Source: Halosimplex halophilum (lineage in GTDB: Archaea > Halobacteriota > Halobacteria > Halobacteriales > Haloarculaceae). From it: 64,000 nucleotides of DNA. The notes under the pieces are model-generated. The model saw only the letters and a list, made by a program, of their open reading frames with translations. It ran no database searches and had not been told where the DNA came from. Every line of letters starts with the position of its first letter. The first letter of the stretch is position 1. The position numbers and the translations under genes were made by a program. This document shows positions 1-64,000 of the stretch, piece by piece. The DNA lies in NCBI RefSeq assembly GCF_004698125.1, contig NZ_ML214298.1:620001-684000 (forward strand). The letters run 5' to 3'.

Positions 1-30
1 GCGAACAGTCCGCATGGGCCGGTACGAGCG

Positions 31-543
31 ATGGTGCCAGACGAGGGGGGCGGTGACGACGCCGAGGTGGGGGCGGCCGAGGAGCCGCCGCCGCTCGCGG
101 ACCGGTACGCGGCGGTCACCGGTCGGTTCGTTCACGGGGTGGAACTGGCGGCGGCGTCGGTGTTCGCGCTCCTGTTCGCCATCGGCGTCGCCGACCTGGC
201 GCTCCAGATCGCCGGGGCGATCCGGTCGGGCGCGATCACGGACCCGCTGGTCGTGATCGGCTTCATCGACACCGGGCTGCTCCTGTTGATCATCGTGGAG
301 GTGTACCAGACGGTGATCGCCTACACGCGGGAGAACGACACCCGGCGGATCGTCCGGCTGGTGGTCTACACGGGCGTCATCGCGATGGTCCGGAAGGCGA
401 TCATCTTCCGCACCGGCGAGTACGCGACGACGACCGACGCGCTGCTGGCCGCGGTCGCCTACACCGTCATCATCGGCGGCCTCGTCGCGCTCCTGTACGT
501 GGAGGGGGCCTACAGCGGACGACTGCTCGCCGGCGGGGAGTGA
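31..543 (+). CDS. PsiE-like membrane protein
   Basis: A 170-residue integral membrane protein resembling the phosphate-starvation-inducible PsiE family. After an acidic N-terminus of about 25 residues there are four hydrophobic segments (about 33-56, 66-92, 106-124 and 134-158). The charged stretch between segments 2 and 3 (YTRENDTRR) is typical of the family. The biochemical role of PsiE is unknown; the name comes from expression in bacteria. The ATG used gives a normal length, but the frame is open to the window edge, so a longer form cannot be excluded. The next gene, rnz, has its own promoter. Confidence 0.75.
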   Translation: MVPDEGGGDDAEVGAAEEPPPLADRYAAVTGRFVHGVELAAASVFALLFAIGVADLALQIAGAIRSGAITDPLVVIGFIDTGLLLLIIVEVYQTVIAYTRENDTRRIVRLVVYTGVIAMVRKAIIFRTGEYATTTDALLAAVAYTVIIGGLVALLYVEGAYSGRLLAGGE

Positions 544-572
544 GCGCTCGTCGCGGGCGGATCCGACACGCG

Positions 573-578
573 TTTACC
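573..578 (+). promoter_or_regulatory. TATA-like element of rnz
   Basis: TTTACC lies 23-28 nt before the rnz ATG, the usual spacing for a leaderless haloarchaeal transcript. No ribosome binding site is seen between it and the start, which supports the ATG at 601. Confidence 0.5.
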
Positions 579-600
579 GGGTCGCGCCGGAAGAGCGGAT

Positions 601-1545
601 ATGCGCGTGACGTTTCTCGGCACGAGCGGCGCGGTCCCGACCACCCAGCGCAACACGAGCGCGCTGGTGGTCAACAGGGACGGCGACCGCCTCCTCTTCG
701 ACTGCGGCGAGGGCACCCAGCGCCAGATGATGCGCTTCGGCACCGGGTTCGCTGTCGACCACCTCTTCGTCACGCACCTCCACGGGGACCACGTCCTCGG
801 TATCCCCGGTCTCGTCCAGACGTTCGACTTCAACGACCGCGAGGCGCCACTCGCCATCCACGCCCCCCACGGCACCCGCGGGGGGATCGAGGACCTCGTC
901 CACGCCGCCGGCAACGACCCCGCCTTCCCCGTCCGGATCAATCAGGTCGGCCCCGGCGACACCGTCCTCGACCGCGAGGAGTACCAGATCCGGGCGGTCC
1001 GCACCGACCACCGCACCAGCTCGGTCGGCTACGCCCTCGTCGAGGACGACCGCAAGGGCCGCTTCGACCGCGAGAAGGCCGAGGAGGAACTGGGCATCCC
1101 GCCCGGCCCCAAGTACTCGAAGCTCCACCGCGGCGAGCCCGTCGAACACGACGGCCGGACCGTCAAGCCGGAGGAGGTCGTCGGCCCGCCCCGCCCCGGT
1201 CGGACCCTGGTCTACACCGGCGACACTCGACCGACCGACGCCGTCGCCGCCGCCGCCGAGGACGCCGACCTGCTCGTCCACGACGCCACGTTCGCGAGCG
1301 ACTGGGCCGACCGCGCGCGGGAGACCGCCCACTCCACCGCCCGCGAGGCCGCCGCCATCGCCGACCGCGCCGGCGCGAAACGGCTCGCGCTGACCCACAT
1401 CTCCACGCGCTACGCCGGCGACCCCTCCCCCATCGAACGCGAGGCCCGCGAGCACTTCGACGGCGACGCCTGGATCCCCGACGACGGCGAGCGGCTCGAA
1501 GTGCCCTTCCCCGATGCGGACGACGACGAAGACTCCGAAGATTGA
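601..1545 (+). CDS. rnz: Ribonuclease Z (tRNase Z)
   Basis: Endonuclease that removes 3' trailers from tRNA precursors. The 314-residue protein is a metallo-beta-lactamase fold with the zinc motif THLHGDH (H59, H61, D63, H64). An N-terminal FLGTSGAVPT precedes DCGEGTQ, both classic for ELAC/RNase Z. Later metal ligands are supplied by TDHR, YTGDT and the C-terminal LTHIS. Length matches the short (about 310-residue) archaeal form. The gene stands alone with its own TATA-like element and is followed by a non-coding repeat. Confidence 0.96.
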   Translation: MRVTFLGTSGAVPTTQRNTSALVVNRDGDRLLFDCGEGTQRQMMRFGTGFAVDHLFVTHLHGDHVLGIPGLVQTFDFNDREAPLAIHAPHGTRGGIEDLVHAAGNDPAFPVRINQVGPGDTVLDREEYQIRAVRTDHRTSSVGYALVEDDRKGRFDREKAEEELGIPPGPKYSKLHRGEPVEHDGRTVKPEEVVGPPRPGRTLVYTGDTRPTDAVAAAAEDADLLVHDATFASDWADRARETAHSTAREAAAIADRAGAKRLALTHISTRYAGDPSPIEREAREHFDGDAWIPDDGERLEVPFPDADDDEDSED

Positions 1546-1559
1546 CTTTCCGAACTGGC

Positions 1560-1866
1560 GCGCGCTGTCGCGCGCTTTCATGCGCGCGACGAAGCCGCGC
1601 GAGGGATGAGAGAGTGAGTGCAACGAACGAGCGAATCGGCTGGGGAGGCTCGTGGCCCTCTGCGGTGCTGTGCGGGGCGGTTGCGGTGTGGTGCTGTGCG
1701 GTCCCTGGTGGACTGAAAGGGCGAGGCGCGCTCGCGTTCACTTTAGTCGTCTGAGCGGGCCACTATCTGAGCGACCGCGAGCGGGCCGAGGGCTTTCATC
1801 ACTCACCGTTTCCTGCGGTCGAGCCTTCAGATAGCGGGCGGGCCGAGGGCTTTCATCGCTCACCGT
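1560..1866 (+). repeat. Dispersed intergenic repeat, copy 1
   Basis: Fills most of the 385-bp gap between rnz and the phosphatidyltransferase gene. It shares ordered blocks with a second copy at about 26837-27118. These are a hairpin (9-bp stem GTCGCGCGC at 1567-1575, loop TTTCAT, complement to 1590), an exact 26-bp block at 1632-1657 containing GGCTGGGGAGGCTCG, a 10-bp block at 1659-1668, an 18-bp block at 1691-1708, and GCCGAGGGCTTTCA at 1785-1798, repeated at 1842-1855. Frames crossing it give low-complexity Arg/Gly/Ser-rich peptides and differ between copies, so it is judged non-coding. Strand is nominal. Confidence 0.8.
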
Positions 1867-1930
1867 CGACCCCGACGAGCGCGGTCACCGGTCCGACCAC
1901 CACGACCAACCACGACGGATCGGTGGACAC

Positions 1931-2644
1931 ATGGGCGACGGCGGAGCATCCACCCACGAGATGGACATCGACTGGCGGGCGCGGGCGGGCGAGGTGTGGA
2001 CCGTCCCGAACCTGATCTCCCTCTCGCGGCTCCCCCTGGTCGCGGGGATCGTCCTCGCGCCCGAGTCGCCGGTCCGCTACGTCCTGTTCGCGCTGGTCGT
2101 CCTCTCGGACGGCGTGGACGGCTGGGTGGCCCGCCGGCTCGACCAGACCACCGAACTCGGCGCCCTGCTCGACCCGGCGCTGGACAAACTCACCGCGCTG
2201 GTACTGGTCGCCGCCCTCTACCCGGCGACGGGGCTGGACCTCGCGTACCTCGCCTTCTTCTTCGCGCGGGACGCCTTCGTCGTGGCGCTGGTGCCGCTCG
2301 TGCCCGTCCTCGCCTTCGAGACCGAGAAGGTGAAAGCGCGGCTGCCGGGGAAGGTCGTCACGAACCTGCAGTTCCTGGCGATCGTGGCGATGCTCGTCCC
2401 CGCCGTGACCGCGACCGAGGCGCTGCTGTGGGCGCTGGGCGTCGCCTCCGCCGTCGCGGTCGTCGACTACACGGTCTTCATCGCGCGCGAGCAGACCGAC
2501 CGCCCGTGGGTCCACGACTGGCGCGGGGTCGCCGTCGCGGCCGTCGCCGTCGCCGCGGCCTTCGCGGCCGTCGTCCGGCTGCTGCTGGCCGACCAGCTCG
2601 CCGAGGCGCTGGCGGCGCTGACGGCGCTCGCGACGCTGGCCTGA
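1931..2644 (+). CDS. CDP-alcohol phosphatidyltransferase family protein
   Basis: Membrane enzyme that joins a CDP-activated lipid to a polar alcohol in phospholipid synthesis. The family motif DGx2ARx8Gx3Dx3D is complete: D63-G64, A67-R68, G77, D81 and D85, with D60 just before. About six hydrophobic segments follow over 237 residues. Family members include phosphatidylglycerophosphate, archaetidylglycerol and archaetidylinositol phosphate synthases, and the head group cannot be told from sequence. An alternative ATG ten codons later is possible. No partner genes are adjacent. Confidence 0.9.
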   Translation: MGDGGASTHEMDIDWRARAGEVWTVPNLISLSRLPLVAGIVLAPESPVRYVLFALVVLSDGVDGWVARRLDQTTELGALLDPALDKLTALVLVAALYPATGLDLAYLAFFFARDAFVVALVPLVPVLAFETEKVKARLPGKVVTNLQFLAIVAMLVPAVTATEALLWALGVASAVAVVDYTVFIAREQTDRPWVHDWRGVAVAAVAVAAAFAAVVRLLLADQLAEALAALTALATLA

Positions 2645-2672
2645 CGACTCGCGACGGGAGACTGACGGACGG

Positions 2673-3470
2673 CTACAGGAGCCCGCCGTCGGTCCCGTAG
2701 GCGTTCATGTCGGCGAACCGGTCGGGGTAGTCGCCGGCGGGGTGGGTGGGTTCGTCGCCCTCGACCACGACGCGTTTGAACTTGTCGTAGGAGTTCTCCC
2801 AGCCGAGGTGGGCGAACTCGACGCGGCGCTTGAGCGAGTGGGCCAGGCCGTCGCGGTGGTACATCCGGCGGGGCGCGCCCGAGCGGAGGGCGTCGACCAG
2901 GTCCCCGGCGGAGTCGATAGGCCGGTCGAACTCCACCCAGGCCTCGCCGACGGTGGTCGTGAGGTGGGCGTACGAGGAGAGGTACGTCGGCAACCCCGAC
3001 TCGCGGGCGATCTCGCGGGCGCGGCGGTCGTCCCACGGCCAGTGTTTGGGGTTGTACACCTCGACGGCGTCGACCGCGTCGGCGTGGGCCGCGATGTCCG
3101 ACTCGGTCATGCTGAGGGTGAGAAACTCCGGGTGGGGGACCAGAATTGCGGCGTCGTGGCCGGCGACCTCGGCCATGGTGTCCTCGAGGGTGAGGAAGTC
3201 CGGGACGGGCTCGTCGGGGTCGACGGCGAGGACGTGCTTGCGGGCGGACCACTTGCCGGTGAAGTACTCCCGGCCCGGCACCACCAGCAGCTCGTCGTCG
3301 GAGAAGCGGGCGGCGCGCTCGCGGATCGTCGAGAGGTGGGTGAAGTGGGGAGCGTAGACGATGGCGTCGAGGCCGACGGCCTTGGCGCGGCGGACGACCC
3401 CCTCGTCTATGATCTTGACGTGGAGGTCGACGCGCGACTCCCCGTCGGTCGACGCGCCACCCTGAGCCAT
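2673..3470 (-). CDS. PHP-domain metal-dependent hydrolase
   Basis: A 265-residue PHP (polymerase and histidinol phosphatase) superfamily protein, expected to be a metal-dependent phosphoesterase. The N-terminal RVDLHVKI holds the first His (DLHVK), followed by APHFTH, VPGREYF and VPHPEF, then AVEVYNP and a late SSYAHLT in the usual order. The more common DxHxH start is reduced to DLHVK, which is a haloarchaeal variant or a divergent active site. The substrate is unknown. It is transcribed alone, and a 19-bp tandem repeat array lies upstream of its start. Confidence 0.8.
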   Translation of the reverse strand: MAQGGASTDGESRVDLHVKIIDEGVVRRAKAVGLDAIVYAPHFTHLSTIRERAARFSDDELLVVPGREYFTGKWSARKHVLAVDPDEPVPDFLTLEDTMAEVAGHDAAILVPHPEFLTLSMTESDIAAHADAVDAVEVYNPKHWPWDDRRAREIARESGLPTYLSSYAHLTTTVGEAWVEFDRPIDSAGDLVDALRSGAPRRMYHRDGLAHSLKRRVEFAHLGWENSYDKFKRVVVEGDEPTHPAGDYPDRFADMNAYGTDGGLL

Positions 3471-3557
3471 GCCACGAACTACGCAAGCCGGACTTTATGT
3501 GTTACGAAGCCCGGAGGCGCGCCGTCGGGCGACTGTGCGGTCGGGACGGGACAGGAC

Positions 3558-3652
3558 GGGACAGAACGAGACGGTCGGGACAGAACGAGACGGTCGGGAC
3601 AGAACGAGACGGTCGGGACAAGACGAGGCGGTCGGGACAGGGCGAGACGGTC
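3558..3652. repeat. 19-bp tandem repeat, five units
   Basis: Five head-to-tail 19-bp units beginning GGGACAGAACGAGACGGTC at 3558, 3577, 3596, 3615 and 3634. The first three are identical and the last two carry a few substitutions. Partial degenerate units precede it from about 3543. The array lies in the non-coding gap between the start of the PHP gene and the stop of the next gene upstream. Translation gives only low-complexity Arg/Gly peptides. Confidence 0.9.
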
Positions 3653-3673
3653 GGCGCGGCGTCGTCGTCGCGG

Positions 3674-4129
3674 CTACCGGAACTTCCCGAGGAGGTCGGT
3701 CAGGCCGGCGGCCTTGCGGCCGGCGGCGAGGAAGGAGCCGAGGACCACCATGAAGACGTAGAGGCCGAGCGTCGAGAGCCAGACGACGAGCATGGCGGCG
3801 ACGGCGGCCCAGTTGTTCAGGTAGTAGAAGGCGCCGATGGTCATGGCGGTGCCGTAGAGGAGCACGAGGTAGGGGCCCCAGCCGGTCGCGTGGCCGCGGC
3901 GCTGGCGCTTGCGGACGTATCGCCGCAGCTCCTCGCGGACCTCGTCGCGGTGGACCGTCTTCTCGTCGATACGGGTCCGCAGCGACTCCAGCTCCTCGCG
4001 CAGCTCCGCGACCTCCGCGTCGACGCCCGCCCCCTCCGAGCCCGGGCTCGGACTCGCGTCCGGGCCCGCGGAGGCGGCGCGCTCGTCGCCCGCGGCGGGA
4101 TCGTCGTCGGCACCGGTGTCGGCGGTCAT
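3674..4129 (-). CDS. Conserved membrane protein with coiled coil
   Basis: A 151-residue protein. An acidic Ala/Gly/Ser-rich N-terminus (1-38) is followed by a coiled-coil helix with heptad-like AELREELESL spacing (about 38-75), a basic YVRKRQRRG patch, and two membrane helices (about 85-107 and 109-132). The start ATG overlaps the stop of the BrkB-family gene upstream by ATGA, so the two are co-transcribed. The function is unknown; it may be a membrane-anchored partner of the BrkB protein. Confidence 0.8.
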   Translation of the reverse strand: MTADTGADDDPAAGDERAASAGPDASPSPGSEGAGVDAEVAELREELESLRTRIDEKTVHRDEVREELRRYVRKRQRRGHATGWGPYLVLLYGTAMTIGAFYYLNNWAAVAAMLVVWLSTLGLYVFMVVLGSFLAAGRKAAGLTDLLGKFR

Positions 4130-4983
4130 GGGCGCGTACCTCCACTGTCGCCTGGCTCCCCCTTGGTGTTGGTGGTCCGGCGGTCGGCCAGGACCGCGTT
4201 CAGCGCCGCCCCCACCAGCAGGACCGTCGCCCCCGCGTAGTACCACGTCACCAGCAGGAGGACGACGCCCAGCACCCCGTACACGTCGAACTGGCCCGCC
4301 ATCCCCGCGTAGAGCCGGAATCCGGTCCCCAGCAGCGTCCAGCCGACCGCGGCGAAGACCGCCCCCGGCAGCGCCTCGCCGACGCGGGCGTCGGTGTCCG
4401 GGAAGACCACGAACAGCGGGAAGAAGACGACGGTGAGCACGACGACGAGCGCGACGGTGCCGAGGAGGCCGGCCAGCGCGACGCCGGCGAGGCTGACGGC
4501 GACGCCGACGCCGACGAGCGCCGCGAGGCCGACCGCTACCGCGCCCAGCGCGACCGCCGCGTCGCGGACGCGGCCGACCAGCGAGTCCGCCGGGTCGGTG
4601 CCGTAGATCCGCGAGAACGCCACGTCCAGGCCGCGGAACACCTTCAGCGCGCTCCAGACCAGCAGGCCGACGCCGACGAGCGTCGCCGGCGCCGCGCCCG
4701 CGGCGTCGACCAGCGTCGACCGGACGAGGTCCTGACCCACCGGCGACAGGACGCTCCCGGTCGCGGCCACGACCTCGGCGGCCAGCTCCGGGCCGCCCAG
4801 CGTCGACGCGACGACCAGCAACAGCAACAGCGCCGGCAGCAGCGACACGAACGCGTAGTAGGCGATGGCCGCCGCCAGGAAGGTCACCTCCCGCTCGCGC
4901 ACCAGCGCGACGACCGCCCGCCCGACGGCGACGGCTTCCCGACCGCCCGCTCGCGCCCGCCGGCCGACCGACTCCCGTTGCAC
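4126..4983 (-). CDS. YihY/BrkB family membrane protein
   Basis: A 285-residue polytopic membrane protein of the YihY/BrkB family. Hallmarks include FLAAAIAYYAFVSLLPALL near the N-terminus, a long extracellular segment, VWSALKVFRGLD, then paired helices and GTGFRLYAGM...VLLLVTWYYAGATVLLVGA. The family was once called RNase BN by mistake; its true role is unsettled. The short C-terminal tail names no other domain. It is the first gene of a two-gene operon (ATGA overlap with the coiled-coil protein). A TATTAG element about 28 nt before the start suggests leaderless transcription. Confidence 0.9.
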   Translation of the reverse strand: MQRESVGRRARAGGREAVAVGRAVVALVREREVTFLAAAIAYYAFVSLLPALLLLLVVASTLGGPELAAEVVAATGSVLSPVGQDLVRSTLVDAAGAAPATLVGVGLLVWSALKVFRGLDVAFSRIYGTDPADSLVGRVRDAAVALGAVAVGLAALVGVGVAVSLAGVALAGLLGTVALVVVLTVVFFPLFVVFPDTDARVGEALPGAVFAAVGWTLLGTGFRLYAGMAGQFDVYGVLGVVLLLVTWYYAGATVLLVGAALNAVLADRRTTNTKGEPGDSGGTRP

Positions 4984-5146
4984 GCTCCCGTCTGCGTGCC
5001 TCGCGCACTAATAGCCGCGGGCTCCGGTCGTCGCGGTCGCGGGTTCCGGGACGGGTCCTCCGCGCGTCGGCGTCGCCTGACTCGCCGCGAGGCGCCGGAC
5101 AGCGCGTGACGAAAGGACCAAGACGCGCCCGCCGTCCCGTAGGTGT

Positions 5147-5548
5147 ATGGACCGGGGACTCGACGCGGTCGTGATGCGCGGGACGGTCGTCCTGCTCGCG
5201 GCGGGCCTGTCGCTCGTCGCGGCCGGGACGGCCGGCGTGACCGGCTCGCTCGCGCTCGTGGCCGCGCTCGTCGCCGTCGGCGTCGCCCTCTTCCTCGTCG
5301 CCGAGCGGTTCGACGTGGGCGCAGACGCGGCCGCCGATGGCGGTCGCCTCGACCTGCGCCCGGTCGTCGCGGACCTGTGGCTCGGCCCGTTCCTCGCGGC
5401 CGCCGTCGCCGGGTTCTACCTCGGCGCGAGCGCCGGCGAGGTGCAGGCGCTGGGCGGGCTCGTCGGCCTCGTCGGCATGCTCAACTACTTCCTGCGCCCG
5501 TTCTACCACCTGGTCTACGGCCTCGCCCGCCGCGTCGCGTCGCTGTGA
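5147..5548 (+). CDS. Haloarchaeal membrane protein, unknown function
   Basis: A 133-residue protein with about four hydrophobic segments: residues 11-33, 35-50, 80-95 and 100-115, ending LNYFLRPFYHLVYGLARR. A hydrophilic loop (DVGADAAADGG) separates the halves. I do not recognise a named family. It looks like one of the many small conserved membrane proteins of Halobacteria. The ATG at 5147 is the only sensible start. The next gene begins 55 bp downstream on the same strand. Confidence 0.65.
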   Translation: MDRGLDAVVMRGTVVLLAAGLSLVAAGTAGVTGSLALVAALVAVGVALFLVAERFDVGADAAADGGRLDLRPVVADLWLGPFLAAAVAGFYLGASAGEVQALGGLVGLVGMLNYFLRPFYHLVYGLARRVASL

Positions 5549-5603
5549 ACGCCGGCCGCCCGAACGGGAAGATACTCGTGTCGCCCGCCTGTCGGTTCGA
5601 CCG

Positions 5604-6026
5604 ATGGCAACCAGACGGGAGTTGCTCGCTGCGTTCGCGGGCGGCGCGGCGGTCGGCGGAGCCGGCGTCGGGCTCGCCTCGTCGGCGCTGGAGTCCGGCT
5701 ACGGGTCCGTCTCGTGGATCAACGAGCGCGAGGAGCCGGTGTGGGTCCGCACCGTCGTCCGGTCCGACGGGGGGCCGTTCTCCTCGCCCGGCGTCGCCTA
5801 CGAGAGCGAGTACCGGATCCACCCGACGGGCCACTACCGGGGCGGGGACACGAACGTCGTCGAGACCGGGACCTACGCGGTGACGGTCACCGTCGAGTCG
5901 GCCGACCGCTCGGAGCGAGCCGGACCGTTCACCGACACCTGGGCGCCCGCGGGCTGTTTCCACCAGGACCTGATCGTCACGGTCACGGAGGACCTGTCGG
6001 TCGAGTTCCGCCAGGACGAGTGCTGA
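5604..6026 (+). CDS. Secreted protein with Tat-like signal, unknown function
   Basis: A 140-residue protein. The N-terminus TRRELLAAFAGG followed by a Gly/Ala-rich hydrophobic run resembles a Tat signal peptide without a lipobox. The mature part is rich in beta-strand patterns (SVSWINEREEPVWVRTVV..., TGTYAVTVTVES) and has two late cysteines (GCFHQD and the terminal EC), which could form a disulfide. It looks like a small Ig-like secreted domain. No known family is recognised. The chosen ATG places the twin Arg within the first five residues. Confidence 0.65.
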   Translation: MATRRELLAAFAGGAAVGGAGVGLASSALESGYGSVSWINEREEPVWVRTVVRSDGGPFSSPGVAYESEYRIHPTGHYRGGDTNVVETGTYAVTVTVESADRSERAGPFTDTWAPAGCFHQDLIVTVTEDLSVEFRQDEC

Positions 6027-6107
6027 GGGGCGCTCGCGCTCTACCCCGCTCACGCGCCGCCCCGCTTCGCCCCGCCCCGCCTCCGACCGCGCCGCGTTCG
6101 TCCCCGC

Positions 6108-7226
6108 TCAGTCTTCGACGGCGGCCGCGCGGATCTCGGTCACGTCGGCGTCGGTCTTGAACGTCGTCCCGCCGTAGTGAGTACGGGAGGCCGAGTGGCC
6201 GGCTGCCCGCAGTCGCTCGACGAACTCGTCCATCGCCACCGCGCCGACGCCCCAGCGCTTGCACAGCCGGTGCTGGTCGTAGTGGGTCGGCTCGTCGAGT
6301 TCCGCCGCGACCGTCTCGCACAGTTCCCGGGCCTCCTCGGCGGTGCCCATCCCGTCGTCCACCGCGTCGCGGACCGCCTCGGCGAACGCGGGGTCGCAGG
6401 TCCGGCCCAGCCAGATCGGCCCCGCGGTCTGGATCGCCTCGCCGCACTCGGGACACCAGTCGAGGGGGTCGGCGATCAGGCCGGGCGTCGCCTCGCGGTA
6501 GAGGCAGTGCTCGCAGTGGTCGACGTACCCCAGTTCGTCGATCAGGGCGTCCGCGGCCTGCGCGCCCGAATCAAGCCGGAGGTAGGTGCGGGCGTAGTGT
6601 TTCGTGGCGTGGCTGAAGACGGGTCGGGCGGCCAGGTCGTAGCGGGCGCCGGTCCGGACGAGCGCCGAGAGCAGTACTCTGAGGCCCATCTCGGCGTGGT
6701 ACTCGGTGTTTCGCGGGACCGTCGAGTAGTGGCGGACGCCGCTCTCGAAGTGGGCGCCACAGAGCGGGGCGGTGTCGGTCGCGGTGATACAGACCAGCCG
6801 GCTCGCGCCCCTGAACGCGGCGTCGGCGAAGGGGATCGGCGTGCCGAACGGGTCCACGTCCACCGCGTCGAACGTCTCCTCGTGCATGAGAGCGTTGGCG
6901 TCGCGGTGGAGGGCGCGCCCGTCGAGGTCGTTGCGCGCGAGGTTCTCGCGGGCGAGTTCGACCGCGTCGGGGTCCACGTCGCAGCAGGTCGCGTCCCAGC
7001 CTTCGGCCGCGGCGCGGACCCCCCTGATGCCGGAGGCGGCGGTCGCGTCGAGGTAACGGGGGGTGCGGTCGGCGTCGCGGTCGATGTCGGCTTCGAGCGC
7101 GCGCAGGACGGCGACAGTCAGGTCGCGGTTGAGCTCCTGGACGGGGTTGAAGAACACGTCCTCGCCGACCCCGGCGTCGGCCTGTTCGGGAACCTCGACC
7201 GTCACGTCGCCCTCGGTCACGCGCAT
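6108..7226 (-). CDS. trm1: tRNA (guanine(26)-N2)-dimethyltransferase
   Basis: Makes N2,N2-dimethylguanosine at tRNA position 26 using S-adenosylmethionine. The 372-residue protein begins near [12 protein letters not shown], a Trm1 signature. The SAM site is in [11 protein letters not shown] and [10 protein letters not shown], and the catalytic region is DVDPFGTP with [10 protein letters not shown]. The C-terminal zinc-like motif has CEHC and CPEC pairs. I start at the ATG at 7226, not the upstream in-frame ATG, because the extra residues ([11 protein letters not shown]) are not family-like. It is followed by the hem operon, which is transcribed from further upstream on the same strand. Confidence 0.95.
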
Positions 7227-7307
7227 ACCCCTACGACTCCGGCGACGGCGAAAAGCCATGCGTTTGCCGGCGCCCGGCGGAGCGGCCGCCAGGCCCCCGG
7301 TGTTCGG

Positions 7308-8081
7308 TCACTCCGCGCCGTCCACCGCGTCGACGACCGCCTCGGCCAGCGCCTCGAAGTCGGCGACCTCGGGGACCACGTCGACGGCGACGCCGGCGTC
7401 GGCCGCGGTGTCGGCCGTTGGGTCGCCGATGACGCCGACGACCGCGTCGGCCAGCCCCTCGATGGCCTCCGCGCGGATCCCCCGCTCGTCGGCCGCCGCG
7501 AGGAAGTGGCGGACGGTCAGCGACGAGGTGAAGAGGGCGCCGTCGAGCCGCCCCTCGGCGGCCAGCTCCGCGGAGTCGCCGGCGTCGTCCGGCCGCGTCA
7601 GCCGGTAGAGGACCGTCTCGTGGACGTACGCCCCGGCGTCTTCGAGCCCGGTCAGGAGGACCGCCGAGCCGTGGTCCGAGCGGGCGACCTCGACGCGGGC
7701 GCCGCCCGCCTCGTCTTCGAGTTCCTCGACCAGGCCCGCCGAGGAGAACTCCGCGGGCACCCGGTCGACGCGGTAGTCGCGCGCCCGGAGCGCGTCGGCG
7801 GTCGGCTCGCCGATGGCGCAGACGGTCGCATCGCCGGGCTCCCAGCGGTCGGCGGGCCCCCCGTCGTCGGCGCGCTCGCCCGCCGCGAGTTCGACGCCGG
7901 TCTTGCTGGTGAAGACGACGTAGTCGGCGTCCGTCCGGGGGGTCGCGCCCGTCGGGTCGACCGTCAGCATCGGGTCCGCGACGGCCTCGCCGCCCAGCGA
8001 TTCGAGCAGTTCGACCGCGGCGTCGATCCGCTCGTCCGGCGGCCGGAAGACGGCGACCCGCGGGCGGTCCGCGGCGCTCAT
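7308..8081 (-). CDS. hemD: Uroporphyrinogen-III synthase
   Basis: Cyclises hydroxymethylbilane to uroporphyrinogen III with inversion of ring D. The 257-residue protein has the loose two-lobed HemD pattern: VAVFRPPDERID at the start, DYVVFTSKTGVEL, AIGEPTADALR, and GALFTSSLTVRHFL with VVGVIGDPTADTA in the second lobe. HemD proteins conserve little, so assignment leans on context. It is the last gene of hemC-cobA-hemD, and its ATG overlaps the cobA stop by ATGA. Confidence 0.92.
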   Translation of the reverse strand: MSAADRPRVAVFRPPDERIDAAVELLESLGGEAVADPMLTVDPTGATPRTDADYVVFTSKTGVELAAGERADDGGPADRWEPGDATVCAIGEPTADALRARDYRVDRVPAEFSSAGLVEELEDEAGGARVEVARSDHGSAVLLTGLEDAGAYVHETVLYRLTRPDDAGDSAELAAEGRLDGALFTSSLTVRHFLAAADERGIRAEAIEGLADAVVGVIGDPTADTAADAGVAVDVVPEVADFEALAEAVVDAVDGAE

Positions 8082-8941
8082 CCGTCGCTCCCTCCGTTCG
8101 ACTCGACCCCGTCCGCCGCCCTCGCGGCGTCGCCATCAGGCACGCCGTCGCCGTCCGTGGCCGCGCTGTCGCCGTCCCCGGGCGCGTCGCCCCCGTACCC
8201 GCGGAGGAACTCGACGACCCGCTCGCGCTCGCCGGCCACCTCCCCGATCACGGTGACCGCGGGTGGCGAGATGTCGGCCTCGTCGCGGGCGTCGACGATG
8301 GTGTCGAGCGTGCCGGTGGCGACCCGCTGGTCCGGCCAGGTCGCCCGCTCGACCAGCGCGACGGGCGTGTCGGCGGCCATCCCGGCCGCCCGGAGCGCGG
8401 CGGTGTAGTCGGGCAGCTTGCCGACACCCATCAGGACGACGATGGTCCCGCCCGTCGCCGCGAGCGCCTCCCAGTCGACCGCCGATTCGTCCTTCGTCGG
8501 ATCCTCGTGGCCGGTGACGAACGAGACCGAGGAGGCGTGGTCGCGGTGGGTCGCGGGGATGCCCGCGACCGCCGGGCCGGCGATGGCCGAGGTGACCCCC
8601 GGGACGACCTCGAAGGGGACCCCGTGGTCGGCGAGGTAGGCGGCCTCCTCGCCGCCGCGGCCGAAGACGAACGGGTCACCGCCCTTCAGTCGGACGACCG
8701 TCTTCCCCTCCTCCGCGAGTTCGACCAGCCGCTCGTTGGTGACCGACTGGGGCGTCCGGTCGCCGCCCGCCCGCTTGCCCACGTCCTCGCGGTTCTCCTC
8801 GGGGATCAGCCCGAGGATCTCGGGGCCGGGCAGCTTGTCGTGCAGCACCACGTCGGCCTCGTCGAGGAGCCGGCGGGCCTTGACGGTCAGCAGGTCCGGG
8901 TCGCCCGGGCCGGAGCCGACGAGGTAGACGGTCCCGGTCAT
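8078..8941 (-). CDS. cobA: Uroporphyrinogen-III C-methyltransferase
   Basis: SAM-dependent enzyme that methylates uroporphyrinogen III at C2 and C7 to give precorrin-2, the branch to siroheme and cobalamin. The 287-residue protein carries all main motifs: VGSGPGDPDLLT, RLKGGDPFVFGRGGEE, PGVTSAIAGPA and GIPATHR. A disordered acidic tail of about 45 residues (GDGDSAATDGDG...) follows the catalytic domain. It sits between hemC and hemD with ATGA overlaps on both sides, so it is translationally coupled. Its product would feed siroheme for the reductase at 48105. Confidence 0.96.
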   Translation of the reverse strand: MTGTVYLVGSGPGDPDLLTVKARRLLDEADVVLHDKLPGPEILGLIPEENREDVGKRAGGDRTPQSVTNERLVELAEEGKTVVRLKGGDPFVFGRGGEEAAYLADHGVPFEVVPGVTSAIAGPAVAGIPATHRDHASSVSFVTGHEDPTKDESAVDWEALAATGGTIVVLMGVGKLPDYTAALRAAGMAADTPVALVERATWPDQRVATGTLDTIVDARDEADISPPAVTVIGEVAGERERVVEFLRGYGGDAPGDGDSAATDGDGVPDGDAARAADGVESNGGSDG

Positions 8942-10170
8942 TCCTCGCCACCCGCGCCGTCGTCGGCGCCCTTCCCGTCGCCGTCCCCGTCGGGCGTGTC
9001 CGGCGAGGCGCTGGCGGCGCCGCTCTCCTCGCCGGCGTCCCGTCGGGCCCGCTCGATGATGTCGGCGGCGCCGGCGTCGGCCAACTCGGCCGCGAACTCG
9101 CGGGCGGCCGCCGCGTGGCGCTGGACGGGCAGCTCGCGGGTCTCGCGGACCTCCTCGTCGCCCTCGCGGTCGAGCACCCGGACGGAGGCCCGGACGACAG
9201 ACCCCTGGAGGACGGCGTAGATGCCGATCGGAGCGACGCAGCCCCCGCCGAGTTCGTCCAGCACCGTTCGCTCGACGGTCGCCTCGACGCGCGTCGGCGA
9301 GTGGTCCAGCACGCTCCGCAGGTCCTCCGCGAGGTCGCCGTCCATGGCCGTGACCGCCAGCGTCCCCTGGCCCGGCGCCGGGACGAACTCGTCGGGGTTC
9401 AGCTGCCGGTGTTCGACGTGGTGGAGCAGCCCCGCCCGCTCCAGCCCCGCCTCCGCGAGGACGATGGCGTCGTACTCGGTGTCCGGGTCGCGCTCCAGCG
9501 CCCGCCGCTCCAGTTCCGTCAGGTCCTCGAACCACTCCTCGACGGTGCGGTCGTACTCGGAGTCGTCCTCGTCGTCGCCGTCCCCCTGGCCGCTGTCGTC
9601 GCCCTCGTCGTTCAGGTGCTTGTACTCCGCCATGTCCTCGACCTCCTCGTCGGCCTCGGCGACGACGCGGCGTTCGTGTTCGCGGAGCAGCGGCGGCGCG
9701 AGCAGTTTCTGGATACGCGTGTCGACGTTCCCGCGCAGCGGCTGCACGTCCAGGTCGTCGCGCTCGGCGAGCAACTGCGCCCCCCGGCGGAGGCTGGAGG
9801 TGCCGACCGTCGCGCCCTCGGGCAGTCCCGCGAGGGAGGTGCCCTCGCGGGTGACCAGCACGTCCCGCGGCGCGGCCCGCTCGGGGACGCCCGCGACGAC
9901 CATGTTTTCGGGCATCTCGGTGGGCATGTCCTTCATCGAGTGGACGGCGGCGTCGCAGTCGCCCTCGATCACCTCCTCGTCGAGCGCGCGGACGAACGCG
10001 CCGGTCTTGCCCAGCTCGTGGATGGCCTCGTCGGTGATCTGGTCGCCCGTGGTCTCGACCTCGACGAGTTCCACGTCGAAGCGGCGGTTCTCCAGCCGTT
10101 CCTTGATGGCGGCCGCCTGGCGCAGCGCCAGGTCGGACCCGCGGGTCCCCAGCCGGAGCGTCGTACTCAT
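8938..10170 (-). CDS. hemC: Hydroxymethylbilane synthase (porphobilinogen deaminase)
   Basis: Polymerises four porphobilinogens on a covalent dipyrromethane cofactor. Motifs: LGTRGSDLALRQA, VHSMKDMPTE, GTSSLRRGAQL, LRGNVDTRI, and GGGCVAPIG with the cofactor-binding Cys. At 410 residues it is about 100 longer than typical bacterial HemC. The excess is an acidic insertion (about 170-215, ending near EYDRTVEEWFED) within domain 2 and a disordered acidic C-terminus. First gene of the hemC-cobA-hemD operon. Confidence 0.96.
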   Translation of the reverse strand: MSTTLRLGTRGSDLALRQAAAIKERLENRRFDVELVEVETTGDQITDEAIHELGKTGAFVRALDEEVIEGDCDAAVHSMKDMPTEMPENMVVAGVPERAAPRDVLVTREGTSLAGLPEGATVGTSSLRRGAQLLAERDDLDVQPLRGNVDTRIQKLLAPPLLREHERRVVAEADEEVEDMAEYKHLNDEGDDSGQGDGDDEDDSEYDRTVEEWFEDLTELERRALERDPDTEYDAIVLAEAGLERAGLLHHVEHRQLNPDEFVPAPGQGTLAVTAMDGDLAEDLRSVLDHSPTRVEATVERTVLDELGGGCVAPIGIYAVLQGSVVRASVRVLDREGDEEVRETRELPVQRHAAAAREFAAELADAGAADIIERARRDAGEESGAASASPDTPDGDGDGKGADDGAGGEE

Positions 10171-10331
10171 TACCTCTCAGTGGTCGGCCCGCCGTGAAAA
10201 GCACACCACTTCCGCGCTCGCTCACCCGGGGTCGTCACCACACCGCACAGCCGTCGCCTCGCCGGCACGGCTCGCCCGGGCGGCGGCGGAACCCGGCAGA
10301 CACTTGCCGGTGGTAGCCCAAGCCGGCGGCG

Positions 10332-10760
10332 ATGACGGAGGGGACGTACACGCTGGTCGTCGAACTGGCCGCGCCGGCGACGGTCGAGGTGGGCGCGCTG
10401 GGCGACCGGGCGTTCCCGGCGGGGTACTACGCCTACACCGGGAGCGCGTTCGGACCGGGCGGGTTCGCCCGCGTCGAGCGCCACCGCGAACTGGCCGCCG
10501 GCGAGCGCGACGCCCGCCACTGGCACGTCGACTACCTGCTCGGTCACCCCGACGCCGGGATCGACGCGGTCGTCCGGACCGCCGGCGCGGACGTGGAGTG
10601 TGCGGTCGGCCGCGCGCTCGCCGGCGCGGACGGGACCGAGCGCGTCGAGGGGTTCGGCGCCTCGGACTGCGACTGCGACTCCCACCTCGTCCACGCCGAG
10701 GACGGCGCGGCGCTCCGGCGGGCCGTCGAACGGGCCCACGGGAGCGGCGACCGAGCGTGA
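10332..10760 (+). CDS. DUF123 / GIY-YIG nuclease family protein
   Basis: A 142-residue protein of the DUF123 branch of the GIY-YIG superfamily. It has FPAGYYAYTGSAFGPGG, the degenerate GIY-YIG strand pair, followed by ARVERH and RHWHVDYLL. A Cys-rich CDCDSHLVH near the C-terminus is also typical of the family. Archaeal members are thought to be DNA nucleases, sometimes fused to endonuclease III, but no specific reaction is shown here. It is a single gene with no clear partner. Confidence 0.88.
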   Translation: MTEGTYTLVVELAAPATVEVGALGDRAFPAGYYAYTGSAFGPGGFARVERHRELAAGERDARHWHVDYLLGHPDAGIDAVVRTAGADVECAVGRALAGADGTERVEGFGASDCDCDSHLVHAEDGAALRRAVERAHGSGDRA

Positions 10761-10865
10761 GCCGACGGCTCGGGCTCGTTCGCCGTCGCCGATACCCCAC
10801 CTGCACCCCCGGGCAACGGACGGCGCGGTCGCTCGCAGGTCTCGCTCGCGCGGGGCCGGTCGCGG

Positions 10866-11150
10866 CTATCGGCCGGTCGCCTGCCGGTCGGTCGACTCCC
10901 GCCCGGCCTCGCCGGTGGCCCGTCCCCCGCCGGTGACGGTCACCTCGCCGGACCCGTCGACGACCACGTCGTAGCCGTAGTACGTGAACTCGACCTCGAA
11001 CTCCCCGCCCTCCCGTCCGGCCGTCTCGACCAGTCGTTCGAGCGCGCCGACGTCTACCGCGTCGTAGAGCGGTTCGTCCAGTTGCAGCGGGTCGACGCCT
11101 TCCCGCGCCGCGATCTCCGTGCTCACCTTGGTGCTCAACATTTCACCCAT
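10866..11150 (-). CDS. HalOD1 output-domain protein
   Basis: A 94-residue protein consisting of one HalOD1 domain, a haloarchaeal output module of signal-transduction proteins. Typical pattern: STEIAAREGVDPLQLDEPLYDAVDVGALERLV, followed by a beta-rich EVEFTYYGYDVVVDGSGEVTV. The long upstream extension of this frame is rejected because the ATG at 11150 sits about 30 nt after a TTAA element (minus-strand GTTAAGCC). A similar stand-alone HalOD1 gene occurs at 51216. The molecular role is not known. Confidence 0.85.
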   Translation of the reverse strand: MGEMLSTKVSTEIAAREGVDPLQLDEPLYDAVDVGALERLVETAGREGGEFEVEFTYYGYDVVVDGSGEVTVTGGGRATGEAGRESTDRQATGR

Positions 11151-11175
11151 CACCGTGCGACCGTCCGCCAGCGAC

Positions 11176-11184
11176 GGGCTTAAC
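11176..11184 (-). promoter_or_regulatory. TATA-like element of HalOD1 gene
   Basis: Minus-strand GTTAAGCCC, centred about 31 nt before the ATG at 11150. It supports this start rather than the longer open frame. Confidence 0.4.
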
Positions 11185-11309
11185 GGTGGCGGTGCGCACG
11201 CAAGATTCTGTAGGAAAGGCCGATATTTCTGCGGATTTCGCAGTTTTCTCCCGGCGTTGACTCGTGGGATCGACTGTTCGACGGGGGGACATGTCGGCAC
11301 GCCTCCCGG

Positions 11310-11783
11310 TCACCCGTCGGTCGCCGACGTGCCGAAGTGGTTGAACGGCTGGACGTGGTCCGTCTTGACGATGTCGGAGCTGACGATCTCGATCCCCAGG
11401 TCGGTGACCGCGGCGAGGAGGTCGTCGACGGCGCCGGAGCCGGTGGCGATCGCCTCGACGTGGAGGTTCTCGGTCCCGGTCAACAGTTCGCGGACGCGGA
11501 CGACGCCCGGCAGCTCCAGCAGGTCGCCGGCCAGCGCCGACCGCTCGGCGGGCGGCGCCCGGCAGACGACGAAGACGTGCAGCTGGAACCCCGCCCGCTC
11601 GTAGTCGATCTCGGGGTGGTATCCCCGTACTACGCCGGTCGCCTCCAGCCGGTCGATGCGGTTCCGGACGGTGCTGGCCGAGACGCCCACCGCCTCGGCC
11701 ATCTCGGCGGCCGTCGCCTCCCTGGCGTTCTCCTGCAGCGCGTGGAGGATCCCCCGGTCCACGTCGTCGAGCTCGTGGGCCAT
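11310..11783 (-). CDS. Lrp/AsnC family transcriptional regulator
   Basis: A 157-residue regulator. The N-terminal winged helix (LDDVDRGILHALQENAREATAAEMAEAVGVSASTVRNRI, about 5-45) is classic AsnC. A C-terminal RAM-like alpha/beta domain follows (about 70-145, with FVVCRAP, LPGVVRVRELLTGTENLHVEAI). These proteins form octamers that sense amino acids or metabolites. It is divergent from the S9 peptidase gene by 155 bp, so it could control that gene, but no binding site is evident. The ATG at 11783 matches the family start. Confidence 0.93.
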   Translation of the reverse strand: MAHELDDVDRGILHALQENAREATAAEMAEAVGVSASTVRNRIDRLEATGVVRGYHPEIDYERAGFQLHVFVVCRAPPAERSALAGDLLELPGVVRVRELLTGTENLHVEAIATGSGAVDDLLAAVTDLGIEIVSSDIVKTDHVQPFNHFGTSATDG

Positions 11784-11938
11784 ACGCCCGTTTGCAGCGC
11801 CGGCGCGAAAACCGTTCGGCCGGCGACCGCTCGGCCCCGGCGCCGGCCGCCGCGCGGGCGTCGCGGGAGACCTCTCGGATCCGTTACCGAACCCCGTTTC
11901 TGCGAGGGCTGAAGTGACGGCCGCCCGACGGCACACGC

Positions 11939-13834
11939 ATGTCCCCGACGGACGACACAGACGCGCTCGAAGAACTCGCGAGTCTACCGACGGTCGCCCA
12001 CCCCACGGCCTCGCCCGACGGCGACGAGGTGGCGCTGTACTACGACGGGACCGGCCGCAACGAACTCCACGTGCTCGATATCGAGACGGGCGAACTCGAA
12101 CAGTGGTCCGACGGCGAGGTGCCGCGCAACGCCCGCTGGTTCCTCAAGTGGGGCGCCGACGGCGACCGCGTGTTCTTCCACCGCGACGAGGACGGCGACG
12201 AACAGAACGACATCTACGCCATCGACCGCGACGGGACGGTCGAACCTATCGTCGAGATGGAAGGTCAGTGCATGCTCACGAGCGTCGCCGCCGACGGCTC
12301 CCGCATCGTCTTCGGGTCCTCCCGCGACGGCCAGATGAACGTCTACGCCCGCGACCTGGCGACCGGCGAGACGACGAAACTCACCGACTACGAGCGGGCG
12401 GTGTGGGGCGCGCACCTCTCGCCGGACGGCGAGCGCATCGCCTACGCGACCAACGAGACCGACGACTTCGACAACCAGGACGCTTACGTCGCCGACGCGG
12501 ACGGGTCGAACCCCCGGAACCTCGAACTCGGCGAGGTCGGCGCCGAGTGCGGCCCCGCCGACTGGGGGCCCGACGGCGACCGCCTGCTCGTCAGCGACAA
12601 CACGCCGGACCTGGGGCGAGTCGGGGTCTACGACCTCGACGCGGACGCGGTGACCTGGCTCGGCGACGGCGAGTACGACGAGGAGGGGGTCGCGTTCCTG
12701 AACGACGGGCGCGTGCTCGCCAGCCGCGAGCGCGACGCCGTGACGATGCCGGTCGTCTACGACCCCGGGACCGGCGAGGGGCGCGAACTCGACCTGCCCG
12801 AGGGCGTTGCCTCGACGGGCTGGGGGTACAGCAGCCCGGATCTGGGCGGCGGCCGCGTGCTCGTCGAGCACACCACGCCCACCCGCCGCACGGAACTGCT
12901 GGCCTACGACCTCGACTCGGACAGCGCCGAGACGCTGCTGGAGGCCGACCACGGCCCCTTCGAGCCCGACGACTTCGCCGACGCCGAGTACTTCACCGTC
13001 GAGTCGGACGGGGTGCCCGACACGCCCCAGCGGGCCGTCGAGCACGACCCCTACGACGAACTGGAGATCGGCGCCCTGCTGTACGACTCGGGCGAGCGCC
13101 CGTCGCCGCTGATCGTCAACCCCCACGGCGGCCCGATGGCCCGCGACGCCAAGCAGTTCGACCTCTACACGCAGGTGCTGGCGATGCGCGGCTACTCCGT
13201 GTTGCAGGTCAACTACCGCGGGTCGACCGGCCGGGGCCGGGAGTTCAAGGAGCGCCTGCTCGACGACTGGGGCGGCGCCGAACAGGGCGACGTGGCGACC
13301 GCCGCCGAACACGTCGTCGCCGAGCGCGACTGGATCGACGACGACCGCGTCGTCGTCTTCGGCGGCTCCTACGGCGGCTACTCCGCCTACTGGCAGGCGG
13401 TGCAGTACCCCGACCTGTACGACGCCGCCGTCGCCTGGATCGGCATCACAGACCTGGCGGACATGTACGAGAACACGATGCCCCACTTCAGGACGGAGCT
13501 CATGGAGAAGTACCTCGGGACGCCCGACGAGAACCCCGACCTGTACGAGGAGCGCTCGCCGGTCACGCACATCGAGAACGTCGATTCACCGCTGCTGGTC
13601 GTCCACGGCGTCAACGACCGGCGGGTCCCCGTCTCCCAGGCCCGTATCGTCCGCGAGGCGCTCGACGACGCCGGCTACGAGGAAGGCCCGGACGGCGACT
13701 TCGAGTACGAGGAACTCGGCGAGGAGGGCCACGCCTCCTCCGACCAGCAGCAGAAGCTCCGGCTGTTCCGCCTGCTCGACGACTTCCTCGACCGCCGGGT
13801 CGGCGCGCCCGCCGCGGCCGAGGCCGACGACTGA
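11939..13834 (+). CDS. S9 family (prolyl oligopeptidase-like) peptidase
   Basis: A 631-residue serine peptidase or acylaminoacyl-peptidase type enzyme, cytosolic (no signal). An N-terminal beta-propeller of TolB/WD-like blades spans about 15-350. The C-terminal alpha/beta hydrolase domain has GGSYGGYSAYW with the nucleophile S477, VNDRRVP with D560 and EEGHAS with H598. NPHGGPMARDA forms the oxyanion region. Closest known classes are acylaminoacyl peptidase and dipeptidyl peptidase S9C. Substrate is unknown. Starts three bases after the far end of the divergent regulator region. Confidence 0.93.
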   Translation: MSPTDDTDALEELASLPTVAHPTASPDGDEVALYYDGTGRNELHVLDIETGELEQWSDGEVPRNARWFLKWGADGDRVFFHRDEDGDEQNDIYAIDRDGTVEPIVEMEGQCMLTSVAADGSRIVFGSSRDGQMNVYARDLATGETTKLTDYERAVWGAHLSPDGERIAYATNETDDFDNQDAYVADADGSNPRNLELGEVGAECGPADWGPDGDRLLVSDNTPDLGRVGVYDLDADAVTWLGDGEYDEEGVAFLNDGRVLASRERDAVTMPVVYDPGTGEGRELDLPEGVASTGWGYSSPDLGGGRVLVEHTTPTRRTELLAYDLDSDSAETLLEADHGPFEPDDFADAEYFTVESDGVPDTPQRAVEHDPYDELEIGALLYDSGERPSPLIVNPHGGPMARDAKQFDLYTQVLAMRGYSVLQVNYRGSTGRGREFKERLLDDWGGAEQGDVATAAEHVVAERDWIDDDRVVVFGGSYGGYSAYWQAVQYPDLYDAAVAWIGITDLADMYENTMPHFRTELMEKYLGTPDENPDLYEERSPVTHIENVDSPLLVVHGVNDRRVPVSQARIVREALDDAGYEEGPDGDFEYEELGEEGHASSDQQQKLRLFRLLDDFLDRRVGAPAAAEADD

Positions 13835-13855
13835 CGCCCGCCGAGGCGGCGCGGT

Positions 13856-14668
13856 TCAGATGCCCAGCACCGACCGGATCCCGTCGATCGGGCCGCCCCG
13901 GTCGAACAGCCGCTCCATCTCGTCGGCCGCGAGTTCGAAGTCGAATACGTCGAAATTCGCCCGGATGTGTTCGGGGTCGCTGGACATCGGGATCGCCGAG
14001 ACCATCGGCTGCTGGACCAGCCAGCGGAGCGCGACCTGACTCGCGGTCTTCCCGTGATGGTCGCCGATCTCGGCGAGCTCGTCGTCGTCTGCCAGTCCGC
14101 CCACGTCGAGCGGGCTGTAGGCGGTCAGCATCACGCCCTCCTCGACGCAGAACCGGAGGAGGTCGTCGCGGCGCTTCCGGACGTGGTACTCGACCTGGTT
14201 GGTGAGGATCGGGGCCTCGGAGGCGTCCATCGCCTCCCGTAGTTGTTCGACCGAGAAGTTCGAGACGCCGACGTGGCGGACGAGCCCGTCGTCGCGGAGG
14301 TCGTTCATCGCCCGCAGCGTCTCGGCGTGGGGCACGTCGTCGTTGGGCGAGTGGATGAGCAGCAGGTCGACGTAGTCGGTGTCGAGGCGGTCGAGGCTCG
14401 CACGGGTCGACGCGACGGCGTCGTCGTACGCGCGGTTGTCGCTCGCGAGCTTGGTGGTGAGAAAGACCTCCTCGCGGTCGAGTGCCGCGTCCCTGACGGC
14501 CTCCCCGACGGCGGGCTCACTGCCGTAGATCTGCGCGGTGTCGACGTGGCGGTAGCCCGCGTCGAGCGCCGCCGCGACGGCGCGGCGCTGCTCGGCGTGG
14601 CTGTCCATCCGGGCGGTCCCGAACCCCAGGGCCGGCACGTCGACGTTCGCGGCCGTGACGTATTCCAT
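13856..14668 (-). CDS. Aldo/keto reductase
   Basis: A 270-residue NADP(H)-dependent oxidoreductase of the AKR family. Catalytic tetrad: D in YRHVDTAQ, Y in QIYGSE, K in TTKLAS and H in LLLIHSP. Cofactor-binding region: NQVEYHVRKR, TAYSPLD and SAIPMSSDPEHI. Length and motif order match the 2,5-diketo-D-gluconate reductase-like group, but the substrate cannot be read from sequence. A TTTTCG element about 27 nt before the ATG suggests leaderless transcription. It converges on the S9 peptidase gene. Confidence 0.94.
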   Translation of the reverse strand: MEYVTAANVDVPALGFGTARMDSHAEQRRAVAAALDAGYRHVDTAQIYGSEPAVGEAVRDAALDREEVFLTTKLASDNRAYDDAVASTRASLDRLDTDYVDLLLIHSPNDDVPHAETLRAMNDLRDDGLVRHVGVSNFSVEQLREAMDASEAPILTNQVEYHVRKRRDDLLRFCVEEGVMLTAYSPLDVGGLADDDELAEIGDHHGKTASQVALRWLVQQPMVSAIPMSSDPEHIRANFDVFDFELAADEMERLFDRGGPIDGIRSVLGI

Positions 14669-14796
14669 ACCGCGATATCGGCCGAAGCGGCGAAAAGACT
14701 TGGGCAGGTGTTCGCAGGCGCTCGTCGGGCGGGTCTCCGGCGGAGCGGCCCGACGGGCGAGTCGCGTCCCGGCGTCGGTCTCGGTCCCGGCGGGGG

Positions 14797-15126
14797 TCAG
14801 TCCAGCCGTTCCCAGTCGGGCGCCTCGGCGAGGGCGTCGCGGGCCGCGACCACGTCCGGGTCGGCGACGCCGTAGAACAGTTCGCGGCCGACGGGCGTCC
14901 GGACGCGGAGGACGGCCGTGTTGTCGGTCACGTCGAAGGCGGCCACCGCCCACGGCGTCCCGCGACAGCGCCACTCGCCCGCCAGCGTCGCGTCGGCCCC
15001 GGTCGTCACGCGGTCGCCCAGTTCCCAGCTGAGCCGCGTCGTCCGGTCCAGCGAGACGGGGACGGCGTCGGGGAGCCCGCCCCGGTCGCCGCCGACCGCC
15101 CCGTCGCGAGCGCTCTGTGTCGACAT
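14797..15126 (-). CDS. Haloarchaeal hypothetical protein
   Basis: A 109-residue acidic soluble protein with no recognised domain. Pattern suggests alternating beta strands in the middle (VSLDRTTRLSWELGDRV, TAVLRVRTPVGRELFYGV) and a C-terminal helix. I use the ATG at 15126 because a TTTTTG element lies about 27 nt upstream; an earlier in-frame start would lie inside that element. No operon partner. Confidence 0.55.
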   Translation of the reverse strand: MSTQSARDGAVGGDRGGLPDAVPVSLDRTTRLSWELGDRVTTGADATLAGEWRCRGTPWAVAAFDVTDNTAVLRVRTPVGRELFYGVADPDVVAARDALAEAPDWERLD

Positions 15127-15228
15127 ACCATAGCCCACGGTAGACCCCATCAAAAATCATCCGCTTCGCTTGCGACACCGGTCGGTCGCGGGGCGTCGCC
15201 GCCGCGTTCGCGACGGTGTGGCGGCCGA

Positions 15229-16209
15229 TCAGGACCCGGTCGACGTGTCCGTCTCGCCGCCTGTCTCCGTCTCGCCGGTCGAGGTATCGTCGCTCGCCGT
15301 CGTCCCGCCGGTCCCGGGCGTCCCGTCACCGGTCGCGATCCCCTCGGGCAGCTCGACCCGTTCGAGGTCGGTCGTGACGAGGTTGCCCTCGGGGTCGGTC
15401 ACGTCGAACTCGCTGGTCATCCGGTAGGCCTGGCCCTCCTCGACGCTGGCGTCGCCGGCGGGGTAGATCTGGAAGGTCCCGCCGTTGATCCACCGGGCGA
15501 AGCGGGTGTTGTAGTCGGAGAAGATGTCCGACCCCGCCACGTCGTCCCTGGGCGTCCACTCGACGACCTCGGAGGTGATCTCCAGGATCGCCCCCGGCCG
15601 GTAGTTCGACCACCGGACGAGCGCCTTGCCGCCGCCCTCGTCGAAGACGTTCACGTCGTCGGGGTCGAAGACCCGCTCCTGGTCGAGTTCGGTGAACCGC
15701 ACGTCGACGACGCCCTGGTCGCCGGCGTCGTCGCTCAGCCACGTGAAGTTGTCGTGGAGTTCGTACACCCGCCCCTCCGTGATCTCCGCGTCGTGGGCAG
15801 GGAAGAAGAGCACGTCCTCCTCGGTGTTGACGTACTCGACGACCCGCGTGTTGTAGTCGCTCCAGACCGCGCCGTCCTCGACGCCCTCGACCTCGGGCTG
15901 TTGCTCGATGACCGGCGACGTGACGCGGAACTGCGCGCCGCCGCGGAACGCGTCGGCGAACATCAGCGCCTTGCCGCCGTTGCCGCCGCCCTCGACGGCA
16001 TCGTCGCCGTCCGTCTCGGTCTCGTCGTCGGTGTCGGTCCCGTCGCCGAACACGTCTGTTCCGTCTCCGTCCGTATCCGTCTCGGCGGCCGGCCCCTCGT
16101 CGCCGAGGCCGGCACAGCCGGCGACGCCGGCCGCCGCGCCGGTCGCGAGCGCGCCTTTCTTGAGAATCGATCGCCGCGTCTCGCCAGTAGTCGCGTTCTG
16201 ATCGGTCAT
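15229..16209 (-). CDS. Tat-exported lipoprotein with duplicated domain
   Basis: A 326-residue predicted lipoprotein. N-terminus: TRRSILKKGALATG (Tat motif) and lipobox VAGC around residue 32, then an acidic Asp/Thr/Gly-rich spacer. The mature part holds two related units of about 80 residues. Each starts GGKAL, has SDYNTR(V/F) followed by a hydrophobic strand, and ends with (E/Q)GR/QAY (about 77-150 and 190-275). A low-complexity Gly/Thr tail follows. Function unknown; probably a surface-anchored beta domain, named here only from layout. Confidence 0.75.
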   Translation of the reverse strand: MTDQNATTGETRRSILKKGALATGAAAGVAGCAGLGDEGPAAETDTDGDGTDVFGDGTDTDDETETDGDDAVEGGGNGGKALMFADAFRGGAQFRVTSPVIEQQPEVEGVEDGAVWSDYNTRVVEYVNTEEDVLFFPAHDAEITEGRVYELHDNFTWLSDDAGDQGVVDVRFTELDQERVFDPDDVNVFDEGGGKALVRWSNYRPGAILEITSEVVEWTPRDDVAGSDIFSDYNTRFARWINGGTFQIYPAGDASVEEGQAYRMTSEFDVTDPEGNLVTTDLERVELPEGIATGDGTPGTGGTTASDDTSTGETETGGETDTSTGS

Positions 16210-16284
16210 GTTGGTAATCAGCCGCCCTCGCGGGCACCCCGGTTACGGGAACCCACGGGGTGAGTCTGTGGGACGCGACGCAAA

Positions 16285-16344
16285 GCCGGGGAAAAGGGAC
16301 CGCCGCCGCGAACCCGGCGGTCGGCCTGCACACGAAACCCCGGC
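16285..16344. other. Nested stem-loop candidate
   Basis: Outer 7-bp stem GCCGGGG (16285-16291) pairs perfectly with CCCCGGC (16338-16344). An inner 8-bp stem GACCGCCG (16298-16305) pairs perfectly with CGGCGGTC (16315-16322) around a 9-nt loop. Internal loops are AAAAGG on one side and 15 nt on the other. High GC raises the chance level, so an RNA role is only possible. Confidence 0.3.
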
Positions 16345-16520
16345 GTGGAGAGGGTGCCGCCAGCGACGGGCGCATCACGCGGTCTGTGGTCATGTCCCGT
16401 ACGGCCGGCCGGCGAGCGCAAGGCCGCTCAGAGCACGCCGTAGTCGTACTCGGGGCCCGTGGGTCCCGCCCTCACGCGGCCGACGCTCGACTCCGTGGGT
16501 GGTCGCGCTCCCTCTGTGGT

Positions 16521-16606
16521 CGGCCGTCCGCCGGCGCTCGCGCCGACTCGACGGCCGCGCGCCACGCGGTCGCACGGGACCGACACGCCTACGGTCGGCC
16601 GTCGAG
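16521..16606 (+). promoter_or_regulatory. Inverted repeats in the possible serS leader
   Basis: CTCGACGGCCG (16547-16557) and CGGCCGTCGAG (16596-16606) form a perfect 11-bp pair ending 11 nt before the serS ATG. The middle segment GACGGCCG (16550-16557) can instead pair with CGGCCGTC at 16521-16528. A small hairpin GACCG/CGGTC lies in the loop. This gives two exclusive folds if the region is transcribed. No transcription start is known. Confidence 0.35.
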
Positions 16607-16617
16607 AACCGGCGACC

Positions 16618-18000
16618 ATGCTAAGCAGGCAGTTCGTCCGGGAGAACCCCGAGACCGTCCGGGACGCCATCGACCGCAAGGGCGTCACCGGCGTCGACCT
16701 GGACGAGATCCTCGAGATCGACGAGGAGTGGCGCGAACTGAAGGCCCGCGGCGACAGCCTCCGCCACGAGCGCAACGAGGTCTCCAGCCAGATCGGCGAA
16801 CTCAAACAGGAGGGCAAGGAGGAAGAGGCCCAGGAGGCCATCGAGCGCTCCCAGCAACTCAAGGCGGAACTCCAGGAAGTCGAGGACCGCGCCGACGAAC
16901 TGGAGGCCGAACTCGAAGAACGACTGCTCGAAATCCCGAACGTGCCCCACGAGTCGGTGCCGACCGGCGAGGACGAGAGCGACAACGTCGAGCGCTACCG
17001 CGAGGGGTTCGACGACCTCCGGGTCGACCCCGACGAGGTGACCCCCCACTACGACCTGGGCGAGGACCTCGACATCCTGGACTTCGAGCGCGGCGCGAAG
17101 GTCTCGGGCGGCGGCTTCCAGTTCGTCAAGGGCGACGGCGCGCGCCTGGAGCGGGCGCTGATCGACTTCTTCCTCGACGTGCACCGCGAGCAGGACTACG
17201 TCGAGGTGATGCCCCCCATACCTGTGAACTCGGCGTCGATGCGCGGGACCGGCCAGCTCCCCAAGTTCGCCGAGGACGCCTACCGCGTCGAGGCCCGCCA
17301 GGACGACGAGTACGACGACGACGACCTGTGGCTGCTCCCCACCGCGGAGGTGCCGGTCACCAACATGTACCGCGACGAGATCCTGCTGGACGACGACCTC
17401 CCGCTGAAACACCAGGCCTTCTCCCCGAACTTCCGGCGGGAGGCCGGCGAGCACGGCACCGAGACGCGCGGGTACGTCCGCGTCCACCAGTTCAACAAGG
17501 TCGAACTCGTCAACTTCGTCCGCCCCGACGAGAGCTACGAGCGGCTGGAGGGGCTCCTCAGCGAGGCCGAGGAGGTGCTCCAGCGGCTCGGCCTGCCCTA
17601 CCGCGTGCTGGACATGTGCACCGGCGACATGGGCTTCACGCAGGCCAAGAAGTACGACATCGAGGTGTGGGCGCCGGGCGACGACATGGACGAGGGTCCC
17701 GACGTGGGCGGCCGCTGGCTGGAAGTCTCCTCGGTCTCGAACTTCGAGGACTTCCAGGCCCGGCGCGCCGGCCTGCGCTACCGCCCCGAGCGCCACGAGT
17801 CGGCCGAGTACCTCCACACGCTCAACGGGAGCGGCGTCGCGGTCCCGCGGGTCATGGTCGCCATCCTGGAGTACTACCAGAACGACGACGGCACCGTCAC
17901 CGTCCCCGAGGCGCTGCGACCCTACATGGACGGCCAAGAAGTCATCGACGGCCGCGAGCCGGTCGGCGAGAGCGCCGTCGGCGCCGGCGAGAAGGAGTGA
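16618..18000 (+). CDS. serS: Serine--tRNA ligase
   Basis: Charges tRNA-Ser with serine. The 460-residue bacterial/eukaryotic-type enzyme has the N-terminal antiparallel coiled-coil arm (about 30-105), class II motif 2 ([15 protein letters not shown]) and motif 3 ([16 protein letters not shown]). [11 protein letters not shown] and VHQFNKVEL complete the active site. Start is the ATG at 16618, giving the canonical [11 protein letters not shown]. The in-frame upstream extension is Arg/Pro-rich and not conserved-looking. An unusual upstream region is described separately. Confidence 0.97.
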
Positions 18001-18137
18001 GCCCGCGGGAGTAGCCGGACTGCTCGGCGCTCGTCGGCCGCGCGCTACGGAGAGCGCTCGCGGTGGGCGCGGCGGCGATCGGACGGGGCGGCGTTTGCAG
18101 GGAACATATTCACTGAACTGCCGTCGGAAGCGCGATC

Positions 18138-18779
18138 GTGGCGCGCGCAGCGCACGTCTCCGTTTCGACGTACGGCGTGATCGCGGCGCTCGCGGGCGTC
18201 GAGCACGGCGTCGGGGCGATGCTGCAGGGGAACGTCCGACCGGACGGTCTCGTGATACAGTCCTGGCCGGACGCTCCCGCCTACGCGGTCCTCGGCGGCG
18301 AACCGGCGATGACGGTCGTCCCGAACATGCTCCTCTCCGGGGTACTGACGGTGGTCGTGTCGGTCGCCCTGGCCGTCTGGTCGGTGCGGTACGTCGGGAC
18401 CGACCGCGGCGGCCCGGTCCTGATCGGCCTCTCCGTCCTGTTGCTCCTCGTGGGGGGCGGGTTCGGGCCGCCGATACTCGGTCTCGTCCTCGGCCTCGCG
18501 GCCACGCGGCTCGACGGAGGGTGGCCGTGGTTCGAGGAACACGTCTCCGGGGGGATCCGCCGGGCGCTGGCGGTCGGCTGGCGGTTCCTGCTGGTGGTTG
18601 GCGTCGCGTGCTGGCTCGCCCTCTGGCCGGGACTGGTGCTGGTGAACCGGCGCTGGACCGTCGACGACCCGGTCCTGGTGGGCGGGCTGGTGGCGCTCGC
18701 GTTCGCCGCGTTCTTCGCGTCGCTCGCCGCCGGCTTCGCGGCCGACAGCGTCCGCCGCCCGAGCGGACGGCCGCCGTGA
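18138..18779 (+). CDS. Membrane protein, unknown function
   Basis: A 213-residue protein with a GTG start. It has four or five membrane segments: about 12-30, 62-83, 93-122, 145-167 and 180-203. STYGVIAALAGVEHGVGAML near the start and QSWPDAPAYAVLGGEPAMTVVPNMLLSG in the first loop are notable, but no named family is recognised. It stands alone between serS and a convergent SnoaL-like gene. Confidence 0.65.
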   Translation: MARAAHVSVSTYGVIAALAGVEHGVGAMLQGNVRPDGLVIQSWPDAPAYAVLGGEPAMTVVPNMLLSGVLTVVVSVALAVWSVRYVGTDRGGPVLIGLSVLLLLVGGGFGPPILGLVLGLAATRLDGGWPWFEEHVSGGIRRALAVGWRFLLVVGVACWLALWPGLVLVNRRWTVDDPVLVGGLVALAFAAFFASLAAGFAADSVRRPSGRPP

Positions 18780-18811
18780 CGGCGTCTCGGCACCGGGGCC
18801 GCTCGCTCCGC

Positions 18812-19144
18812 TCAGTCCGTGTACGTGTCGATGCGCCGTATCTCCTCGCCGGTTCCCGAGAACACGTCCACGAAACCGGTGATCTCCCCGCCGTCGGCCG
18901 CACACAGGCGTCCCTGCACCGCGACACCCTCGCGGTCGGTGAACACGGCGTCGACGCGGTGACTGGTGTCCGTCTGGGGCCGCTCCTCGCGCATGAACGC
19001 GACGAAGCGCTCGCGGCCCTCGATAGTCCTATCCGGCCGGTCGTGGACGAACCCCTCGGCCAGCAGGTCGGCCAGCCGGTCGTAGTCGCCCTCGTCGAGC
19101 GCGCGGTAGTAGGAACGGGCGCGCTCGGCGGCACGGTCGGTCAT
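18812..19144 (-). CDS. SnoaL-like / NTF2-fold protein
   Basis: A 110-residue nuclear-transport-factor-2-like domain. RSYYRALDEGDYDRLADLLAEGFVHDRP, ERFVAFMREERPQTDTSH and TGFVDVFSG...IRRIDTY are the usual helix-helix-beta pattern of SnoaL_2 proteins. Such domains act as small enzymes or binding pockets; the ligand is unknown. The ATG at 19144 is chosen since the upstream open frame is a shadow of the redoxin gene's acidic tail. Confidence 0.75.
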   Translation of the reverse strand: MTDRAAERARSYYRALDEGDYDRLADLLAEGFVHDRPDRTIEGRERFVAFMREERPQTDTSHRVDAVFTDREGVAVQGRLCAADGGEITGFVDVFSGTGEEIRRIDTYTD

Positions 19145-19190
19145 ACCGACAGTTGGCGGGGCCGCGACAAGAGGACGACGGTCCCGTCCG

Positions 19191-20675
19191 TCAGCGTCCG
19201 GGGATGTCCCAGTTCGCCCGTTCGTCCTCCTCCTCGTCCTCGCCGTCACCCTCGGTCGGGTCGGCCAGGTCGAGTTCCTCCATAGACGTTTCCCCGGCCT
19301 CGTTCGGCTCCCCGTCGTCTGTCTGCTCGTCGCCCGGTTCGGCTCCCGAGTCGGGTTCGGCCGGCGTCTCCCGGCCGCCAGTCGACCCCCCGCGGTAGAC
19401 CGAGTCGGCGTCGGAGTCGCCCGCCCCCGACGGTCCGTCGGTCGACCCGTCCGACTCGCCGCTCGCGGCGTCGTCGGCCTGCTCGGCGGCCTCCACCGCG
19501 TCGAGGTCCATCTCCAGGTCGCCCTCGACGGTGTCGCCCTCGACACCCGACTCCTCGGCTCGGTCGTCCTCGCCGTCCGCGTCGGCCGCGTCGACGGCGT
19601 CGAGGTCCATCTCCAGGTCGCCCTCGACGGTGTCGGGCTCGTCGCTCCGCTCGTAGTCGTCGGCGTCGCCGGCCACCGCGGCGTCGAGGTCGGCGTCGTC
19701 GACGCCGAGTCCGGTGTCCACGTCGCCGGCGTCGTCGGCCCGCCAGTCGTACCCCTCGTCGTCGGGGTCGACGACGACGGAGTCGCCGAGCGCCACGCCG
19801 TCGGCGGTCAGCCGGAAGGCGCCGGATTCGGGCGGCTCCGGGAGGTCCGTCGCGGCGTCGAGCAGCCGCTGGGCGTCCTCGCGGTACTGCGCGCCCCGCT
19901 TGCCGCGGCCGCTCGCGAGCGCGTCGGCGGAGTCGGCCAGCCAGCTGGCCGCGTGGGCCAGCGTGTCGGCCTTCTCCTCCGCCCGGTCGACGACGGTCTC
20001 GAAGTCCGCCGTCTCGGCGAACCGCACCGCCGTATCGAAGTGGTCGGCCGCCGCGGTGAAGGCCGGCTCGGCGTCCTCGAACCCGCTCCGGGCGTCCATC
20101 CACTCGCGGTCCTCGTAGTCGGCCATCGCCGCCCGGAACGCCTCGCGGCCCTCGGCGTAGTGGTCGTGGCCCACCCGGTAGCGCTCCAGGGCGGTGTCGT
20201 CGCCGCCGATGTCGCCGACGGCCGCCTTGACCGGCGCCACGTCGAGCGGCGCTTCGAGGTCGTCGGCCGCCTGCGCGTACTGGACGGTCCCGCGGTGGTC
20301 GACGACGAAGACCGCCCGCCGGATGAGGCGCTCGCCGACCCCGTTTTCGGTCGCCACCCCGTAGGCCTCCGCGGCCTGCCCTTCCCGGTCGCTCAGCAGC
20401 GGGACGTGCAGCCCGTACCGGTCGGCGAACGCCTCGTGGCTGTAGGTGCTGTCCGGGGAGACGCCGAAGACGGACACGTCCTTCTGCATCGTGAACAGGT
20501 CGAGGTCGCCCAGGTCCGACTCCTGCATCGTACAGGCGGGGTTGAAATCCGCCGGGTAAAAGGCGAGGACGACGATCCCCTCCCCGAGGTAGTCGCCCAG
20601 GTCCACCCGCCGCCGCTCGCCGTCGACGTAGGCCGGCAGCTCGACCGCCGGCGCCGCCGCACCCTCCGAAAGCAT
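19191..20675 (-). CDS. Redoxin (AhpC/TSA-like) with helical domain and acidic repeat tail
   Basis: A 494-residue protein in three parts. Residues 1-155 are a peroxiredoxin-like thioredoxin fold with [14 protein letters not shown] (C48 as peroxidatic Cys); the usual Thr three residues before the Cys is Asn45. Residues about 165-270 are helical and tetratricopeptide-like in feel ([17 protein letters not shown]...). The rest is disordered and acidic, with two copies of [15 protein letters not shown] second, resolving Cys is absent. Probably cytosolic; the fused part suggests an adaptor role. A CTAAATAC TATA-like element about 28 nt upstream fixes the start at 20675. Confidence 0.8.
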
Positions 20676-20697
20676 TGGTACACACACTGAATTTATC

Positions 20698-20706
20698 GTA
20701 TTTAGA
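20698..20706 (-). promoter_or_regulatory. TATA-like element of the redoxin gene
   Basis: Minus-strand CTAAATAC, centred about 27 nt before the ATG at 20675. This fits a leaderless transcript. Confidence 0.45.
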
Positions 20707-20797
20707 CCTTCCCAGCGTTTTCACGCGCTGTATACGCCGGATCGCGGTGAGCGGTCGGTCCGAGCGGCTTTTGTCGCCCCGGGGGATACCCGTTCCC

Positions 20798-21313
20798 GTG
20801 GAGCTACACGTCCGCTACGAGGGCGACGACGACCCCGAGAAGTGCTCGGCCCGCCGGCTCGCGACGTTCGACGAGGCGGAGCTCCACCGCTCGACGCGGG
20901 CGACGCCGCCGGGGGTCGTCCTCAACCCCTTCGCCGACCGGGCGCTCTCGCCCGCCGACCGCGAGGGGACGGGCAGTCGGCGGGACCGGCTCGTCGCGCT
21001 CGACTGCTCGTGGGAGACCGCCGAGCGCGAGGCGTTCGACCTGGAGGGGGTCCACCGCTCGCTGCCGTTCCTCGTCGCGGGCAACCCCGTCAACTACGGG
21101 ACCGCCTTCCGGCTGAACACCGTCGAGGCGTTCGCCGGCGCCCTCTGCATCCTCGGCGAGCGCGAGCAGGCCGAACGGATCCTCGACCGGTTCTCCTGGG
21201 GCCACACGTTCCTCGAACTCAACGAGGAGCCGCTCCGGCGGTACGCCGACTGCGCCGACTCGACGGAAGTACTGGCCGTGCAGGACGACTACCTCGCCGA
21301 CGAGGAGGCGTAG
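20798..21313 (+). CDS. tsr3: Tsr3-like rRNA aminocarboxypropyltransferase (DUF367)
   Basis: Transfers the aminocarboxypropyl group of SAM to the hypermodified uridine of small-subunit rRNA in eukaryotes; archaeal members are assumed to do likewise. The 171-residue protein has [31 protein letters not shown] and [16 protein letters not shown], all hallmarks of DUF367/Tsr3. I choose the GTG at 20798, which gives the canonical start ([12 protein letters not shown]) and has CTTTTG about 27 nt upstream; the ATG-led longer frame overlaps the redoxin promoter. It is divergent from the redoxin gene. Confidence 0.93.
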
Positions 21314-21367
21314 GTCGGCGCCGTCGCTCGGCGGCGTGGTGTCGAGAACCGACCGGCCCGGGAACCG

Positions 21368-22315
21368 CTAGTTCGAGGCGGCGAACGGGCCGATCACGGG
21401 CAGCGCGTAGCGCTCGCCCTGGTAGGCCTTGACGACCAGCAACAGCCAGGCGGCGAACGCGCCGAGCCCGACGACGGCATTCAGCGGCAGCGCCAGCAGC
21501 GCGAAGATCTCGCCGACGTACGGGATCGCCGTGAGGATCCCCATGATGATGCCGACGACGACCCAGGCGGCGATGGCGACCGCGCCGAAGCCGATGCTCT
21601 GGATCGAGTGGAAGCGCACGAAGTCGTCGTCGTCGCCCTCGATCAGTAGCATGACGATACCCGTCAGCGGCGCGAACAGGTAGGCGATCGCCGCCGCGAC
21701 GTTCGGCTCCAGGTCCGTCCCGCCCGCGGCCGGGCCGGTGATCTCGTCGCTCGGCTGCGTGCCCGTCGAGCCGTCGGCGGACCGCCCGCCGCCCCGTCCG
21801 CTACTCTGCCCGCCGGTCTGTCCACTGGCCTGGCCACCACTCGGACCACTGGCCTGCCCGCCGGTCTGACCGGCCGACTGGCCACCCGTCGCTCCGGGCG
21901 ACTGGCCGCCGGTCTGACCACCGCTCTGCCCGCCGGACGATTCCCCGTCCGTGGACTGGCTGGTGGACGATTGCCCGCCGGCGGACTGGCCGCCAGTCGA
22001 TCGACCGCCGGTGGACTGGCCGCCCGTCGACTGCCCGCCAGTGGACTGCCCGCCAGTGGACTGGCCACCGGTGGACTGCTCGCCGGCCGACCCGTCGTCG
22101 GGGGAGGTCCCGTTCGCGGACTGACCGCCTGTCGACTGACCGCCTGTCGACTGACCGCCTGTCGACTGTCCGCCCGCGGACTGCCCGTCAGTCGACTGAC
22201 CGCCCGTGGACTGGCCGCTCGTGGATTGCCCGTCGATCGACGCTCCCTCGGTCGATCCCTCGGCCTGCCCGTTCTCGCCGGACCCGGTCGCTCCGGTGGA
22301 CTCGTCGTCCGTCAT
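21368..22315 (-). CDS. DUF4870 membrane protein with GGQS-repeat N-terminus
   Basis: A 315-residue protein. The C-terminal 115 residues are a DUF4870/TIC20-like domain with three membrane segments (NVAAAIAYLFAPLTGIVMLLIE, FHSIQSIGFGA..., IFALLALPLNAVVGLGAFAAWLLL). The N-terminal 200 residues are low complexity, with many Gly-Gly-Gln-Ser pentads. Such a hydrophilic extension is unusual for DUF4870, which is normally about 110 residues. The extension may be disordered or form a flexible surface. Starts at the ATG at 22315; no operon. Confidence 0.85.
   Translation of the reverse strand: MTDDESTGATGSGENGQAEGSTEGASIDGQSTSGQSTGGQSTDGQSAGGQSTGGQSTGGQSTGGQSANGTSPDDGSAGEQSTGGQSTGGQSTGGQSTGGQSTGGRSTGGQSAGGQSSTSQSTDGESSGGQSGGQTGGQSPGATGGQSAGQTGGQASGPSGGQASGQTGGQSSGRGGGRSADGSTGTQPSDEITGPAAGGTDLEPNVAAAIAYLFAPLTGIVMLLIEGDDDDFVRFHSIQSIGFGAVAIAAWVVVGIIMGILTAIPYVGEIFALLALPLNAVVGLGAFAAWLLLVVKAYQGERYALPVIGPFAASN
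21773..22231 (-). repeat. 15-bp coding minisatellite (GGQST pentads)
   Basis: The region encodes tandem five-residue units, mostly Gly-Gly-Gln-Ser-Thr with variants (A, P, S, D at some sites), so the DNA period is 15 bp. It becomes irregular towards the C-terminal side. Long runs of near-identical units suggest slippage and likely length variation between strains. Confidence 0.9.
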
Positions 22316-22578
22316 CGCCCCACCTCCGCGGCGTGCGGACCCCGTCGATACCCCGTTTCCCTCGGTTGGTGCTTCCCAACCATGTCAGCACGAGCGAATG
22401 CACCGCTTGTAATACTTTTCACTGATGGATGATATCTCTCGAAATGTATCGTCCGGAACGCATTCGCTCGGTTTCGACGGCGGCCGGGGAGTCGCGAGTC
22501 CGGTGGTCGCCAGACTGCGAGGGGACGGGCATGGACGACCAGGGCAACGCTTTACTCCGGCGGGGGGCACGGTCCGGC

Positions 22579-23646
22579 ATGGAGACGGATCGACTCCGCG
22601 AGGCGCTGGAGCGCGCGGGGCTGACGGAGTACCAGGCGGCCGTGTACCTGGGGCTGCTCGACCAGGGGACGGCGCCGGTCGTCGACGTGGCCGAGCGGGC
22701 CGGCGTGCCCACCTCGCAGGTGTACGACGTGGTGCGGACCCTGGAGGACCGCGGGTTCGTCGAGACCGTCGAGGGCGACCGCCTGCACGCCCGCGCCGAC
22801 GAGCCCGGCGACGTGCTCGACGAGCTGCGCTCGACGGGGGAGCTGCTGGCCGACGCCGCCGACGAGATCGAGGACCGCTGGGAGCGGCCGGACCCAAGCG
22901 AACACCGCGTCAGCGTCGTCAAGCGCCGGCGGACGGTCGTCGAGAACGCCCGCGCCGCCGTCGAGGACGCCGAGGTGTCCGTCGAGTTCGGCGGCACCGC
23001 CGCGCAGTTCGCCGACCTCCGCCCCGCCTTGGAGGCCGCCGCCGAGCGCGGCGTCGTCGTCCACGCCTCCGTCAACGGGCCCGTCGCCGACAGCGACGTC
23101 TCCGCCGAGCGCCTCGCCGACAGCCCCATCACCGAGGTTCGCCACTCCCACTCGCCCGGCTCCTTCCTCACGGTCGTCGACCGCCGGCAGGGCTTTCTCT
23201 CGCCGAACGTCCACACCGACGAGGAGTACGGCGTCCAGGTCGGCGACGACCTGCTGACCTTCCTGTTCCACTGGTCGTTTCTCACCTGCGGGTGGGTCCC
23301 CGCCGAGCGCCTCCACGTCGCCGACGGCGACGAGAGCGCCTACATCAGCATCGAGGAGTTCGTCCGCCACGCCGCCGTCTGCTGGCAGGAGGGCGCCGCG
23401 GTCACCGCCCGCGTCCGCGGCCGCGACACCGACACCGGCGACCCCGTCGCGGTGCGCGGCGAACTGGTGGACGTGCGCCTCGGCCCCGACGACGAGGCCG
23501 TCGCCGACCCCACCTACGACCGCCTCGGCGGGACGGTCGCCATCGTCCTCGACACCGACGAGGGCGAGGTCGCGGTCGGCGGCTGGGGCGCCGTCGCCGA
23601 GGACGTGGAGGCCGAGGTCGTCCGCGTCGAGCGTATCTCGGAGTAA
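22579..23646 (+). CDS. TrmB family transcriptional regulator
   Basis: A 355-residue sugar-responsive regulator. N-terminal winged helix: LTEYQAAVYLGLLDQGTAPVVDVAERAGVPTSQVYDVVRTLEDRGFVET (about 13-62). A linking helix follows, then a phospholipase-D-like region (about 115-230) and the C-terminal beta-rich sugar-binding domain of TrmB. Haloarchaeal TrmB represses or activates sugar and gluconeogenesis genes. The target is not evident here; the enolase-like gene is convergent. I start at the ATG at 22579 because the canonical METDRLREALE begins there. Confidence 0.92.
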   Translation: METDRLREALERAGLTEYQAAVYLGLLDQGTAPVVDVAERAGVPTSQVYDVVRTLEDRGFVETVEGDRLHARADEPGDVLDELRSTGELLADAADEIEDRWERPDPSEHRVSVVKRRRTVVENARAAVEDAEVSVEFGGTAAQFADLRPALEAAAERGVVVHASVNGPVADSDVSAERLADSPITEVRHSHSPGSFLTVVDRRQGFLSPNVHTDEEYGVQVGDDLLTFLFHWSFLTCGWVPAERLHVADGDESAYISIEEFVRHAAVCWQEGAAVTARVRGRDTDTGDPVAVRGELVDVRLGPDDEAVADPTYDRLGGTVAIVLDTDEGEVAVGGWGAVAEDVEAEVVRVERISE

Positions 23647-23691
23647 CCGGCGTCGCGCCCCGAGAGCGGTCGCTCCGGCGACTTCCCGTTC

Positions 23692-24771
23692 TCAGTCCCG
23701 CTGCCACCGCAGCCCGACCGGGTCGGCGGGCGGATCCAGCGGGCTCGCGGGCACGTCCGCGTGCGGTTCGGGGCTGTGGTAGGCGCTGGGCGCGATGTCG
23801 TTCGGCGAGTCCGGGTAGAACGCCGACGCGACCGCGTGGAGGTGTTCGCGGCCGACGCCGAGCTCGTACTGGCCGCCGCCGTACAGCGTGATGTCCCGTT
23901 CCAGACAGTACTCGACCGTCTCCAGCAGGTCGGCGACGGTCCCGAACCGCGAGGGCTTGATATTGAGCCACTCCGGCTCGACGGGGAGGGCCTCGACGCT
24001 CGCCACGTCGACGATCGGGTAGTCCCAGGAGAGGCGGTCGGCCACCTCGTTCAGGATCTCGCGGGTCTCGTCGGTGAACTTCGCGTCCTCCAGGACGGCC
24101 TCGGGGAACGCCTCGGCGACCCGCCGGTAGCGCTCGGGGTCGGCGTCGGTGTCCACGTCGGTCCCCTCGTAGTAGCTCTTCAGGTCGAGGATCCGCACGC
24201 GGTCGGTCGCCGCCAGGTCGTCCATCAGCTCGGGCGTCCACTCGGCGGTCGGGTCGAGTTTGAACTCCATGTCGGGGTCGATGTCGAGCCACTCGCGGAT
24301 CCGGTCGGCCGAGGGGCTCCCGTCGGTGTCGAGCCGCGTCGAGACGACGAACCGGACGGGGTCGTACTCCCGGCCGAGCGCCGCGGCGAAGGTGGTGTCC
24401 GCCTGCCGCAGCGCCAGGTCGAGGGCCGCGCTCTCGACGGCCCACCGGCGGTAGTGGCGCGAGACCTCCCGCTCGGGCGGCTCGGGGAACAGGTCCGCGC
24501 CGTTCAGACTCGTCGAGAACTCGTCGAAGGTGTACTCGCCGCCGAAGTCCCAGTCGAGGTCGCCCGCGTCGTGTGCGTCGCGGAGGTGGTCGTGGTCCTC
24601 GGTGTCGTAGGCCACGTCCTCGCCGCGCCCGACCGCGCCGTCGGGCCCGTGCAGTTCGACCACGGTCGTCACGCGCGTAAACCCGGCGGAGGTGTCCATC
24701 TCGTGGCGGCCCAGCTCGAATCCCTCGACCCTCAGCGGCAGGTCCGCGATCCGGTCGTACAGGTCGCTCAT
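23692..24771 (-). CDS. Enolase-superfamily protein, unknown substrate
   Basis: A 359-residue protein with a capping N-terminal domain and a C-terminal barrel. Barrel strands show MEFKLDPTAEW, RILDLKSYYEG, VLEDAKFTDE, PIVDVASVEALP, LNIKPSRFGTV and YGGGQYELGVGR. The KLD, DLK, LED, and NIKP sites are at places where mandelate racemase/muconate lactonising enzymes put catalytic and metal residues, but spacing differs from the sugar-acid dehydratases. It is therefore a divergent branch. It converges with the TrmB gene. A metabolic role cannot be named. Confidence 0.7.
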   Translation of the reverse strand: MSDLYDRIADLPLRVEGFELGRHEMDTSAGFTRVTTVVELHGPDGAVGRGEDVAYDTEDHDHLRDAHDAGDLDWDFGGEYTFDEFSTSLNGADLFPEPPEREVSRHYRRWAVESAALDLALRQADTTFAAALGREYDPVRFVVSTRLDTDGSPSADRIREWLDIDPDMEFKLDPTAEWTPELMDDLAATDRVRILDLKSYYEGTDVDTDADPERYRRVAEAFPEAVLEDAKFTDETREILNEVADRLSWDYPIVDVASVEALPVEPEWLNIKPSRFGTVADLLETVEYCLERDITLYGGGQYELGVGREHLHAVASAFYPDSPNDIAPSAYHSPEPHADVPASPLDPPADPVGLRWQRD

Positions 24772-24895
24772 ACCGCGGCTTCGGACGGGAGCCGGTTAAC
24801 GCTGGTTCAACCGGCAGGGGGCGTCGCGGACCCGGCCGGCGGGGTCGGAGTCTGGGCCGGGCGCCTCGGCCCGCGTCCGGCCCGGAGAGGCAACG

Positions 24896-24902
24896 CTTAA
24901 AC
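24896..24902 (+). promoter_or_regulatory. TATA-like element of rpl40e
   Basis: CTTAAAC centred about 26 nt before the L40e ATG, the standard leaderless spacing. Confidence 0.5.
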
Positions 24903-24924
24903 GCGGTGACGAGGTAGGGCGGGT

Positions 24925-25074
24925 ATGCCCAAGTTCGAACCCGCGGAACGGCGCGAGCTCGAAAAGCAGATCTGCATGCGCTGCAACGCCCGCAACTCCG
25001 TCGAGGCCCAGTCCTGCCGGAAGTGCGGCTACAAGAAGCTCCGCCGCAAGAGCAAAGAGCGCCGCAACGCCTGA
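24925..25074 (+). CDS. rpl40e: 50S ribosomal protein L40e
   Basis: A 49-residue ribosomal protein, so short that length filters miss it. It starts [19 protein letters not shown], and has a zinc ribbon of C17-x2-C20 and C32-x2-C35 (MRCNARN and [10 protein letters not shown]), then the basic [11 protein letters not shown] tail. In archaea L40e lacks the fused ubiquitin of eukaryotes. It has its own TATA-like element and stands alone between an enolase-like gene and an MBL gene. Confidence 0.95.
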
Positions 25075-25174
25075 ATCGGTCTCTCCTTCGCTCTCCGCTC
25101 TCTCGTCGCCGCAGCGACGCGACCGCTTCGGGTGGCGTCGCCACCGTCGGTTCGAATCGGTTCTCCGCGCGCCG

Positions 25175-25786
25175 TCACTCGTCGGGGTACTTCGGTTCGC
25201 GCCGTTGGGCGCGTTCGAGCGCCCGCTCGACGACGCTTCGCACGTCGCCCTCGAAGACGCCGCCGTGGCCGCTGTACATGTGTTCGACGCCGTCGGGCAG
25301 CCGCGCCAGGAGGTCCTCGATGGACTCGATGAGCCGCTCGCGCGACTGGCCGGCCATGTCGGTGCGGCCGAAGCTCCCGTCGTCGAAGGCGCCGTCGTCG
25401 TGGACGACCACGTCGCCCGAGAACAGGGAGTTCTCCGAAATCAGCGAAACGTGGTCGTCGGCGTGGCCCGGCGTGTACACCACCTCGCAGGTCTCGTCGC
25501 CGACGGGCACGGTGTCGCCGTCCGCGAGTTCGTCGGTGCGCCGCGGGTGGTCGGCGTAGGCGAACAGGTCGGCGCCGAAGGCGTCGAGCACGGCGTCCAG
25601 TTGCGAGACGTGGTCGCCGTGCTGGTGGGTGAGCACCACCCGGTCCAGTTCGTCGGTGTGCTCGGCGATGGCGTCGGTGACGCCGGGCATCGCGCCCGCG
25701 TCGACCAGCGTCGGCGACTCGCCGAGCGCGAGGTAGGCGTTGCTCGTGAACGTCTCTGCGTCGGCGGTGACGTTGACGACTTCCAT
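25175..25786 (-). CDS. MBL-fold metallo-hydrolase
   Basis: A 203-residue glyoxalase II-like metallo-beta-lactamase fold enzyme. Zinc ligands: THQHGDHVSQ (HxHxDH), PGHADDHV, SGDVVVHDDG and a final SGHGGVF. It has the compact form used by thiolesterases (hydroxyacylglutathione hydrolase-like), but substrate is unknown. The start ATG at 25786 gives MEVVNVTADAETFTSNAYL, a typical first strand; the upstream open stretch overlaps the divergent hydrolase gene. It is divergently transcribed from the alpha/beta hydrolase gene. Confidence 0.9.
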   Translation of the reverse strand: MEVVNVTADAETFTSNAYLALGESPTLVDAGAMPGVTDAIAEHTDELDRVVLTHQHGDHVSQLDAVLDAFGADLFAYADHPRRTDELADGDTVPVGDETCEVVYTPGHADDHVSLISENSLFSGDVVVHDDGAFDDGSFGRTDMAGQSRERLIESIEDLLARLPDGVEHMYSGHGGVFEGDVRSVVERALERAQRREPKYPDE

Positions 25787-25910
25787 GCCCGGGGTGTCGG
25801 CTCCCGTCCGCTTCAGTGTGGTGACCGGCTGCCCCCCGCCCCCGCCGCGGGCTACCGACCCGCACGCCGGAGCGATACCCGTTTGTGTACAGAGCCGTAC
25901 TGACAGACAC

Positions 25911-26765
25911 ATGACGGAGCCGTCGACGATCGAGTTGCCGGACGGCCGGACGCTCTCCTACGCCGAGTACGGCGACCCTGAGGGGACGCCCGTCTTCGCC
26001 TTCCACGGCGTCATCGGGTCACGGCTGATGTGGTCGCTGTGCGACGAGGCCGCTCGCGAGCGGGGGGTCCGCCTGGTCGCGCCGGACCGCCCGGGGTTCG
26101 GCGCCTCGGCGTTCCAGCGCAACCGGCGCCTGCTCGACTGGCCGACCGACGTGTGCGCGCTGGCCGACTCGCTGGGCGTCGACCGCTTCGGCGTCGTCGG
26201 CTTCTCCGGCGGCGGGCCCCACGCGATGGCCTGCGCCCACGCCGCCCCCGACCGGGTCCGCGGCGTCGCGCTCGTGAGCACGGTCACGCCCCCCGAGACG
26301 CGGGACCGCGCGGACCCGTTCAACGAGGCGGTGCTGTCGGCGACGCGGTTCGTGCCGGGGTTCTCCCAGGCGGCGTTCGCCTCCTCGGCGTGGCTGGCCG
26401 AGAACGCCTGGCCGCAGTTCCGCACCGCGCTGAAGGCCGGTTCGCCCCCCGAGGACCGGGCGGTCTTCGACGGCCCGGCGGGCGAGACGCTGTTCGCCGA
26501 CGGCGCCGAGGCGTTCCGCAACGGCGCCCGCGGCCCGGCCCACGACCTGCCGCTCGTCGGCAACGACTGGGGGTTCGACGTCCGGGACTGCCGGGTCCCG
26601 GTCGACCTCTGGCACGGCCGCGCGGACGCGACCGTCGGTCCGGACCTGGCGCGGGCGTTCGGCGACCTGCTCCCCGAGGCCGACCTCTACCTCGGCGACG
26701 GCGCCCACTACTCGACGTACGTCGACAACCGCGGCGCCCTCCTCGACGCGGCCGCCGCGCGCTGA
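25911..26765 (+). CDS. Alpha/beta hydrolase
   Basis: A 284-residue alpha/beta hydrolase. Oxyanion FHGVIGSR, nucleophile elbow VGFSGGG (S99), acid in HGRADATVG and His in GDGAHYSTYV complete the triad in order. APDRPGFGAS and SLGVDRFGVV are typical of the esterase/epoxide-hydrolase group. Substrate unknown. The start is the ATG at 25911, which shares a 124-bp divergent region with the MBL gene. A copy of the dispersed repeat lies downstream. Confidence 0.92.
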   Translation: MTEPSTIELPDGRTLSYAEYGDPEGTPVFAFHGVIGSRLMWSLCDEAARERGVRLVAPDRPGFGASAFQRNRRLLDWPTDVCALADSLGVDRFGVVGFSGGGPHAMACAHAAPDRVRGVALVSTVTPPETRDRADPFNEAVLSATRFVPGFSQAAFASSAWLAENAWPQFRTALKAGSPPEDRAVFDGPAGETLFADGAEAFRNGARGPAHDLPLVGNDWGFDVRDCRVPVDLWHGRADATVGPDLARAFGDLLPEADLYLGDGAHYSTYVDNRGALLDAAAAR

Positions 26766-26836
26766 CCGACGGACTGCCTCGCGGAGTGGCGTTCAGTGCG
26801 AGCGGTGGCTGCCGCGGCCGCGGTGAGCGGTACGGT

Positions 26837-27118
26837 CGGCGTGCGCTGTCGCGCGCGTTCATGCGCGCGATGGAACCGCGCGAGGTCTTCGTGAACTGTG
26901 TGAACGAAGGCTCGTCGGAGCTTGCTCCGACGGTGGATTCGCGACTCGCGTGTCGCGAATCGGCTGGGGAGGCTCGTGGCCGTCTGCGGTGCGGTCGCGG
27001 TGCCGTGCTGTGCGGTCCCTGGCGTCCGCGCGAACGTGTGAGCGCGCCGAGGGCTTTCAGCACTTGCTGTCGGCTGCGGTCGAGATGACTGCTAGCGAGC
27101 GCGCCGAGGCGTTCACCG
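26837..27118 (+). repeat. Dispersed intergenic repeat, copy 2
   Basis: Lies inside the 462-bp gene-free stretch 26766-27227. It matches copy 1 (1560-1866) in order: hairpin with stem TCGCGCGC (26849-26856), loop GTTCAT and complement to 26870; an exact 26-bp block at 26956-26981 containing GGCTGGGGAGGCTCG; a 10-bp block at 26983-26992; an 18-bp block at 27005-27022; and GCCGAGGGCTTTCA at 27046-27059. Between hairpin and core it has extra inverted repeats (GTCGGAGC/GCTCCGAC near 26909 and TTCGCGACTCGCGTGTCGCGAA at 26939-26960). The remaining bases to 27227 show no gene. Confidence 0.8.
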
Positions 27119-27227
27119 TCGACTACGCTCGCCGCTCGCGGACGGACCAGCGGCTCGGCGGCAGAAACGGCGGATTCGGAGGGGCCAAAACGGGCTACCC
27201 GTGGTGCTCACGGGGCCACGAGGGCGG

Positions 27228-27590
<363 letters not shown>

Positions 27591-27646
27591 TCAGCGAGCA
27601 GACTTCCGACATTACGCATCCGCCTACGAAATCGACCTATTAAACA
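27591..27646 (-). promoter_or_regulatory. Possible SUI1 promoter and leader hairpin
   Basis: Minus-strand TTTAATAG (about 27638-27645) is the best TATA-like element upstream of SUI1, 117 nt before its start. If used, the mRNA would have a leader of about 90 nt containing a CTCGC/GCGAG hairpin with an 8-nt loop (27591-27608). The distance is unusual for a haloarchaeal gene, so this is tentative. Confidence 0.3.
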
Positions 27647-27716
27647 CTGTCGGGACTTCCCACGGTCGCCGCCCCGGCGGCCGGTCCGGCGGGCGCCGCG
27701 TCGTCGCGGAAACCCC

Positions 27717-27789
27717 GGACGCCGCGCCGGACGATCAGGCGCCGCGCCGGAACTCGGGCGCCGCGCCGGACGCTCAGGCGCCGCGCCAG
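27717..27789. repeat. GC-rich 19-21 bp tandem repeat across a stop codon
   Basis: Three and a half units based on GGCGCCGCGCCGGA with a variable 5-6 bp end, starting at about 27717, 27738, 27757 and 27777. The last unit encodes the C-terminal residues of the transglutaminase protein, and its TGA stop lies within the array. Confidence 0.8.
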
Positions 27790-30044
27790 CCGACCATCTC
27801 GTCGACGATGTCGACCGCCCGGTCGGCCTCCTCGCGGGTGACCCGGCCGGCGTACTTCGCGCGCTCGCGGATGGCCGCGACCTGCGCGGCCCGCTCGTCG
27901 GCGCCGACGGCGGCGAGGTACTGCCGCGGCGTCTCCTCGGGGCGGCGCGGGCGGTGGCGCTCGGCGAGGACGTACTCCAGGCGCTCGAAGGCCCGCTCGG
28001 CGTCGGTCTCGGGGTCGCTCGTCGGCTGGTAGCGCAGCCACACCGCCCGGTAGGCCCGGCCGGTGACGCCCGTCCGCCGGAGCGCGACGACCGCGCCGAC
28101 CAGGACGATGACCGACAGCGCCGCCTCCGCGCGGGTGGGCGGCCGACCGCCGAACGGTCCGGCCGCCCCGTCGTCGCCGTCCCCGGCGTCGTCGGCCTGA
28201 CCGCCGCCGCCGGGGGGATTGGTCGGCGGGGACGTGATGGTCGGACCCGAGACGTTCACGTTCCCGGAGGGACCGCCGCCGGGGCGAGTGATCCGGTCGG
28301 GGACGGTGACCTCGCCGGGGGCCTCCTGGGCGGGTTGCTCGGCGCGGGGCGTCAGCGGCGCGGGCGTGTCCGTCGGGGTCGGCGTCCACTCGCCGTCACC
28401 GGTCTCGTTCGTGTCCACGTCGGTCCGGTTGTTCTCGCGGGCCGCCGCGAGTTCGCCCTGTTCGGCGCTCACCCGGGGGCCGGTCGGCGTCGGGTCGAAG
28501 CGCACCCAGCCCACCTCGGGGAAGAACACCTCGACCCACGCGTGGGCGTTGTAGCCGCGGACGACCCACTCGTCCTCGGCGACGCGCTCGCCGGGCGTGT
28601 AGCCGACGGCCATCCGCGCCGGGATGTCCTGGCTCCGCAGCATCGTCACCATCGTCGTCGCGAAGTACGTGCAGTAGCCGGCGTCCATCTCGAAGAGGAA
28701 CTCGTCGGCGACGTTGCCGCGGGGCCGGTCCACGTCCAGCGAGTAGTTCTTGTTGTTCTCCAGCCACCGCTCGACGACGCGGGCGGTCGCGTAGGGGTTG
28801 TCCGCGCGGGCGGTGATCCGGGCGGTGCGCTCGCCGACGCGGTCGGGCGTGCTCGACGGCAGCCGCGTGTACCGCTCGGCGACCGCCGAGGGGTAGTCCG
28901 TCCCGGCCGACCGCAGGTCGCGGGCGCTCGCGACGGGGACGCGGCTGGTGACGCTGTAGCGCTCCCCGCGCTCCAGCGTGCCGTCCAGCGCCAGCCCGTC
29001 GAGGTCGGTCACGCGCGTCCGGTCGGCGACGCTGCCGTCGACCTCCACGGGCTTCCAGACCGCCGGCAGGACCCCGATCTCGTCGATGGCGGTGACGGTC
29101 TGGCGGACCGTCCGGCTCTGGCCGGCCGGCCCCTGCAGGCGCCCGCTGTAGGAGTGGCTGCTCCCGGTGCGGACCCAGCCGTCGCCGGTGTAGCGGTCGT
29201 AGCTGCCGATCCGCCAGTAGGACTCGGCGTCGCTCTCGACGCGGAACCGCACCTCCGGCGACAGCGAGAGGTTGCCGGCGACCCCCAGCTGGCTGTCGGC
29301 CCGCACGAGGTTCGCCTCGACGGTACCGCCGGCGCCGGGACCGCCGGTCTGGAAGCTCGACCACGTGTCGGCGGTCCGCGAGGGGCCGGCCGGGACGACC
29401 GGCGCGACCGCCGAGAGGACGATCAGCGCCGCCAGCAGGACCGCCAGCGGCTCGGCCGCCTTCAGGGAGTCCCCCCGGCGGTCCATGTCGCCGACGGCGA
29501 CGGCGACGATCCCGCCGACGACGCCCAGCAGCGTCGTCACGTTCGCGGCGTCGCCGGTCAACACGAGAAATCCGAGCGTCGCCCCGCCGGCGACGACGCT
29601 CCCGACGTAGCGGCGCCGCATGGCGAGATACCACGTCAGGAACAGGGGACCGGGCGAGACGCCGAGCACCCACAGGTCGACGTTGGTCACCTGCAGCAGC
29701 GACCGCCCGGTCATCAGCGCGATGGCGTCGGTGACCAGCGGGACCAGCGGCGGCTGGCGCGGCAGGCTGAAGATGTACAGCGTCAGCCCGCCGGCCAGCA
29801 GGCCGACGGCGACGACCGCCGCCCAGCGCAGCCGCAGCGACCGCGACAGCGCCGTCGCCGCTCCCAGCGCCAGCGCCGACAGGACGAGAAAGCCCGTCGG
29901 GTCGCCCGTCACGTCGATGAAGCGGTAGAAGACGGAGCCGTAGGCCGCGACCAGCAGCCCCACCCCGCCGAGCGCGACCGCTCTGACGGGGTCGACCTCG
30001 TCGAAGTCGAACGCGGCGTCGGCCGCGCGCGTCCCGACGCTCAC
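27774..30044 (-). CDS. Transglutaminase-domain membrane protein (DUF3488/DUF4129 type)
   Basis: A 756-residue TgpA-like protein. N-terminal half: about six membrane helices (23-210). The extracellular transglutaminase-like core has DAGYCTYFATTMV with the catalytic Cys, GYNAHAWVEVFF with His and VRFDPTP with Asp. Then a Thr/Pro/Gly-rich linker, a last membrane helix (VIVLVGAVVALRR) and a cytoplasmic DUF4129 tail. I start at the GTG at 30044, overlapping the DUF58 stop by GTGA. Last gene of the MoxR-DUF58-transglutaminase operon, presumed to modify or cleave extracellular proteins. Confidence 0.92.
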   Translation of the reverse strand: MSVGTRAADAAFDFDEVDPVRAVALGGVGLLVAAYGSVFYRFIDVTGDPTGFLVLSALALGAATALSRSLRLRWAAVVAVGLLAGGLTLYIFSLPRQPPLVPLVTDAIALMTGRSLLQVTNVDLWVLGVSPGPLFLTWYLAMRRRYVGSVVAGGATLGFLVLTGDAANVTTLLGVVGGIVAVAVGDMDRRGDSLKAAEPLAVLLAALIVLSAVAPVVPAGPSRTADTWSSFQTGGPGAGGTVEANLVRADSQLGVAGNLSLSPEVRFRVESDAESYWRIGSYDRYTGDGWVRTGSSHSYSGRLQGPAGQSRTVRQTVTAIDEIGVLPAVWKPVEVDGSVADRTRVTDLDGLALDGTLERGERYSVTSRVPVASARDLRSAGTDYPSAVAERYTRLPSSTPDRVGERTARITARADNPYATARVVERWLENNKNYSLDVDRPRGNVADEFLFEMDAGYCTYFATTMVTMLRSQDIPARMAVGYTPGERVAEDEWVVRGYNAHAWVEVFFPEVGWVRFDPTPTGPRVSAEQGELAAARENNRTDVDTNETGDGEWTPTPTDTPAPLTPRAEQPAQEAPGEVTVPDRITRPGGGPSGNVNVSGPTITSPPTNPPGGGGQADDAGDGDDGAAGPFGGRPPTRAEAALSVIVLVGAVVALRRTGVTGRAYRAVWLRYQPTSDPETDAERAFERLEYVLAERHRPRRPEETPRQYLAAVGADERAAQVAAIRERAKYAGRVTREEADRAVDIVDEMVGWRGA

Positions 30045-31060
30045 GACTCGACCCCCCGCGTGGTCAGCGGGTTCTCGCGACTGACCGTGATCTCCTCGAA
30101 GTCGCGCTCGTCGGCGCCGAAGGTGATCGAGACGCCGTCGCCGGTGGCCCGGACCACCACGTCGGCGTCGGCGAGGACGTCGTCGTCGAGCACGTACGAC
30201 TGGAACGGCGAGGTGAAGTCGGTGTCCGTCTCCGCGAGCGCGGCCAGCAGCCGCTGGCGGTGGCCCTCGCCGCGGCCCAGCCGGACGTGGGCGTCGGGCA
30301 GCCGCAGCTCGACGGCCAGCCCCGCGTCCAGCGCCATGACGGCCACGCTGGCGGCGGCGGCCGCCATCTCGTCGACACTCCCCGCCTGCCCCGTCGCCGC
30401 GATCGTGAGGTCGTCGTCCTCGACGCGGTTGTCGGCGAACTGCGTCACGTAGATCTCGTCGGGGGACTTGGCGGTGGACTTCCAGTGGACGTCCCGCAGC
30501 GGGTCGCCCGGCGCGTACTCGCGGACGGAGTCGAACTCCTGGCGCTCGATCTCGGAGCGTTCGAGGACGTGTTGCAGGACGACCTCCCGCCCGGCGACCT
30601 GGTAGACCGGCGGGTAGACGAGCACGCGCGTCTCCGCCCCCGACCGGGTGGTCCGCTCGACCAGCCCCAGCATGTCGCGGACGCGGATCTCCAGCGGACC
30701 GAGCCTGTGGCGGCCCCGCTCGACGCAGGTCAGCGTGTAGGTGAGCGTCGTCGGCAGCGACGCCTCGGCGCTGGCGCCCTCGGCGGTCAGCCCGTCGGGG
30801 ACGGTCTCCTCGATCTCGGCGACGCCGCCGCCGTCGACCGCGACGCTCACCTCGCGGGTGTCGCCGGGGAAGGCGGCTGGGACGTGGTCGCGGTCGACCG
30901 TCGGCGCCGGCGTGCGCCACAGCTGGACCGTCGAGGCGACCAGCGCGAGGACGGCGGGCGCGGCGATAGCGTTGAGCGCGCGGGCGCCGTAGGTGAGCGC
31001 CAGCACCTCCGCGAGGACGACCACCCCCAGGACGCCGTAGCCTCTGCGTGTCAGCTGCAT
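30041..31060 (-). CDS. DUF58 domain protein
   Basis: A 339-residue membrane-anchored protein with two N-terminal hydrophobic segments (about 9-45) and a DUF58 domain. The DUF58 signature FDSVREYAPGDPLRDVHWKSTAKS is complete. The C-terminal part is a vWA-like fold (VMALDAGLAVELRL). Family members work with MoxR ATPases. Start at the ATG at 31060 overlaps the MoxR stop by TGATG; a GTG one codon upstream is an equal alternative. It overlaps the transglutaminase gene by GTGA, so the three genes are coupled. Confidence 0.92.
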   Translation of the reverse strand: MQLTRRGYGVLGVVVLAEVLALTYGARALNAIAAPAVLALVASTVQLWRTPAPTVDRDHVPAAFPGDTREVSVAVDGGGVAEIEETVPDGLTAEGASAEASLPTTLTYTLTCVERGRHRLGPLEIRVRDMLGLVERTTRSGAETRVLVYPPVYQVAGREVVLQHVLERSEIERQEFDSVREYAPGDPLRDVHWKSTAKSPDEIYVTQFADNRVEDDDLTIAATGQAGSVDEMAAAAASVAVMALDAGLAVELRLPDAHVRLGRGEGHRQRLLAALAETDTDFTSPFQSYVLDDDVLADADVVVRATGDGVSITFGADERDFEEITVSRENPLTTRGVES

Positions 31061-32028
31061 CACTCGACGCGGACTGATTCGAGCGCGTTCTCGACGACGG
31101 CCCGCGGCGTCGTCTCGTCCGTACTCGTCCGGATGCGGTGCGGGAAGACGACCTCGGCCTCCGTCTGCACGTCGTCGGGGATGACGTAGTCCCGGCCCGC
31201 CAGGATCGCCCGGCCCTGCGCGGCGCGCAGGACCGCCAGCCCGCCGCGGGGACTGACCCCGAGTTCGGCGTGGCGGCGGGTGAACTGCGACAGCCGCGTC
31301 ACGTACGCGCGGACGCTCTCCTCGACGGTGACGTTCGCGGCCGTCTCGCGGGCCCGGCGCAGGTCGTCCAGCGTCGCCACCGACCCCAGCTCCTCGATGG
31401 GGTGGTGGCCGACCATCCGGTCCAGCATCTCCGTCTCCTCGTCGCGGCCGGGGTAGCCCAGCTGCAGCTTCTTCATGAACCGGTCGAGCTCGGCCATCGG
31501 CAGCTCGTAGGTGCGGTCGCGCTCGACGGTGTTCTGGGTCGCGATGACGGTGAAGGGGTGGGGCAGGCTGTGGGTCTCCCCGTCGACGGTGACCTGGTCT
31601 TCCTCCATGGCCTCCAGCAGCGCCGACTGGGTCTTCGGCGGCGCGCGGTTGATCTCGTCGCCGAGGACGACGTTGGCGAAGACGGGACCGGGGCGGAACT
31701 CGAAGGTCTCGGTCTCCTGGTTGTAGACGTTGACGCCGGTCACGTCCGAGGGGAGCAGGTCGGGCGTGAACTGGACCCGCTTGAACGAGCCGTCGAACGA
31801 CCGCGAGACCGCGCGGGCGAGCATCGTCTTGCCGACGCCGGGCACGTCCTCCAGCAGGATGTGCCCGCGGCCGAGCAGGGCGGTGAGGATGTGCTCGACC
31901 TCGTTGTGGTGGCCGACGATCACCTGTTCGACGTTGTCGACGACCCGCGAGACCACCGCCTGCGCGTCGTCTACGTCTTCGACCGTGCTCTCCTGGCGAC
32001 CGGAGACTGGGGTGTCTGTGTCTGTCAT
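31060..32028 (-). CDS. MoxR family AAA+ ATPase
   Basis: A 322-residue MoxR ATPase. Walker A GVGKTMLAR, Walker B VVLGDEINRAPPKTQ, sensor 1 VIATQNT, arginine finger region MAELDRFMKKL, and the C-terminal lid (SPRGGLAVLRAAQGRAIL). These are chaperone-like ATPases that activate partners with DUF58/vWA domains. It is the first gene of the operon. Starts at the ATG at 32028. Paired small hairpins lie upstream. Confidence 0.95.
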   Translation of the reverse strand: MTDTDTPVSGRQESTVEDVDDAQAVVSRVVDNVEQVIVGHHNEVEHILTALLGRGHILLEDVPGVGKTMLARAVSRSFDGSFKRVQFTPDLLPSDVTGVNVYNQETETFEFRPGPVFANVVLGDEINRAPPKTQSALLEAMEEDQVTVDGETHSLPHPFTVIATQNTVERDRTYELPMAELDRFMKKLQLGYPGRDEETEMLDRMVGHHPIEELGSVATLDDLRRARETAANVTVEESVRAYVTRLSQFTRRHAELGVSPRGGLAVLRAAQGRAILAGRDYVIPDDVQTEAEVVFPHRIRTSTDETTPRAVVENALESVRVE

Positions 32029-32362
32029 TGGTGGCTACGGCTCCGACCCGCCGCGGCGCGGTCCGCGGCGCCGACGGCGACCGGTGGCGTGGGACGCTCT
32101 CCCACGGGCGGCGTGGGACGAACTCCCACAGGGCGTTCGGTATCGTGCCTTATGGCCGGAGACAGGTAACTTTGCTGGCCGTCTCCCCGGGGCGACGGCC
32201 CGCGGCACGCGGAGCGCGCCTGCCGAGCCCCACACGAGGTCGAGCGGGACACCGACCGCACCGGGACGACCGCTCGCCGCCGTCGCTCCCCGGCTGGGCG
32301 CCCCCGCTTCGGCCCAGTCGCCAGGCATCACCCCTTTCCCGCGGAGGGACCATACTCGAGTG
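32029..32362. other. Intergenic region between MoxR operon and HTH_10 gene
   Basis: A 334-bp divergent region without a gene. It holds two identical-stem inverted repeats near the MoxR side (32089-32129) and GC-rich sequence elsewhere. No strong TATA-like element stands out on either strand. Confidence 0.5.
32089..32129 (-). promoter_or_regulatory. Twin inverted repeats upstream of MoxR operon
   Basis: Two copies of GTGGGA-N5-TCCCAC, at 32089-32105 and 32113-32129, spaced exactly 24 bp start to start. Spacers are CGCTC and CGAAC. They lie 61-101 bp before the MoxR ATG. Two matching palindromes at this spacing could bind a dimeric regulator on one or nearby faces, or fold as hairpins. Confidence 0.45.
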
Positions 32363-33022
32363 ATGGCCACCGAGGCGACGTTCACGGTCCCGTCCGACCA
32401 GTTCCCCCTGGGTAGCGTGTTCGCGGAGCTGCCGGGAGTCACGGTCGAACTCGAGCGGATCATCCCGTCCCGGGACGTCGTCGTCCCCTACTTCTGGGTC
32501 CGGGGGACCGACGTCGACGACATCGAAGGCGCGTTCCGCGACCACCCCGGCGTGGCGGACATCCGCCAGGTCGACGCCGTCGCGGACCAGCGGCTCCTGC
32601 GCGTCGAGTGGGCGACCGAATACGACGGCGTGCTGAGCGCGCTGGTCGAGACGAGCGTCCCGCTCATCGAGGCCGTCGGCACCAGCGAACAGTGGACGTT
32701 CGACGTTCGCGGCGACGACCGCCGGGATATCGCGGCGTTTCAGGACCGCTGCAGGGAACTGGACGTGCCGATCACGCTCACCGGGTTGCACGCGCTCACT
32801 CCCATCGATTCCGACGTCGAGACCGCGCTCACCGACAAACAACGGGAGGTACTGGTCCTCGCGTACGAGCGGGGGTACTTCGACACGCCGCGGGCGGTAA
32901 CCATGGAAGACCTCGGCGACGAACTCGGGGTCACACAGCAGGCGGTCGCGTCCCGTCTCCGCCGCGGGATCGAGGCGATACTCGGAACGACGCTCGATGG
33001 GAGACAGCCGCCCGATCCCTGA
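32363..33022 (+). CDS. Bat-like HTH_10 transcriptional regulator
   Basis: A 219-residue protein with an N-terminal bacterioopsin-activator-like sensor region (about 1-150; VPYFWVRG, LRVEWATEYDGVL, WTFDVRGDDRR) and a C-terminal HTH_10 (TDKQREVLVLAYERGYFDTPRAVTMEDLGDELGVTQQAVASRLRRGIEAIL). Common in Halobacteria, where it acts in stress or light responses; the target is unknown. Followed 59 bp later on the same strand by a DUF7344 gene. Similar to the HTH_10 gene at 50434. Confidence 0.9.
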   Translation: MATEATFTVPSDQFPLGSVFAELPGVTVELERIIPSRDVVVPYFWVRGTDVDDIEGAFRDHPGVADIRQVDAVADQRLLRVEWATEYDGVLSALVETSVPLIEAVGTSEQWTFDVRGDDRRDIAAFQDRCRELDVPITLTGLHALTPIDSDVETALTDKQREVLVLAYERGYFDTPRAVTMEDLGDELGVTQQAVASRLRRGIEAILGTTLDGRQPPDP

Positions 33023-33081
33023 TAAAGGCGTTGTGTACCCAAAAGTGGGAGTGACCCGTCTCGGACGGCTACGGGGAGGCA

Positions 33082-33438
33082 ATGGTTGGGACCAACCTCG
33101 ACGCGGACACAGTCATCGACCTCTGTCGGGACAGAGACCGCCGGATCGTTCTCGCCGTCCTCGCGGACCGCGGGCAGCCGGAGACGCTCGACGCGCTCGC
33201 CGAGGCAGTCGTGGAACACAACGACGACATCGCGACCGGGCCGTCCGACGAGACCGTCGCCCGGATCAAGACATCGCTGTATCACTGTCACGTCCCGAAA
33301 CTGGTGGACGCCGGCCTCGTCACGTTCGACGCCGACCGGAAACTGGTGGAACCGAACGAGGGGATCGAACGGATCGAGCGACACCTCGCGTCGGTCGCGT
33401 CGTTCGAGCGGACACTGTCGGCGTCCGCCAGTCGGTAG
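33082..33438 (+). CDS. DUF7344-type winged-helix protein
   Basis: A 118-residue protein with a winged-helix pattern: RDRDRRIVLAVLADRGQPETLDALAEAVVEHN, then RIKTSLYHCHVPKLVDAGLVTFDADRKLV. The LYHxHxPKL motif with following Asp is the hallmark of haloarchaeal DUF7344, a putative DNA-binding family. It follows the HTH_10 gene on the same strand. A second member occurs at 53535. Confidence 0.8.
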   Translation: MVGTNLDADTVIDLCRDRDRRIVLAVLADRGQPETLDALAEAVVEHNDDIATGPSDETVARIKTSLYHCHVPKLVDAGLVTFDADRKLVEPNEGIERIERHLASVASFERTLSASASR

Positions 33439-33498
33439 TTCCCGACGGCGGGCCGGCCGTGGTCCGACCGCCGCCCGGTGACGCGGCACCCCGGCGAG

Positions 33499-33954
33499 CT
33501 ACCACTCCTTGCAGTCCGGACAGACAAGCCCCTCGTCGCTCCGCCACCGCCGGTCGACCGTCTCGCCGCAGGCCGCGCAGGTCCCGCCGTCGCGGCTCCA
33601 GGCGTAGGTCGACTCGGCCGGGTCGACGGTCGGCGGGTCGACGCGGACGCCGTCCGCTGTCTCACCGCCGTCCTCGTCGGCCTCGCCGGCCTCGGCGGTC
33701 ACGGCCGTTTCTGCGTCGCTCCCGCCGCTGTCGTCGTCGCCGTCTCTCTCCGGGGCCATCTCCCCGTCCGAATCGCTCGGTTCGGTCGCGTCGGTCGACT
33801 CGTCGGGGCCGCCCGTCTCGGCCGCGCCGTCCGAGTCGTCCGCGCCGGTCCCGGCCGGTCCGTCGTCGGCCGCCGCCGTGGGCCGGTCGGACGGCCCGTC
33901 GGTGCCGTCCCCGTCGCCGCCGTCCAGAAAGTCGTCGAGCGACCGGTCTCCCAT
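33499..33954 (-). CDS. Acidic zinc-ribbon protein
   Basis: A 151-residue protein. The first 110 residues are a highly acidic, probably disordered region. The C-terminal 35 residues form a zinc ribbon, CAACGETVDRRW...LVCPDCKEW, with CxxC pairs. It starts MGDRSLDDFLDGGDG. Such haloarchaeal proteins are numerous; the role is unknown. It converges with the DUF7344 gene. Confidence 0.75.
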   Translation of the reverse strand: MGDRSLDDFLDGGDGDGTDGPSDRPTAAADDGPAGTGADDSDGAAETGGPDESTDATEPSDSDGEMAPERDGDDDSGGSDAETAVTAEAGEADEDGGETADGVRVDPPTVDPAESTYAWSRDGGTCAACGETVDRRWRSDEGLVCPDCKEW

Positions 33955-34052
33955 GCGTCGTCGTGGTCGCTCGCCCCTCTTAGCGCTGGCGACCCGGGCC
34001 GTGCGCCGACCCGCGCGAACCCGTCGGTTCCGGTCCGACCGCGCGCCGACCG

Positions 34053-34703
34053 CTACGACCGCGCGTCCTCGACGGCCTCGACGAACGCCGCCGCCGACTC
34101 GCGGACGCCGTCCCAGTCCTCGCGTTCGATGGCGTCGTAGTCGACCAGCGCCGACCCCGCGCCGACCGCGACCGCGCCGGCCTCGAAGTAGTCGGCGACG
34201 TTGTCCGTCGAGACGCCGCCGGTCGGCATGATCGGCACGTCGCCCAGCGGGCCCTGGAGCGCGCCGATGTGGCCCGGCCCCACGGTCGAGGCGGGGAACA
34301 TCTTCAGCACGTCCGCGCCGGCCTCCATCGCCTCGGCCGCCTCGGTCGGCGTCATCACGCCGGGGATGCAGACGACGCCCTCGCGATTACAGACGTCGAT
34401 CACGTCCTCGTTGAGGTTGGGCGCGAGGACGAACTCCGCGCCGGCCTCGATGACGTTGCGCGCGGCCGCGGCGTCCATGACCGTCCCCGCGCCGACGATG
34501 GCGTCGGTGTCTGCCATCGCGCGGTCCACGTCCGCGATCATCTCGCTGCAGCGTTTCGCGTCGGCAGTCACCTCCAGCGCGGTGACCCCGCCCTCGTGGA
34601 CCGCCTCGGCGACCGGTACGATGTCGTCCTCGTCGATGCCCCGCAGGACCGCCGTCACGCCGCTGTCGACGATCCGCCGGCGGATCTCGTGTTTGTCCGT
34701 CAT
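34053..34703 (-). CDS. KDPG/KHG-type class I aldolase
   Basis: A 216-residue class I aldolase of the Eda family that cleaves 2-keto-3-deoxy-6-phosphogluconate (or 4-hydroxy-2-oxoglutarate). Schiff-base Lys is K134 in DVLKMFPAS; E44 (LEVTADAK) is the general base and R21 (VLRG) binds carboxylate; GGVSTDN closes the barrel. In haloarchaea the bacterial-type KdgA serves the semi-phosphorylative Entner-Doudoroff route. The start at 34703 gives the canonical TDKHEIRRRIVDSG. It stands alone. Confidence 0.92.
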   Translation of the reverse strand: MTDKHEIRRRIVDSGVTAVLRGIDEDDIVPVAEAVHEGGVTALEVTADAKRCSEMIADVDRAMADTDAIVGAGTVMDAAAARNVIEAGAEFVLAPNLNEDVIDVCNREGVVCIPGVMTPTEAAEAMEAGADVLKMFPASTVGPGHIGALQGPLGDVPIMPTGGVSTDNVADYFEAGAVAVGAGSALVDYDAIEREDWDGVRESAAAFVEAVEDARS

Positions 34704-34827
34704 GGCCGGACCTGCGGCCGGCGGGGCCAAAAGGGTACCCGGTCCGCGCGGGCGGTCGACCGCCCCGACCGCACCGGCGACGCTCGACCCTCGACATCCT
34801 TATTCGCCGCGAGCGCCTATCACGGAT

Positions 34828-34950
34828 ATGACAGACGATCCCGACCCCCGCACGACGATGGCCCGCGACGGCTTCCCCCGGATGCCCGGCGCCCTGCTGG
34901 TCGGCCTCCTCGTCCTCCTGCTGGTCCTCTACGTGCTGCTCGTCGGCTGA
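34828..34950 (+). CDS. Small single-pass membrane protein
   Basis: A 40-residue open frame: a charged N-terminus (TDDPDPRTTMARDGFPR) and one C-terminal membrane helix (ALLVGLLVLLLVLYVLL). The helix runs to the last residue. It is too short for usual gene finders. Clean start, acidic/basic pattern and placement between two convergent-strand genes make it plausible, though only conservation would prove it. Confidence 0.5.
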   Translation: MTDDPDPRTTMARDGFPRMPGALLVGLLVLLLVLYVLLVG

Positions 34951-34990
34951 GCGGGCGGTCGCGGTCGTACCGCTCGCCCGGCCCGTCCGC

Positions 34991-35371
34991 TCACTCCTCG
35001 TCCTCGGGCTCGTAGGGGTGGGCGATGTCCGACTTCGGCGCGCCGGTCCCCAGCACTCGCACGGACTCGTCGGCGTCCGCGGGGTTGTACGCGCGGTGGG
35101 GGCTCTCCGGCTCGGCGACGAACACCTCGCCGTCCTCCACGACGAACTCCCCGTCCGGTGTCTCGACGTGGAGCGGTCCCGAAATCACGTAGAACGCCTC
35201 CTCGCGGCGGTCGTGGTAGTGGTAGACCCTGGGGAGTTGCTCGCCGGGTTCCATCTCGTAGGTCGCAAGGTGTAGCGCCGCGAGTTCCGCCGCATCGGAG
35301 ACCCCGCGGCGGTCGCAGGGGTAGTCGGGCGTCGCCGTCAGGTCGTCGGGGTCGATCTGGTGGTAGGCCAT
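34991..35371 (-). CDS. Cupin domain protein
   Basis: A 126-residue single cupin. Motif 1: HYHDRREEAFYVISG with the His pair and Glu; motif 2: FVAEPESPHRAYN with the final His. It likely binds a divalent metal. Function unknown; such proteins include sugar isomerases and small dioxygenases. A TTTATC element at 35396-35401 lies about 27 nt before the start. Confidence 0.88.
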   Translation of the reverse strand: MAYHQIDPDDLTATPDYPCDRRGVSDAAELAALHLATYEMEPGEQLPRVYHYHDRREEAFYVISGPLHVETPDGEFVVEDGEVFVAEPESPHRAYNPADADESVRVLGTGAPKSDIAHPYEPEDEE

Positions 35372-35395
35372 GGCCGTCGGTGGGGCGCGGGCGCT

Positions 35396-35401
35396 GATAA
35401 A
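35396..35401 (-). promoter_or_regulatory. TATA-like element of the cupin gene
   Basis: Minus-strand TTTATC centred about 27 nt before the cupin ATG at 35371. Leaderless spacing. Confidence 0.45.
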
Positions 35402-35422
35402 GCCGGGCGGGCCACCTCGCCC

Positions 35423-35926
35423 TCAACAGCGCGCGAGAACCGTTCCGTTGCGCGGGTCGGCGTCGTCGTCGTAGCTCCGCAGGATCGCGGTCTCGTTGAC
35501 GTAGTATTCGGCCGTCCGCTCGTTCGTCCCGATCCCGGCGTCGGTCGAGTAGTGGACGCCGGTCCGGAGAGCGATCCGATAACCGTCCGACCGGCGTTCG
35601 GTGTCGGTTATCGTCGTCTCCACGTCGACGGAGTGGAACTCGGCGCCCGAGTCCGCGTGTTCGTGCAGGAACTCGTTGGTCGTGTGCGCGGTCTCGAAGC
35701 GGGCGGCGAACGCCGCGACGGTCGACTCGTTGACTGTCGACGGCGCGTCGGGATAGGGCTGGGCGGTCCGGTTCCCGAGTCGAAGGTCCGCGTCGTACGC
35801 GGCGACGGCGTCGGTCGTGCAGTTCGCTCCCGGGACCGTCCCGGCGGGCTCTCCGCCGACCGCCGAACAGCCCGCGAGTGCCGCGGTGAGCGCCAGGAGT
35901 ACGAGGAGAGACCGTCGGGGACCCAT
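35423..35926 (-). CDS. Predicted lipoprotein, unknown function
   Basis: A 167-residue protein with signal peptide and lipobox: RRSLLVLLALTAALAGCSAV (Cys at about residue 20). The mature part has possible N-glycosylation sites (NRT, NES, NET, NGT) and ends in a Cys. A beta-rich pattern (VDVETTITDTERRSDGYRIALRTGVHYS) recalls haloarchaeal lipoproteins of unknown function. It may use either the Sec or Tat route. CATATG about 28 nt upstream may be the promoter. Confidence 0.7.
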   Translation of the reverse strand: MGPRRSLLVLLALTAALAGCSAVGGEPAGTVPGANCTTDAVAAYDADLRLGNRTAQPYPDAPSTVNESTVAAFAARFETAHTTNEFLHEHADSGAEFHSVDVETTITDTERRSDGYRIALRTGVHYSTDAGIGTNERTAEYYVNETAILRSYDDDADPRNGTVLARC

Positions 35927-35988
35927 CCGTTCGCGACACTCATCACGGGGCGATCATATGCTTTCCGGACGCTCTCACCGCCGGGCGC

Positions 35989-36897
35989 CTACCCCATCAC
36001 CTGCAAGATTACGCCCACGGTGCCGAGCGAGGCCAGCGTCGTGGCGAAGACGTTGAGCGAGGCGAGCTGGGCGTCGCCCCCGAGTTCGGTGGCGTAGACG
36101 TACGTCGAGACGGCCGACGGCATCCCGAGCATGACGACGACGGCGGTCGCGGCGGTCGCGTCGACGGCCAGCAGGGTGAACACCACCCACGCGAGGGCGG
36201 GCATCAGTCCGATCTTCGTCGCGACGACCGAGCCCGTCAGCCCGTAGTCCACGTCGGCGTCGACCAGTTCGAGCGAGGCGCCGACACAGAGCAGGGCGAC
36301 GGGCAGGGCGAGCTCCGAGACGGCGCCGAGCCCGGTCGCGGCCGCTCCGGGGACGCCGAGGCCGGCGGTCGAGACGGCGAGGCCGGCGCCGAGCGCGATC
36401 AGGACCGGGTTGGTGGCGACGCCGCGGAGTTCGTCGGCGGCCGCGGCGTCGGCGTCGTTGATGGCGATCAGCGAGCCCACGGTGAGCGGGGTCTGGACGA
36501 GGACGCCGATCCCGAGGACGACGGCGGCGGTCCCGCTGGCGGCGCCGCCCAGCGTCGCCTCCACGAGCGGCAGGCCGAGAAAGCCGAGGTTCGAGTGGTA
36601 CGACTGGACGACGGCGACGCTGCGCCGGCCGCGCGAGGCGCGGCGGCCGTGGACCAGCCACGCCAGGGCGATGACGACTCCGAACACCAGCAGGACGCCG
36701 CCGACCAGCGCCGGCGAGACGAGTTCGCCCAGCGCCCGGTCGTACGTCGAGGAGAACACGAGCGCCGGCAGGGCGACGTAGAACGCGAGATCGTTGAGCC
36801 AGCCGGTCCGCCGCTCGGTCAGCAGGCCGACCCGGCGGGCGGCCAGGCCCGCGAGCAACAGCGCGAGCAGGTAGCCCAGCCGCGCGTACACCTCCAT
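35989..36897 (-). CDS. AEC family transporter
   Basis: A 302-residue auxin-efflux-carrier-family transporter with ten membrane helices. Typical features: FYVALPALVFSSTYDR in helix 2, QSYHSNLGFLGLPLVEATLGG in the first crossover, and LALPVALLCVGASLEL in the second half, ending MPSAVSTYVYATELGGD. Prokaryotic members export or import carboxylates or amino acids; the substrate is not known. Start is the ATG at 36897; the upstream open stretch is not family-like. Confidence 0.9.
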   Translation of the reverse strand: MEVYARLGYLLALLLAGLAARRVGLLTERRTGWLNDLAFYVALPALVFSSTYDRALGELVSPALVGGVLLVFGVVIALAWLVHGRRASRGRRSVAVVQSYHSNLGFLGLPLVEATLGGAASGTAAVVLGIGVLVQTPLTVGSLIAINDADAAAADELRGVATNPVLIALGAGLAVSTAGLGVPGAAATGLGAVSELALPVALLCVGASLELVDADVDYGLTGSVVATKIGLMPALAWVVFTLLAVDATAATAVVVMLGMPSAVSTYVYATELGGDAQLASLNVFATTLASLGTVGVILQVMG

Positions 36898-37018
36898 ACC
36901 CGGGTGGAGCCGATCGGCGCCTTTCAGGGTTCGGATCGCCGCCGAACTCGCCGGGACCTCCCGGCCGTGGTCGGACCGGCTGCGACCGCCACGGCCGAGC
37001 GGTCGTCGCCGCTCGGGC

Positions 37019-37999
37019 TTACCGCAGCGCGTCCCGCCGTTCGTCCTCCGAGAGTGCCACGTCGCCGGCCACGTGGCGGCTGCAGCGCTCGCACTCGTAG
37101 GAGACGCCGCCGTCGTCGTAGGTTCTGATCGCGGTCCCGAACAGGAAGAGGGCGTCTTTCTGGCGGCGCGCGATGACGGCGTCGGCGTCCTCGCCGCAGT
37201 TGGGACACCAGTCCTTGTCGGGCGCCGGCTCCTGCCAGGTGATGCGGTGGCGGCCGATGGTGGCGTCCGAGTGGGCCTCCTCCTTCGAGGTCTGGACGAC
37301 GGCCTCGGGCGGGACGGGGTCGGACTCGACAACGTTGTCGAAGCCGCTCTCGGCGGCGGTCGTGACCGAGACGTACGGGCCGACGCTGACGCGGTTGTCC
37401 CGCCCGACGAAGAAGACGGTCGCGTCGACGCCCCGGCCCTCGATCCGGACCTCGTTGTCCCAGCCGACGACGTAGACGGTCAGGTCGTGTTTGCCCTCGA
37501 CCACCTCGACGGTGTTCTTCGCGCCGCGGACGGCGACGCCGTCGCGCGGGTCGCGTGCGTCGCGGGCGTGGTCCCAGCCGGTGACGGTCACGTCGTAGCC
37601 CGCCGGGTCGTCCGTCGGCCTCGCGGCGTCGTCGTGGAAGACCTGCTCGGCGCCCGCGGGGTCGATCGCCTCGGCGGCGCCGCTCGCGACGAACACGTCC
37701 TCGACGCCCCGGATCACCACGTCGCCGTCGGCGTCCTCGACGTAGCCGTCCTCGATGTCGCCGGTGACCTCGGTCGCCACGCCGGGGTCGCTCCCGTCGG
37801 GGTCGGCCCCGCCCTCGGCGGGCGGTGCAACGTCCGTGTAGACGTACTCCGCGTCCGCCAGCCGGAGCGTGCCCGCGACGCCGTCCGGGCCGACGAACAC
37901 GTCGGCGGCCCCGCGGAGCTCGACCGGCGTCTCGTGGCTGCCGGCGAGCCGCACGTCGCCGGAGTAGCGTTCGGTCTGCGCGTCGGAGGTGTCGCTCAT
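37019..37999 (-). CDS. Putative beta-solenoid protein with zinc ribbon
   Basis: A 326-residue soluble protein. The middle (about 85-235) has regular beta-strand repeats, such as DVVIRGVEDVFVASG, VAVRGAKNTVEVVEG, VYVVGWDNEVRIEG and VFFVGRDNRVSVG, that resemble a DUF3060-like beta-solenoid with Asn and Asp at turns. The C-terminus has a zinc-type CPNCGED with CERCSRH. No signal peptide. I infer a cytosolic structural or binding role; the DUF3060 likeness is by eye. Confidence 0.55.
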   Translation of the reverse strand: MSDTSDAQTERYSGDVRLAGSHETPVELRGAADVFVGPDGVAGTLRLADAEYVYTDVAPPAEGGADPDGSDPGVATEVTGDIEDGYVEDADGDVVIRGVEDVFVASGAAEAIDPAGAEQVFHDDAARPTDDPAGYDVTVTGWDHARDARDPRDGVAVRGAKNTVEVVEGKHDLTVYVVGWDNEVRIEGRGVDATVFFVGRDNRVSVGPYVSVTTAAESGFDNVVESDPVPPEAVVQTSKEEAHSDATIGRHRITWQEPAPDKDWCPNCGEDADAVIARRQKDALFLFGTAIRTYDDGGVSYECERCSRHVAGDVALSEDERRDALR

Positions 38000-38153
38000 T
38001 GTCAGTTACCGTCACCCTACCGCCGGTCTCCACTTGAATCCCGGCCCACCGCCCGCCGCCGACGCCGGCCGCCTCGGTCGGTCCCGCTCGCCCGTCCCGG
38101 TCGTACCCCTCGCTCGGCCGCCCCGCGAACGTTCGTTCTGGGTGAAACGATGA

Positions 38154-38160
38154 TATAAAG
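38154..38160 (+). promoter_or_regulatory. TATA-like element of the lipoprotein gene at 38193
   Basis: TATAAAG lies about 36 nt before ATG 38193 and only 12 nt before an in-frame ATG at 38172. The predicted transcription start (about 38184) excludes the upstream ATG and supports 38193. Confidence 0.5.
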
Positions 38161-38192
38161 ATACTTATTCGATGCCCGTTGCGGTAGTTGGT

Positions 38193-38906
38193 ATGAAGCG
38201 CAGACGCTTCGTGCGCGGCAGTGCCGGGCTCGCTGCGGGCGCGGCGCTGGCCGGGTGTCTGGGATTCGGGGGGAACAACTCCCCGCCGCCTCGAAAGTCC
38301 CGAGTGTTCGGCGACGTCGCCCTCCAGGGAACGACGCTGCAGATCGAGCTGCTGTCCGACATCGAGGTCGAGACGCGCCGGGAGAACAGTAGCAGCCTCG
38401 GCGGCGGCGCGGTCGCCGGGCTCGTCCCGGTCGGCCGCGCCCGCGCGGCGAAGGGCGCCGGCGGCCGCGGCACCGGCGGCTACTCGTCGGCGCCGAAACA
38501 CCCGCGCCACGGCTGGGCGGTCTGGCACGGCGGCGCCTACACCGACGACTGGCGCGACGACCACGACGACGAGCTGCGGATGGCCGACGCGACGGTCGCC
38601 ACGCTGGGCGTCGCCTACCTCGGCACCGACGACGAGTACGAGAACGACGCGCCCGGCCCCGGTCCGGGGTCGGTCTCCTGGGACGAGACGTGGGACGACC
38701 CCCAGGACGGCGCCGACCTGACGGCCGACGTGGCCTCGCTCTCGCCGGGCGACGGCGCCCGCGAGGGGTGGTACCGCGTCGGCACGGAACTGGTCTCGGC
38801 GGACGGCTCGACGAACTTCGGCTGGCAGTCCGTCGACATGGAGGTCGACAACGGCCTCGGCGAGCCCCAGATGGACAAGGCCTGGTACGTCAAGCCCAGA
38901 GTGTGA
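38193..38906 (+). CDS. Tat lipoprotein of polyamine-synthase-like cluster
   Basis: A 237-residue protein with KRRRFVRGSAGLAAGAALAGC: Tat motif and lipobox (Cys about residue 21). The mature part has a Gly/Arg-rich stretch, KHPRHGWAVWHGGAYTDDWRDDH, VATLGVAYLGTDDEYENDAPGPGPG and a C-terminal STNFGWQSVDMEVD. No named family is recognised. Start at 38193 is supported by the promoter and by signal length. It ends 14 bp before the spermidine-synthase-like gene on the same strand, so they are likely co-transcribed. Confidence 0.75.
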   Translation: MKRRRFVRGSAGLAAGAALAGCLGFGGNNSPPPRKSRVFGDVALQGTTLQIELLSDIEVETRRENSSSLGGGAVAGLVPVGRARAAKGAGGRGTGGYSSAPKHPRHGWAVWHGGAYTDDWRDDHDDELRMADATVATLGVAYLGTDDEYENDAPGPGPGSVSWDETWDDPQDGADLTADVASLSPGDGAREGWYRVGTELVSADGSTNFGWQSVDMEVDNGLGEPQMDKAWYVKPRV

Positions 38907-38920
38907 GCCACTGACCGCCG

Positions 38921-40804
38921 ATGGCCCCCGACAGCGACGACGCCCGCGGAGCGGGGGAGACGCCCGCCCGACCAGCCGACGAGGAGCCGCGGCTGTCGGG
39001 GCCGCTCGTCACCGACCGGCGGCTGCTGCTCGCGCTCACCTTCGTCGTCGCCTTCTGTTCGATCGCCTACGAGCTCGTCTACTCGGAGCTGTTGACGGTC
39101 TTCTACGGCGGGACCGTCCTCCGGTACTCGATCACCATCGGCCTGTACCTGTTCTCGATGGGCGTCGGCTCGTTCCTCTCGGCGCACCTCGACGACCCCG
39201 CCGGGAACTTCCTCCGGACGGAGGTGTACCTCGCGCTGGCCGGCCCCGCCGGCGCGGGGTTCATGATCGCGCTGAACTCCTTCCCGGACGCGACGCTGAC
39301 CGTCGGGCGACTCGCCCTGAAGGAGCCGCTCACGCTCGGGCTCGCCCACGTCCCGATCCTGGTCGTCGGCGTGCTCTCGGGGTTCGAGATCCCGCTGCTG
39401 AACGAGCTCGTCGAGCACCGCGAAGAGACGCTGTTCGCCGCGCTCGGCGGGATCTACCCCCGGCGGATCGTCCGCGGCGTCCTCGGCACGTTCTTCTCGC
39501 TCACCGAGCCGGAGGGCCGCTCCGTCTCGGAGGTGCTGGGCGTCGACTACCTCGGCGGGCTCGCCGGGACGGTCGTCTACGCGCTGGTGCTGTACCCGAG
39601 CTACGGCCTCGTCGTGTCCGTGCTCGTCCTGGGACTGCTGAACGGCGTCGCCGCCCTCGCGTTCGCGGCCTGGTCGGCCCGCGCGCCGGCCGACCGCGGC
39701 GCCGACCGGTCGTTCTCGCTGGCGCGGTGGCGCGCGGTCGTACTCGCGGGACTCCTGCTGACGGGCACCTACGGCGGGCTGGTCGCCAACGCCGGCGCCG
39801 TCGACCGGGCGGTCACCGGCGCCTACATGGGCGACCGCATCGAGAGCGAGTACCAGCCCGGCAAGGCCGAGGTGACCGTCACCGGCTTCGAGCGCACCCG
39901 CTACCAGCGGATCACCACCTACCGCCGCGACGTGGCCGGCGACCCCGGCACCGATACCTGCCTGCGCCTGGACAGCGCGATCCAGCTCTGCGAGAGCTGG
40001 GTCGACTCCTACCACGCCGGCCTCGTCGACGTGCCGCTGTCCGCCTACGTCGACGACACGGGGACCGTCCGCGCGGACCCGCGGGCGACCGCCCGCGCCT
40101 CCGTGGCCGCCGATACTGAGTCGGATGCGGCCGGCAACGCCTCGTTCGACGTGTTGCTCGTCGGGGGCGGCGACTACATCGCCGTCGACCGCCTGCGCGA
40201 CTACGGCGTGAGCGTCGACCAGGTGGACATCGACGGGGAGTTCCTCGCCTACTCCCGCGAGGAGTCGGCGTTCGCCCGCTACAACGACGACGCCTACGCG
40301 TACGACCGGCTGAACACCACCGTCGGCGACGCGTACAACTACCTGCGGGGGTCGGAGAAGGACTACGACCTGATCCTGCTGGACGTGCCCGGCGCCCGCA
40401 GCGACGACGCCCTGGCGCTGTACTCGACGGAGTTCTACAGCCTCCTTCGAGACCACCTGACCGACGACGGCGTCGTCGCCACGTGGGCCTACTCGAAGTA
40501 CTGGTACGCCCAGCACCACAAGGTGTACGTCAACACCGTCCGCGAGGCGGGCTTCGACCGATACCTCCCCTACTCGGTGTACGAGGACCCCGACGGCGAC
40601 GACCGGCTGGAGCGCGGCGAGCGCTTCTACCTGCTGTCGGACGGCCCGACGCCGAGCCCGAACGTCTCGCGGGCCCGCAGCGACTACCTCGACGCCGTCG
40701 CCGGCCGCTACGAGGGCCTGGAGTGGCGGCGAGTCCCCGCCTACCGCGGCGTCGAGCCGAACAGCGTCTTCGACCCCAACTACGACGTGATCGTCGACCC
40801 ATGA
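38921..40804 (+). CDS. Membrane-anchored spermidine-synthase-like protein
   Basis: A 627-residue fusion. N-terminal about 300 residues form seven or so membrane helices (FVVAFCSIAYELVYSELL, LYLFSMGVGSFLSA, ... DYLGGLAGTVVYALVL). The C-terminal part is a Rossmann domain like polyamine aminopropyltransferase: FDVLLVGGGDYIAVDRL, VDQVDIDGEFL, GDAYNYLRGSEKDYDLILLDVPG, DDALALYSTEFYSLLRDHL. The cytoplasmic domain could transfer aminopropyl groups, but the usual gatekeeper residues are not verified. Stop overlaps the next gene's ATG by ATGA. Confidence 0.9.
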   Translation: MAPDSDDARGAGETPARPADEEPRLSGPLVTDRRLLLALTFVVAFCSIAYELVYSELLTVFYGGTVLRYSITIGLYLFSMGVGSFLSAHLDDPAGNFLRTEVYLALAGPAGAGFMIALNSFPDATLTVGRLALKEPLTLGLAHVPILVVGVLSGFEIPLLNELVEHREETLFAALGGIYPRRIVRGVLGTFFSLTEPEGRSVSEVLGVDYLGGLAGTVVYALVLYPSYGLVVSVLVLGLLNGVAALAFAAWSARAPADRGADRSFSLARWRAVVLAGLLLTGTYGGLVANAGAVDRAVTGAYMGDRIESEYQPGKAEVTVTGFERTRYQRITTYRRDVAGDPGTDTCLRLDSAIQLCESWVDSYHAGLVDVPLSAYVDDTGTVRADPRATARASVAADTESDAAGNASFDVLLVGGGDYIAVDRLRDYGVSVDQVDIDGEFLAYSREESAFARYNDDAYAYDRLNTTVGDAYNYLRGSEKDYDLILLDVPGARSDDALALYSTEFYSLLRDHLTDDGVVATWAYSKYWYAQHHKVYVNTVREAGFDRYLPYSVYEDPDGDDRLERGERFYLLSDGPTPSPNVSRARSDYLDAVAGRYEGLEWRRVPAYRGVEPNSVFDPNYDVIVDP

Positions 40805-41361
40805 CAGAGACCCTCCAGTTCGTCCACGGACCGGCCCCGCCGACCGACGACGTGCGCGTGTTCGACTCGCTGACCCGCGAGTTCCTGGGCGCCGACTTCA
40901 CCTTCCGCGTCGTCGGCAGCTCCCACTACGTCAGCGCCCCCGCCTACGACTTTTACGAGCTGTCCACCTGCGACCCCGTCGACGCCGACGGCGCGACGAC
41001 CCTCCGCCTCGACGGCCCGACGGTGGCCGCTTCCGGGTCGGACCGCTCCGCCGACGAGGGTCGCCGCCGCCTCACCTACGCGGCCGACGGCCTCCGCTGT
41101 GCGACGCTCGTCGAGCGGCGCCCGCTCGCGGCGTTCCCGGCCGACGAGCGGTTCGACCTCTCCTACCGCTTCGGCGAGGACGCCTACACGACGGTCGACA
41201 TCGGCGCCGACGGCTACGAGACCTACCACACGTACCCCGAGTTCGACCTCGCGCTCTTCACGCGGACGACCTTCGAGTCCGTCCCCGGCGGCGCGGTCGC
41301 GGAGGCGCTCGACGGCGACGCGCGACACCGCGCGGACCGGACCGGCCAGCCGACGGACTGA
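40801..41361 (+). CDS. Probable DUF2617 family protein
   Basis: A 186-residue soluble protein translationally coupled to the spermidine-synthase-like gene (ATGA). A middle VVGSSHYVSA and C-terminal GYETYHTYPEFDLALFTRTTF resemble the DUF2617 pattern (ASH... and WHxYP...TRT) as I recall it. In actinobacteria DUF2617 genes recur beside polyamine aminopropyltransferase, DUF350 and DUF4178. Reaction unknown. The family call is by motif and context only. Confidence 0.6.
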   Translation: MTETLQFVHGPAPPTDDVRVFDSLTREFLGADFTFRVVGSSHYVSAPAYDFYELSTCDPVDADGATTLRLDGPTVAASGSDRSADEGRRRLTYAADGLRCATLVERRPLAAFPADERFDLSYRFGEDAYTTVDIGADGYETYHTYPEFDLALFTRTTFESVPGGAVAEALDGDARHRADRTGQPTD

Positions 41362-41391
41362 CCCCGGTCGGGCCCGCCGGCGTCAGCAATA

Positions 41392-41398
41392 TTTATAT
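41392..41398 (+). promoter_or_regulatory. TATA-like element of the pentapeptide channel gene
   Basis: TTTATAT, 25-31 nt before the ATG at 41423. It indicates that the channel gene has its own leaderless transcript although it follows the DUF2617 gene by 61 bp. Confidence 0.55.
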
Positions 41399-41422
41399 TC
41401 CGGGCTTCTCGTGTGAGAAAGT

Positions 41423-43606
41423 ATGACAGATAGAGGGGACGGGAGCCCGGACTCCGGCGCGGTCGAGGCGCCCGGAGCGGCCGCCGACGCCCGGGAACCC
41501 GGAGACGGCCCGGCGGCGGCCGCCGAGGTCCTGCACCTCTCGCCCGACGAGCGGGCCGAGCGGGGGGTCGACGACGACGACGTGCGCGCGGCGTTCCTGA
41601 CGGTCGTCCGCGAGGGCGACGCCGAGGCGAAGGACCTGCGGGGCGTCGAGTTGCCCGCGATCAAACTGGACCGGCTGACCGTCGAGGGGGCCGACCGCCA
41701 CCCGGTCGACCTCCGGGGCGCGACCGTCGAGTCGCTGTCGGCGACGTTCGCGACGATCCGCCTGCCGCTCCGGCTGGACGAGGCGACCGTCGGCGACGTG
41801 ACGCTCGACGAGGCCCACGTCGAGGAGGCCGTGCTGGCCGACGGCGCGACCGTGACCGGCGACTTCGAGGCGTTCGAGGCGACGTTCGCCGGCGACGTGG
41901 AGTTCGAGGGGGCGACCTTCGAGGGGCGGTTCGACGTCGACGAGTCGACGTTCACGAACGACGTGAGCTTCGACGGCGCGACCTTCGAGGGGGTCGCCGA
42001 GGCGCGGGGCGCCGAGTTCTACGGCGCCTCGAACCTCCTCGACGACAACACCAGCTTCACCGGCGCGACGTTCGCGGCCCTGGCGGACTTCCGGCAGACG
42101 ACGTTCGGCTTCACCCACTTCGAGCGGGCGACCTTCGCCGGCGAGGCGGACTTCCAGGAGGCCCGCTTCGACGGCGACGCCGAGTTCGACGAGGCCGTCT
42201 TCGAGGGGTTCGCCGACTTCGACGAGGCCCGCTTCGACGGCGACACCGGGTTCGCCGACGTGGCCTTCGAGGGGGACGCCGACTTCCGCGGGGCGGCCTT
42301 CTCCGGCCGCGAGCGCGCGCTCGACGAGGACGCCACCTTCGAGCGCTCGACGTTCGCCGGCGACGCCGACTTCCGCCACGCCCGCTTCCGGTTCGTCACC
42401 TTCGGGGAGGTGGCCTTCGAGGGGGTCGCGCACTTCGAGGAGGCGGAGTTCGACGCCGACGCGACGTTCGCCGACGCGACGTTCGCCGCCGAGGCGGACT
42501 TCGACGAGGCGCGGTTCCGCGAGGACGCCGACTTCTCGGGCGTCGCGTTCGCCGCCCGCGCCGTCTTCCGCGGCGCGGAGTTCGCCGGCGGCGCGAACTT
42601 CCTGGAGGACGACCTGACCTTCGAGGGGGCGCGTTTCGGCGCCGACGCCGACTTCCACAACGCCGAGATCACCTCGGCGAACTTCGTCGACACGGCCTTC
42701 GGCGGCGAGATCGACTTCAGCGGCGCCCGCTTCTCCGAGCGCATCGACTTCGAGGCCAGCCAGGTCGAGGGCGACGCCTGGGTGGACTTCACCCGCGCGA
42801 AGATCCGGAGCGGCGAGATCGCCCAGCCCGCCGACGACTGGGTGCGCTACGACCTGACGCTCGCCTCCCTCGGCGACGTGGACCTGGTCGCCGCCGACGG
42901 GGACCACCGGCGCCTGCTGGACTTCTTCCGCTTTTGCCGCACGGAGTTCACCGAGTTCGACGGCCACGAGTTCGACTTCAGCGGCCACCGGCAGTACCTC
43001 GACCGCAACGCCTGGGCCATCCACGAGTTCCACGAACCGCCCGACGCCGACCCCGACTACGCCCTGGAGATGACCCCCGAGGTGATCGAGACCACCTACC
43101 TCAAGGCCAAACAGAGCGCCGCGGCCGTCGGCGACATGAAGGTCGCCGGCGAGTTCCGGGTCAAGCGCCAGCAGTTCAGCCGCAGGGAGAACCTGCGAGT
43201 CGTCCGCGACAGCTCTCAGGGGCTGTGGACCCGCGTCAAGAACCTCGGCCGCGCCAGCGAGAACTACTTCCTCGGCGTCACCTGCGGCCACGGGATGCGC
43301 CCCATCCGGATCGGCTTCGCGTTCGTCCTCGCGCCGCTGCTGTACGTCCCCCTCTACGCGTTCGGCGGCGGCCCGTTCCGGACCGCCGCGGGCCAGCTCT
43401 CCGTCGCCGAGGCGGCCACGGCGGAAGGGCTGGCGACACTGTTCGACGTGGCCCGGTTCAGCTACATCTCCTACACCACCATCGGCTACGGCTTCCTCGG
43501 CCCGGAGGGGCGGGCCGCGGAGGTACTGGCCGCCAGCGAGGCGTACCTCAGCGTCGTCCTCTCGGCGCTTCTGGTCTACGCGCTGGTCAAGCGCTCGGAG
43601 ATGTGA
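41423..43606 (+). CDS. Pentapeptide-repeat protein fused to a potassium-channel pore
   Basis: A 727-residue protein. After an acidic N-terminus, about 350 residues (110-460) are pentapeptide repeats of A(D/N/T)F type, for example GATFEG, ADFDEARFDGD, ADFRGAAFSG, predicted to form a right-handed quadrilateral helix. A linker with FRVKRQQFSRRENLRVV follows. The C-terminus has two membrane helices around YTTIGYGFLGP, a canonical K+ selectivity filter. Likely a tetrameric channel with a beta-helix cytoplasmic domain. It sits after the polyamine-like operon but has its own promoter. Confidence 0.93.
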   Translation: MTDRGDGSPDSGAVEAPGAAADAREPGDGPAAAAEVLHLSPDERAERGVDDDDVRAAFLTVVREGDAEAKDLRGVELPAIKLDRLTVEGADRHPVDLRGATVESLSATFATIRLPLRLDEATVGDVTLDEAHVEEAVLADGATVTGDFEAFEATFAGDVEFEGATFEGRFDVDESTFTNDVSFDGATFEGVAEARGAEFYGASNLLDDNTSFTGATFAALADFRQTTFGFTHFERATFAGEADFQEARFDGDAEFDEAVFEGFADFDEARFDGDTGFADVAFEGDADFRGAAFSGRERALDEDATFERSTFAGDADFRHARFRFVTFGEVAFEGVAHFEEAEFDADATFADATFAAEADFDEARFREDADFSGVAFAARAVFRGAEFAGGANFLEDDLTFEGARFGADADFHNAEITSANFVDTAFGGEIDFSGARFSERIDFEASQVEGDAWVDFTRAKIRSGEIAQPADDWVRYDLTLASLGDVDLVAADGDHRRLLDFFRFCRTEFTEFDGHEFDFSGHRQYLDRNAWAIHEFHEPPDADPDYALEMTPEVIETTYLKAKQSAAAVGDMKVAGEFRVKRQQFSRRENLRVVRDSSQGLWTRVKNLGRASENYFLGVTCGHGMRPIRIGFAFVLAPLLYVPLYAFGGGPFRTAAGQLSVAEAATAEGLATLFDVARFSYISYTTIGYGFLGPEGRAAEVLAASEAYLSVVLSALLVYALVKRSEM

Positions 43607-43609
43607 CGG

Positions 43610-44305
43610 TCACCGCCGGGCGACGAACACCGTCCGGCGGTCGTCGGGTCCGTACCCCTCGCGGGTCTCGACGGCGAGCCCCGTGTCGTCGAGCGCCGCC
43701 GCGACCGCCTCGTCGTCAAACGGCGTCATCGGCCGGCTGTTGGTGAACACCTCGCCGCTCTCGGTGAACACGACCGACACCCACTCCAGCCGGTCGTCCG
43801 GCCGCGGCTGCATCTGCGCCACCCGGACGTAGCGGCCGCCGTCGTACTCGCCGACGTGGTGCGCGGGCTCGTTGCCCTCCGGCGGGAGCGGCGAGTTGTC
43901 GAAGACGAGGACGCCGCCCGGCGCGAGGCGGTCGGCCAGCGCCGCCACCGCGGGGCCGAGGTCCGCGGGCGGCAAGTGGTTGATCACGCCCCGAATGGCG
44001 ACGACGGCGTCGAAGCGCCCGTCGGCATCGAGGTCGGGGAGGGCGTCCCGGCGGAGCGTCACCCCGTCGCCGCACTTCTCGCGCGCGCGGTCTAGCATCC
44101 CCTCGTGGGGGTCGACCCCGGTCACGTCGTACCCCGCCTCGGCGAACCGGCGGGCGTGTTCGCCCGTCCCACAGCCCACGTCGAGGACCGACGGGTCGCT
44201 CGCGGCCATCCGTTCATCGACGAACGCCACGTCCCGGTCGTAGTCCCACTCGCGCTGGATCGCGTCGTACAGGTCCGGGTGGTCGGTGTAGAGCCGCTCG
44301 GTCAT
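43610..44305 (-). CDS. Class I SAM-dependent methyltransferase
   Basis: A 231-residue methyltransferase. Motif I VLDVGCGTGEHARRF, acidic post-motif VTGVDPHEGML, DAVVAIRGVINHL and a post-III VLVFDNSPLPP. Starts TERLYTDHPDLYDAIQREWDYDRDV, similar to small-molecule methyltransferases of haloarchaea. Substrate unknown. It converges with the channel gene with 3 bp between stops. Confidence 0.88.
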   Translation of the reverse strand: MTERLYTDHPDLYDAIQREWDYDRDVAFVDERMAASDPSVLDVGCGTGEHARRFAEAGYDVTGVDPHEGMLDRAREKCGDGVTLRRDALPDLDADGRFDAVVAIRGVINHLPPADLGPAVAALADRLAPGGVLVFDNSPLPPEGNEPAHHVGEYDGGRYVRVAQMQPRPDDRLEWVSVVFTESGEVFTNSRPMTPFDDEAVAAALDDTGLAVETREGYGPDDRRTVFVARR

Positions 44306-44407
44306 CGGGTCGCTCGTCGGTCCGCTCGGCGGTAGTCGTTTCGGCGAACGCGTCCGCCCCGGTGATCCGCGGCCGCCGGGTGGCGTCGACCCGCCCGACC
44401 CCGCTCC

Positions 44408-45624
44408 TCAGACCAGTTCCTCGCCGGGGAGGAGGTACTGCTCGGCCACGTCGAAGTCGATCTCGATACCGAGGCCGGGGCCCTCCGGGAGGTCGATCTG
44501 ACCGTCCTCGATGACGTCGCCGTCCTCGCCGGTGCGGTCGACCAGGTCCTCGAACCACGGCACGTCGAAGGCGTGGTACTCCAGCGCGACGAAGTTCGGG
44601 ACCGAGGCGGCGGCGTGGGCGGCCGCGACGGTGCCGACCGGCCCCTGGATGTTGTGGGCGACGATGGGCACCCCCTCCAGGTCACAGAGCGTGGCGATCC
44701 GCCGGAAGTCCCGGAGACCGCCGCAGTTTGCGGGTCCGGCGCGGCCACGTCCATCCCCTCGGCGTCGAGCATCTCCTTGAACTCGCCGGGGTCGCGCAGG
44801 TTCTCGCCGGTCATGACCGGACACGAGGTGGCCTCCCGGACGCGGCGGTGGGCGTCGTACTTCCGCGGCTGGACGGGGTCTTCGAGCCACGCCAGATCGT
44901 ACGGTTCGAGCTTCTCCGCGAGCCGGGTGGCGGTCTCGACGGTAAAGTTCCAGTGCAGATCGAACCCCAGGTCCACGTCGTAGCCGACCTCCTCGCGGAC
45001 GGCCTCGACGAGCGAGGTCTTGTGTTCGATGGCGGCGTTGTCCAGCCGGCGAGCCGCGGTGTCCACGTCGGCGTGGGTGCGCACGTCAAGGTCGAACTTC
45101 AGCGCGTCGAAGCCAGCGTCGACGACCTCGCGGGCCGCCTCGGCGTAGGACTCGGGCGTGTAGACCTCGCGGGGGTCGACCGCGCCCGACTGGGCCTCGC
45201 CCAGCGACTCGCCGCCGTGGGTGTCGCAGTACACCCGGACCGAGTCGCGGTACTTCCCGCCCAGCAGCTCGTAGACCGGCACGTCCAGCAGTTTCCCCTT
45301 GATGTCCCACAGCGCCATCTCGACGCCGGGGCCGGGCTCCCACATCACGTCGCGGACCCGTTCGATATCGAGGGGGTTCTGCCCCTCCAGCCGGCCGGGA
45401 TCGTCCGGCCCCTCGCCGTGGACCTCGCCGTAGCCCGTGATCCCCGCGTCGGTCTCGACCTTGACGACCCCCCACTGGAAGTTCGCCTGCAGGATTATCG
45501 TCGACACGTCGGTGATCTCGATGTCCCGCTCGGGCGGCCGATGCGTCTCCTCGTCGGTGAAGTCCATCCACGGCACCCCGCCGCCCGGCGGGATGACGTA
45601 CTCCGGTGTCTCTTCGTCTGCCAT
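44408..45624 (-). pseudogene. Frameshifted enolase-superfamily sugar-acid dehydratase-like gene
   Basis: The mandelate racemase/muconate lactonising type protein is encoded in two frames. Frame 1 runs from the ATG at 45624 through QANFQWGVVKVETDAG, ALKFDLDV, FDLHWNF, LAWLEDPVQP, TGENLRDPGEF and MDVAAPD. Then, near 44733, the frame shifts, and the match continues as ANCGGLRDFRRIA, PIVAHNIQGPVG and IEIDFDVAEQYLLPGE to the stop at 44408. One base seems to be missing from the codon after GAC, at CCGGACCCGC. Metal ligands (Asp, Glu, Glu) and the His are all kept, so the break is recent or a sequencing error. An intact version would be about 405 residues. Confidence 0.85.
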
Positions 45625-45729
45625 GTGTTCGCAGACGGCGCGCGGCCGGATGAAAACTGCGGGGGCGGCGAGTCGGTCCGGGGTCCCGGTGGCGCCGTCG
45701 CCGTCGGGGGTACCCGACAATTTACGTGG

Positions 45730-45749
45730 ATACACACACGACTGTGTAT
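45730..45749 (+). promoter_or_regulatory. Candidate VapB operator
   Basis: Perfect inverted repeat ATACACA (45730-45736) and TGTGTAT (45743-45749) around a 6-bp spacer, ending 2 nt before the antitoxin ATG. A weak AATTTACG TATA-like element lies just upstream (45719-45726). The site would cover the start of transcription and suits autorepression. Confidence 0.55.
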
Positions 45750-45751
45750 TG

Positions 45752-45985
45752 ATGGCCACGAAGACGATCTCGCTCGACGAGGAGGCCTACGAACGCCTCG
45801 CGGCGGAAAAGCGCGAAGGAGAGAGTTTCAGCGACGTAGTGAAGCGCCTCGCGGGCGAACGGTCGTGGAGCGAGGTCGCCGGTATCTGGAGCGACGGGAC
45901 CGACGACATCGAATCGGCGATCGAGGAGGGTCGCGACCGTTCCCGGGCCCGTCGGAAGTGCCTGAGCGACGACATCGACGGATGA
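45752..45985 (+). CDS. vapB: VapB-type antitoxin
   Basis: A 77-residue antitoxin of the archaeal VapB group (PF02697 type). N-terminal ribbon ATKTISLDEEAYERLAAEKREGESFSDVVKRLAGE binds DNA; the acidic/basic C-terminus (IESAIEEGRDRSRARRKCL) should wrap the toxin. The ATG at 45752 fits the promoter and operator, giving a leaderless mRNA. Stop overlaps the toxin ATG by ATGA. Confidence 0.9.
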   Translation: MATKTISLDEEAYERLAAEKREGESFSDVVKRLAGERSWSEVAGIWSDGTDDIESAIEEGRDRSRARRKCLSDDIDG

Positions 45986-46374
45986 TACAGGACACGTCGT
46001 TCGTCCTCGACGTGCTCGGCGGCGACGAGAACGCCCTCGACGCGCTGGCAGACATCGAAAGCGACCGCAAGCCCGAGAAGGTCTCGTCGGTCACGGCGCT
46101 CGAACTCCACGAGGGCGTCGGTCGGTCCGACCGCCCGGACGACGAGAAGGCGGCCGTCCTCGACGTTCTGGACTCGAAGACCGTCGTCCCGGCCGACCAC
46201 GACGTGATGCGCCGTGCGGGCCGTATCTCGGGTGAACTGTACGCGACCGGCGAACCGATCGACAGGGAGGACTGCGTCATCGCCGCGACTGCACTCCGGG
46301 AGGACGAACCCGTTCTGACGCGGAACGTCGACCACTTCGAGCGGATCGACGGACTCGACGTGCGAACGTACTGA
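45982..46374 (+). CDS. vapC: VapC-type PIN-domain toxin
   Basis: A 130-residue PIN ribonuclease. Acidic metal ligands: D4 (QDTSFVLD), E41 (TALELHEG), D97 (REDCVIAATA) and D117 near TRNVDHF. These match the VapC order. Such toxins cleave initiator tRNA or rRNA until bound by the antitoxin. Translationally coupled to vapB by ATGA. It converges on the FrhB gene with 25 bp between. Confidence 0.93.
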   Translation: MIQDTSFVLDVLGGDENALDALADIESDRKPEKVSSVTALELHEGVGRSDRPDDEKAAVLDVLDSKTVVPADHDVMRRAGRISGELYATGEPIDREDCVIAATALREDEPVLTRNVDHFERIDGLDVRTY

Positions 46375-46399
46375 CCGAAAAACGGGCTACAGCACGCTC

Positions 46400-48115
46400 T
46401 CAGTGCTCGGCCTCGTGGGGGTTGAGCTCGGTCCCGTACTTGTCGGCGTGGTCGGTGTAGTCGATGAACCGCGGCGCGTCGGGGTCGAAGGGGCGTTTCA
46501 GCGAGTCGAACGCTTTCTTCTTGTCCCAGGACTGCAGGCCGCCGATGGCCGACCGGTCCTCCAGATCGTGGTAGTCCAGGTCCTCCTTGGTGAGGTTCCA
46601 GGCGTCGAGGCCCTGCTCGGTGCGGACGATGACCGAGGAGTACTCGTCGCTGGAGCCGACGGAGCCGACGGTCAGGTCGGCGCAGTAGCCGGTGAAGTCC
46701 GCGCACTCGTCACAGCCCTTCAGGGCGGCGTCGTGGAACTCCTCGACGTCCTCGTCGACGATGAGTTCGCCCTCGTGGTCGTAGGCCATCATCCGGCCGT
46801 CGAGTACGTCCATCTTGCCCACGTTCTCGAGGTCGATGTCCCGCTCCTCCTCGAGCTTCTCGCCCATGAGCTTCTGGTAGTTGAAGTTCTTCGTGCACAT
46901 CAGGGCGATGGCGTAGTCGATGGCCCGCACCCCGTCCTCCTGGCTGGCATAGTCCCACTCGAAGTCCTGCAGGGCGCGGATGCCCTCGATCTCGCAGGGC
47001 GTGCCCACGAGCGCCAGGGAGGCCTCCTCGACGGGCACGTCGAGCTTGTGCTCCCACTGGGAGAGGTTCAGGTTCCCGAGCGCCATCGTCTGGTTGTAGA
47101 AGCTCCCGGCGTTGTCGATGCACTCCTCGGGCGTCGTGGCGAGGAACGACTCGGCCTTCCAGGGCTCGTCGTCGCTCTCGGTGGCGATGAGCGCGCCGTC
47201 GATCTCGCCCTCCTCCAGGAGCGTGCACAGCACCGCCGTCACGAGGCCGCCGTCCTGCGCATTTTCGCGCCAGTCGTCCTCGACCTTCGCGGAGAACTCG
47301 GTGATCGGGTCGCCGGCGCCCTTGACGTTGTCGTCGCCGCCGGTGATCTTCCACTGGCGCTCGTAGCGCAGGCCGCCGCGGGGACAGAAGTCCCAGCACA
47401 TCGAACAGCCCGTACACATCTTGACGAGTTCGGGCAGACCGTCGTCGCCGATGCCGATGGAGTCGGAGGGGCAGGAGGCGACGCAGGTGCCACACTGGAT
47501 GCAGCGGCCGTCGTCGATGACCGCCTCGTCCAGTTCCATGAACCACGTCTTGTCGTCGGGCGTCTCGATGTCGTTCATCCGCGAGCGGATCTCGTAGGAG
47601 GGGGTGTCCAGCGCCAGCTCCTCCTCGCCGGGCCGCTGGACCCGCTTGTCGGCCGGCGTCTCGTAGACGTCCTGACTCTCGCCCTCCGCCGGCTCGGTGA
47701 ACTCCACGTCCCGGAGCTTGCCGTGCTCGTCGACGTTCGCCGGCGTGGCGCCGCCGTCCGGGACGGCCGCCGACCCGTCGGACTGCCCGTCGGCTGCGCC
47801 GTGGGCGTGGCCGCCCCCGGAGTGACCGCCGCAGCCGCAGGAACTCCCGCAGCCGCAGTCGTCGCCGTCGTCGCTCCGGCCGGTGTCGGGGACGCCGGGC
47901 ATGGGGCCGTCGCGGCCGCTCGGGGTCCCGCCGTCCGTCACGAGCCGGTCGTCGTCCAGTTCGAACGCCGCCCCGTCGTCGGTCCCGCGGTCGTGCTCCG
48001 CGAGTTCCGGCGCGGCGTCGGCGGGCGCGACCCCGTCGGGGTCGGCCCGCGCGTCGTCCGCGGCACGGTCGCGCTCGCGGCGACCCCGTCGGCGGTTCCG
48101 TCCGTCAGTCGCCAT
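46400..48115 (-). CDS. FrhB-type F420-binding family iron-sulfur flavoprotein
   Basis: A 571-residue protein of the coenzyme F420 hydrogenase/dehydrogenase beta-subunit family. N-terminal 190 residues: acidic, with a Cys/His-rich CGCGSSCGCGGHSGGGHAHG patch (about 87-106). Then two [4Fe-4S] ferredoxin motifs (CIQCGTCVASCP at about 205-216 and CTGCSMCWDFCP at about 234-245) and the FrhB domain (LVGTPCEIEGIRAL, IALMCTKNFNYQKL, CDECADFTGYCADLTVG). The ATG at 48115 overlaps the reductase stop by 11 nt; GTG 48124 is the alternative. Probably passes electrons from F420H2 to the siroheme reductase. Confidence 0.88.
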   Translation of the reverse strand: MATDGRNRRRGRRERDRAADDARADPDGVAPADAAPELAEHDRGTDDGAAFELDDDRLVTDGGTPSGRDGPMPGVPDTGRSDDGDDCGCGSSCGCGGHSGGGHAHGAADGQSDGSAAVPDGGATPANVDEHGKLRDVEFTEPAEGESQDVYETPADKRVQRPGEEELALDTPSYEIRSRMNDIETPDDKTWFMELDEAVIDDGRCIQCGTCVASCPSDSIGIGDDGLPELVKMCTGCSMCWDFCPRGGLRYERQWKITGGDDNVKGAGDPITEFSAKVEDDWRENAQDGGLVTAVLCTLLEEGEIDGALIATESDDEPWKAESFLATTPEECIDNAGSFYNQTMALGNLNLSQWEHKLDVPVEEASLALVGTPCEIEGIRALQDFEWDYASQEDGVRAIDYAIALMCTKNFNYQKLMGEKLEEERDIDLENVGKMDVLDGRMMAYDHEGELIVDEDVEEFHDAALKGCDECADFTGYCADLTVGSVGSSDEYSSVIVRTEQGLDAWNLTKEDLDYHDLEDRSAIGGLQSWDKKKAFDSLKRPFDPDAPRFIDYTDHADKYGTELNPHEAEH

Positions 48116-49811
48116 GAGCGACACCTCCCGAGACGTTGGCGTCGGCCCGCTGCATGATCTTCCGCAGGCGGTCGTTGCCGACGCGGCGGGTCCACTCGTA
48201 GAACCGCTCGCCCTCCTCGCGCTCGTCGACGTAGGCCTCGAACAGCTGTTCGATGGCCGGGATCACCGCCTGGGCCGGCACGGCGTTCTCGACCCAGTCG
48301 AGGAACTCGTTGTCCGACCCCAGCGAGCCGCCGAGGCCGAAGTCCATCCCCTCGACGATGTTGTCGCCCTCCTCGTTGGTCGTCGTCTCCGGGTCGTCGA
48401 CGTTGACCGTCTCGCCGCGGAAGCCGATGTCGGCGATCTGCGGCTGGGCACACGACGCGGAACAGCCGGACATGTGCATCCGCACCACGTCGAGGTCGTC
48501 GGGCGTGTCGATGCGGCGGTCCAGCGCCTTCGCCCAGCGGTACACCCGATTCTTGGTCTCGATGATGCCGTAGTTGCAGAACTCCGAGCCCGTGCAGCCG
48601 ACGGCGCCCCGCGAGAACGGGCCGGGGTCGGGCTCGTACTTGCGGGCGAACGGCTCGTTGAGCAGGTCGCCGACGTTCTCCGCCGGGATGTGGGTGATGA
48701 GGAAGTTCTGGTCGGTGGCGAGGCGGATCGAGGCGTCCTCGGTGCCGTACTCCTTCGCGGCGCGGGCGGCCTCCGCGAACTCGTCGCCGCCTATCCGGCC
48801 CGCGATGACGTTGAAGCCGACGTACTTCAGGCCGTCTTCCTTCTGGTCGTGGACGCCGACGTGGTCGCCGGTGTACCCCTCGGTGAGGTCCGTCCCGGCC
48901 GTCGGCAGGTCGACCGAACAGCGCCGGCGGACCGCCTTTTCGAACTCCTCCGTTCCGAGCTGCTCGACCAGGTAGCGCATCCGGCAGACGCCGCGGTTGT
49001 TGCGGTCGCCCAGTTCCTTGAACGTCTGGGCGATGGCGCGGCAGAACTCGACGGCGTCGCCCGGCGGGACGAACACGTCCATCTGGGTGGCCATGCGCGG
49101 GCCGTCCGAGAGGCCGCCGCCGACCTTGCAGTGGAAGCCGTAGATCTCCTCGCCGTCCACTTCCTTCCGGGCGGGGGTCATCCCCACGTCGTTGATCTGC
49201 GACTGGCCGCAGTCGTGCTTGCAGCCGGTGATGGTCATCTTGAACTTCCGCGGGAGGTTGGCGTACTCGCGGTTGCCGGTGAAGTAGTCGGAGACGGCGT
49301 CGATGACCGGCTGGGCGTCGAAACACTCGTGGCCGTCCAGTCCCGCGGCGGGACAGCCCAGGACGTTGCGCGCGCCGTCGCCGCAGCCCTGGACGGTCGT
49401 CAGGCCGACCTCCTCGTAGGTCTCCCAGATGTCGGGCACGTCCTCGACGCGGATCCAGTGTTTCTGGATGTCCTGGCGGGTCGTGATGTCGAGGAAGGCG
49501 TCGCCCCAGATGTCGTTTTGCTCCTCGCCGCCGTACTCCTCGGGCGCGACCGCGTACTCCTCGGCGACCTCGCCGACGACCTCGGCCTGCTCGGGCGTCA
49601 GGTAGCCGCCGGGGACCTTCGTCCGCATCATGAAGTAGTCGCCCTTGCGGCCGTGGCTGTACATGCCGGCCCACTTCAGGCGCTCCCACTCGCCGTCGCC
49701 GGCGCGCTCCTCGATCTCGTCGAACGAGAGGCCCTGCTCGGCGTACTCCTTGACGTCCTCGATCACGTCCAGCGGGTGTTTCTCCTGTTTCCACTCCTCG
49801 ACCGTGTTCAT
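48105..49811 (-). CDS. Siroheme nitrite/sulfite reductase
   Basis: A 568-residue assimilatory-type nitrite/sulfite reductase. Six-electron reduction of nitrite or sulfite at a coupled siroheme-[4Fe-4S] centre. Cluster ligands C406, C412, C450 and C454 (CTGSEFC...CSASC); siroheme-facing DITTRQDIQKHWI and MTITGCKHDCGQSQI. TTRQDIQKHWIRVEDVPDIW resembles M. tuberculosis SirA (a sulfite reductase) more than plant nitrite reductase, but substrate is not settled. ATG at 49811; earlier in-frame residues are not family-like. First of two overlapping genes. Confidence 0.93.
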   Translation of the reverse strand: MNTVEEWKQEKHPLDVIEDVKEYAEQGLSFDEIEERAGDGEWERLKWAGMYSHGRKGDYFMMRTKVPGGYLTPEQAEVVGEVAEEYAVAPEEYGGEEQNDIWGDAFLDITTRQDIQKHWIRVEDVPDIWETYEEVGLTTVQGCGDGARNVLGCPAAGLDGHECFDAQPVIDAVSDYFTGNREYANLPRKFKMTITGCKHDCGQSQINDVGMTPARKEVDGEEIYGFHCKVGGGLSDGPRMATQMDVFVPPGDAVEFCRAIAQTFKELGDRNNRGVCRMRYLVEQLGTEEFEKAVRRRCSVDLPTAGTDLTEGYTGDHVGVHDQKEDGLKYVGFNVIAGRIGGDEFAEAARAAKEYGTEDASIRLATDQNFLITHIPAENVGDLLNEPFARKYEPDPGPFSRGAVGCTGSEFCNYGIIETKNRVYRWAKALDRRIDTPDDLDVVRMHMSGCSASCAQPQIADIGFRGETVNVDDPETTTNEEGDNIVEGMDFGLGGSLGSDNEFLDWVENAVPAQAVIPAIEQLFEAYVDEREEGERFYEWTRRVGNDRLRKIMQRADANVSGGVAHGD

Positions 49812-49881
49812 GTGTGATCCCCCCGATCGCCGGAGGCGTGTGTGTCTGTCCCGTTCATAAGTGAGAATCACGCGGCGCTCG

Positions 49882-49902
49882 CGTTGTGTCCCACTCACAA
49901 CG
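49882..49902 (-). promoter_or_regulatory. Inverted repeat upstream of the siroheme reductase gene
   Basis: Perfect 7-bp repeat CGTTGTG and CACAACG with a 7-bp spacer, 71-91 nt before the reductase ATG. A CTTATG element (about 49855-49861, minus strand) may be the TATA box, placing the repeat where an activator would bind. Confidence 0.45.
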
Positions 49903-50159
49903 TGACCCACCCTGTAAGTCCCCCTCACGGACAGCCCTGCCACGACTGCGGGAAACCCCACACGAGTTGCCGCTACCACGGACGGGTCGGCCGCGCCGGT
50001 GACACCACCGTCTCACCGTCAGCGACCCACCGAACCCAACTGCGACCGGCGCCGGCGTCCCCAGCGGCGTCATTTCCCGCCGTGGCACGTTCGCTGCGGA
50101 TATCGCGTCCCCCTCCGGCGATCCGGCCCGCAACACCGGCTCGACGATCCGGACAGTGT

Positions 50160-50174
50160 TGCCTGTTCCAGGCA
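50160..50174 (+). promoter_or_regulatory. Small palindrome upstream of the CGC-protein promoter
   Basis: TGCCTG and CAGGCA around TTC form a 15-bp palindrome, 31 bp before the TTTATAT element. A possible regulator site. Confidence 0.3.
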
Positions 50175-50204
50175 GTGACGGCGAGGGGTGCGGAGAAGTG
50201 GTCC

Positions 50205-50211
50205 TTTATAT
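50205..50211 (+). promoter_or_regulatory. TATA-like element of the small CGC protein
   Basis: TTTATAT, 30-36 nt before the ATG at 50241. A short leader or none is expected. Confidence 0.5.
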
Positions 50212-50223
50212 GGAGCGGAGCCG

Positions 50224-50241
50224 TTCGGTAGTACAACCGAA
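50224..50241 (+). promoter_or_regulatory. Near-palindrome at the start of the small CGC gene
   Basis: TTCGGTAGTACAACCGAA is symmetric at 16 of 18 positions (TTCGGT / GTAC core / ACCGAA). It covers the predicted transcription start and the A of the start codon, where a repressor would block transcription. Confidence 0.5.
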
Positions 50242-50396
50242 TGAGCGACACGAAGAACGTGCAGACGGCCGACGACGAAGCGCAGGTCGAACCGGACGAC
50301 GAACGCGAGGTCGACACCTCCCACCTCGACGGGGTCGAGGACGGCTGCGGCTGCGCCGAGGTGTGGGAACACCTCTCCGACGAGCGCGACGAGTAG
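50241..50396 (+). CDS. Small acidic CGC-motif protein
   Basis: A 51-residue protein below normal length cut-offs. Acidic N-terminus, then HLDGVEDGCGCAEVWEHLSDERDE with a CGC motif that could bind metal or be modified. It has a clear TATA-like element and an operator-like palindrome, and is divergent from the siroheme reductase operon. The partner FrhB protein has similar CGCG motifs. No family is recognised; a redox or metal-linked role is inferred. Confidence 0.65.
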   Translation: MSDTKNVQTADDEAQVEPDDEREVDTSHLDGVEDGCGCAEVWEHLSDERDE

Positions 50397-50404
50397 GCCC
50401 GGCG

Positions 50405-50410
50405 TTTATC
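50405..50410 (+). promoter_or_regulatory. TATA-like element of HTH_10 gene
   Basis: TTTATC, 24-29 nt before the ATG at 50434, leaderless spacing. It lies only 9 nt after the stop of the small CGC gene. Confidence 0.45.
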
Positions 50411-50433
50411 CGCCCCCGGCGCGTACGCTGCTT

Positions 50434-51093
50434 ATGAGCGCCATCGGGGAGTTCAGGGTGCCAGCGGCCGCGTTTCTGCTCGACGACGCGCTGGGGAGCG
50501 TCGCGGGGACCGTCACCGTCGAGCGGATGGTCGTCGACGGCGACGAGGCGGTGACGCCGTACGTCTGGGTCGCGTCGGCGGACTTCGAGGGCTTCGAGGC
50601 GACGCTCGACGGCGACCCGTCGGTCGCGTCGTTCGCCCTGGTCGAGGACCACCCCGAGGAACGGCTCTACCGGATCGAGTGGCGCGACGAGCACAACGGC
50701 CTGCTCCCGGCGCTGGACGACGTGGCCGCGACCGTCCTGCGGGCCGAGGGGGAGGACGGCGTCTGGACGCTCCGGGCGCTGTTCCCCGACCGCGACGCCG
50801 CCGCGACGTTCCACGACCGGGTCCGGGAGGGCGACGAGGGGATCGAGCTGGTCCGGCTCTACCGCGCCGACGACCCCTCGACCTACGGGCAGTACGAGGT
50901 GACCGACGAGCAGCGCGAGGCGCTGACCGTCGCCCGCGAGGCCGGCTACTTCGCGGTCCCGCGGGAGTGCTCGCTGGCGGACGTGGCCGAGGAACTCGGC
51001 ATCTCCCGCAACGCCGCCTCCGCGCGGCTCCGGCGCGGCCAGGACGCGCTGGTCGGCCACACCCTCGACCACGACGACCGGCCGCCGTCCTGA
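50434..51093 (+). CDS. Bat-like HTH_10 transcriptional regulator
   Basis: A 219-residue regulator built like the one at 32363: sensor region (RVPAAAFLLDDALG, VTPYVWVASADFEGF, YRIEWRDEHNGLL) and C-terminal HTH_10 (TDEQREALTVAREAGYFAVPRECSLADVAEELGISRNAASARLRRGQDAL). The two may share ancestry. Its place beside the siroheme-reductase module suggests, but does not prove, a role in controlling it. Confidence 0.9.
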   Translation: MSAIGEFRVPAAAFLLDDALGSVAGTVTVERMVVDGDEAVTPYVWVASADFEGFEATLDGDPSVASFALVEDHPEERLYRIEWRDEHNGLLPALDDVAATVLRAEGEDGVWTLRALFPDRDAAATFHDRVREGDEGIELVRLYRADDPSTYGQYEVTDEQREALTVAREAGYFAVPRECSLADVAEELGISRNAASARLRRGQDALVGHTLDHDDRPPS

Positions 51094-51215
51094 GCGGCAC
51101 TTAGTACCCGTGACCTGTCACACCGAGGGCTGAGAGGCGTCGCGGCCCGAGAGAGGGTGATGGCGCCGGTAGAACTGTCGTCGACCGACGGGCGTTCGCA
51201 TCGCAGGAGCAAACC

Positions 51216-51476
51216 ATGATCAGCGGCTCGCAGCCGGCCGAGGACATCTCGGTCGAAGCGAGCGAGCCGGACGCGGTCCCCGTCGCCGTCGTCGAGCGGA
51301 TCGCGGCGGCGAAGGAGTGTGGCGTCGAGGAGATCCCGCCGCTGTACCGGTCGGTCGACCCCGACGCGCTCGCGGGGCTCGTCGCCGGCGGCACCGGGGG
51401 GCTCAGGGTCTCGTTTTCCCACGCAGACTGTCGGGTCGTCGTCGACGGCGAGGGGCGCGTCGGCGCCGCCCGCTGA
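51216..51476 (+). CDS. HalOD1 output-domain protein
   Basis: An 86-residue single HalOD1 domain: VPVAVVERIAAAKECGVEEIPPLYRSVDPDALAGLV then LRVSFSHADCRVVVDGEGRV. It resembles the HalOD1 gene at 10866. Such small domains often accompany haloarchaeal signalling proteins. It follows the HTH_10 gene by 122 bp on the same strand. Confidence 0.82.
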   Translation: MISGSQPAEDISVEASEPDAVPVAVVERIAAAKECGVEEIPPLYRSVDPDALAGLVAGGTGGLRVSFSHADCRVVVDGEGRVGAAR

Positions 51477-51509
51477 CGGCCGCAGCCGCGGGCGGATACA
51501 GAGGACGGC

Positions 51510-52721
51510 CTACTCCTCGCCGATGAGTCGGTCGACGATCTCCTCGGGATCGAACCGTTCGAGGTCGTCGTAGTCCTGGCCGGTGCCGAGAAAGAGGATC
51601 GGCTTGCCGGTCACGTGGGCGATGGAGATGGCCGCGCCGCCCTGCGGGTCGGCGTCGGCCTTCGTCAGCACCGCGCCGTCGATCGCCGCGGCGTCGTCGA
51701 ACTCGCGGGCGCGGTTGACCGCGTCCTGGCCGGCGACGGCCTCGTCGACGAACAGCGTCATGTCCGGGTCGATGACCCGGTCGATCTTCGACAGCTGGTC
51801 CATCAGGCCGTCGGAGGTGTGGAGCCGGCCGGCGGTGTCGCCCAGCACCACGTCCACGTCGTTGGCCTTCGCGTACTCGACGGCGTCGTAGATGACGGCG
51901 GCGGGGTCCGAGCCCTGCTCGTGGGAGATGACCCGCTTGTCGAGCGCGTCGGCGTGTTGCTGGAGCTGCTCGTTGGCGCCGGCGCGGTAGGTGTCGCCGT
52001 TGGCCAGCACCGTCGACAGCCCCCGGTCCTCGAAGTACCGCGAGAGCTTGGCGATGGTCGTCGTCTTCCCGACGCCGTTGACGCCGGTGAAGATGATCAC
52101 CACGGGCGCGTCGGCCTCGGCGACCCGCTCGTCGAAGTCGAACTGCCCGACGCTTATCACGTCGTACAGCGCCTCCCGGAGCGCGTCCCGGACGAGGTTG
52201 CCCGTCGAGGACAGCCGCCGGCGCGTGTCGCCGACCAGGTTCTCCTCGACGCCGTCGAGGATCTCCTGGGCGACGCCCATCTCCACGTCGCTCTGCAGCA
52301 GGGCCAGCTCCAGGTCGTCGAGGTGGTCCTGCAGGTCGTCCTCGTCGATGACGGTCTTGCCGGTCGCGAACAGCTTCGCCCGCTCGCCGAGGCTCCGGCC
52401 GTCGTCGTCCTCGGCGTCGTCCCCGTCATCGTCGGCCTCGTCTCCCTCGGCGCCGTCGGTTTCGGCGGTCGCGTCGCCGTCTTCGGCTTCGACCGCCTCG
52501 TCCGGGTCGGGCGCCTCGGACTCGGCTTCGGGTTCATCCGGCTCGGCGGAGTCGGCGTCCGCCGGTTCCGCCGCTTCAGCTTCCTCGCCCTCGGCGGACG
52601 CGTCGCTGGCCTCGGGTTCGGCGTCGTCCTCGGCCGCTTCCTCGTCGACCGCCTCGTCGTCGACGTCCTCCTCGACGTCGTCGCTGAAGCGGCCGAGTTT
52701 CTCCTTCAGTCCGTCGAACAT
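51510..52721 (-). CDS. ftsY: Signal recognition particle receptor FtsY
   Basis: A 403-residue SRP GTPase that receives ribosome-nascent-chain complexes at the membrane. The N-terminal 105 residues are very acidic and repetitive (membrane/ribosome contact region). NG domain: ITGVNGVGKTTTIAKL-type G1 (FTGVNGVGKTTT), NGDTYRAGANEQL, DTAGRLHTSDGLM and TKADADPQGGAAIS. Last gene of the L18a-prefoldin-ftsY unit; its start lies 6 nt after the prefoldin stop. Confidence 0.97.
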   Translation of the reverse strand: MFDGLKEKLGRFSDDVEEDVDDEAVDEEAAEDDAEPEASDASAEGEEAEAAEPADADSAEPDEPEAESEAPDPDEAVEAEDGDATAETDGAEGDEADDDGDDAEDDDGRSLGERAKLFATGKTVIDEDDLQDHLDDLELALLQSDVEMGVAQEILDGVEENLVGDTRRRLSSTGNLVRDALREALYDVISVGQFDFDERVAEADAPVVIIFTGVNGVGKTTTIAKLSRYFEDRGLSTVLANGDTYRAGANEQLQQHADALDKRVISHEQGSDPAAVIYDAVEYAKANDVDVVLGDTAGRLHTSDGLMDQLSKIDRVIDPDMTLFVDEAVAGQDAVNRAREFDDAAAIDGAVLTKADADPQGGAAISIAHVTGKPILFLGTGQDYDDLERFDPEEIVDRLIGEE

Positions 52722-52727
52722 CGGGCC

Positions 52728-53192
52728 TTACTCGTCGTCGTCCTGCTGCTGCATCTGCTGCATCTGCTGCATCTGCTGTTGCTGCATCTGCTGGGCCTGC
52801 TGTTCGAGCTCCTCGCTCTCGGTCTCCAGCTCGGCGATGTCCGAGCGGATCTCCTCGATGCGCTCGTCGAGCGTGTCCTGCTTGTTCTCGAGGATGTCGA
52901 TGGCGTCGCCCTGCTCCTGCTCGGCGGCGTAGCCGGCGCCGAACTCGACGATGACCTCGTCGATGTCCTGGACCTCGGCGCGGAGGAACGCGTCGCCGCC
53001 CAGGGGGACCTGGACGGTGTCGCCGGACTCGATGGCCTCGATGGCCTCCATGGCCTCGTCCATCTCCTGTTTCTCGTCCTGGAGCCCGCTGATCTCCTCC
53101 TCCATGGCCTCGATCTGCTCCTCGATCTGCTCGATCTCCTGGGCGATCTGCTGGATCTGCTGCTGACCGCCGCCGCCACCGCCGAGGCTCAT
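52728..53192 (-). CDS. pfdA: Prefoldin subunit alpha
   Basis: A 154-residue subunit of the hexameric prefoldin chaperone that hands unfolded proteins to the thermosome. Two coiled-coil helices (about 10-60 and 95-135) flank beta hairpins (VQVPLGGDAFLRAEVQ, VIVEFGAGYAAE). The C-terminus is a Gln/Met run coded by CAG/ATG-type triplet repeats. Start overlaps the L18a stop by ATGA. It lies between rpl18a and ftsY as in many archaea. Confidence 0.95.
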   Translation of the reverse strand: MSLGGGGGGQQQIQQIAQEIEQIEEQIEAMEEEISGLQDEKQEMDEAMEAIEAIESGDTVQVPLGGDAFLRAEVQDIDEVIVEFGAGYAAEQEQGDAIDILENKQDTLDERIEEIRSDIAELETESEELEQQAQQMQQQQMQQMQQMQQQDDDE

Positions 53193-53362
53193 GCGTCTAC
53201 CCCCTCGATCTCGACCTGCGTGCGCTTGAGCCCGTGCTTCGAGCCGAACTCGGCGAGGACGTGCTCGCGCGCGACGTTCTCGTTCTCGGCCTCGACCTGC
53301 TTCTCGAACGACTGCCAGCCGTCGCGGGCGCTCCACTGCCCGGTGACTGTGAATTCACTCAT
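53189..53362 (-). CDS. rpl18a: 50S ribosomal protein L18Ae/LX
   Basis: A 57-residue archaeal LX protein: SEFTVTGQWSARDGWQSFEKQVEAENENVAREHVLAEFGSKHGLKRTQVEIEGV. This length and the start match family members. It overlaps pfdA by ATGA, giving the archaeal rpl18a-pfdA-ftsY string. The gene is too short for many length filters. Confidence 0.95.
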   Translation of the reverse strand: MSEFTVTGQWSARDGWQSFEKQVEAENENVAREHVLAEFGSKHGLKRTQVEIEGVDA

Positions 53363-53499
53363 GTATCCCGCTGGGAGAGCGAGCGGGAAGTACCTTCCGC
53401 AACGTACTCTCGGCCCTTCCCGACCCTCCGGACGGCGGGATGTCACGCGGGATCGTGATCCGCCGGAGTCGCCGAGAAGGGGACCACGTTCCACTACAG

Positions 53500-53508
53500 C
53501 AATAATTA
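53500..53508 (+). promoter_or_regulatory. TATA-like element of DUF7344 gene
   Basis: AATAATTAT about 27-35 nt before the ATG at 53535. An in-frame ATG at 53508 overlaps it and is therefore unlikely to be used. Confidence 0.45.
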
Positions 53509-53534
53509 TGTCCTGCCGTCACGAACGGGTGTCC

Positions 53535-53876
53535 ATGATGGGGGCTTCGAAGGTGTTCGGGATCCTGTCGGACGACCGCCGACGGCGGGTGTTGCTGTTG
53601 CTGTGCGAGGAAGAGTCGGTACGCGTGCCCGACGCCACGCTGACGCGGGGGGCAGCCGCGCGAGCGGCGGGGGACGGCGAGGCACGGTCGCGGTTGCGGC
53701 GCCGGGCGATGGTTCGGCTGTACCACGTCGACCTGCCGAAACTGGACGCCGAGGACCTCGTCGACTGGGAGCGCGGCTCCGAAGTCGTGCGGCGGGGGCC
53801 GCGGTTCGAGGAGGTGGAGCCGGTACTGGACGCGCTCGCCGACAACGCCGCCCGGATCCCGCAGGAGGTCTTCTGA
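53535..53876 (+). CDS. DUF7344-type winged-helix protein
   Basis: A 113-residue putative DNA-binding protein: FGILSDDRRRRVLLLLCEEESVRV, then VRLYHVDLPKLDAEDLVDWERGSEVVRRG. The LYHxxLPKL motif is shared with the gene at 33082. It lies on the opposite strand inside the ribosomal cluster, between tif6 and rpl18a. I start at the ATG at 53535 (or 53538) because of the TATA-like element. Target unknown. Confidence 0.8.
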   Translation: MMGASKVFGILSDDRRRRVLLLLCEEESVRVPDATLTRGAAARAAGDGEARSRLRRRAMVRLYHVDLPKLDAEDLVDWERGSEVVRRGPRFEEVEPVLDALADNAARIPQEVF

Positions 53877-53889
53877 CCGGTCCCGGGAG

Positions 53890-54555
53890 TCAGTCGATGT
53901 AGCCGAGCGCGGACTCGATGCGGCCCAGCTCCGGGCCGGTCGTGTCCTGGCCGACGACGTAGCCGTGGTCGTTGGCGACCAGGCCCGACCCGACCAGCGG
54001 GGCGCCGTAGTTGACGGTGCCGATGTCGGCGGGCACGTCCAGCAGGTCCTCGAGGAAGTCGAGTTCGGCGTCGGTCGCGTCGGGGTGGCAGAGCACCCCC
54101 TCGTCGGTTGCGACGGCGGCCGTCCCGACGGTTCGCGTCCCCGCGAGGGTGCCCTGTTCGACGGGCACGTCCAGCGCGTCCTCGACGGCGCGGACGGCCG
54201 GCTCGGAGAGGTCGGGGTGGACGTACGCGCCGCTGTCGTTGGCGAGGACGACGTTGCCGGCCGCGTTGATCCGGCCGGGGAGTTCGCCGACGGCGAGGCC
54301 GGTCGCCTCGACGATCGCCTCGCGCTCGCGGTCGCGGACGCGGCTGCTGACGAGCAGCCCGTTGCCGTTGCCGGTCGCCAGCGAGCCGACGGTGCCCGAG
54401 CCGCCGACGGTCGTGGCGACCGCCGGGACCGCGAGTTCGTCGCTCAGGTCCTCGCGGAGGTCCTCGTCCACGTCGGGACGGACGAGCACGCAGTCGTCGG
54501 TGGCGCGTGCGAAGACACCGACGTACGCCGACCCGGAGAAAGCCGCGCGGAGCAA
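53890..54555 (-). CDS. tif6: Translation initiation factor 6
   Basis: A 221-residue aIF6 that binds the large subunit and prevents early joining. Starts [24 protein letters not shown], with the fivefold pseudo-repeat seen as VGTLATGN-like motifs, [21 protein letters not shown] and [20 protein letters not shown]. No ATG or GTG fits; TTG at 54555, 2 nt after the rpl31e stop, gives the canonical N-terminus. In operon with rpl39e and rpl31e. Confidence 0.95.
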
Positions 54556-54557
54556 GT

Positions 54558-54836
54558 TTACTCGGCCGTTTCGGCTTCGACGACGGCCTCGCCCTCCTCC
54601 TCGAAGCGGGCGGCGCGGACCCGCAGCTTGCGCGGCGGGTTCGAGCGCCCGTTCGCCCAGACCGCCTCGTTGATCGAGGGGTCCAGCCGGACGGCGTCGC
54701 CGTCGACGGCGAAGTGCTTGGCGAGGTGCTCGCGGACGATGGACATGGCCTTGTCGGCCTGCTCCTCGTTGGGCGCGGCCTTCACGTCGCGGAGCGGGAC
54801 GGTCACGACCCGCTCCTCGAAGTCGCCGGCGCTCAT
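54558..54836 (-). CDS. rpl31e: 50S ribosomal protein L31e
   Basis: A 92-residue ribosomal protein: [35 protein letters not shown] and [26 protein letters not shown] are L31e signatures. Its ATG overlaps the rpl39e stop by ATGA. tif6 follows with 2 nt between. The acidic C-terminus ([13 protein letters not shown]) is haloarchaeal. Confidence 0.97.
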
Positions 54837-54985
54837 TCGTCCGTGTCGCTACGGCGCCAGTGGCGCCGCTTCGGGTTGCGTTCGACGTTGCGGTCCGTCT
54901 TGAGCATGACCCACGGCGGAACGCGCGTGTTCTGGCGCTCGAGTTTCCCCAGGCGCTTCTTCTTCGACTTCGACTTCTTGCCCAT
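54833..54985 (-). CDS. rpl39e: 50S ribosomal protein L39e
   Basis: A 50-residue basic protein: [22 protein letters not shown], then [17 protein letters not shown]. It lines the exit tunnel. First gene of the rpl39e-rpl31e-tif6 operon. The ATG at 54985 is set by the TTTAAG element about 28 nt upstream. Too short for usual cut-offs. Confidence 0.97.
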
Positions 54986-55010
54986 AGTGTCACCCCCTTC
55001 CGCCCCGGCG

Positions 55011-55016
55011 CTTAAA
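55011..55016 (-). promoter_or_regulatory. TATA-like element of the rpl39e operon
   Basis: Minus-strand TTTAAG, 26-31 nt before the L39e ATG. Typical leaderless haloarchaeal promoter. Confidence 0.55.
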
Positions 55017-55095
55017 TTCCTGTTCCTTTCCGCCGCGACCCGGTATCGCCGGACGCCGGCGCCGCGCACTCGCCGATCGCGCGAAGGACCGTCGC

Positions 55096-55923
55096 TCAGG
55101 CGAACGCGAGCGGGACCATCACGAGCACGCCGGCGGCGATCCCGCCGACGAGTTCCCGGCGACCGCCGCCCGGCAGGTCCGACCCCCGGTCCAGCGCCTC
55201 CGGGACGAACTCCGTGGCGACGAGGTACACCATCGCGCCCGCGGCGAACCCGAAGCCGAACGGGAGGAACCGCTCGGCCAGCGTCACGAAGTAGTAGGCG
55301 ACCACGGCGCCGAGCGGCTGGGGCAGGCTGGAGAACACCGCCCACCAGACCATCCGCCACTCGCCGACGCCCATCGACCGCAGCGGGATCGAGATGGCCA
55401 CCCCCTCCGGGACGTTGTGGATCGAGATGGCGACGGTCATGAACACCGCCAGCACGGGCAGCGTCAGTCCGCCGAGCGTGACCGTCGCCAGGCCCGGCTC
55501 CTCGATCCCCAGCTCGGCGAAGGAGACGCCGACCGCGACGCCCTCGGGGAAACTGTGGACCGTCAGGATGCCGAGGATGAGCACGAGCTTCCGGAAGTCC
55601 GCCTCCTCGTACTCCTTCGGGTGGAACTCCGCGTCCGCCAGCACCTCGTGGGCGACGATCACCAGCAGGACCCCGACGAGCACGCCCGGCCCGACCGCCG
55701 CCGCCGCGTCGACGACCCCGCCGTCGACCACGGCGACGCCCTCCCGGATCAGGCCGAACAGCGACGCGGCGACCATGATGCCCGAAGCGAGCCCCCACAG
55801 CACCACGTTCCACCGGTCGGAGATGTCCTCGACCAGGAAGAAGGGGAGCGCGCCCAGCCCGGTCGCCAGCGCCGTCAGCAGCCCCGCGACGAACACCAGC
55901 CCGAGGTTCCCGAACTCGACCAT
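55096..55923 (-). CDS. ZIP family metal transporter
   Basis: A 275-residue ZIP transporter with eight membrane helices that imports zinc or another divalent metal. Helix IV has [10 protein letters not shown] and helix V has HNVPEGVAI, the two metal-site His/Glu motifs. The His-rich loop before helix IV is short and acidic here. Belongs to the ZupT/GufA-like group. A GTTAAG element about 29 nt upstream and an imperfect palindrome further up suggest metal regulation. Confidence 0.93.
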
Positions 55924-55949
55924 GTACCCGAACCTACGCCGACCGCGCC

Positions 55950-55955
55950 CTTAAC
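55950..55955 (-). promoter_or_regulatory. TATA-like element of the ZIP gene
   Basis: Minus-strand GTTAAG, centred about 29 nt before the ZIP ATG at 55923. Confidence 0.45.
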
Positions 55956-55976
55956 AATTGTCGCGAATCTGACTAT

Positions 55977-55992
55977 TTTTGGGAGACCTAAA
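55977..55992 (-). promoter_or_regulatory. DtxR-like imperfect palindrome near the ZIP promoter
   Basis: TTTTGG-GAGA-CCTAAA (5 of 6 base pairs symmetric), 54-69 nt before the ZIP ATG, just upstream of its TATA-like element. Similar TTTNGG/CCNAAA symmetry is known for DtxR-family metalloregulators. Confidence 0.35.
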
Positions 55993-56115
55993 GCGGACGA
56001 TCGGCGATGGGGGGACGAGCGGCGGGGCGTCACAGCGCCGTCGAATTCGGTGTGCCACGCCGTGGTTAATGCACCTTATACACACTATGAACGTTCGAAC
56101 TCCTATGCGGCAGGA

Positions 56116-56123
56116 TATAAATA
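56116..56123 (+). promoter_or_regulatory. TATA-like element of gene 56146
   Basis: TATAAATA, 23-30 nt before the ATG at 56146. A strong haloarchaeal TATA match with leaderless spacing. Confidence 0.6.
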
Positions 56124-56145
56124 CAGGTTCGCTGAATAAAACAGT

Positions 56146-56430
56146 ATGTCAACCACCGAGATGCGCACGACCGACGCGGACGCGGCGGCGGGGGAGACGG
56201 GGGCACGGCCCCACCGGATCGTGAATCCGATGGGCGCGACCGGGCGGATGACCGTCGAGACGCCGGCGGGCGAGGAACGCACCGTCGTCGGCTGTCTGGA
56301 CGGCCTCGTCGCGGAACGGCTCGACGGGACGGCTCCGGGCTCAACCGTCCGGATGGAGCTCTCCCCCGCCACCGACGGCGAGGGCTACGTCGCCGCTCGC
56401 GTCCTCCCCGGCGGGCTCCCGGCGCTCTGA
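56146..56430 (+). CDS. Small haloarchaeal protein, unknown function
   Basis: A 94-residue acidic soluble protein: HRIVNPMGATGRMTVETPAGEERTVVGCLDGLVAERLDGTAPGSTVRMELSPA. A possible small beta-barrel fold is suggested by its strand pattern. One Cys. Strong promoter. I recall similar haloarchaeal hypotheticals but no named family. It is divergent from the ZIP gene and convergent with thpR. Confidence 0.7.
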   Translation: MSTTEMRTTDADAAAGETGARPHRIVNPMGATGRMTVETPAGEERTVVGCLDGLVAERLDGTAPGSTVRMELSPATDGEGYVAARVLPGGLPAL

Positions 56431-56463
56431 GTCGGCCCGTCGACGGCCCTGACGGGCCCCCCG

Positions 56464-57021
56464 CTACAGCGGGAACCGCTCGACGGTGTCGTAGGTCGGC
56501 CCGTCGGGCCCCAGCACGCTCTCTTTCAACCTGATCTCCTCGACCGCGAGCGTCCCCACGTCGGGGTCGTCCTCGCGGACCGTCTCCTGCACTCGCTCCT
56601 TCCCGCCCGCGTGTTCCATCCGCGCTATCGTGACGTGGGGGGTGAACTCGTGGTCCTCGGCGTCGAAGCCCATCGCCGTCGTCCGCTCCTCGACGGCCTC
56701 GTGGAGCCCGGTCAGCGCCTCGCCGCCCGAGCGGGTCCCGACCCAGACGACGCTGATGTAGTCGAGACTCGGGAACACGCCCAGCCCGCCGAACTCGGCC
56801 TCGAAGGGGTCGACGCCGGCGTCGTCGACCGCCGCCGCGAGCTCGTCGGCGAGGTCGTCGACCCGGTCGGCGTCGGTGTCGCCGAGGAACTTCAGCGTGA
56901 CGTGAGCCTGCTCGGGCTCGGTAAAGTTCAACCCGGACGCCCCTTCGAGTCGCTCCTGGACGGCCGCCACCTCGTCGGCCAGCCCGTCGAGGTCGACGCT
57001 GACGAACAGTCGTTTGCCCAT
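56464..57021 (-). CDS. thpR: RNA 2',3'-cyclic phosphodiesterase
   Basis: A 185-residue 2H phosphoesterase. The two HxTx motifs are HVTLKF and HVTIAR, separated by the usual spacing. It opens 2',3'-cyclic phosphate at RNA ends (ThpR/LigT). KRLFVSVDLDG at the start and FTEPEQ before the first motif match family members. ATG at 57021; the longer frame upstream overlaps the divergent rhomboid gene region. Confidence 0.94.
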   Translation of the reverse strand: MGKRLFVSVDLDGLADEVAAVQERLEGASGLNFTEPEQAHVTLKFLGDTDADRVDDLADELAAAVDDAGVDPFEAEFGGLGVFPSLDYISVVWVGTRSGGEALTGLHEAVEERTTAMGFDAEDHEFTPHVTIARMEHAGGKERVQETVREDDPDVGTLAVEEIRLKESVLGPDGPTYDTVERFPL

Positions 57022-57181
57022 ACCCCTCTCTCGGCCCGCGTGCGCCTTCAGCGTTGTCGCCGACGGGGAGTGCAGGTCGCCGACCGATAGTACGGGGTCA
57101 CCGACCGATAGCGCAGCCGGCGGAGCCGCGGTCCGAGTCGCCGGGCGATCCTTCATGTAGTCGCTGCCCCAACATGCGGTC

Positions 57182-57757
57182 GTGTCCCGCAGTCCGACGC
57201 TGACACTGGTCGCCGTCTTCGTCGTCGTCTTCCTCGTCCAGCGCGCCGTGGCGCTGCTGCAGATTCCCTTCGCGTTCGCGCTCGCGCCCCCCGTCGGCGC
57301 CCGGCCGTGGACGCTCGTCACGAGCGTCTACGCCCACCTCTCGGTCGGCCACTTGCTGGCCAACGTCGCCGTCCTCCTGCTGGTCGGTCTGTACCTCGAA
57401 CGCCGGACCTCCCGGCTGCGCTTCCACGCCTTCTTCCTCGCCACCGGCGCGCTCTCCGGGCTCGTCCAGGTGTGGGTCAGCGACCTGCTCGGCCCCGGCG
57501 TCGCCGTGCTGGGCGCCAGCGGCGGCATCGCCGGGCTGGTCGGGTACGTGCTGGCGGGCAACCGCATGAGCGACACGCTACTGGACAAGACGCCGCTCAG
57601 CCCGCGGGCCCAGCTCGGTGCGTTCGTCGTCGTCGCCGGCGCCGTCACCGTCGCCACCGCCGGCCCCGGCGTCGCCCTGGTCGCTCACTTCGCCGGGCTG
57701 CTGATCGGGCTCGTCGCGGGTCGACTGCACCTGTTGCGGCCGTCCGGGCCGGCCTGA
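57182..57757 (+). CDS. Rhomboid family intramembrane protease
   Basis: A 191-residue rhomboid with six membrane helices and a GTG start. Catalytic pair: S113 in GASGGIAG and H169 in ALVAHFAGLLIG. HLSVGHLLANVAVLLLVG supplies the conserved His/Asn region. Substrate unknown. It is followed 51 bp later on the same strand by a secreted protein gene. Confidence 0.92.
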   Translation: MSRSPTLTLVAVFVVVFLVQRAVALLQIPFAFALAPPVGARPWTLVTSVYAHLSVGHLLANVAVLLLVGLYLERRTSRLRFHAFFLATGALSGLVQVWVSDLLGPGVAVLGASGGIAGLVGYVLAGNRMSDTLLDKTPLSPRAQLGAFVVVAGAVTVATAGPGVALVAHFAGLLIGLVAGRLHLLRPSGPA

Positions 57758-57807
57758 GTTCAGCCGCTCGTCCGAACCTATTTCCAGCCGGCGCGACAGG
57801 TCGAACC

Positions 57808-58533
57808 GTGACGCCGACTCGGCGGAGTCTCCTGCGGACCGTCGGTGCCGGCTCGCTCGCCGGTCTCGCCGGTTGCGGGGCCATCGGCGGGCGGACCGCC
57901 ACGCCCGACTGCGACGCGGCCTGCTTCGAGGGGGATCTCGAACGCGCCGAGGACGGCCCCGACAGCCTCACCATCACCCACGTCGCCGGCCGGGACCTGT
58001 CCGCGGGGGCGGTCGCCGTCTCCGGGGTCGCGTTCGACTGGCCGCCCGCCCGCGAGTCCGGCTTCACCTACTCGTGGGCCGAGCTGAGCGATCTGGACCC
58101 CGAAGCGGGGACCGCCGGCCGGTCGCTGACCGTCCAGCCGGCGCTGGTCGACGCGGTCCGACTCTCGTGGACCCGTGACGGCGAACCGGTCGAACTCGGG
58201 GCGTTCCGCGTGTCGGACTGCGAGCGCGGCGTGGCCTGTTTCGAGGCCATCCACCGGGGCGCCGACGACGCGCTGGACCGGCTGACCGTCCGCCACGTCG
58301 ACGGTCAGGATCTGCCGGCCGAGGAGGTGTTCCTGACCGGCGTCGCCGACGACTACCCGCCCGACCCCGAGAGCGGGCGGACCGTTCCGTGGCACGAACT
58401 GAGCGGTCTGGCGCCCGACGACGGCGTCGCCGGCGAGAGCGTCCGGGCGAAGCTCGGCCTCGTCGAGCGCGTGTCGGTGCTGTGGCGCCGCGGCGGCGAG
58501 GAGTCCGTCGTCGAGTCCTTCGAGCTGTACTAG
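57808..58533 (+). CDS. Tat lipoprotein with duplicated domain
   Basis: A 241-residue protein with a GTG start: TPTRRSLLRTVGAGSLAGLAGC (Tat motif plus lipobox). The mature part has two related units of about 90 residues (42-130 and 150-241): each has DxLT(I/V)xHVxGxDLxA, WPPA/YPPD, a WxEL/WHEL near an AGxS and a final beta strand. This resembles haloarchaeal pilin-like Ig domains. Function unknown. A CTATTT element about 27 nt upstream fits the GTG. Confidence 0.75.
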   Translation: MTPTRRSLLRTVGAGSLAGLAGCGAIGGRTATPDCDAACFEGDLERAEDGPDSLTITHVAGRDLSAGAVAVSGVAFDWPPARESGFTYSWAELSDLDPEAGTAGRSLTVQPALVDAVRLSWTRDGEPVELGAFRVSDCERGVACFEAIHRGADDALDRLTVRHVDGQDLPAEEVFLTGVADDYPPDPESGRTVPWHELSGLAPDDGVAGESVRAKLGLVERVSVLWRRGGEESVVESFELY

Positions 58534-58563
58534 TCGCCGTGACGCCGTCGGCGTCCGGACTGG

Positions 58564-59517
58564 TCAGGCCGCGACCGCGTCGTCGTCGACGGGCGACTCG
58601 AAGACGCGGGCGCCGCAGCCGTCGCAGGTGACCGCGGCGACGGTGCGACTGGTACAGCACGACTCGACGGTCTCGGTGCCGAACGACACCGGACTGCCGC
58701 AGCCGGGACACGTCTCCAGGAAGATGCGCAGGCCGTTGCAGACCTGCCCGCGGCCCCGCGCGGACAGCGACTCCCACTCCGGGAGCCGGTCGGCGAGCAG
58801 GCTCGCCCCCGCGAGGTCGGCGCGGAAGGCCGCCTCCGACTCCCAGGAGCCGACCCGCCGGCCGTCGACGCTGACCGCGAAGGCGTTGCCCAGTTCCTTC
58901 GTCGTCACCTCGCCGTCCGCCAGGCCGAGCGCTTCGAGCCAGGGACCCGGGTCGTCGCCCGCGACGGCGTCGATCTCGGCGTGCCACGCCCGCTCGAAGT
59001 CGTCGGTCAGACAGCGGTCGTCGCCGCGACACGGCTCGATCGCGTCGGCGCGTTCGAGCAGCGCCTCCGGGTCGACCCGCTCGCCCCCGGCGTCCGCGCC
59101 CGCTCCAGCGCCCCCCTCTGCGGGCGCGGCCGCTCCGGCCCCTTCGGTCGTCTCGGCCGCGTCGCTCGCGCCCGCACTCGCGTCCGATCCCGACCCGGCG
59201 CCGGCGGCGACCCCTTCCGGCGACGACTCGGGCGTCTTCCCGAACGCCGCGAGGACGGGGGCGGGCAGGTACCGCTTCGTCAGCGTCGGCGTCCCGGGCA
59301 CGAGATACCCGCGCAGCCAGATCGCCGCCAGCGAGACGGCGAGGACGCCCGTCGGGACGGCGACGGCCGCCGTCCGGTAGCCGGCCGCGACGAGCCAGGC
59401 CCCCAGCAGCGTCGCCCCCACCGACGCGATCCCCACGTTCAGCACTGTACACGGCAGACAGCGGTTCTCGCCCGTGTACTCCGGGCGGCGCAACCGCGTC
59501 ACGAGTGACCCCAGCAT
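58564..59517 (-). CDS. Membrane protein with Cys motifs, unknown function
   Basis: A 317-residue protein. An N-terminal CLPC (about 20-23) and two membrane helices (about 27-70), then a 50-residue Ala/Gly/Glu-rich linker and a soluble C-terminal half. The latter has PCRGDDRC, KELGNAFAVSVDG and a zinc-ribbon-like CPGCGS...CCTS...CDGCGARV. No named family. Start at ATG 59517 avoids a basic upstream stretch. It converges with the Tat lipoprotein gene. Confidence 0.7.
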   Translation of the reverse strand: MLGSLVTRLRRPEYTGENRCLPCTVLNVGIASVGATLLGAWLVAAGYRTAAVAVPTGVLAVSLAAIWLRGYLVPGTPTLTKRYLPAPVLAAFGKTPESSPEGVAAGAGSGSDASAGASDAAETTEGAGAAAPAEGGAGAGADAGGERVDPEALLERADAIEPCRGDDRCLTDDFERAWHAEIDAVAGDDPGPWLEALGLADGEVTTKELGNAFAVSVDGRRVGSWESEAAFRADLAGASLLADRLPEWESLSARGRGQVCNGLRIFLETCPGCGSPVSFGTETVESCCTSRTVAAVTCDGCGARVFESPVDDDAVAA

Positions 59518-59660
59518 ACCGTCCCCTTCGCGGCCCGCCGAATTGAATGTGACGGACGAGTGAAAACACGCTCCTGATAAGCGTTTGATTGGTAGTCGAA
59601 CAGTTACGACCGTCCCGCGGGTCGGGGGATTCAAACCGGGGGTGGACCTATCGGGGGGTG

Positions 59661-60641
59661 ATGGGAAACGCAGACCTCCGGGACCTGGCCGCTATCGAGG
59701 AGGTGCCGTTCGACGACCTGTCGGGGTCGGTCGTCGCCGTGGACGCGCACAACTGGCTCTACCGCTACCTGACGACGACCGTCCGCTGGACGAACGACTC
59801 GATATACACGACCGCCGACGGCGAGGAGGTCGCCAACCTCGTCGGCGTCGTCCAGGGGCTCCCGAAGTTCTTCGAACACGACATCACGCCCGTATTCGTC
59901 TTCGACGGGAGCGTCGTCGACCTCAAGGACGACGAGGTCACCCAGCGCCGCGAGGAACGGGAGAAACGGGAGGAGAAACTCGAAGCCGCCCGGGAGGAAG
60001 GGGACGAACTCGCCGTCGCCCGCCTCGAATCGCAGACCCAGCGGCTCACCGACACGATCCTCTCGACCACACGTGAAGTACTCGAACTGCTGGACGTGCC
60101 GGTGGTCGAGGCGCCCGCCGAGGGCGAGGCCCAGGCCGCCCACATGGCCCGCGAGGGCGCGGTCGACTACGTCGGCACGGAGGACTACGACGCGCTCCTG
60201 CTGGGGGCGCCGCTGACGCTGCGCCAGCTCACCAGCAAGGGCGACCCGGAGCTGATGGACTTCGAGGCGACGCTGGAGGAACACGACATCACCTGGGAGC
60301 AGCTGGTCGACGCCGCGATCCTGATGGGCACGGACTTCAACGAGGGGATCTCCGGGTACGGACCGAAGACCGCCGTGACGGCGGTCCGCGAGCACGGCGA
60401 CATCTGGGCGGTGTTCGAGGCCGAGGACGTGTACGTCGACGACGCCGACCGCATCCGCGAGCTGTTCCTGAACCCCGCCGTCACCGACGACTACGAGTAC
60501 GACCGCGAGATCGAACCCGACCTGGACGCCGCGCGGGCGTTCGTCTGCGAGCAGTGGGAGGTCGACGCGGACGAGGTCGAGCGCGGGTTCGAGCGCATCG
60601 AGCAGTCGGTCGTCCAGACGGGCCTCGACCGGTGGACCTGA
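59661..60641 (+). CDS. fen: Flap endonuclease 1
   Basis: A 326-residue FEN1 that removes 5' flaps in replication and repair. N-terminal [35 protein letters not shown], acidic cluster [39 protein letters not shown] and [17 protein letters not shown] (H3TH) are all present. The C-terminal QTGLDRWT is a PCNA-interacting (PIP) box of type QxxLDxW. ATG at 59661 gives the canonical start; the earlier in-frame ATG adds non-family residues. Confidence 0.96.
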
Positions 60642-60872
60642 CGGCGCGAGTCCGCCGCCGGAACCGCACCGGCCACGTCGCCGCCGGTCCGCGTGTGTCG
60701 GGTCGCCGGCACGCGCACGCAAGGCCGACGGCCCGGAAAGCCGCCGTTACTCCCCGGAAACCGGCCTTACTCGGAGTAGCCGGCGCTACCGAACGCTACC
60801 CCGAGGTTACCGGAAAAACGGTTTCCCCGGTTTATTGACGGAACTTCCCAACGGTCGGCTGGAGTCACACCG

Positions 60873-62123
60873 ATGACAGACGAACCCACAGGCCGACCAG
60901 CCACAGGTGAAACGAGCCGACGAACGTTCCTCAAGAGCGGCGCGGTAGCGACCGGCGCGCTCGCCGTCGGGACCGGCGCCGTCGTCTCCGGACAGAGCGG
61001 CGACGACGGCAGTGACGGCGACGGCGCCCAGGGGACGAGCGACGGCTTCGCCTCGGTGCAGTTCGCCAACCAGACCTCGGACGGGACGAGCGTGACCGTC
61101 GACCGGGCGACGCTGTCCCAGCCGGGGTACGTCTCCTTCCACGACGTGACGCTCTTCGAGGGGGAGGTGACCGAGAGCGTCGTCGGCGTCTCCGAGCGCC
61201 TCGACGCGGGCGTCCACTACGGCGTCGACACGACGCTGTTCGACGTACCGGGCGCCGACTACGAGACCGAGAGCCTGGAGGGGACCGGCGCGCTCGTCGC
61301 GATGCCCCACCGCGAGACCGGCGACGACGACACCTACGACTTCGTCGACACCGACGGGGAGGAGGACGGTCCGTTCGTCGAGGCCGACCTCCCCGTCGTC
61401 GACCTCGCGTTCGTCGTCGCGGACGGGGAGGGGACCGCCACCGAGACGCCCGACGGCACCCCGACGGGGACGCCCGACGGGACGGCGACCCCGTCCGAGT
61501 CGCCCGAGCAGGCGCTGTCGGACACGCCCAGCGAGACGCCCGGCGGGACCGACACCGCCACCGAGGCGCCCGGCGGGACGGCGACGCCCGACGGCACGGC
61601 GACGGAGGCGCCGGGCGACGACGAGCCGGCGCCGTTCGCGACCGTCGACTTCGAGAACCAGGCGGTGACCGACGACGCCGTGACCGTCGGCGAGGCGCTG
61701 CTGTCGGAGGGCGGGTTCGTCACGCTCCACGACGCGCGCCTGCTCACCGGCGAGACGTTCGCGAGCGTCGTCGGCGTCTCCGAGTACCTCGACCCCGGCC
61801 GCCACCGCGCGGTCGAGGTCCCCCTCGACGACCCGGAGGGACTCACCGAGGTCACCTTCCCGCCCGCGCCCGCGAGGCCGCTGATCCCGATGCCCCACCT
61901 CGACACCGACGACGACGAGAGCTACGACTTCGTCGACACCGAGGGCGAGGACGACGGTCCCTACACCGCCGAGGGCCAGGCCGTCGTCGACCTCGGGTTC
62001 GTGACGACCGAGGCCGAGGACACCGAGACCGGGACCGGTACTGAGACGCCCACGGAAACCGGGACGCCGGACGACGCCACGGACACGCCGACCGAGACCG
62101 AGACGCCGACCGACGCGTCCTGA
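60873..62123 (+). CDS. Tat-exported protein with two DUF7282-like domains
   Basis: A 416-residue secreted protein. SRRTFLKSGAVATGALAVG is a Tat signal without lipobox. Two related beta domains (about 60-185 and 245-385) share F(A/E)NQ...VTV, GG/PG(Y/F)V(S/T)(F/L)HD, SVVGVSE(R/Y)LD, PMPH and ESYDFVDT/DTYDFVDT. A Thr/Pro/Gly linker sits between and a TETPTETG tail at the end. I recall DUF7282 as the nearest family. Likely cell-surface; function unknown. A GTTTATT element is upstream. Confidence 0.78.
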   Translation: MTDEPTGRPATGETSRRTFLKSGAVATGALAVGTGAVVSGQSGDDGSDGDGAQGTSDGFASVQFANQTSDGTSVTVDRATLSQPGYVSFHDVTLFEGEVTESVVGVSERLDAGVHYGVDTTLFDVPGADYETESLEGTGALVAMPHRETGDDDTYDFVDTDGEEDGPFVEADLPVVDLAFVVADGEGTATETPDGTPTGTPDGTATPSESPEQALSDTPSETPGGTDTATEAPGGTATPDGTATEAPGDDEPAPFATVDFENQAVTDDAVTVGEALLSEGGFVTLHDARLLTGETFASVVGVSEYLDPGRHRAVEVPLDDPEGLTEVTFPPAPARPLIPMPHLDTDDDESYDFVDTEGEDDGPYTAEGQAVVDLGFVTTEAEDTETGTGTETPTETGTPDDATDTPTETETPTDAS

Positions 62124-62155
62124 CGGGTCCGTCCCGGCCGCCCCCGCACGGGGGG

Positions 62156-62914
62156 TTACCCCGGACAGCCCGTCCCCCACGTCCGGTCGTCGGGGATCAC
62201 GGGCACGTCGACCGAGATATCGGCGCCGTAGTCGGCGAACCGCATGTCGACCGTCGCGCTCGCGGTGTTGCCGCCCTGGCTCACCGCGAAGCGGACCGCC
62301 GACCGCAGCGGTCGATTGGTCTCGGGGTCGAGCCAGACGCGGACCTCGGCGTCGTCGACGCTCGGGCCGCCCAGCAGCGAGCGGTCCCGGCGCTCCTGGT
62401 ACCTCGTGAGCGCGTCCGTCGTCGGGCGGCCGACGAGCAGGACCGCCTCCCGCCCGTCGAGCGTGCGGGTGCCGTTGTGGAACAGCGACCCCGACTCCAG
62501 CAGCGCCAGCTGGCGCGCGGCGGGCGTCCCCATCCGCCAGTCGTCGGCGCTCACGTTCTCGACGCCCCACATGTCCATCCCCATCGGCCCGCCGCACTGC
62601 CGGTAGGCGGTCCGGTCGACGACGTAGGCCTCGTAGGCCTCGCCCTCGCGGACGGTCGTCGAGTGCATCCGACGCTCGGCGGCGTCGACGGTGCCGTTCA
62701 GGCTGGCCTCGACGCGTTCGGTCCGACCGTCGGCGGTCGCGACGACCCGCAGGTCGCCGTCGAAGCGGTAGGTGTCGGTGTCGTTGACCGCCTCGCGGGC
62801 GTCGGCGAGCGCCGCGACGGCGCGCTCCTCGCGGGTGTGGTCCGGCCCGAGGACGGAACACCCGGCGAGGAGGAGACAGGCGGCGACCGCGAGGTGGAGG
62901 GCGGGGCGGTCCAT
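62156..62914 (-). CDS. Predicted lipoprotein (DUF7537-like), unknown function
   Basis: A 252-residue protein. Signal and lipobox: MDRPALHLAVAACLLLAGC (Cys about 19). Mature region: helical REERAVAALADAREAVNDTDTYRFDGDLRV, then LolA/LppX-like beta strands (RMHSTTVREGEAYEAYVVD, EVRVWLDPETNRPLRSAVRFAV). Haloarchaeal lipoproteins of this pattern are common. It ends 32 bp after the stop of the convergent Tat protein. Start at ATG 62914 rather than the upstream one, since the signal begins there. Confidence 0.75.
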   Translation of the reverse strand: MDRPALHLAVAACLLLAGCSVLGPDHTREERAVAALADAREAVNDTDTYRFDGDLRVVATADGRTERVEASLNGTVDAAERRMHSTTVREGEAYEAYVVDRTAYRQCGGPMGMDMWGVENVSADDWRMGTPAARQLALLESGSLFHNGTRTLDGREAVLLVGRPTTDALTRYQERRDRSLLGGPSVDDAEVRVWLDPETNRPLRSAVRFAVSQGGNTASATVDMRFADYGADISVDVPVIPDDRTWGTGCPG

Positions 62915-63055
62915 ATCGACGAGGGACAGGCCGGGCGGCAAGTGTCTTGGGGCCGCGGGCGGTCCCGCGGCTCGGGGCCTGCGTCGGGGACCGGCCGGAG
63001 TCCGGGACCGGCCGCTCGGGACAGTTCTCCCGAGTGCGTGGGAGACTTCGGTGGC

Positions 63056-63061
63056 TTTTAC
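63056..63061 (+). promoter_or_regulatory. TATA-like element of fumC
   Basis: TTTTAC, 25-30 nt before the fumC ATG. Leaderless spacing. Confidence 0.45.
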
Positions 63062-63085
63062 GCCTCTCGAATCGACGCTTCGACC

Positions 63086-64000
63086 ATGTCAGACGAGGAA
63101 TTCCGCACGGAGGAGGACAGCCTCGGCGAGATGCAGGTCCCGGCCGACGCCTACTGGGGCGCCCAGACCCAGCGCGCCGTCGAGAACTTCCCGATCAGCG
63201 AGGAGACGTTCGGGCGCCGCTTCGTCCGGGCGCTCGGCGTCGTCAAGAAGGCTGCGGCCCAGGCCAACGACGACCTCGGGCTGGTCGAGACCGAGAAGGC
63301 CGAGGCGATCGTGGAGGCGGCCGACGAGGTTATCGCCGGCGAACACGACGACCAGTTCCCGGTCGACGTGTTCCAGACCGGCTCGGGCACCTCCTCGAAC
63401 ATGAACGCCAACGAGGTCATCGCCAACCGCGCCACCGAGATCTACGGCGGCGAGATCGGTTCTCGTACTATTCACCCCAACGACCACGTCAACTACGGCC
63501 AGTCGTCCAACGACGTGATCCCGACCGCGATGCACGTCGCATCCCTCGAAGCGGTCGAGAACGACGTGCTCCCGGCGCTGTCGACGCTCGCCGACGCCCT
63601 CGGCGAGAAAGAGGACGAGTTCGACGACGTGGTCAAGACCGGCCGCACCCACCTCCAGGACGCCACCCCCATCACGCTCGGCCAGGAGTTCTCGGGCTAC
63701 CGCACCCAGATCGAGAAGGGGATCGACCGCGTCGAGGGCGTCCGCGACCACCTGAGCGAACTCGCGCTGGGCGGCACCGCCGTCGGCACGGGCCTGAACA
63801 CCCACCCGGAGTTCCCCGCGACGGCCGCCGAGTACATCAGCGAGGAGACGGGCATCGAGTTCCGCGAGGCCGACAACCACTTCGAGGCCCAGGCCGCCCA
63901 CGACGCCATGTCCGAGGCCCACGGCGCCCTGCGGACCGTGGCCGGCTCGCTGAACAAGATCGCCAACGACCTGCGGCTGCTGGCCTCCGGTCCGCGCAAC
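63086..64000 (+). CDS. fumC: Class II fumarate hydratase (partial, 3' end missing)
   Basis: First 305 residues of fumarase C, which interconverts fumarate and malate in the TCA cycle. Motifs: QTGSGTSSNMNANEV, HPNDHVNYGQSSNDVIPTAMH and KTGRTHLQDATPITLGQEFSGY. The GSSxMPxKxN signature should lie beyond the window. The frame has no stop before 64000. The start ATG is placed by the TATA-like element. Could in principle be aspartase-like, but the motif set favours FumC. Confidence 0.95.
   Translation, partial: MSDEEFRTEEDSLGEMQVPADAYWGAQTQRAVENFPISEETFGRRFVRALGVVKKAAAQANDDLGLVETEKAEAIVEAADEVIAGEHDDQFPVDVFQTGSGTSSNMNANEVIANRATEIYGGEIGSRTIHPNDHVNYGQSSNDVIPTAMHVASLEAVENDVLPALSTLADALGEKEDEFDDVVKTGRTHLQDATPITLGQEFSGYRTQIEKGIDRVEGVRDHLSELALGGTAVGTGLNTHPEFPATAAEYISEETGIEFREADNHFEAQAAHDAMSEAHGALRTVAGSLNKIANDLRLLASGPRN

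Follow-up and report, generated by a model that had tools for sequence, protein, structure and literature searches.

The window analysed here, 64,000 nucleotides of Halosimplex halophilum (G000:C2:620001-684000, from a 4.47-Mb genome in seven contigs, G000), carries two similar stretches of DNA between unrelated genes, which raises the question of what kind of element they represent. A sequence-only reading had described them as two copies of a "mobile or RNA-type element". Its placement of the copies was correct, with limits slightly too narrow: by local similarity they cover approximately positions 1549-1870 (copy 1, plus strand, similar to at least three other copies) and 26800-27121 (copy 2, plus strand). 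The shared blocks that it listed can be read in the same order in both copies, namely GCGCTGTCGCGCGC.TTCATGCGCGCGA (a hairpin with a TTCAT loop), CCGCGCGAGG, GCGAATCGGCTGGGGAGGCTCGTGGCC, TCTGCGGTG...GTGCTGTGCGGTCCCTGG and CGAGGGCTTTCA; the exact block GCGAATCGGCTGGGGAGGCTCGTGGCC is present and measures 27 bp, not 26. Copy 1 lies between a metallo-beta-lactamase/ribonuclease-Z-like gene (601-1545) and a CDP-alcohol phosphatidyltransferase gene (1931-2644), and copy 2 between an alpha/beta hydrolase gene on its own strand (25911-26765) and a SUI1 gene on the opposite strand (27228-27521). These four genes, identified with Pfam, are intact and unrelated to each other, so the copies are not decayed paralogous genes.

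Copy 1 carries a 5' hairpin (GTCGCGCGC-TTTCAT-GCGCGCGAC, 1567-1590), whose stem is exchanged for other self-complementary sequences in other copies. Then come a second hairpin cassette of the GATGAGAG... allele (1606-1635, delimited by comparing alleles across copies), the conserved core GGCTGGGGAGGCTCGTGGCC.. (1638-1659, from the genome pattern search), a 3' structured domain (1714-1798, recognized by our covariance model R1 with cmsearch at 72.3 bits, E = 1.5e-13), and one full and one partial 57-nt 3' unit (1777-1870, from a repeat search, the 57-nt spacing recurring elsewhere). Each 57-nt unit starts with a strand that pairs to TGAAAGGGCGAGG..., and the internal repetition at 57 bp reported earlier proved exact, a 33-nt unit occurring at 1777 and 1834 with 94% identity. 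In this copy an internal deletion has shortened helix B/C of the 3' domain, and the terminal hairpin of the domain, between ...GGGCCACTATC and TGAGCGACC..., is missing. Copy 2 comprises a 5' hairpin with a TTCAT loop (26848-26871, from sequence and predicted fold), an optional double-hairpin insert (CTTCGTGAAC..GAAG / CGTCGGAGCTTGCTCCGACG, 26887-26932, predicted fold), a second hairpin cassette of the GATTCGCGACTCG/CGTGTCGCGAATC allele (26936-26961, an inverted repeat with a predicted fold), the core (26962-26983, pattern search), and a 57-nt unit at 27040-27096 followed by a partial second one (27040-27118 in all, plus strand). Most of its 3' domain is deleted, with an R1 score of only 17 bits, and it keeps a shorter trace of the 57-bp period. 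Each of the two copies in the window has thus lost internal parts, which the earlier reading had not recognized.

The number of copies first proposed, two, turned out to be far too low. A search of the whole genome with the core pattern (GGCTGGGGAGG.TCGTGGCC) gave 73 matches at up to two mismatches against seven for a reversed-pattern control; we speak of about 70 core copies, since a few of the two-mismatch matches look like chance, and the figure is tied to the core pattern, core-less copies being missed. Copy 1 by itself matched some 40 further genomic sites with E-values from 1e-69 to 1e-35, which agrees with the claim that the resemblance is not due to chance, and DNA searches of the genome and of other haloarchaea, which recovered dozens of places in the former and homologues in the latter, show that the pair is not an isolated one. 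We collected 73 distinct core-bearing copies, with extents by local similarity of 218 to 665 bp (median 407). All 73 were intergenic and none was crossed by a called ORF. Their flanking genes were oriented (+,+) in 28 cases, (-,+) in 18, (+,-) in 16 and (-,-) in 11, single orientations being possibly wrong as genes were called with a simple composition score. We ruled out a strict 3'-UTR or terminator role because 29 of the 73 copies follow a gene on the opposite strand.

Full-length copies start with CCATCTTTTTC[GACCGGGGG]TTTCC...GAAAAACATGGGTGAAAAA and end near CCAGAAACAACTACTCGACTC. Hairpins are found near the 5' end and throughout, and no terminal inverted repeats were seen at the approximate ends of the Halosimplex copies. 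The order of the modules is fixed: a GC hairpin (with a TTCAT loop or others), an optional double hairpin (24/73 copies), a second hairpin that exists as several recurring alleles, the core, a variable G/T-rich spacer, another optional double hairpin (14/73), the 3' domain with two further optional inserts (14/73 and 13/73), and the 57-nt units, mostly one to four per copy. The optional modules are combined in many ways among copies. No transposase was found in or beside the copies, as judged from spanning ORFs and, among 100 flanking proteins, from the 25 Pfam families met most often.

The element was present in all eight Halosimplex genomes examined, and DNA similarity, strongest within the genus, was detected in 44 of 59 related genomes. 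The R1 model of the 3' domain recovered homologues in 77 of 292 haloarchaeal genomes, belonging to 34 of 77 genera. Copies per haloarchaeal genome ranged from none detected to about 70; this class-wide R1 survey used stricter filters and scored no more than 12 places per genome, so that its copy numbers are at least the values obtained. In some genera, with G029 and G312 as examples, a pair of oppositely oriented 3' domains separated by a few hundred bases forms an element with inverted arms. Several loci (L178, L180, L190, L133 and L135) appear as bipolar elements arranged around a centre, with the ends GAAAGCCC...GGGCTTTC. In several species of genus g6, a conserved homologue of the 3' domain (L198-L201) is located beside, and divergent from, a protein gene, with a TATA-like stretch between the two. 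The product, conserved and 335 aa long, weakly matches a replication protein A-like OB-fold (REPA_OB_2, E = 0.003, short of the Pfam cut-off). The homologue of the 3' domain could possibly be a parental RNA gene, or it may belong to the replication region of a plasmid. Partial copies were also found in haloarchaeal plasmid records, 11 in number. Ten of these are annotated, and in them the matched stretch carries no feature; the eleventh has no annotation. Neither an exact core-pattern scan of viral contigs nor the comparison with phage records produced a match.

Conservation of the fold could be examined by covariation. We aligned the 3' domain of 43 copies from several genera over 130 columns and tested four helices: TGAAAG/CTTTCA, a 12-bp helix after GGGCGA, GTCGC.TGAGCGGG/CCCGCTCAGCGAC and TATCCGCGC/GCGCGGATA. 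In this four-helix model 92% of the cells pair, and 20 of 40 pairs have changed on both sides, against 6.8 +/- 1.5 in shuffled alignments, none of 500 shuffles reaching 20. The signal disappeared when the partner strand was slid; the structure was drawn by eye from the same sequences and is favoured over the slid versions for this reason; the number of pairs changed on both sides weighs more as evidence. Most of the same helices were recovered independently by RNAalifold. The score is lowered by some distant rows whose alignment is off in the outer portion of the third helix. These results support a conserved-folding constraint acting on the 3' domain across genera, as read from aligned sequences. 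The Halosimplex rows contain 30 G.U cells and 4 A.C cells, which favours folding of the element strand, although cells are not independent events and many of the G.U cells come from a single wobble pair, which has 14 U.G over the full alignment; in the full, partly misaligned set the asymmetry is weak (47 against 22) and we thus use it as support only. The folding energy of single copies, which was weak or good depending on the copy (z of -1.5, -1.2 or -4.8 against shuffles), was set aside as uninformative at such GC content. Rfam (4227 families, release 15) gave no match at gathering score in the window, and relaxed E-values at six element loci gave chance-level matches only.

The fold constraint makes a serious rival of the idea that the element is a class-wide haloarchaeal structured non-coding RNA, whose copies would be transcribed and whose fold would be kept for RNA action (protein binding, mRNA end maturation), multiplicity being secondary. 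Covariation across genera, the G.U excess in Halosimplex, the g6 copy with its TATA-like stretch upstream and its conservation in several species next to the OB-fold gene, and the prevalence of the same strand among tandem neighbours (28 against 11) would all fit such an RNA. However, a copy number that varies from none detected to about 70 per genome, the many copies that are truncated or relics, both window copies included, and an occupancy that differs by site argue against it, and we regard it as the foremost of the improbable readings.

Species were seen to differ in occupancy at the corA site, where G003 has 30 bp between conserved flanks and G000 about 405 bp including an element; the element of G004 at this site has three 57-nt units and other cassettes. 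No target duplication could be established from this single comparison of an empty with an occupied site, which is strongly diverged. At other sites relics remain in relatives, with a 5' piece in G005 behind the ribonuclease-Z-like gene (which precedes copy 1 in the window) and 3' pieces in G002 and G006. When the flanks of 72 G000 copies were compared with those of 70 core matches in G003, both flanks were kept in 13 cases (11 direct, and two out of five that had been scored as matching two different copies, an effect of neighbouring copies), one flank in 19 and neither in 37, while three copies were true chimeras with flank polarity kept. The 13 copies with both flanks and the 19 with one suggest that most movement is old. 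At 12 shared sites, from one to 69 of the 71 paralogues outscored the orthologous copy, even though the upstream flanks are 89-95% identical; part of this effect is due to the presence or absence of inserts, which differ between orthologous copies at several of these sites. Same-site copies being no closer than paralogues, the copies appear to recombine, and this is the pattern that gene conversion among them predicts. Haloferax volcanii is known to be polyploid and to carry out gene conversion efficiently (PMC8223754, PMC11276520).

Four element loci, chosen sites rather than a genome-wide sample and including both window copies, were followed in relatives. For each of the four, one relative or more shows an exchange of neighbours with a different element locus. 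The ribonuclease-Z-like gene of copy 1 is followed by the gene downstream of L101 (D101) in G002, G003, G006 and G007, and the hydrolase gene of copy 2 by the gene downstream of L105 (D105) in G004, G005 and G007. The upstream flank of L105 borders the SUI1 gene in G003, only a short relic separating the two (U105-relic-D31). Both reciprocal junctions of L040 and L076 were found in G002, G006 and G007, and the upstream flank of L057 adjoins that of L076 in G003. Given about 70 element loci among about 4,400 gene junctions (a number assumed from genome size), we informally estimate the chance of such a coincidence at about 1.6% per comparison, about 10% for a locus followed through six or seven relatives and of the order of 1e-4 for four of four, reciprocal pairs being less likely still. 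The queries were element flanks only, so that non-element partners are invisible in this search, and several combinations of locus and genome gave no clear outcome. We also observed a segment inverted in G003 relative to G000 and G002, the ends of which adjoin copies in opposite orientation (1,497.0-1,497.3 kb, plus; 1,553.8-1,554.1 kb, minus).

The junctions U31-D105 and U76-D40 of the relatives contain no element today. For simple crossing-over to account for them, either the element was lost there afterwards or the G000 line had already gained it when the exchange took place, and we infer the order of loss or gain relative to exchange at these two junctions. Such element-free junctions would fit elements that favoured insertion at fragile junctions and did not themselves cause rearrangements. 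We find this unlikely, since the swap partners are repeatedly element loci and the chimeras keep the upstream/downstream polarity that crossing-over inside the element predicts. Elements are nevertheless not the sole cause of rearrangement, as breakpoints without any element exist in the window relative to G003, at about 10.2, 16.4 and 57-58.5 kb.

The explanation that we favour, and hold to be probable, is that of a high-copy, non-autonomous, non-coding mobile repeat with a conserved multi-helix fold, which would have spread and then recombined. Copy number, haloarchaeal homologues and covariation uphold the initial proposal of a mobile or RNA-type element, of which either mobility or RNA action may be the primary function. 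Recombination is the better-supported half, resting on concerted evolution and polarity-preserving swaps; mobility, by putative transposition, is what we infer from multiplicity, dispersion and site polymorphism. Most plausibly, copies would spread through a putative trans-acting enzyme working on the folded single strand, by analogy with IS200/IS605-type transposases on palindrome-ended elements. Similar copies would then serve as substrates for homologous recombination, probably in polyploid cells: gene conversion among them would reshuffle the hairpin cassettes, crossing-over would swap flanks (U1-E-D1 and U2-E-D2 giving U1-E-D2 and U2-E-D1, where U, E and D are upstream flank, element and downstream flank), and crossing-over between inverted copies would invert the intervening segment. 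Old copies would decay to short relics while the rearranged junctions remain. The fold may be selected for propagation or for intergenic tolerance, any host benefit being putative.

Gene order is very changeable among Halosimplex species, and an unannotated non-coding repeat of many haloarchaeal genera, with loci that exchange their neighbours, would be a concrete and testable cause of this. Interchangeable cassettes under a strict pairing constraint are also a natural record of repeat recombination in archaea. The fold itself may point to an RNA, or to a single-strand transposition substrate, not described before. More speculatively, and rather doubtfully, the family might be a new large structured RNA conserved over the class Halobacteria. 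Certain genera would have it as a gene of low copy number, one of them next to an OB-fold nucleic-acid-binding protein; elsewhere it would have multiplied in the manner of a SINE into dozens of copies, which shuffle their cassettes and drive rearrangements.

The open-access literature describes PATEs, MITEs and SMRs, and we found no description of this element in it. Considered as a mobile repeat, its closest described kind is the PATEs (palindrome-associated transposable elements) of Haloquadratum walsbyi, a class defined by its link to IS605 ends (PMC3119063), and the likeness rests on features other than IS605-type ends. PATEs are likewise haloarchaeal, non-coding and present in tens to nearly 200 copies per genome, with heterogeneous sequences, internal deletions that arise by recombination between repeats, and other small elements inserted into palindromes (PMC3119063). 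They also lack obvious terminal inverted repeats and target duplications and have hairpins close to their ends, traits that the element may share. They are too short for a transposase, as are the copies studied here (at most 665 bp, no spanning ORF in 73). Unlike PATEs, the element has a multi-helix covarying fold, modules that keep one order while their cassettes are exchanged, 57-nt 3' units, a class-wide spread and neighbour swaps between its loci. It resembles MITEs in being short, non-autonomous, intergenic and of high copy number but may differ from them, no terminal inverted repeats having been seen in Halosimplex and no target duplication established; the inverted arms of some other genera resemble large inverted ends. 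In size and complexity the fold recalls group II introns and the large structured RNAs of Rfam, with no family match there, and it shows the compensatory base changes expected in general of structured RNA.

REP/BIME sequences of bacteria, too, lie between genes in many copies and combine palindromic units into mosaics, but their units are palindromes of 20-40 bp (PMC2817692, PMC3733652), whereas the element is several hundred base pairs long (median conserved extent 407 bp) with long-range helices. An element that the host maintains for chromosome architecture or recombination, in a role like that of bacterial BIMEs, would fit the exclusively intergenic location and the link to neighbour exchanges; its orientation relative to genes is inconsistent, however, and most sampled haloarchaea have no detection at the cut-off used, so we give this reading little credence. 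Decayed paralogous genes or chance similarity of GC-rich DNA, suggested by the very high GC content and by folding energies barely below shuffles for some copies, can be dismissed in view of the absence of spanning ORFs, the 73 matches against seven in the control, and covariation.

Some further observations concern gene arrangement in the same genomes. At window positions 10224-10290, gene order breaks relative to G002, G003 and G006 over only about 66 bp without an element; in G003, an element copy (462.6-463.0 kb) stands right at the gene end that matches this interval. The block at 57056-58544, 0.6-1.4 kb long, has its neighbours elsewhere in three of three relatives and thus corresponds to two close synteny breakpoints. 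At L098 (G000:C2:889700-894300), a pirin gene is located between two convergent element copies, and the gene between L023 and L046 has a similar arrangement and looks inverted relative to G003. Finally, the upstream part of the L028 locus (G000:C3, about 629.9 kb) resembles a cobalamin riboswitch (CCGGTGCAAGTCCG...GCCGAATGCCGGGCC), as recognized by eye.

Follow-up and report, generated by a model that had tools for sequence, protein, structure and literature searches.

An FrhB-coupled siroheme reductase of Halosimplex halophilum: a putative F420H2-dependent sulfite reductase with relatives in haloarchaea and Actinobacteria

Gene pair at the locus

The window, i.e. the whole stretch of 64,000 nucleotides of Halosimplex halophilum that was analysed (assembly GCF_004698125.1, contig NZ_ML214298.1, positions 620,001 to 684,000), carries two overlapping genes on its reverse strand, called alpha and beta below. 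Their features are as follows, in window positions:

48105..49811, reverse strand: alpha, assimilatory-type siroheme reductase, 568 aa (ATG start; Pfam NIR_SIR, E 2e-55, and NIR_SIR_ferr)
49239..49253, reverse strand: alpha residues 187-191, PRKFK, substrate-site K-x-K of the sulfite type (paralogue comparison and census)
48450..48596, reverse strand: alpha residues 406-454, ligands of the siroheme-coupled [4Fe-4S] cluster, C406-X5-C412-Xn-C450-X3-C454 (motif)
48105-48115, reverse strand: overlap of the alpha and beta genes, 11 nt
46400..48115, reverse strand: beta, predicted FrhB-type F420H2 oxidase subunit, 571 aa (ATG start; Pfam FrhB_FdhB_C, E 1e-32, and FrhB_FdhB_N)
47831..47857, reverse strand: beta residues 87-95, CxCx3CxC in a variable N-terminal arm (forms in the census and shuffling)
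47384..47503, reverse strand: beta residues 205-244, two ferredoxin-type [4Fe-4S] motifs, C205/208/211/215 and C234/237/240/244 (Pfam 4Fe-4S dicluster domains)
46568..47296, reverse strand: beta residues 274-516, FrhB core with FAD and one [4Fe-4S] (Pfam; cofactors assigned by homology, alignment with Fsr and Frh)

The overlap of 11 nt between a siroheme reductase gene and an FrhB-type gene agrees with the original prediction, as do the four cysteines of alpha in its 568-aa reading frame, and the overlap makes translational coupling of the two genes probable. An in-frame GTG also lies upstream of the beta start and, if used, would extend the overlap to 20 nt. The genome contains a single FrhB_FdhB_C gene and three NIR_SIR proteins (six domain matches, two per protein). 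Among the long open frames compared, no in-frame fusion of alpha and beta was found; three frames of 905 aa (in G246, G279 and G371), considered as candidate fusions, were rejected, since alpha and beta are separate matches in them, apparently through frame overlap.

Siroheme reductase subunit

The best solved relatives of alpha are the nitrite reductases of tobacco (E 6e-86) and spinach together with Mycobacterium NirA (E 3e-67), Fsr reaching only E 3e-9. The cluster ligands follow the CX5CXnCX3C motif described for assimilatory reductases in passages of PMC10229431, where sulfite in Fsr is bound by two Arg and two Lys. No Fer4 match was found in alpha with Pfam, and the protein is of the four-domain aSir type. 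Its top NCBIfam model, ferredoxin-nitrite reductase, scored below the cut-off.

Substrate preference was assessed at a K-x-N or K-x-K position, which we take to be the substrate-determining site of nitrite and sulfite reductases, respectively. Alpha reads PRKFK, whereas the paralogue L113 of the same genome, adjoining nitrate-reductase-like, MFS transporter and MobA-like genes, reads PRKFN; the third reductase (L112) has PRKWK, also K-x-K. The solved tobacco enzyme has PRKWN as wild type and PRKWK in one variant entry.

FrhB-type subunit and its N-terminal arm

By sequence, the best solved relative of beta is an F420-reducing subunit (8riu_B, E 8e-41), followed by Fsr and Frh. The core cysteines C374, C407, C468 and C471 are invariant in 70 aligned relatives, and FAD and a [4Fe-4S] cluster are predicted in the core by homology. 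An earlier AlphaFold model, built from 13 rows, was of low quality (mean pLDDT 52); the fold search used a model of residues 139-571 (70 rows, mean pLDDT 72.5). Its best matches were 8riu_B (E 3.6e-24), 8rja_E, Fsr and Frh, and HCAR, a plant enzyme with the FrhB fold, came after them (E about 1e-14, 17-19 % identity). HCAR takes electrons from ferredoxin.

The patch CGCGSSCGCGG occupies beta residues 87-97 and precedes all matched domains. In 125 betas of the window type (class 1, see below) the arm carried CxCx3CxC in 18, Cx3-4CxC in 84, CxCx3-4C in 2, other cysteines in 3 and none in 18, the remainder of the arm varying in length and sequence (pLDDT near 30 in the poor first model). At least three Cys within 12 residues were present in 105 of these 125, vs 3.1 % after shuffling each arm. 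A Cys-free short N-terminus was found in all 24 class 2 betas (among the best 150 of 161 FrhB matches), and the Cys arm was absent from the two Acidimicrobiaceae betas inspected. These patterns indicate that the arm is under selection in class 1 and, as class 2 and the two Acidimicrobiaceae proteins do without it, dispensable for the basic reaction. The CxC form resembles metal-binding motifs, a likeness which is no evidence of function.

Distribution among haloarchaea

FrhB_FdhB_C was present in 132 of the 392 genomes of the order; Haloferax volcanii, taken as a control, gave no FrhB match. The census considered the best 150 of 161 FrhB matches, i.e. 149 genes once the window's own entry was removed, and a reductase was counted as paired if its match ended -700 to +1500 nt from the beta match. 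A siroheme reductase lay directly upstream on the same strand at 146 of the 149, the exceptions being L118, L131 and L197. Independently of this census, searching with only the FrhB-type protein yielded 74 loci (L038 and L039 sharing one contig, and two loci coming from Acidimicrobiaceae MAGs), with the reductase in the same position in 73, all except L085. The genetic link in other genomes, on which the original prediction depended, thus exists and, given that 73/74 and 146/149 FrhB genes follow a reductase, the arrangement is not a matter of chance.

The 146 pairs (from the best 150 of 161 matches) fall into 122 of class 1 and 24 of class 2. Alpha and beta overlap in 120 of the 122 class 1 pairs according to a start-codon rule; in class 2, beta starts -1 to +3 nt from the alpha end. 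The alphas of class 2 comprise some 800 aa, with two rhodanese domains ahead of the reductase (Pfam, one class 2 alpha scanned), and the 23 complete ones all share a CNTARRL loop, likely the rhodanese active-site loop. Within the same set of matches, K-x-K was found in 94 of the 122 class 1 alphas (92 PRKFK and 2 PRKYK, with 26 cut off and 2 without a motif match) and in 23 of the 24 of class 2 (16 PRKFK, 7 PRKLK, 1 cut off). Passages of PMC11237513 report a rhodanese fusion for 19 of the 529 NirA proteins from halobacteria; these passages mention no FrhB link of such fusions, and we did not find an FrhB-linked rhodanese-reductase class in print.

Maximum-likelihood trees of alpha and beta (51 rows each, rooted at the midpoint; the program flagged some long branches) each recovered class 1, class 2 and the actinobacterial rows as one group, with class 1 beside the actinobacterial rows in both.

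Around the haloarchaeal pair, neighbours of the SRP54/FtsY, prefoldin and eIF-6 kinds, named from the window's copies, occurred in 44, 37 and 34 of the 74 loci, and no sulfur genes were recognised. As the neighbours are relatives of ftsY, prefoldin and eIF-6, the haloarchaeal context is uninformative on the substrate.

Actinobacterial gene cluster

In the phylum of one Acidimicrobiaceae MAG, a strong beta match (554-618 bits) was present in 27 of 296 genomes and one of about 405 bits in 3 more. The 30 actinobacterial loci, of which 10 were chosen for a nearby FO synthase and 20 without that condition, are related and do not represent independent events. Alpha was present in 29 (L286 begins at a contig edge); in the 20 top loci it always lay upstream of beta and always carried PRKFK.

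Genes of the cluster were named by Pfam and NCBIfam on representatives, mostly L265, L267 and L271. Sulfate assimilation was represented in the 30 loci by cysH (25), cysC (23) and sat (22), and F420 synthesis by cofE (18), cofD (16) and cofC (16); a 111-aa protein (24) and a TauE-type permease (16) were further members. The order is cofD-cofC-(aroG)-cofE-cysH-alpha-beta-111aa-sat-cysC-tauE on one strand, with fbiC further on and on the opposite strand in 12 of the 30 stretches. In 14 of the 30 loci the same contig carries an FO synthase no more than 16 kb away, and a fragment of one was seen at the edge of a further contig. This clustering of cysH, sat and cysC and of cofE, cofD and cofC with the pair suggests that sulfite is the substrate and that F420 is the donor.

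Among the 12 loci without cofE, seven have less than 4 kb of upstream sequence, whereas the other five (L273, L287, L288, L291 and L293) have enough of it and lack the gene. In view of these five, linkage to cof genes is restricted to the main clade of Actinobacteria. CysH is missing from five loci, two of them (L287 and L293) with enough upstream sequence, and cysH linkage extends to the divergent L288, L291 and L292. We did not find the association of the actinobacterial pair with cysH, sat, cysC and cof genes in print. Searches for literature on an operon of F420 biosynthesis, sulfate assimilation and sulfite reductase gave no results, and those on Rubrobacter F420 and sulfite reductase gave nothing beyond PMC3448663 and PMC9295563.

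Sulfur and F420 genes of the window genome

No sat was found in the window genome, its sole strong CysN match is an elongation-factor gene (presumably EF-1alpha-like, from its sequence) and PAPS_reduct gave only weak matches in it (best E 5.8e-7), with no typical CysH. For want of sat, CysN and a typical CysH, the term "assimilatory" is only putative for this organism: sulfite may come from outside, from sulfonates or from thiosulfate, and detoxification of sulfite is as possible as assimilation.

Relatives of CofD, CofH and NpdG are present in the genome. The CofD match is above the cut-off of a Pfam model that also matches genomes such as that of E. coli, and the CofH match is below the model cut-off in all five haloarchaea tested, including the window genome. 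Reviews state that haloarchaea make F420, and a passage of PMC8498797 describes its physiological function as still to be determined; the authors of PMC8305020, in the part concerned, knew of only one F420-dependent reaction in haloarchaea.

Relation to known systems

The core idea is already known, since the pair is orthologous to a published prediction: Susanti and Mukhopadhyay (2012, PMC3448663) introduced the name aFsr-alpha/beta for this pair of haloarchaeal genes and proposed that it is an assimilatory sulfite reductase dependent on F420H2. As defined in the relevant passages, aFsr consists of an aSir-type alpha and a beta resembling the N-terminal half of Fsr, i.e. FrhB with two N-terminal ferredoxin-type clusters. 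The window pair is alike in the aSir-type alpha with CX5CXnCX3C, in the architecture of beta, in the subunits lying side by side as separate genes and in the proposed reaction, and thus differs in no point of principle. The tree in that article already held proteins of Rubrobacter xylanophilus and Thermobaculum terrenum. A passage of PMC9295563 still called aFsr putative in 2022, and we found no experimental test of it in open-licence PMC full texts. To the 2012 proposal the present analysis adds the sulfite-type site, the census, the actinobacterial cluster, the rhodanese class and the Cys arm.

With Fsr of groups I and II from methanogens and ANME (7np8, 7npa), the pair shares the F420H2 oxidase half with its two ferredoxin-type clusters and FrhB core, a siroheme reductase half and the overall logic. 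Fsr, however, is one polypeptide, and its Dsr-like half has a further ferredoxin domain, whereas the pair comprises two ORFs with a four-domain aSir-type alpha. The second CX2CX2CX3CP motif is complete in beta (C234, C237, C240, C244) and wanting in the FsrI and FsrII described in the parts of the literature consulted. The view of the pair as a "split Fsr" was consequently not borne out, the reductase half being of the assimilatory type, while that of two functions on separate adjacent genes with an assimilatory-type reductase is well supported by the pairing census, the trees and the actinobacterial loci.

Other relatives resemble one half only. The best structural matches of the beta model, 8riu_B and 8rja_E, belong to the CODH and Fwd complexes of an ethanotroph; like beta, each of them is a separate subunit that combines a ferredoxin dicluster with an F420-reductase domain and plugs into another redox enzyme, but they reduce F420, the opposite direction to that proposed here, and their partners differ. 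In the model comparison, HCAR-type reductases match less well than the F420 enzymes. NasD/NirA nitrite reductases share fold and cofactor motif with alpha but have K-x-N, where alpha has K-x-K and an FrhB partner; their linkage to nitrate assimilation genes is absent at the pair, a nas-like set being found at the L113 locus.

Proposed enzyme and alternatives

We consider it likely that alpha and beta form one enzyme, aFsr, a putative F420H2-dependent siroheme sulfite reductase. F420H2 would pass a hydride to FAD in beta, from where electrons would run through the [4Fe-4S] of the FrhB core and the two ferredoxin-type clusters to the siroheme-[4Fe-4S] of alpha, and sulfite would be reduced to sulfide with six electrons, i.e. 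three F420H2. For the window organism we infer this electron path, the complex, its donor and its substrate. Support comes from the pair itself, its cofactor motifs, the near-exclusive pairing, the congruent trees, the sulfite-type site, the F420 genes and the actinobacterial cluster. Potentials given in PMC9295563 make sulfite reduction by F420H2 exergonic. Several observations count on the other side: the neighbourhood of the haloarchaeal pair, in which no sulfur genes were recognised, the absence of sat and of a typical CysH from the window genome, its further K-x-K reductase (L112), the actinobacterial loci that lack cofE or cysH, the frequency of CofH, which does not differ significantly between carriers and non-carriers, and the match of beta to HCAR.

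The original prediction left the substrate as sulfite or nitrite, and sulfite is now favoured by the K-x-K site and by the presence of cysH, sat and cysC next to the pair in Actinobacteria. An F420H2-dependent nitrite reductase using the same electron path, as in ANME FsrII, would accord with the best NCBIfam model of alpha and with the frequent ability of siroheme reductases to reduce both substrates. One FsrII reduced nitrite and not sulfite with F420H2, sulfite being reduced with another donor (in the relevant part of PMC9295563), and for this reason the K-x-K site is not decisive. Nitrite as the physiological substrate nevertheless appears improbable, as a reductase of the K-x-N type is already available to this genome in a nitrate-type neighbourhood and the class 2 rhodanese fusion also speaks against it.

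Beta might instead merely relay electrons to a sulfite reductase from ferredoxin, as in HCAR, or from another carrier, and ferredoxin does serve haloarchaeal nitrate assimilation according to a passage of PMC8305020. HCAR shares the fold, but F420 enzymes are the closest structures of beta by both sequence and fold, which supports F420H2 as donor; moreover, the main actinobacterial clade has cof genes with the pair, and a ferredoxin-dependent reductase would have no need of beta, so that a donor other than F420 seems unlikely. That the genes are chance neighbours with no joint function is barely conceivable: neither the lack of fusions among the frames compared nor the three FrhB genes without a reductase weighs much against pairing at 146 of 149 (best 150 of 161), overlapping or abutting genes, congruent trees and occurrence in two phyla.

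The genome survey strengthens the case for aFsr with new evidence and extends it in two directions, the actinobacterial cluster and the rhodanese class. The pair offers a concrete, testable role for F420 in haloarchaea, and a cluster combining sulfate activation, CysH, the reductase and F420 synthesis turns the 2012 guess into a sharp prediction on the electron route to sulfite. A wider and more speculative reading, which we put forward tentatively, is that siroheme reductases coupled to FrhB make up a whole family that reduces sulfur oxyanions with F420H2. This family would be a physiological use of F420 both in haloarchaea and in certain Actinobacteria; in the latter it would catalyse the final step of a sulfate assimilation cluster that is complete and F420-dependent. 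The rhodanese-fused class would be an F420H2-dependent thiosulfate reductase, rhodanese freeing sulfite for the reductase half, and the class 1 Cys arm would carry sulfur or metal.

Marker families

Several families were tried as markers and set aside. In Actinobacteria, CofH was present in 26 of 30 aFsr carriers and 13 of 20 non-carriers among those listed, a difference which is not significant (Fisher p 0.09). PF01933 and TIGR02034 match unrelated relatives. Among haloarchaea, Sat (PF01747) is limited to 12 of 392 genomes, and just 2 of these 12 have FrhB, while PF01507 is too broad (388 of 392). A co-occurrence of PF01507 with FrhB was discounted because five of the 7 genomes concerned belong to one genus; among those listed, 9 genomes had a PF01507 match under E 1e-30, and these 7 of them carry FrhB.

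FrhB genes and reductase partners in related genomes

Among the matches listed in the haloarchaeal census (149 FrhB genes other than that of the window), three FrhB genes, at loci L118, L131 and L197, have no adjoining reductase gene. Their products are 70-79% like the window's FrhB-type protein (beta), and the source genomes of L118 and L131 (G179 and G288, respectively) both carry additional FrhB genes.

A second class of loci was observed among the FrhB genes listed, at L117:1960-5629 and 23 other loci, in which a rhodanese-fused siroheme reductase of about 800 aa is abutted by a short FrhB gene. This pair is possibly an F420H2-dependent thiosulfate reductase. Some genomes, e.g. G258 and G288, hold this class in addition to the window-like class 1.

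In actinobacteria (L265:174-18951 and related loci), the alpha-beta pair is clustered with surrounding genes for F420 synthesis and sulfate assimilation. A conserved 111-aa protein encoded between beta and sat (L265:7983-8318), present in 24 of the 30 loci, gave no match in Pfam and NCBIfam searches.

Additional cysteines and other genes of the window

In the first half of the siroheme reductase (alpha), Cys 143, 153, 197 and 201 are spaced like a second CXnCXnCX3C set, which is possibly a relic or an additional cluster. Cys 153, 197 and 201 also occur in the genome's own paralogues (L112 and L113).

Other genes were annotated in the window:

41423-43606 (+), gene for a pentapeptide-repeat protein that weakly matches an ion channel at its C-terminus
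44302-45759 (-), enolase/mandelate-racemase-type gene, C-terminal domain divided over two frames
45743-46374 (+), gene pair coding for a VapB-type antitoxin and a PIN-domain protein, in convergent orientation to beta

The divided domain of the enolase/mandelate-racemase-type gene reflects a frameshift or sequencing error.
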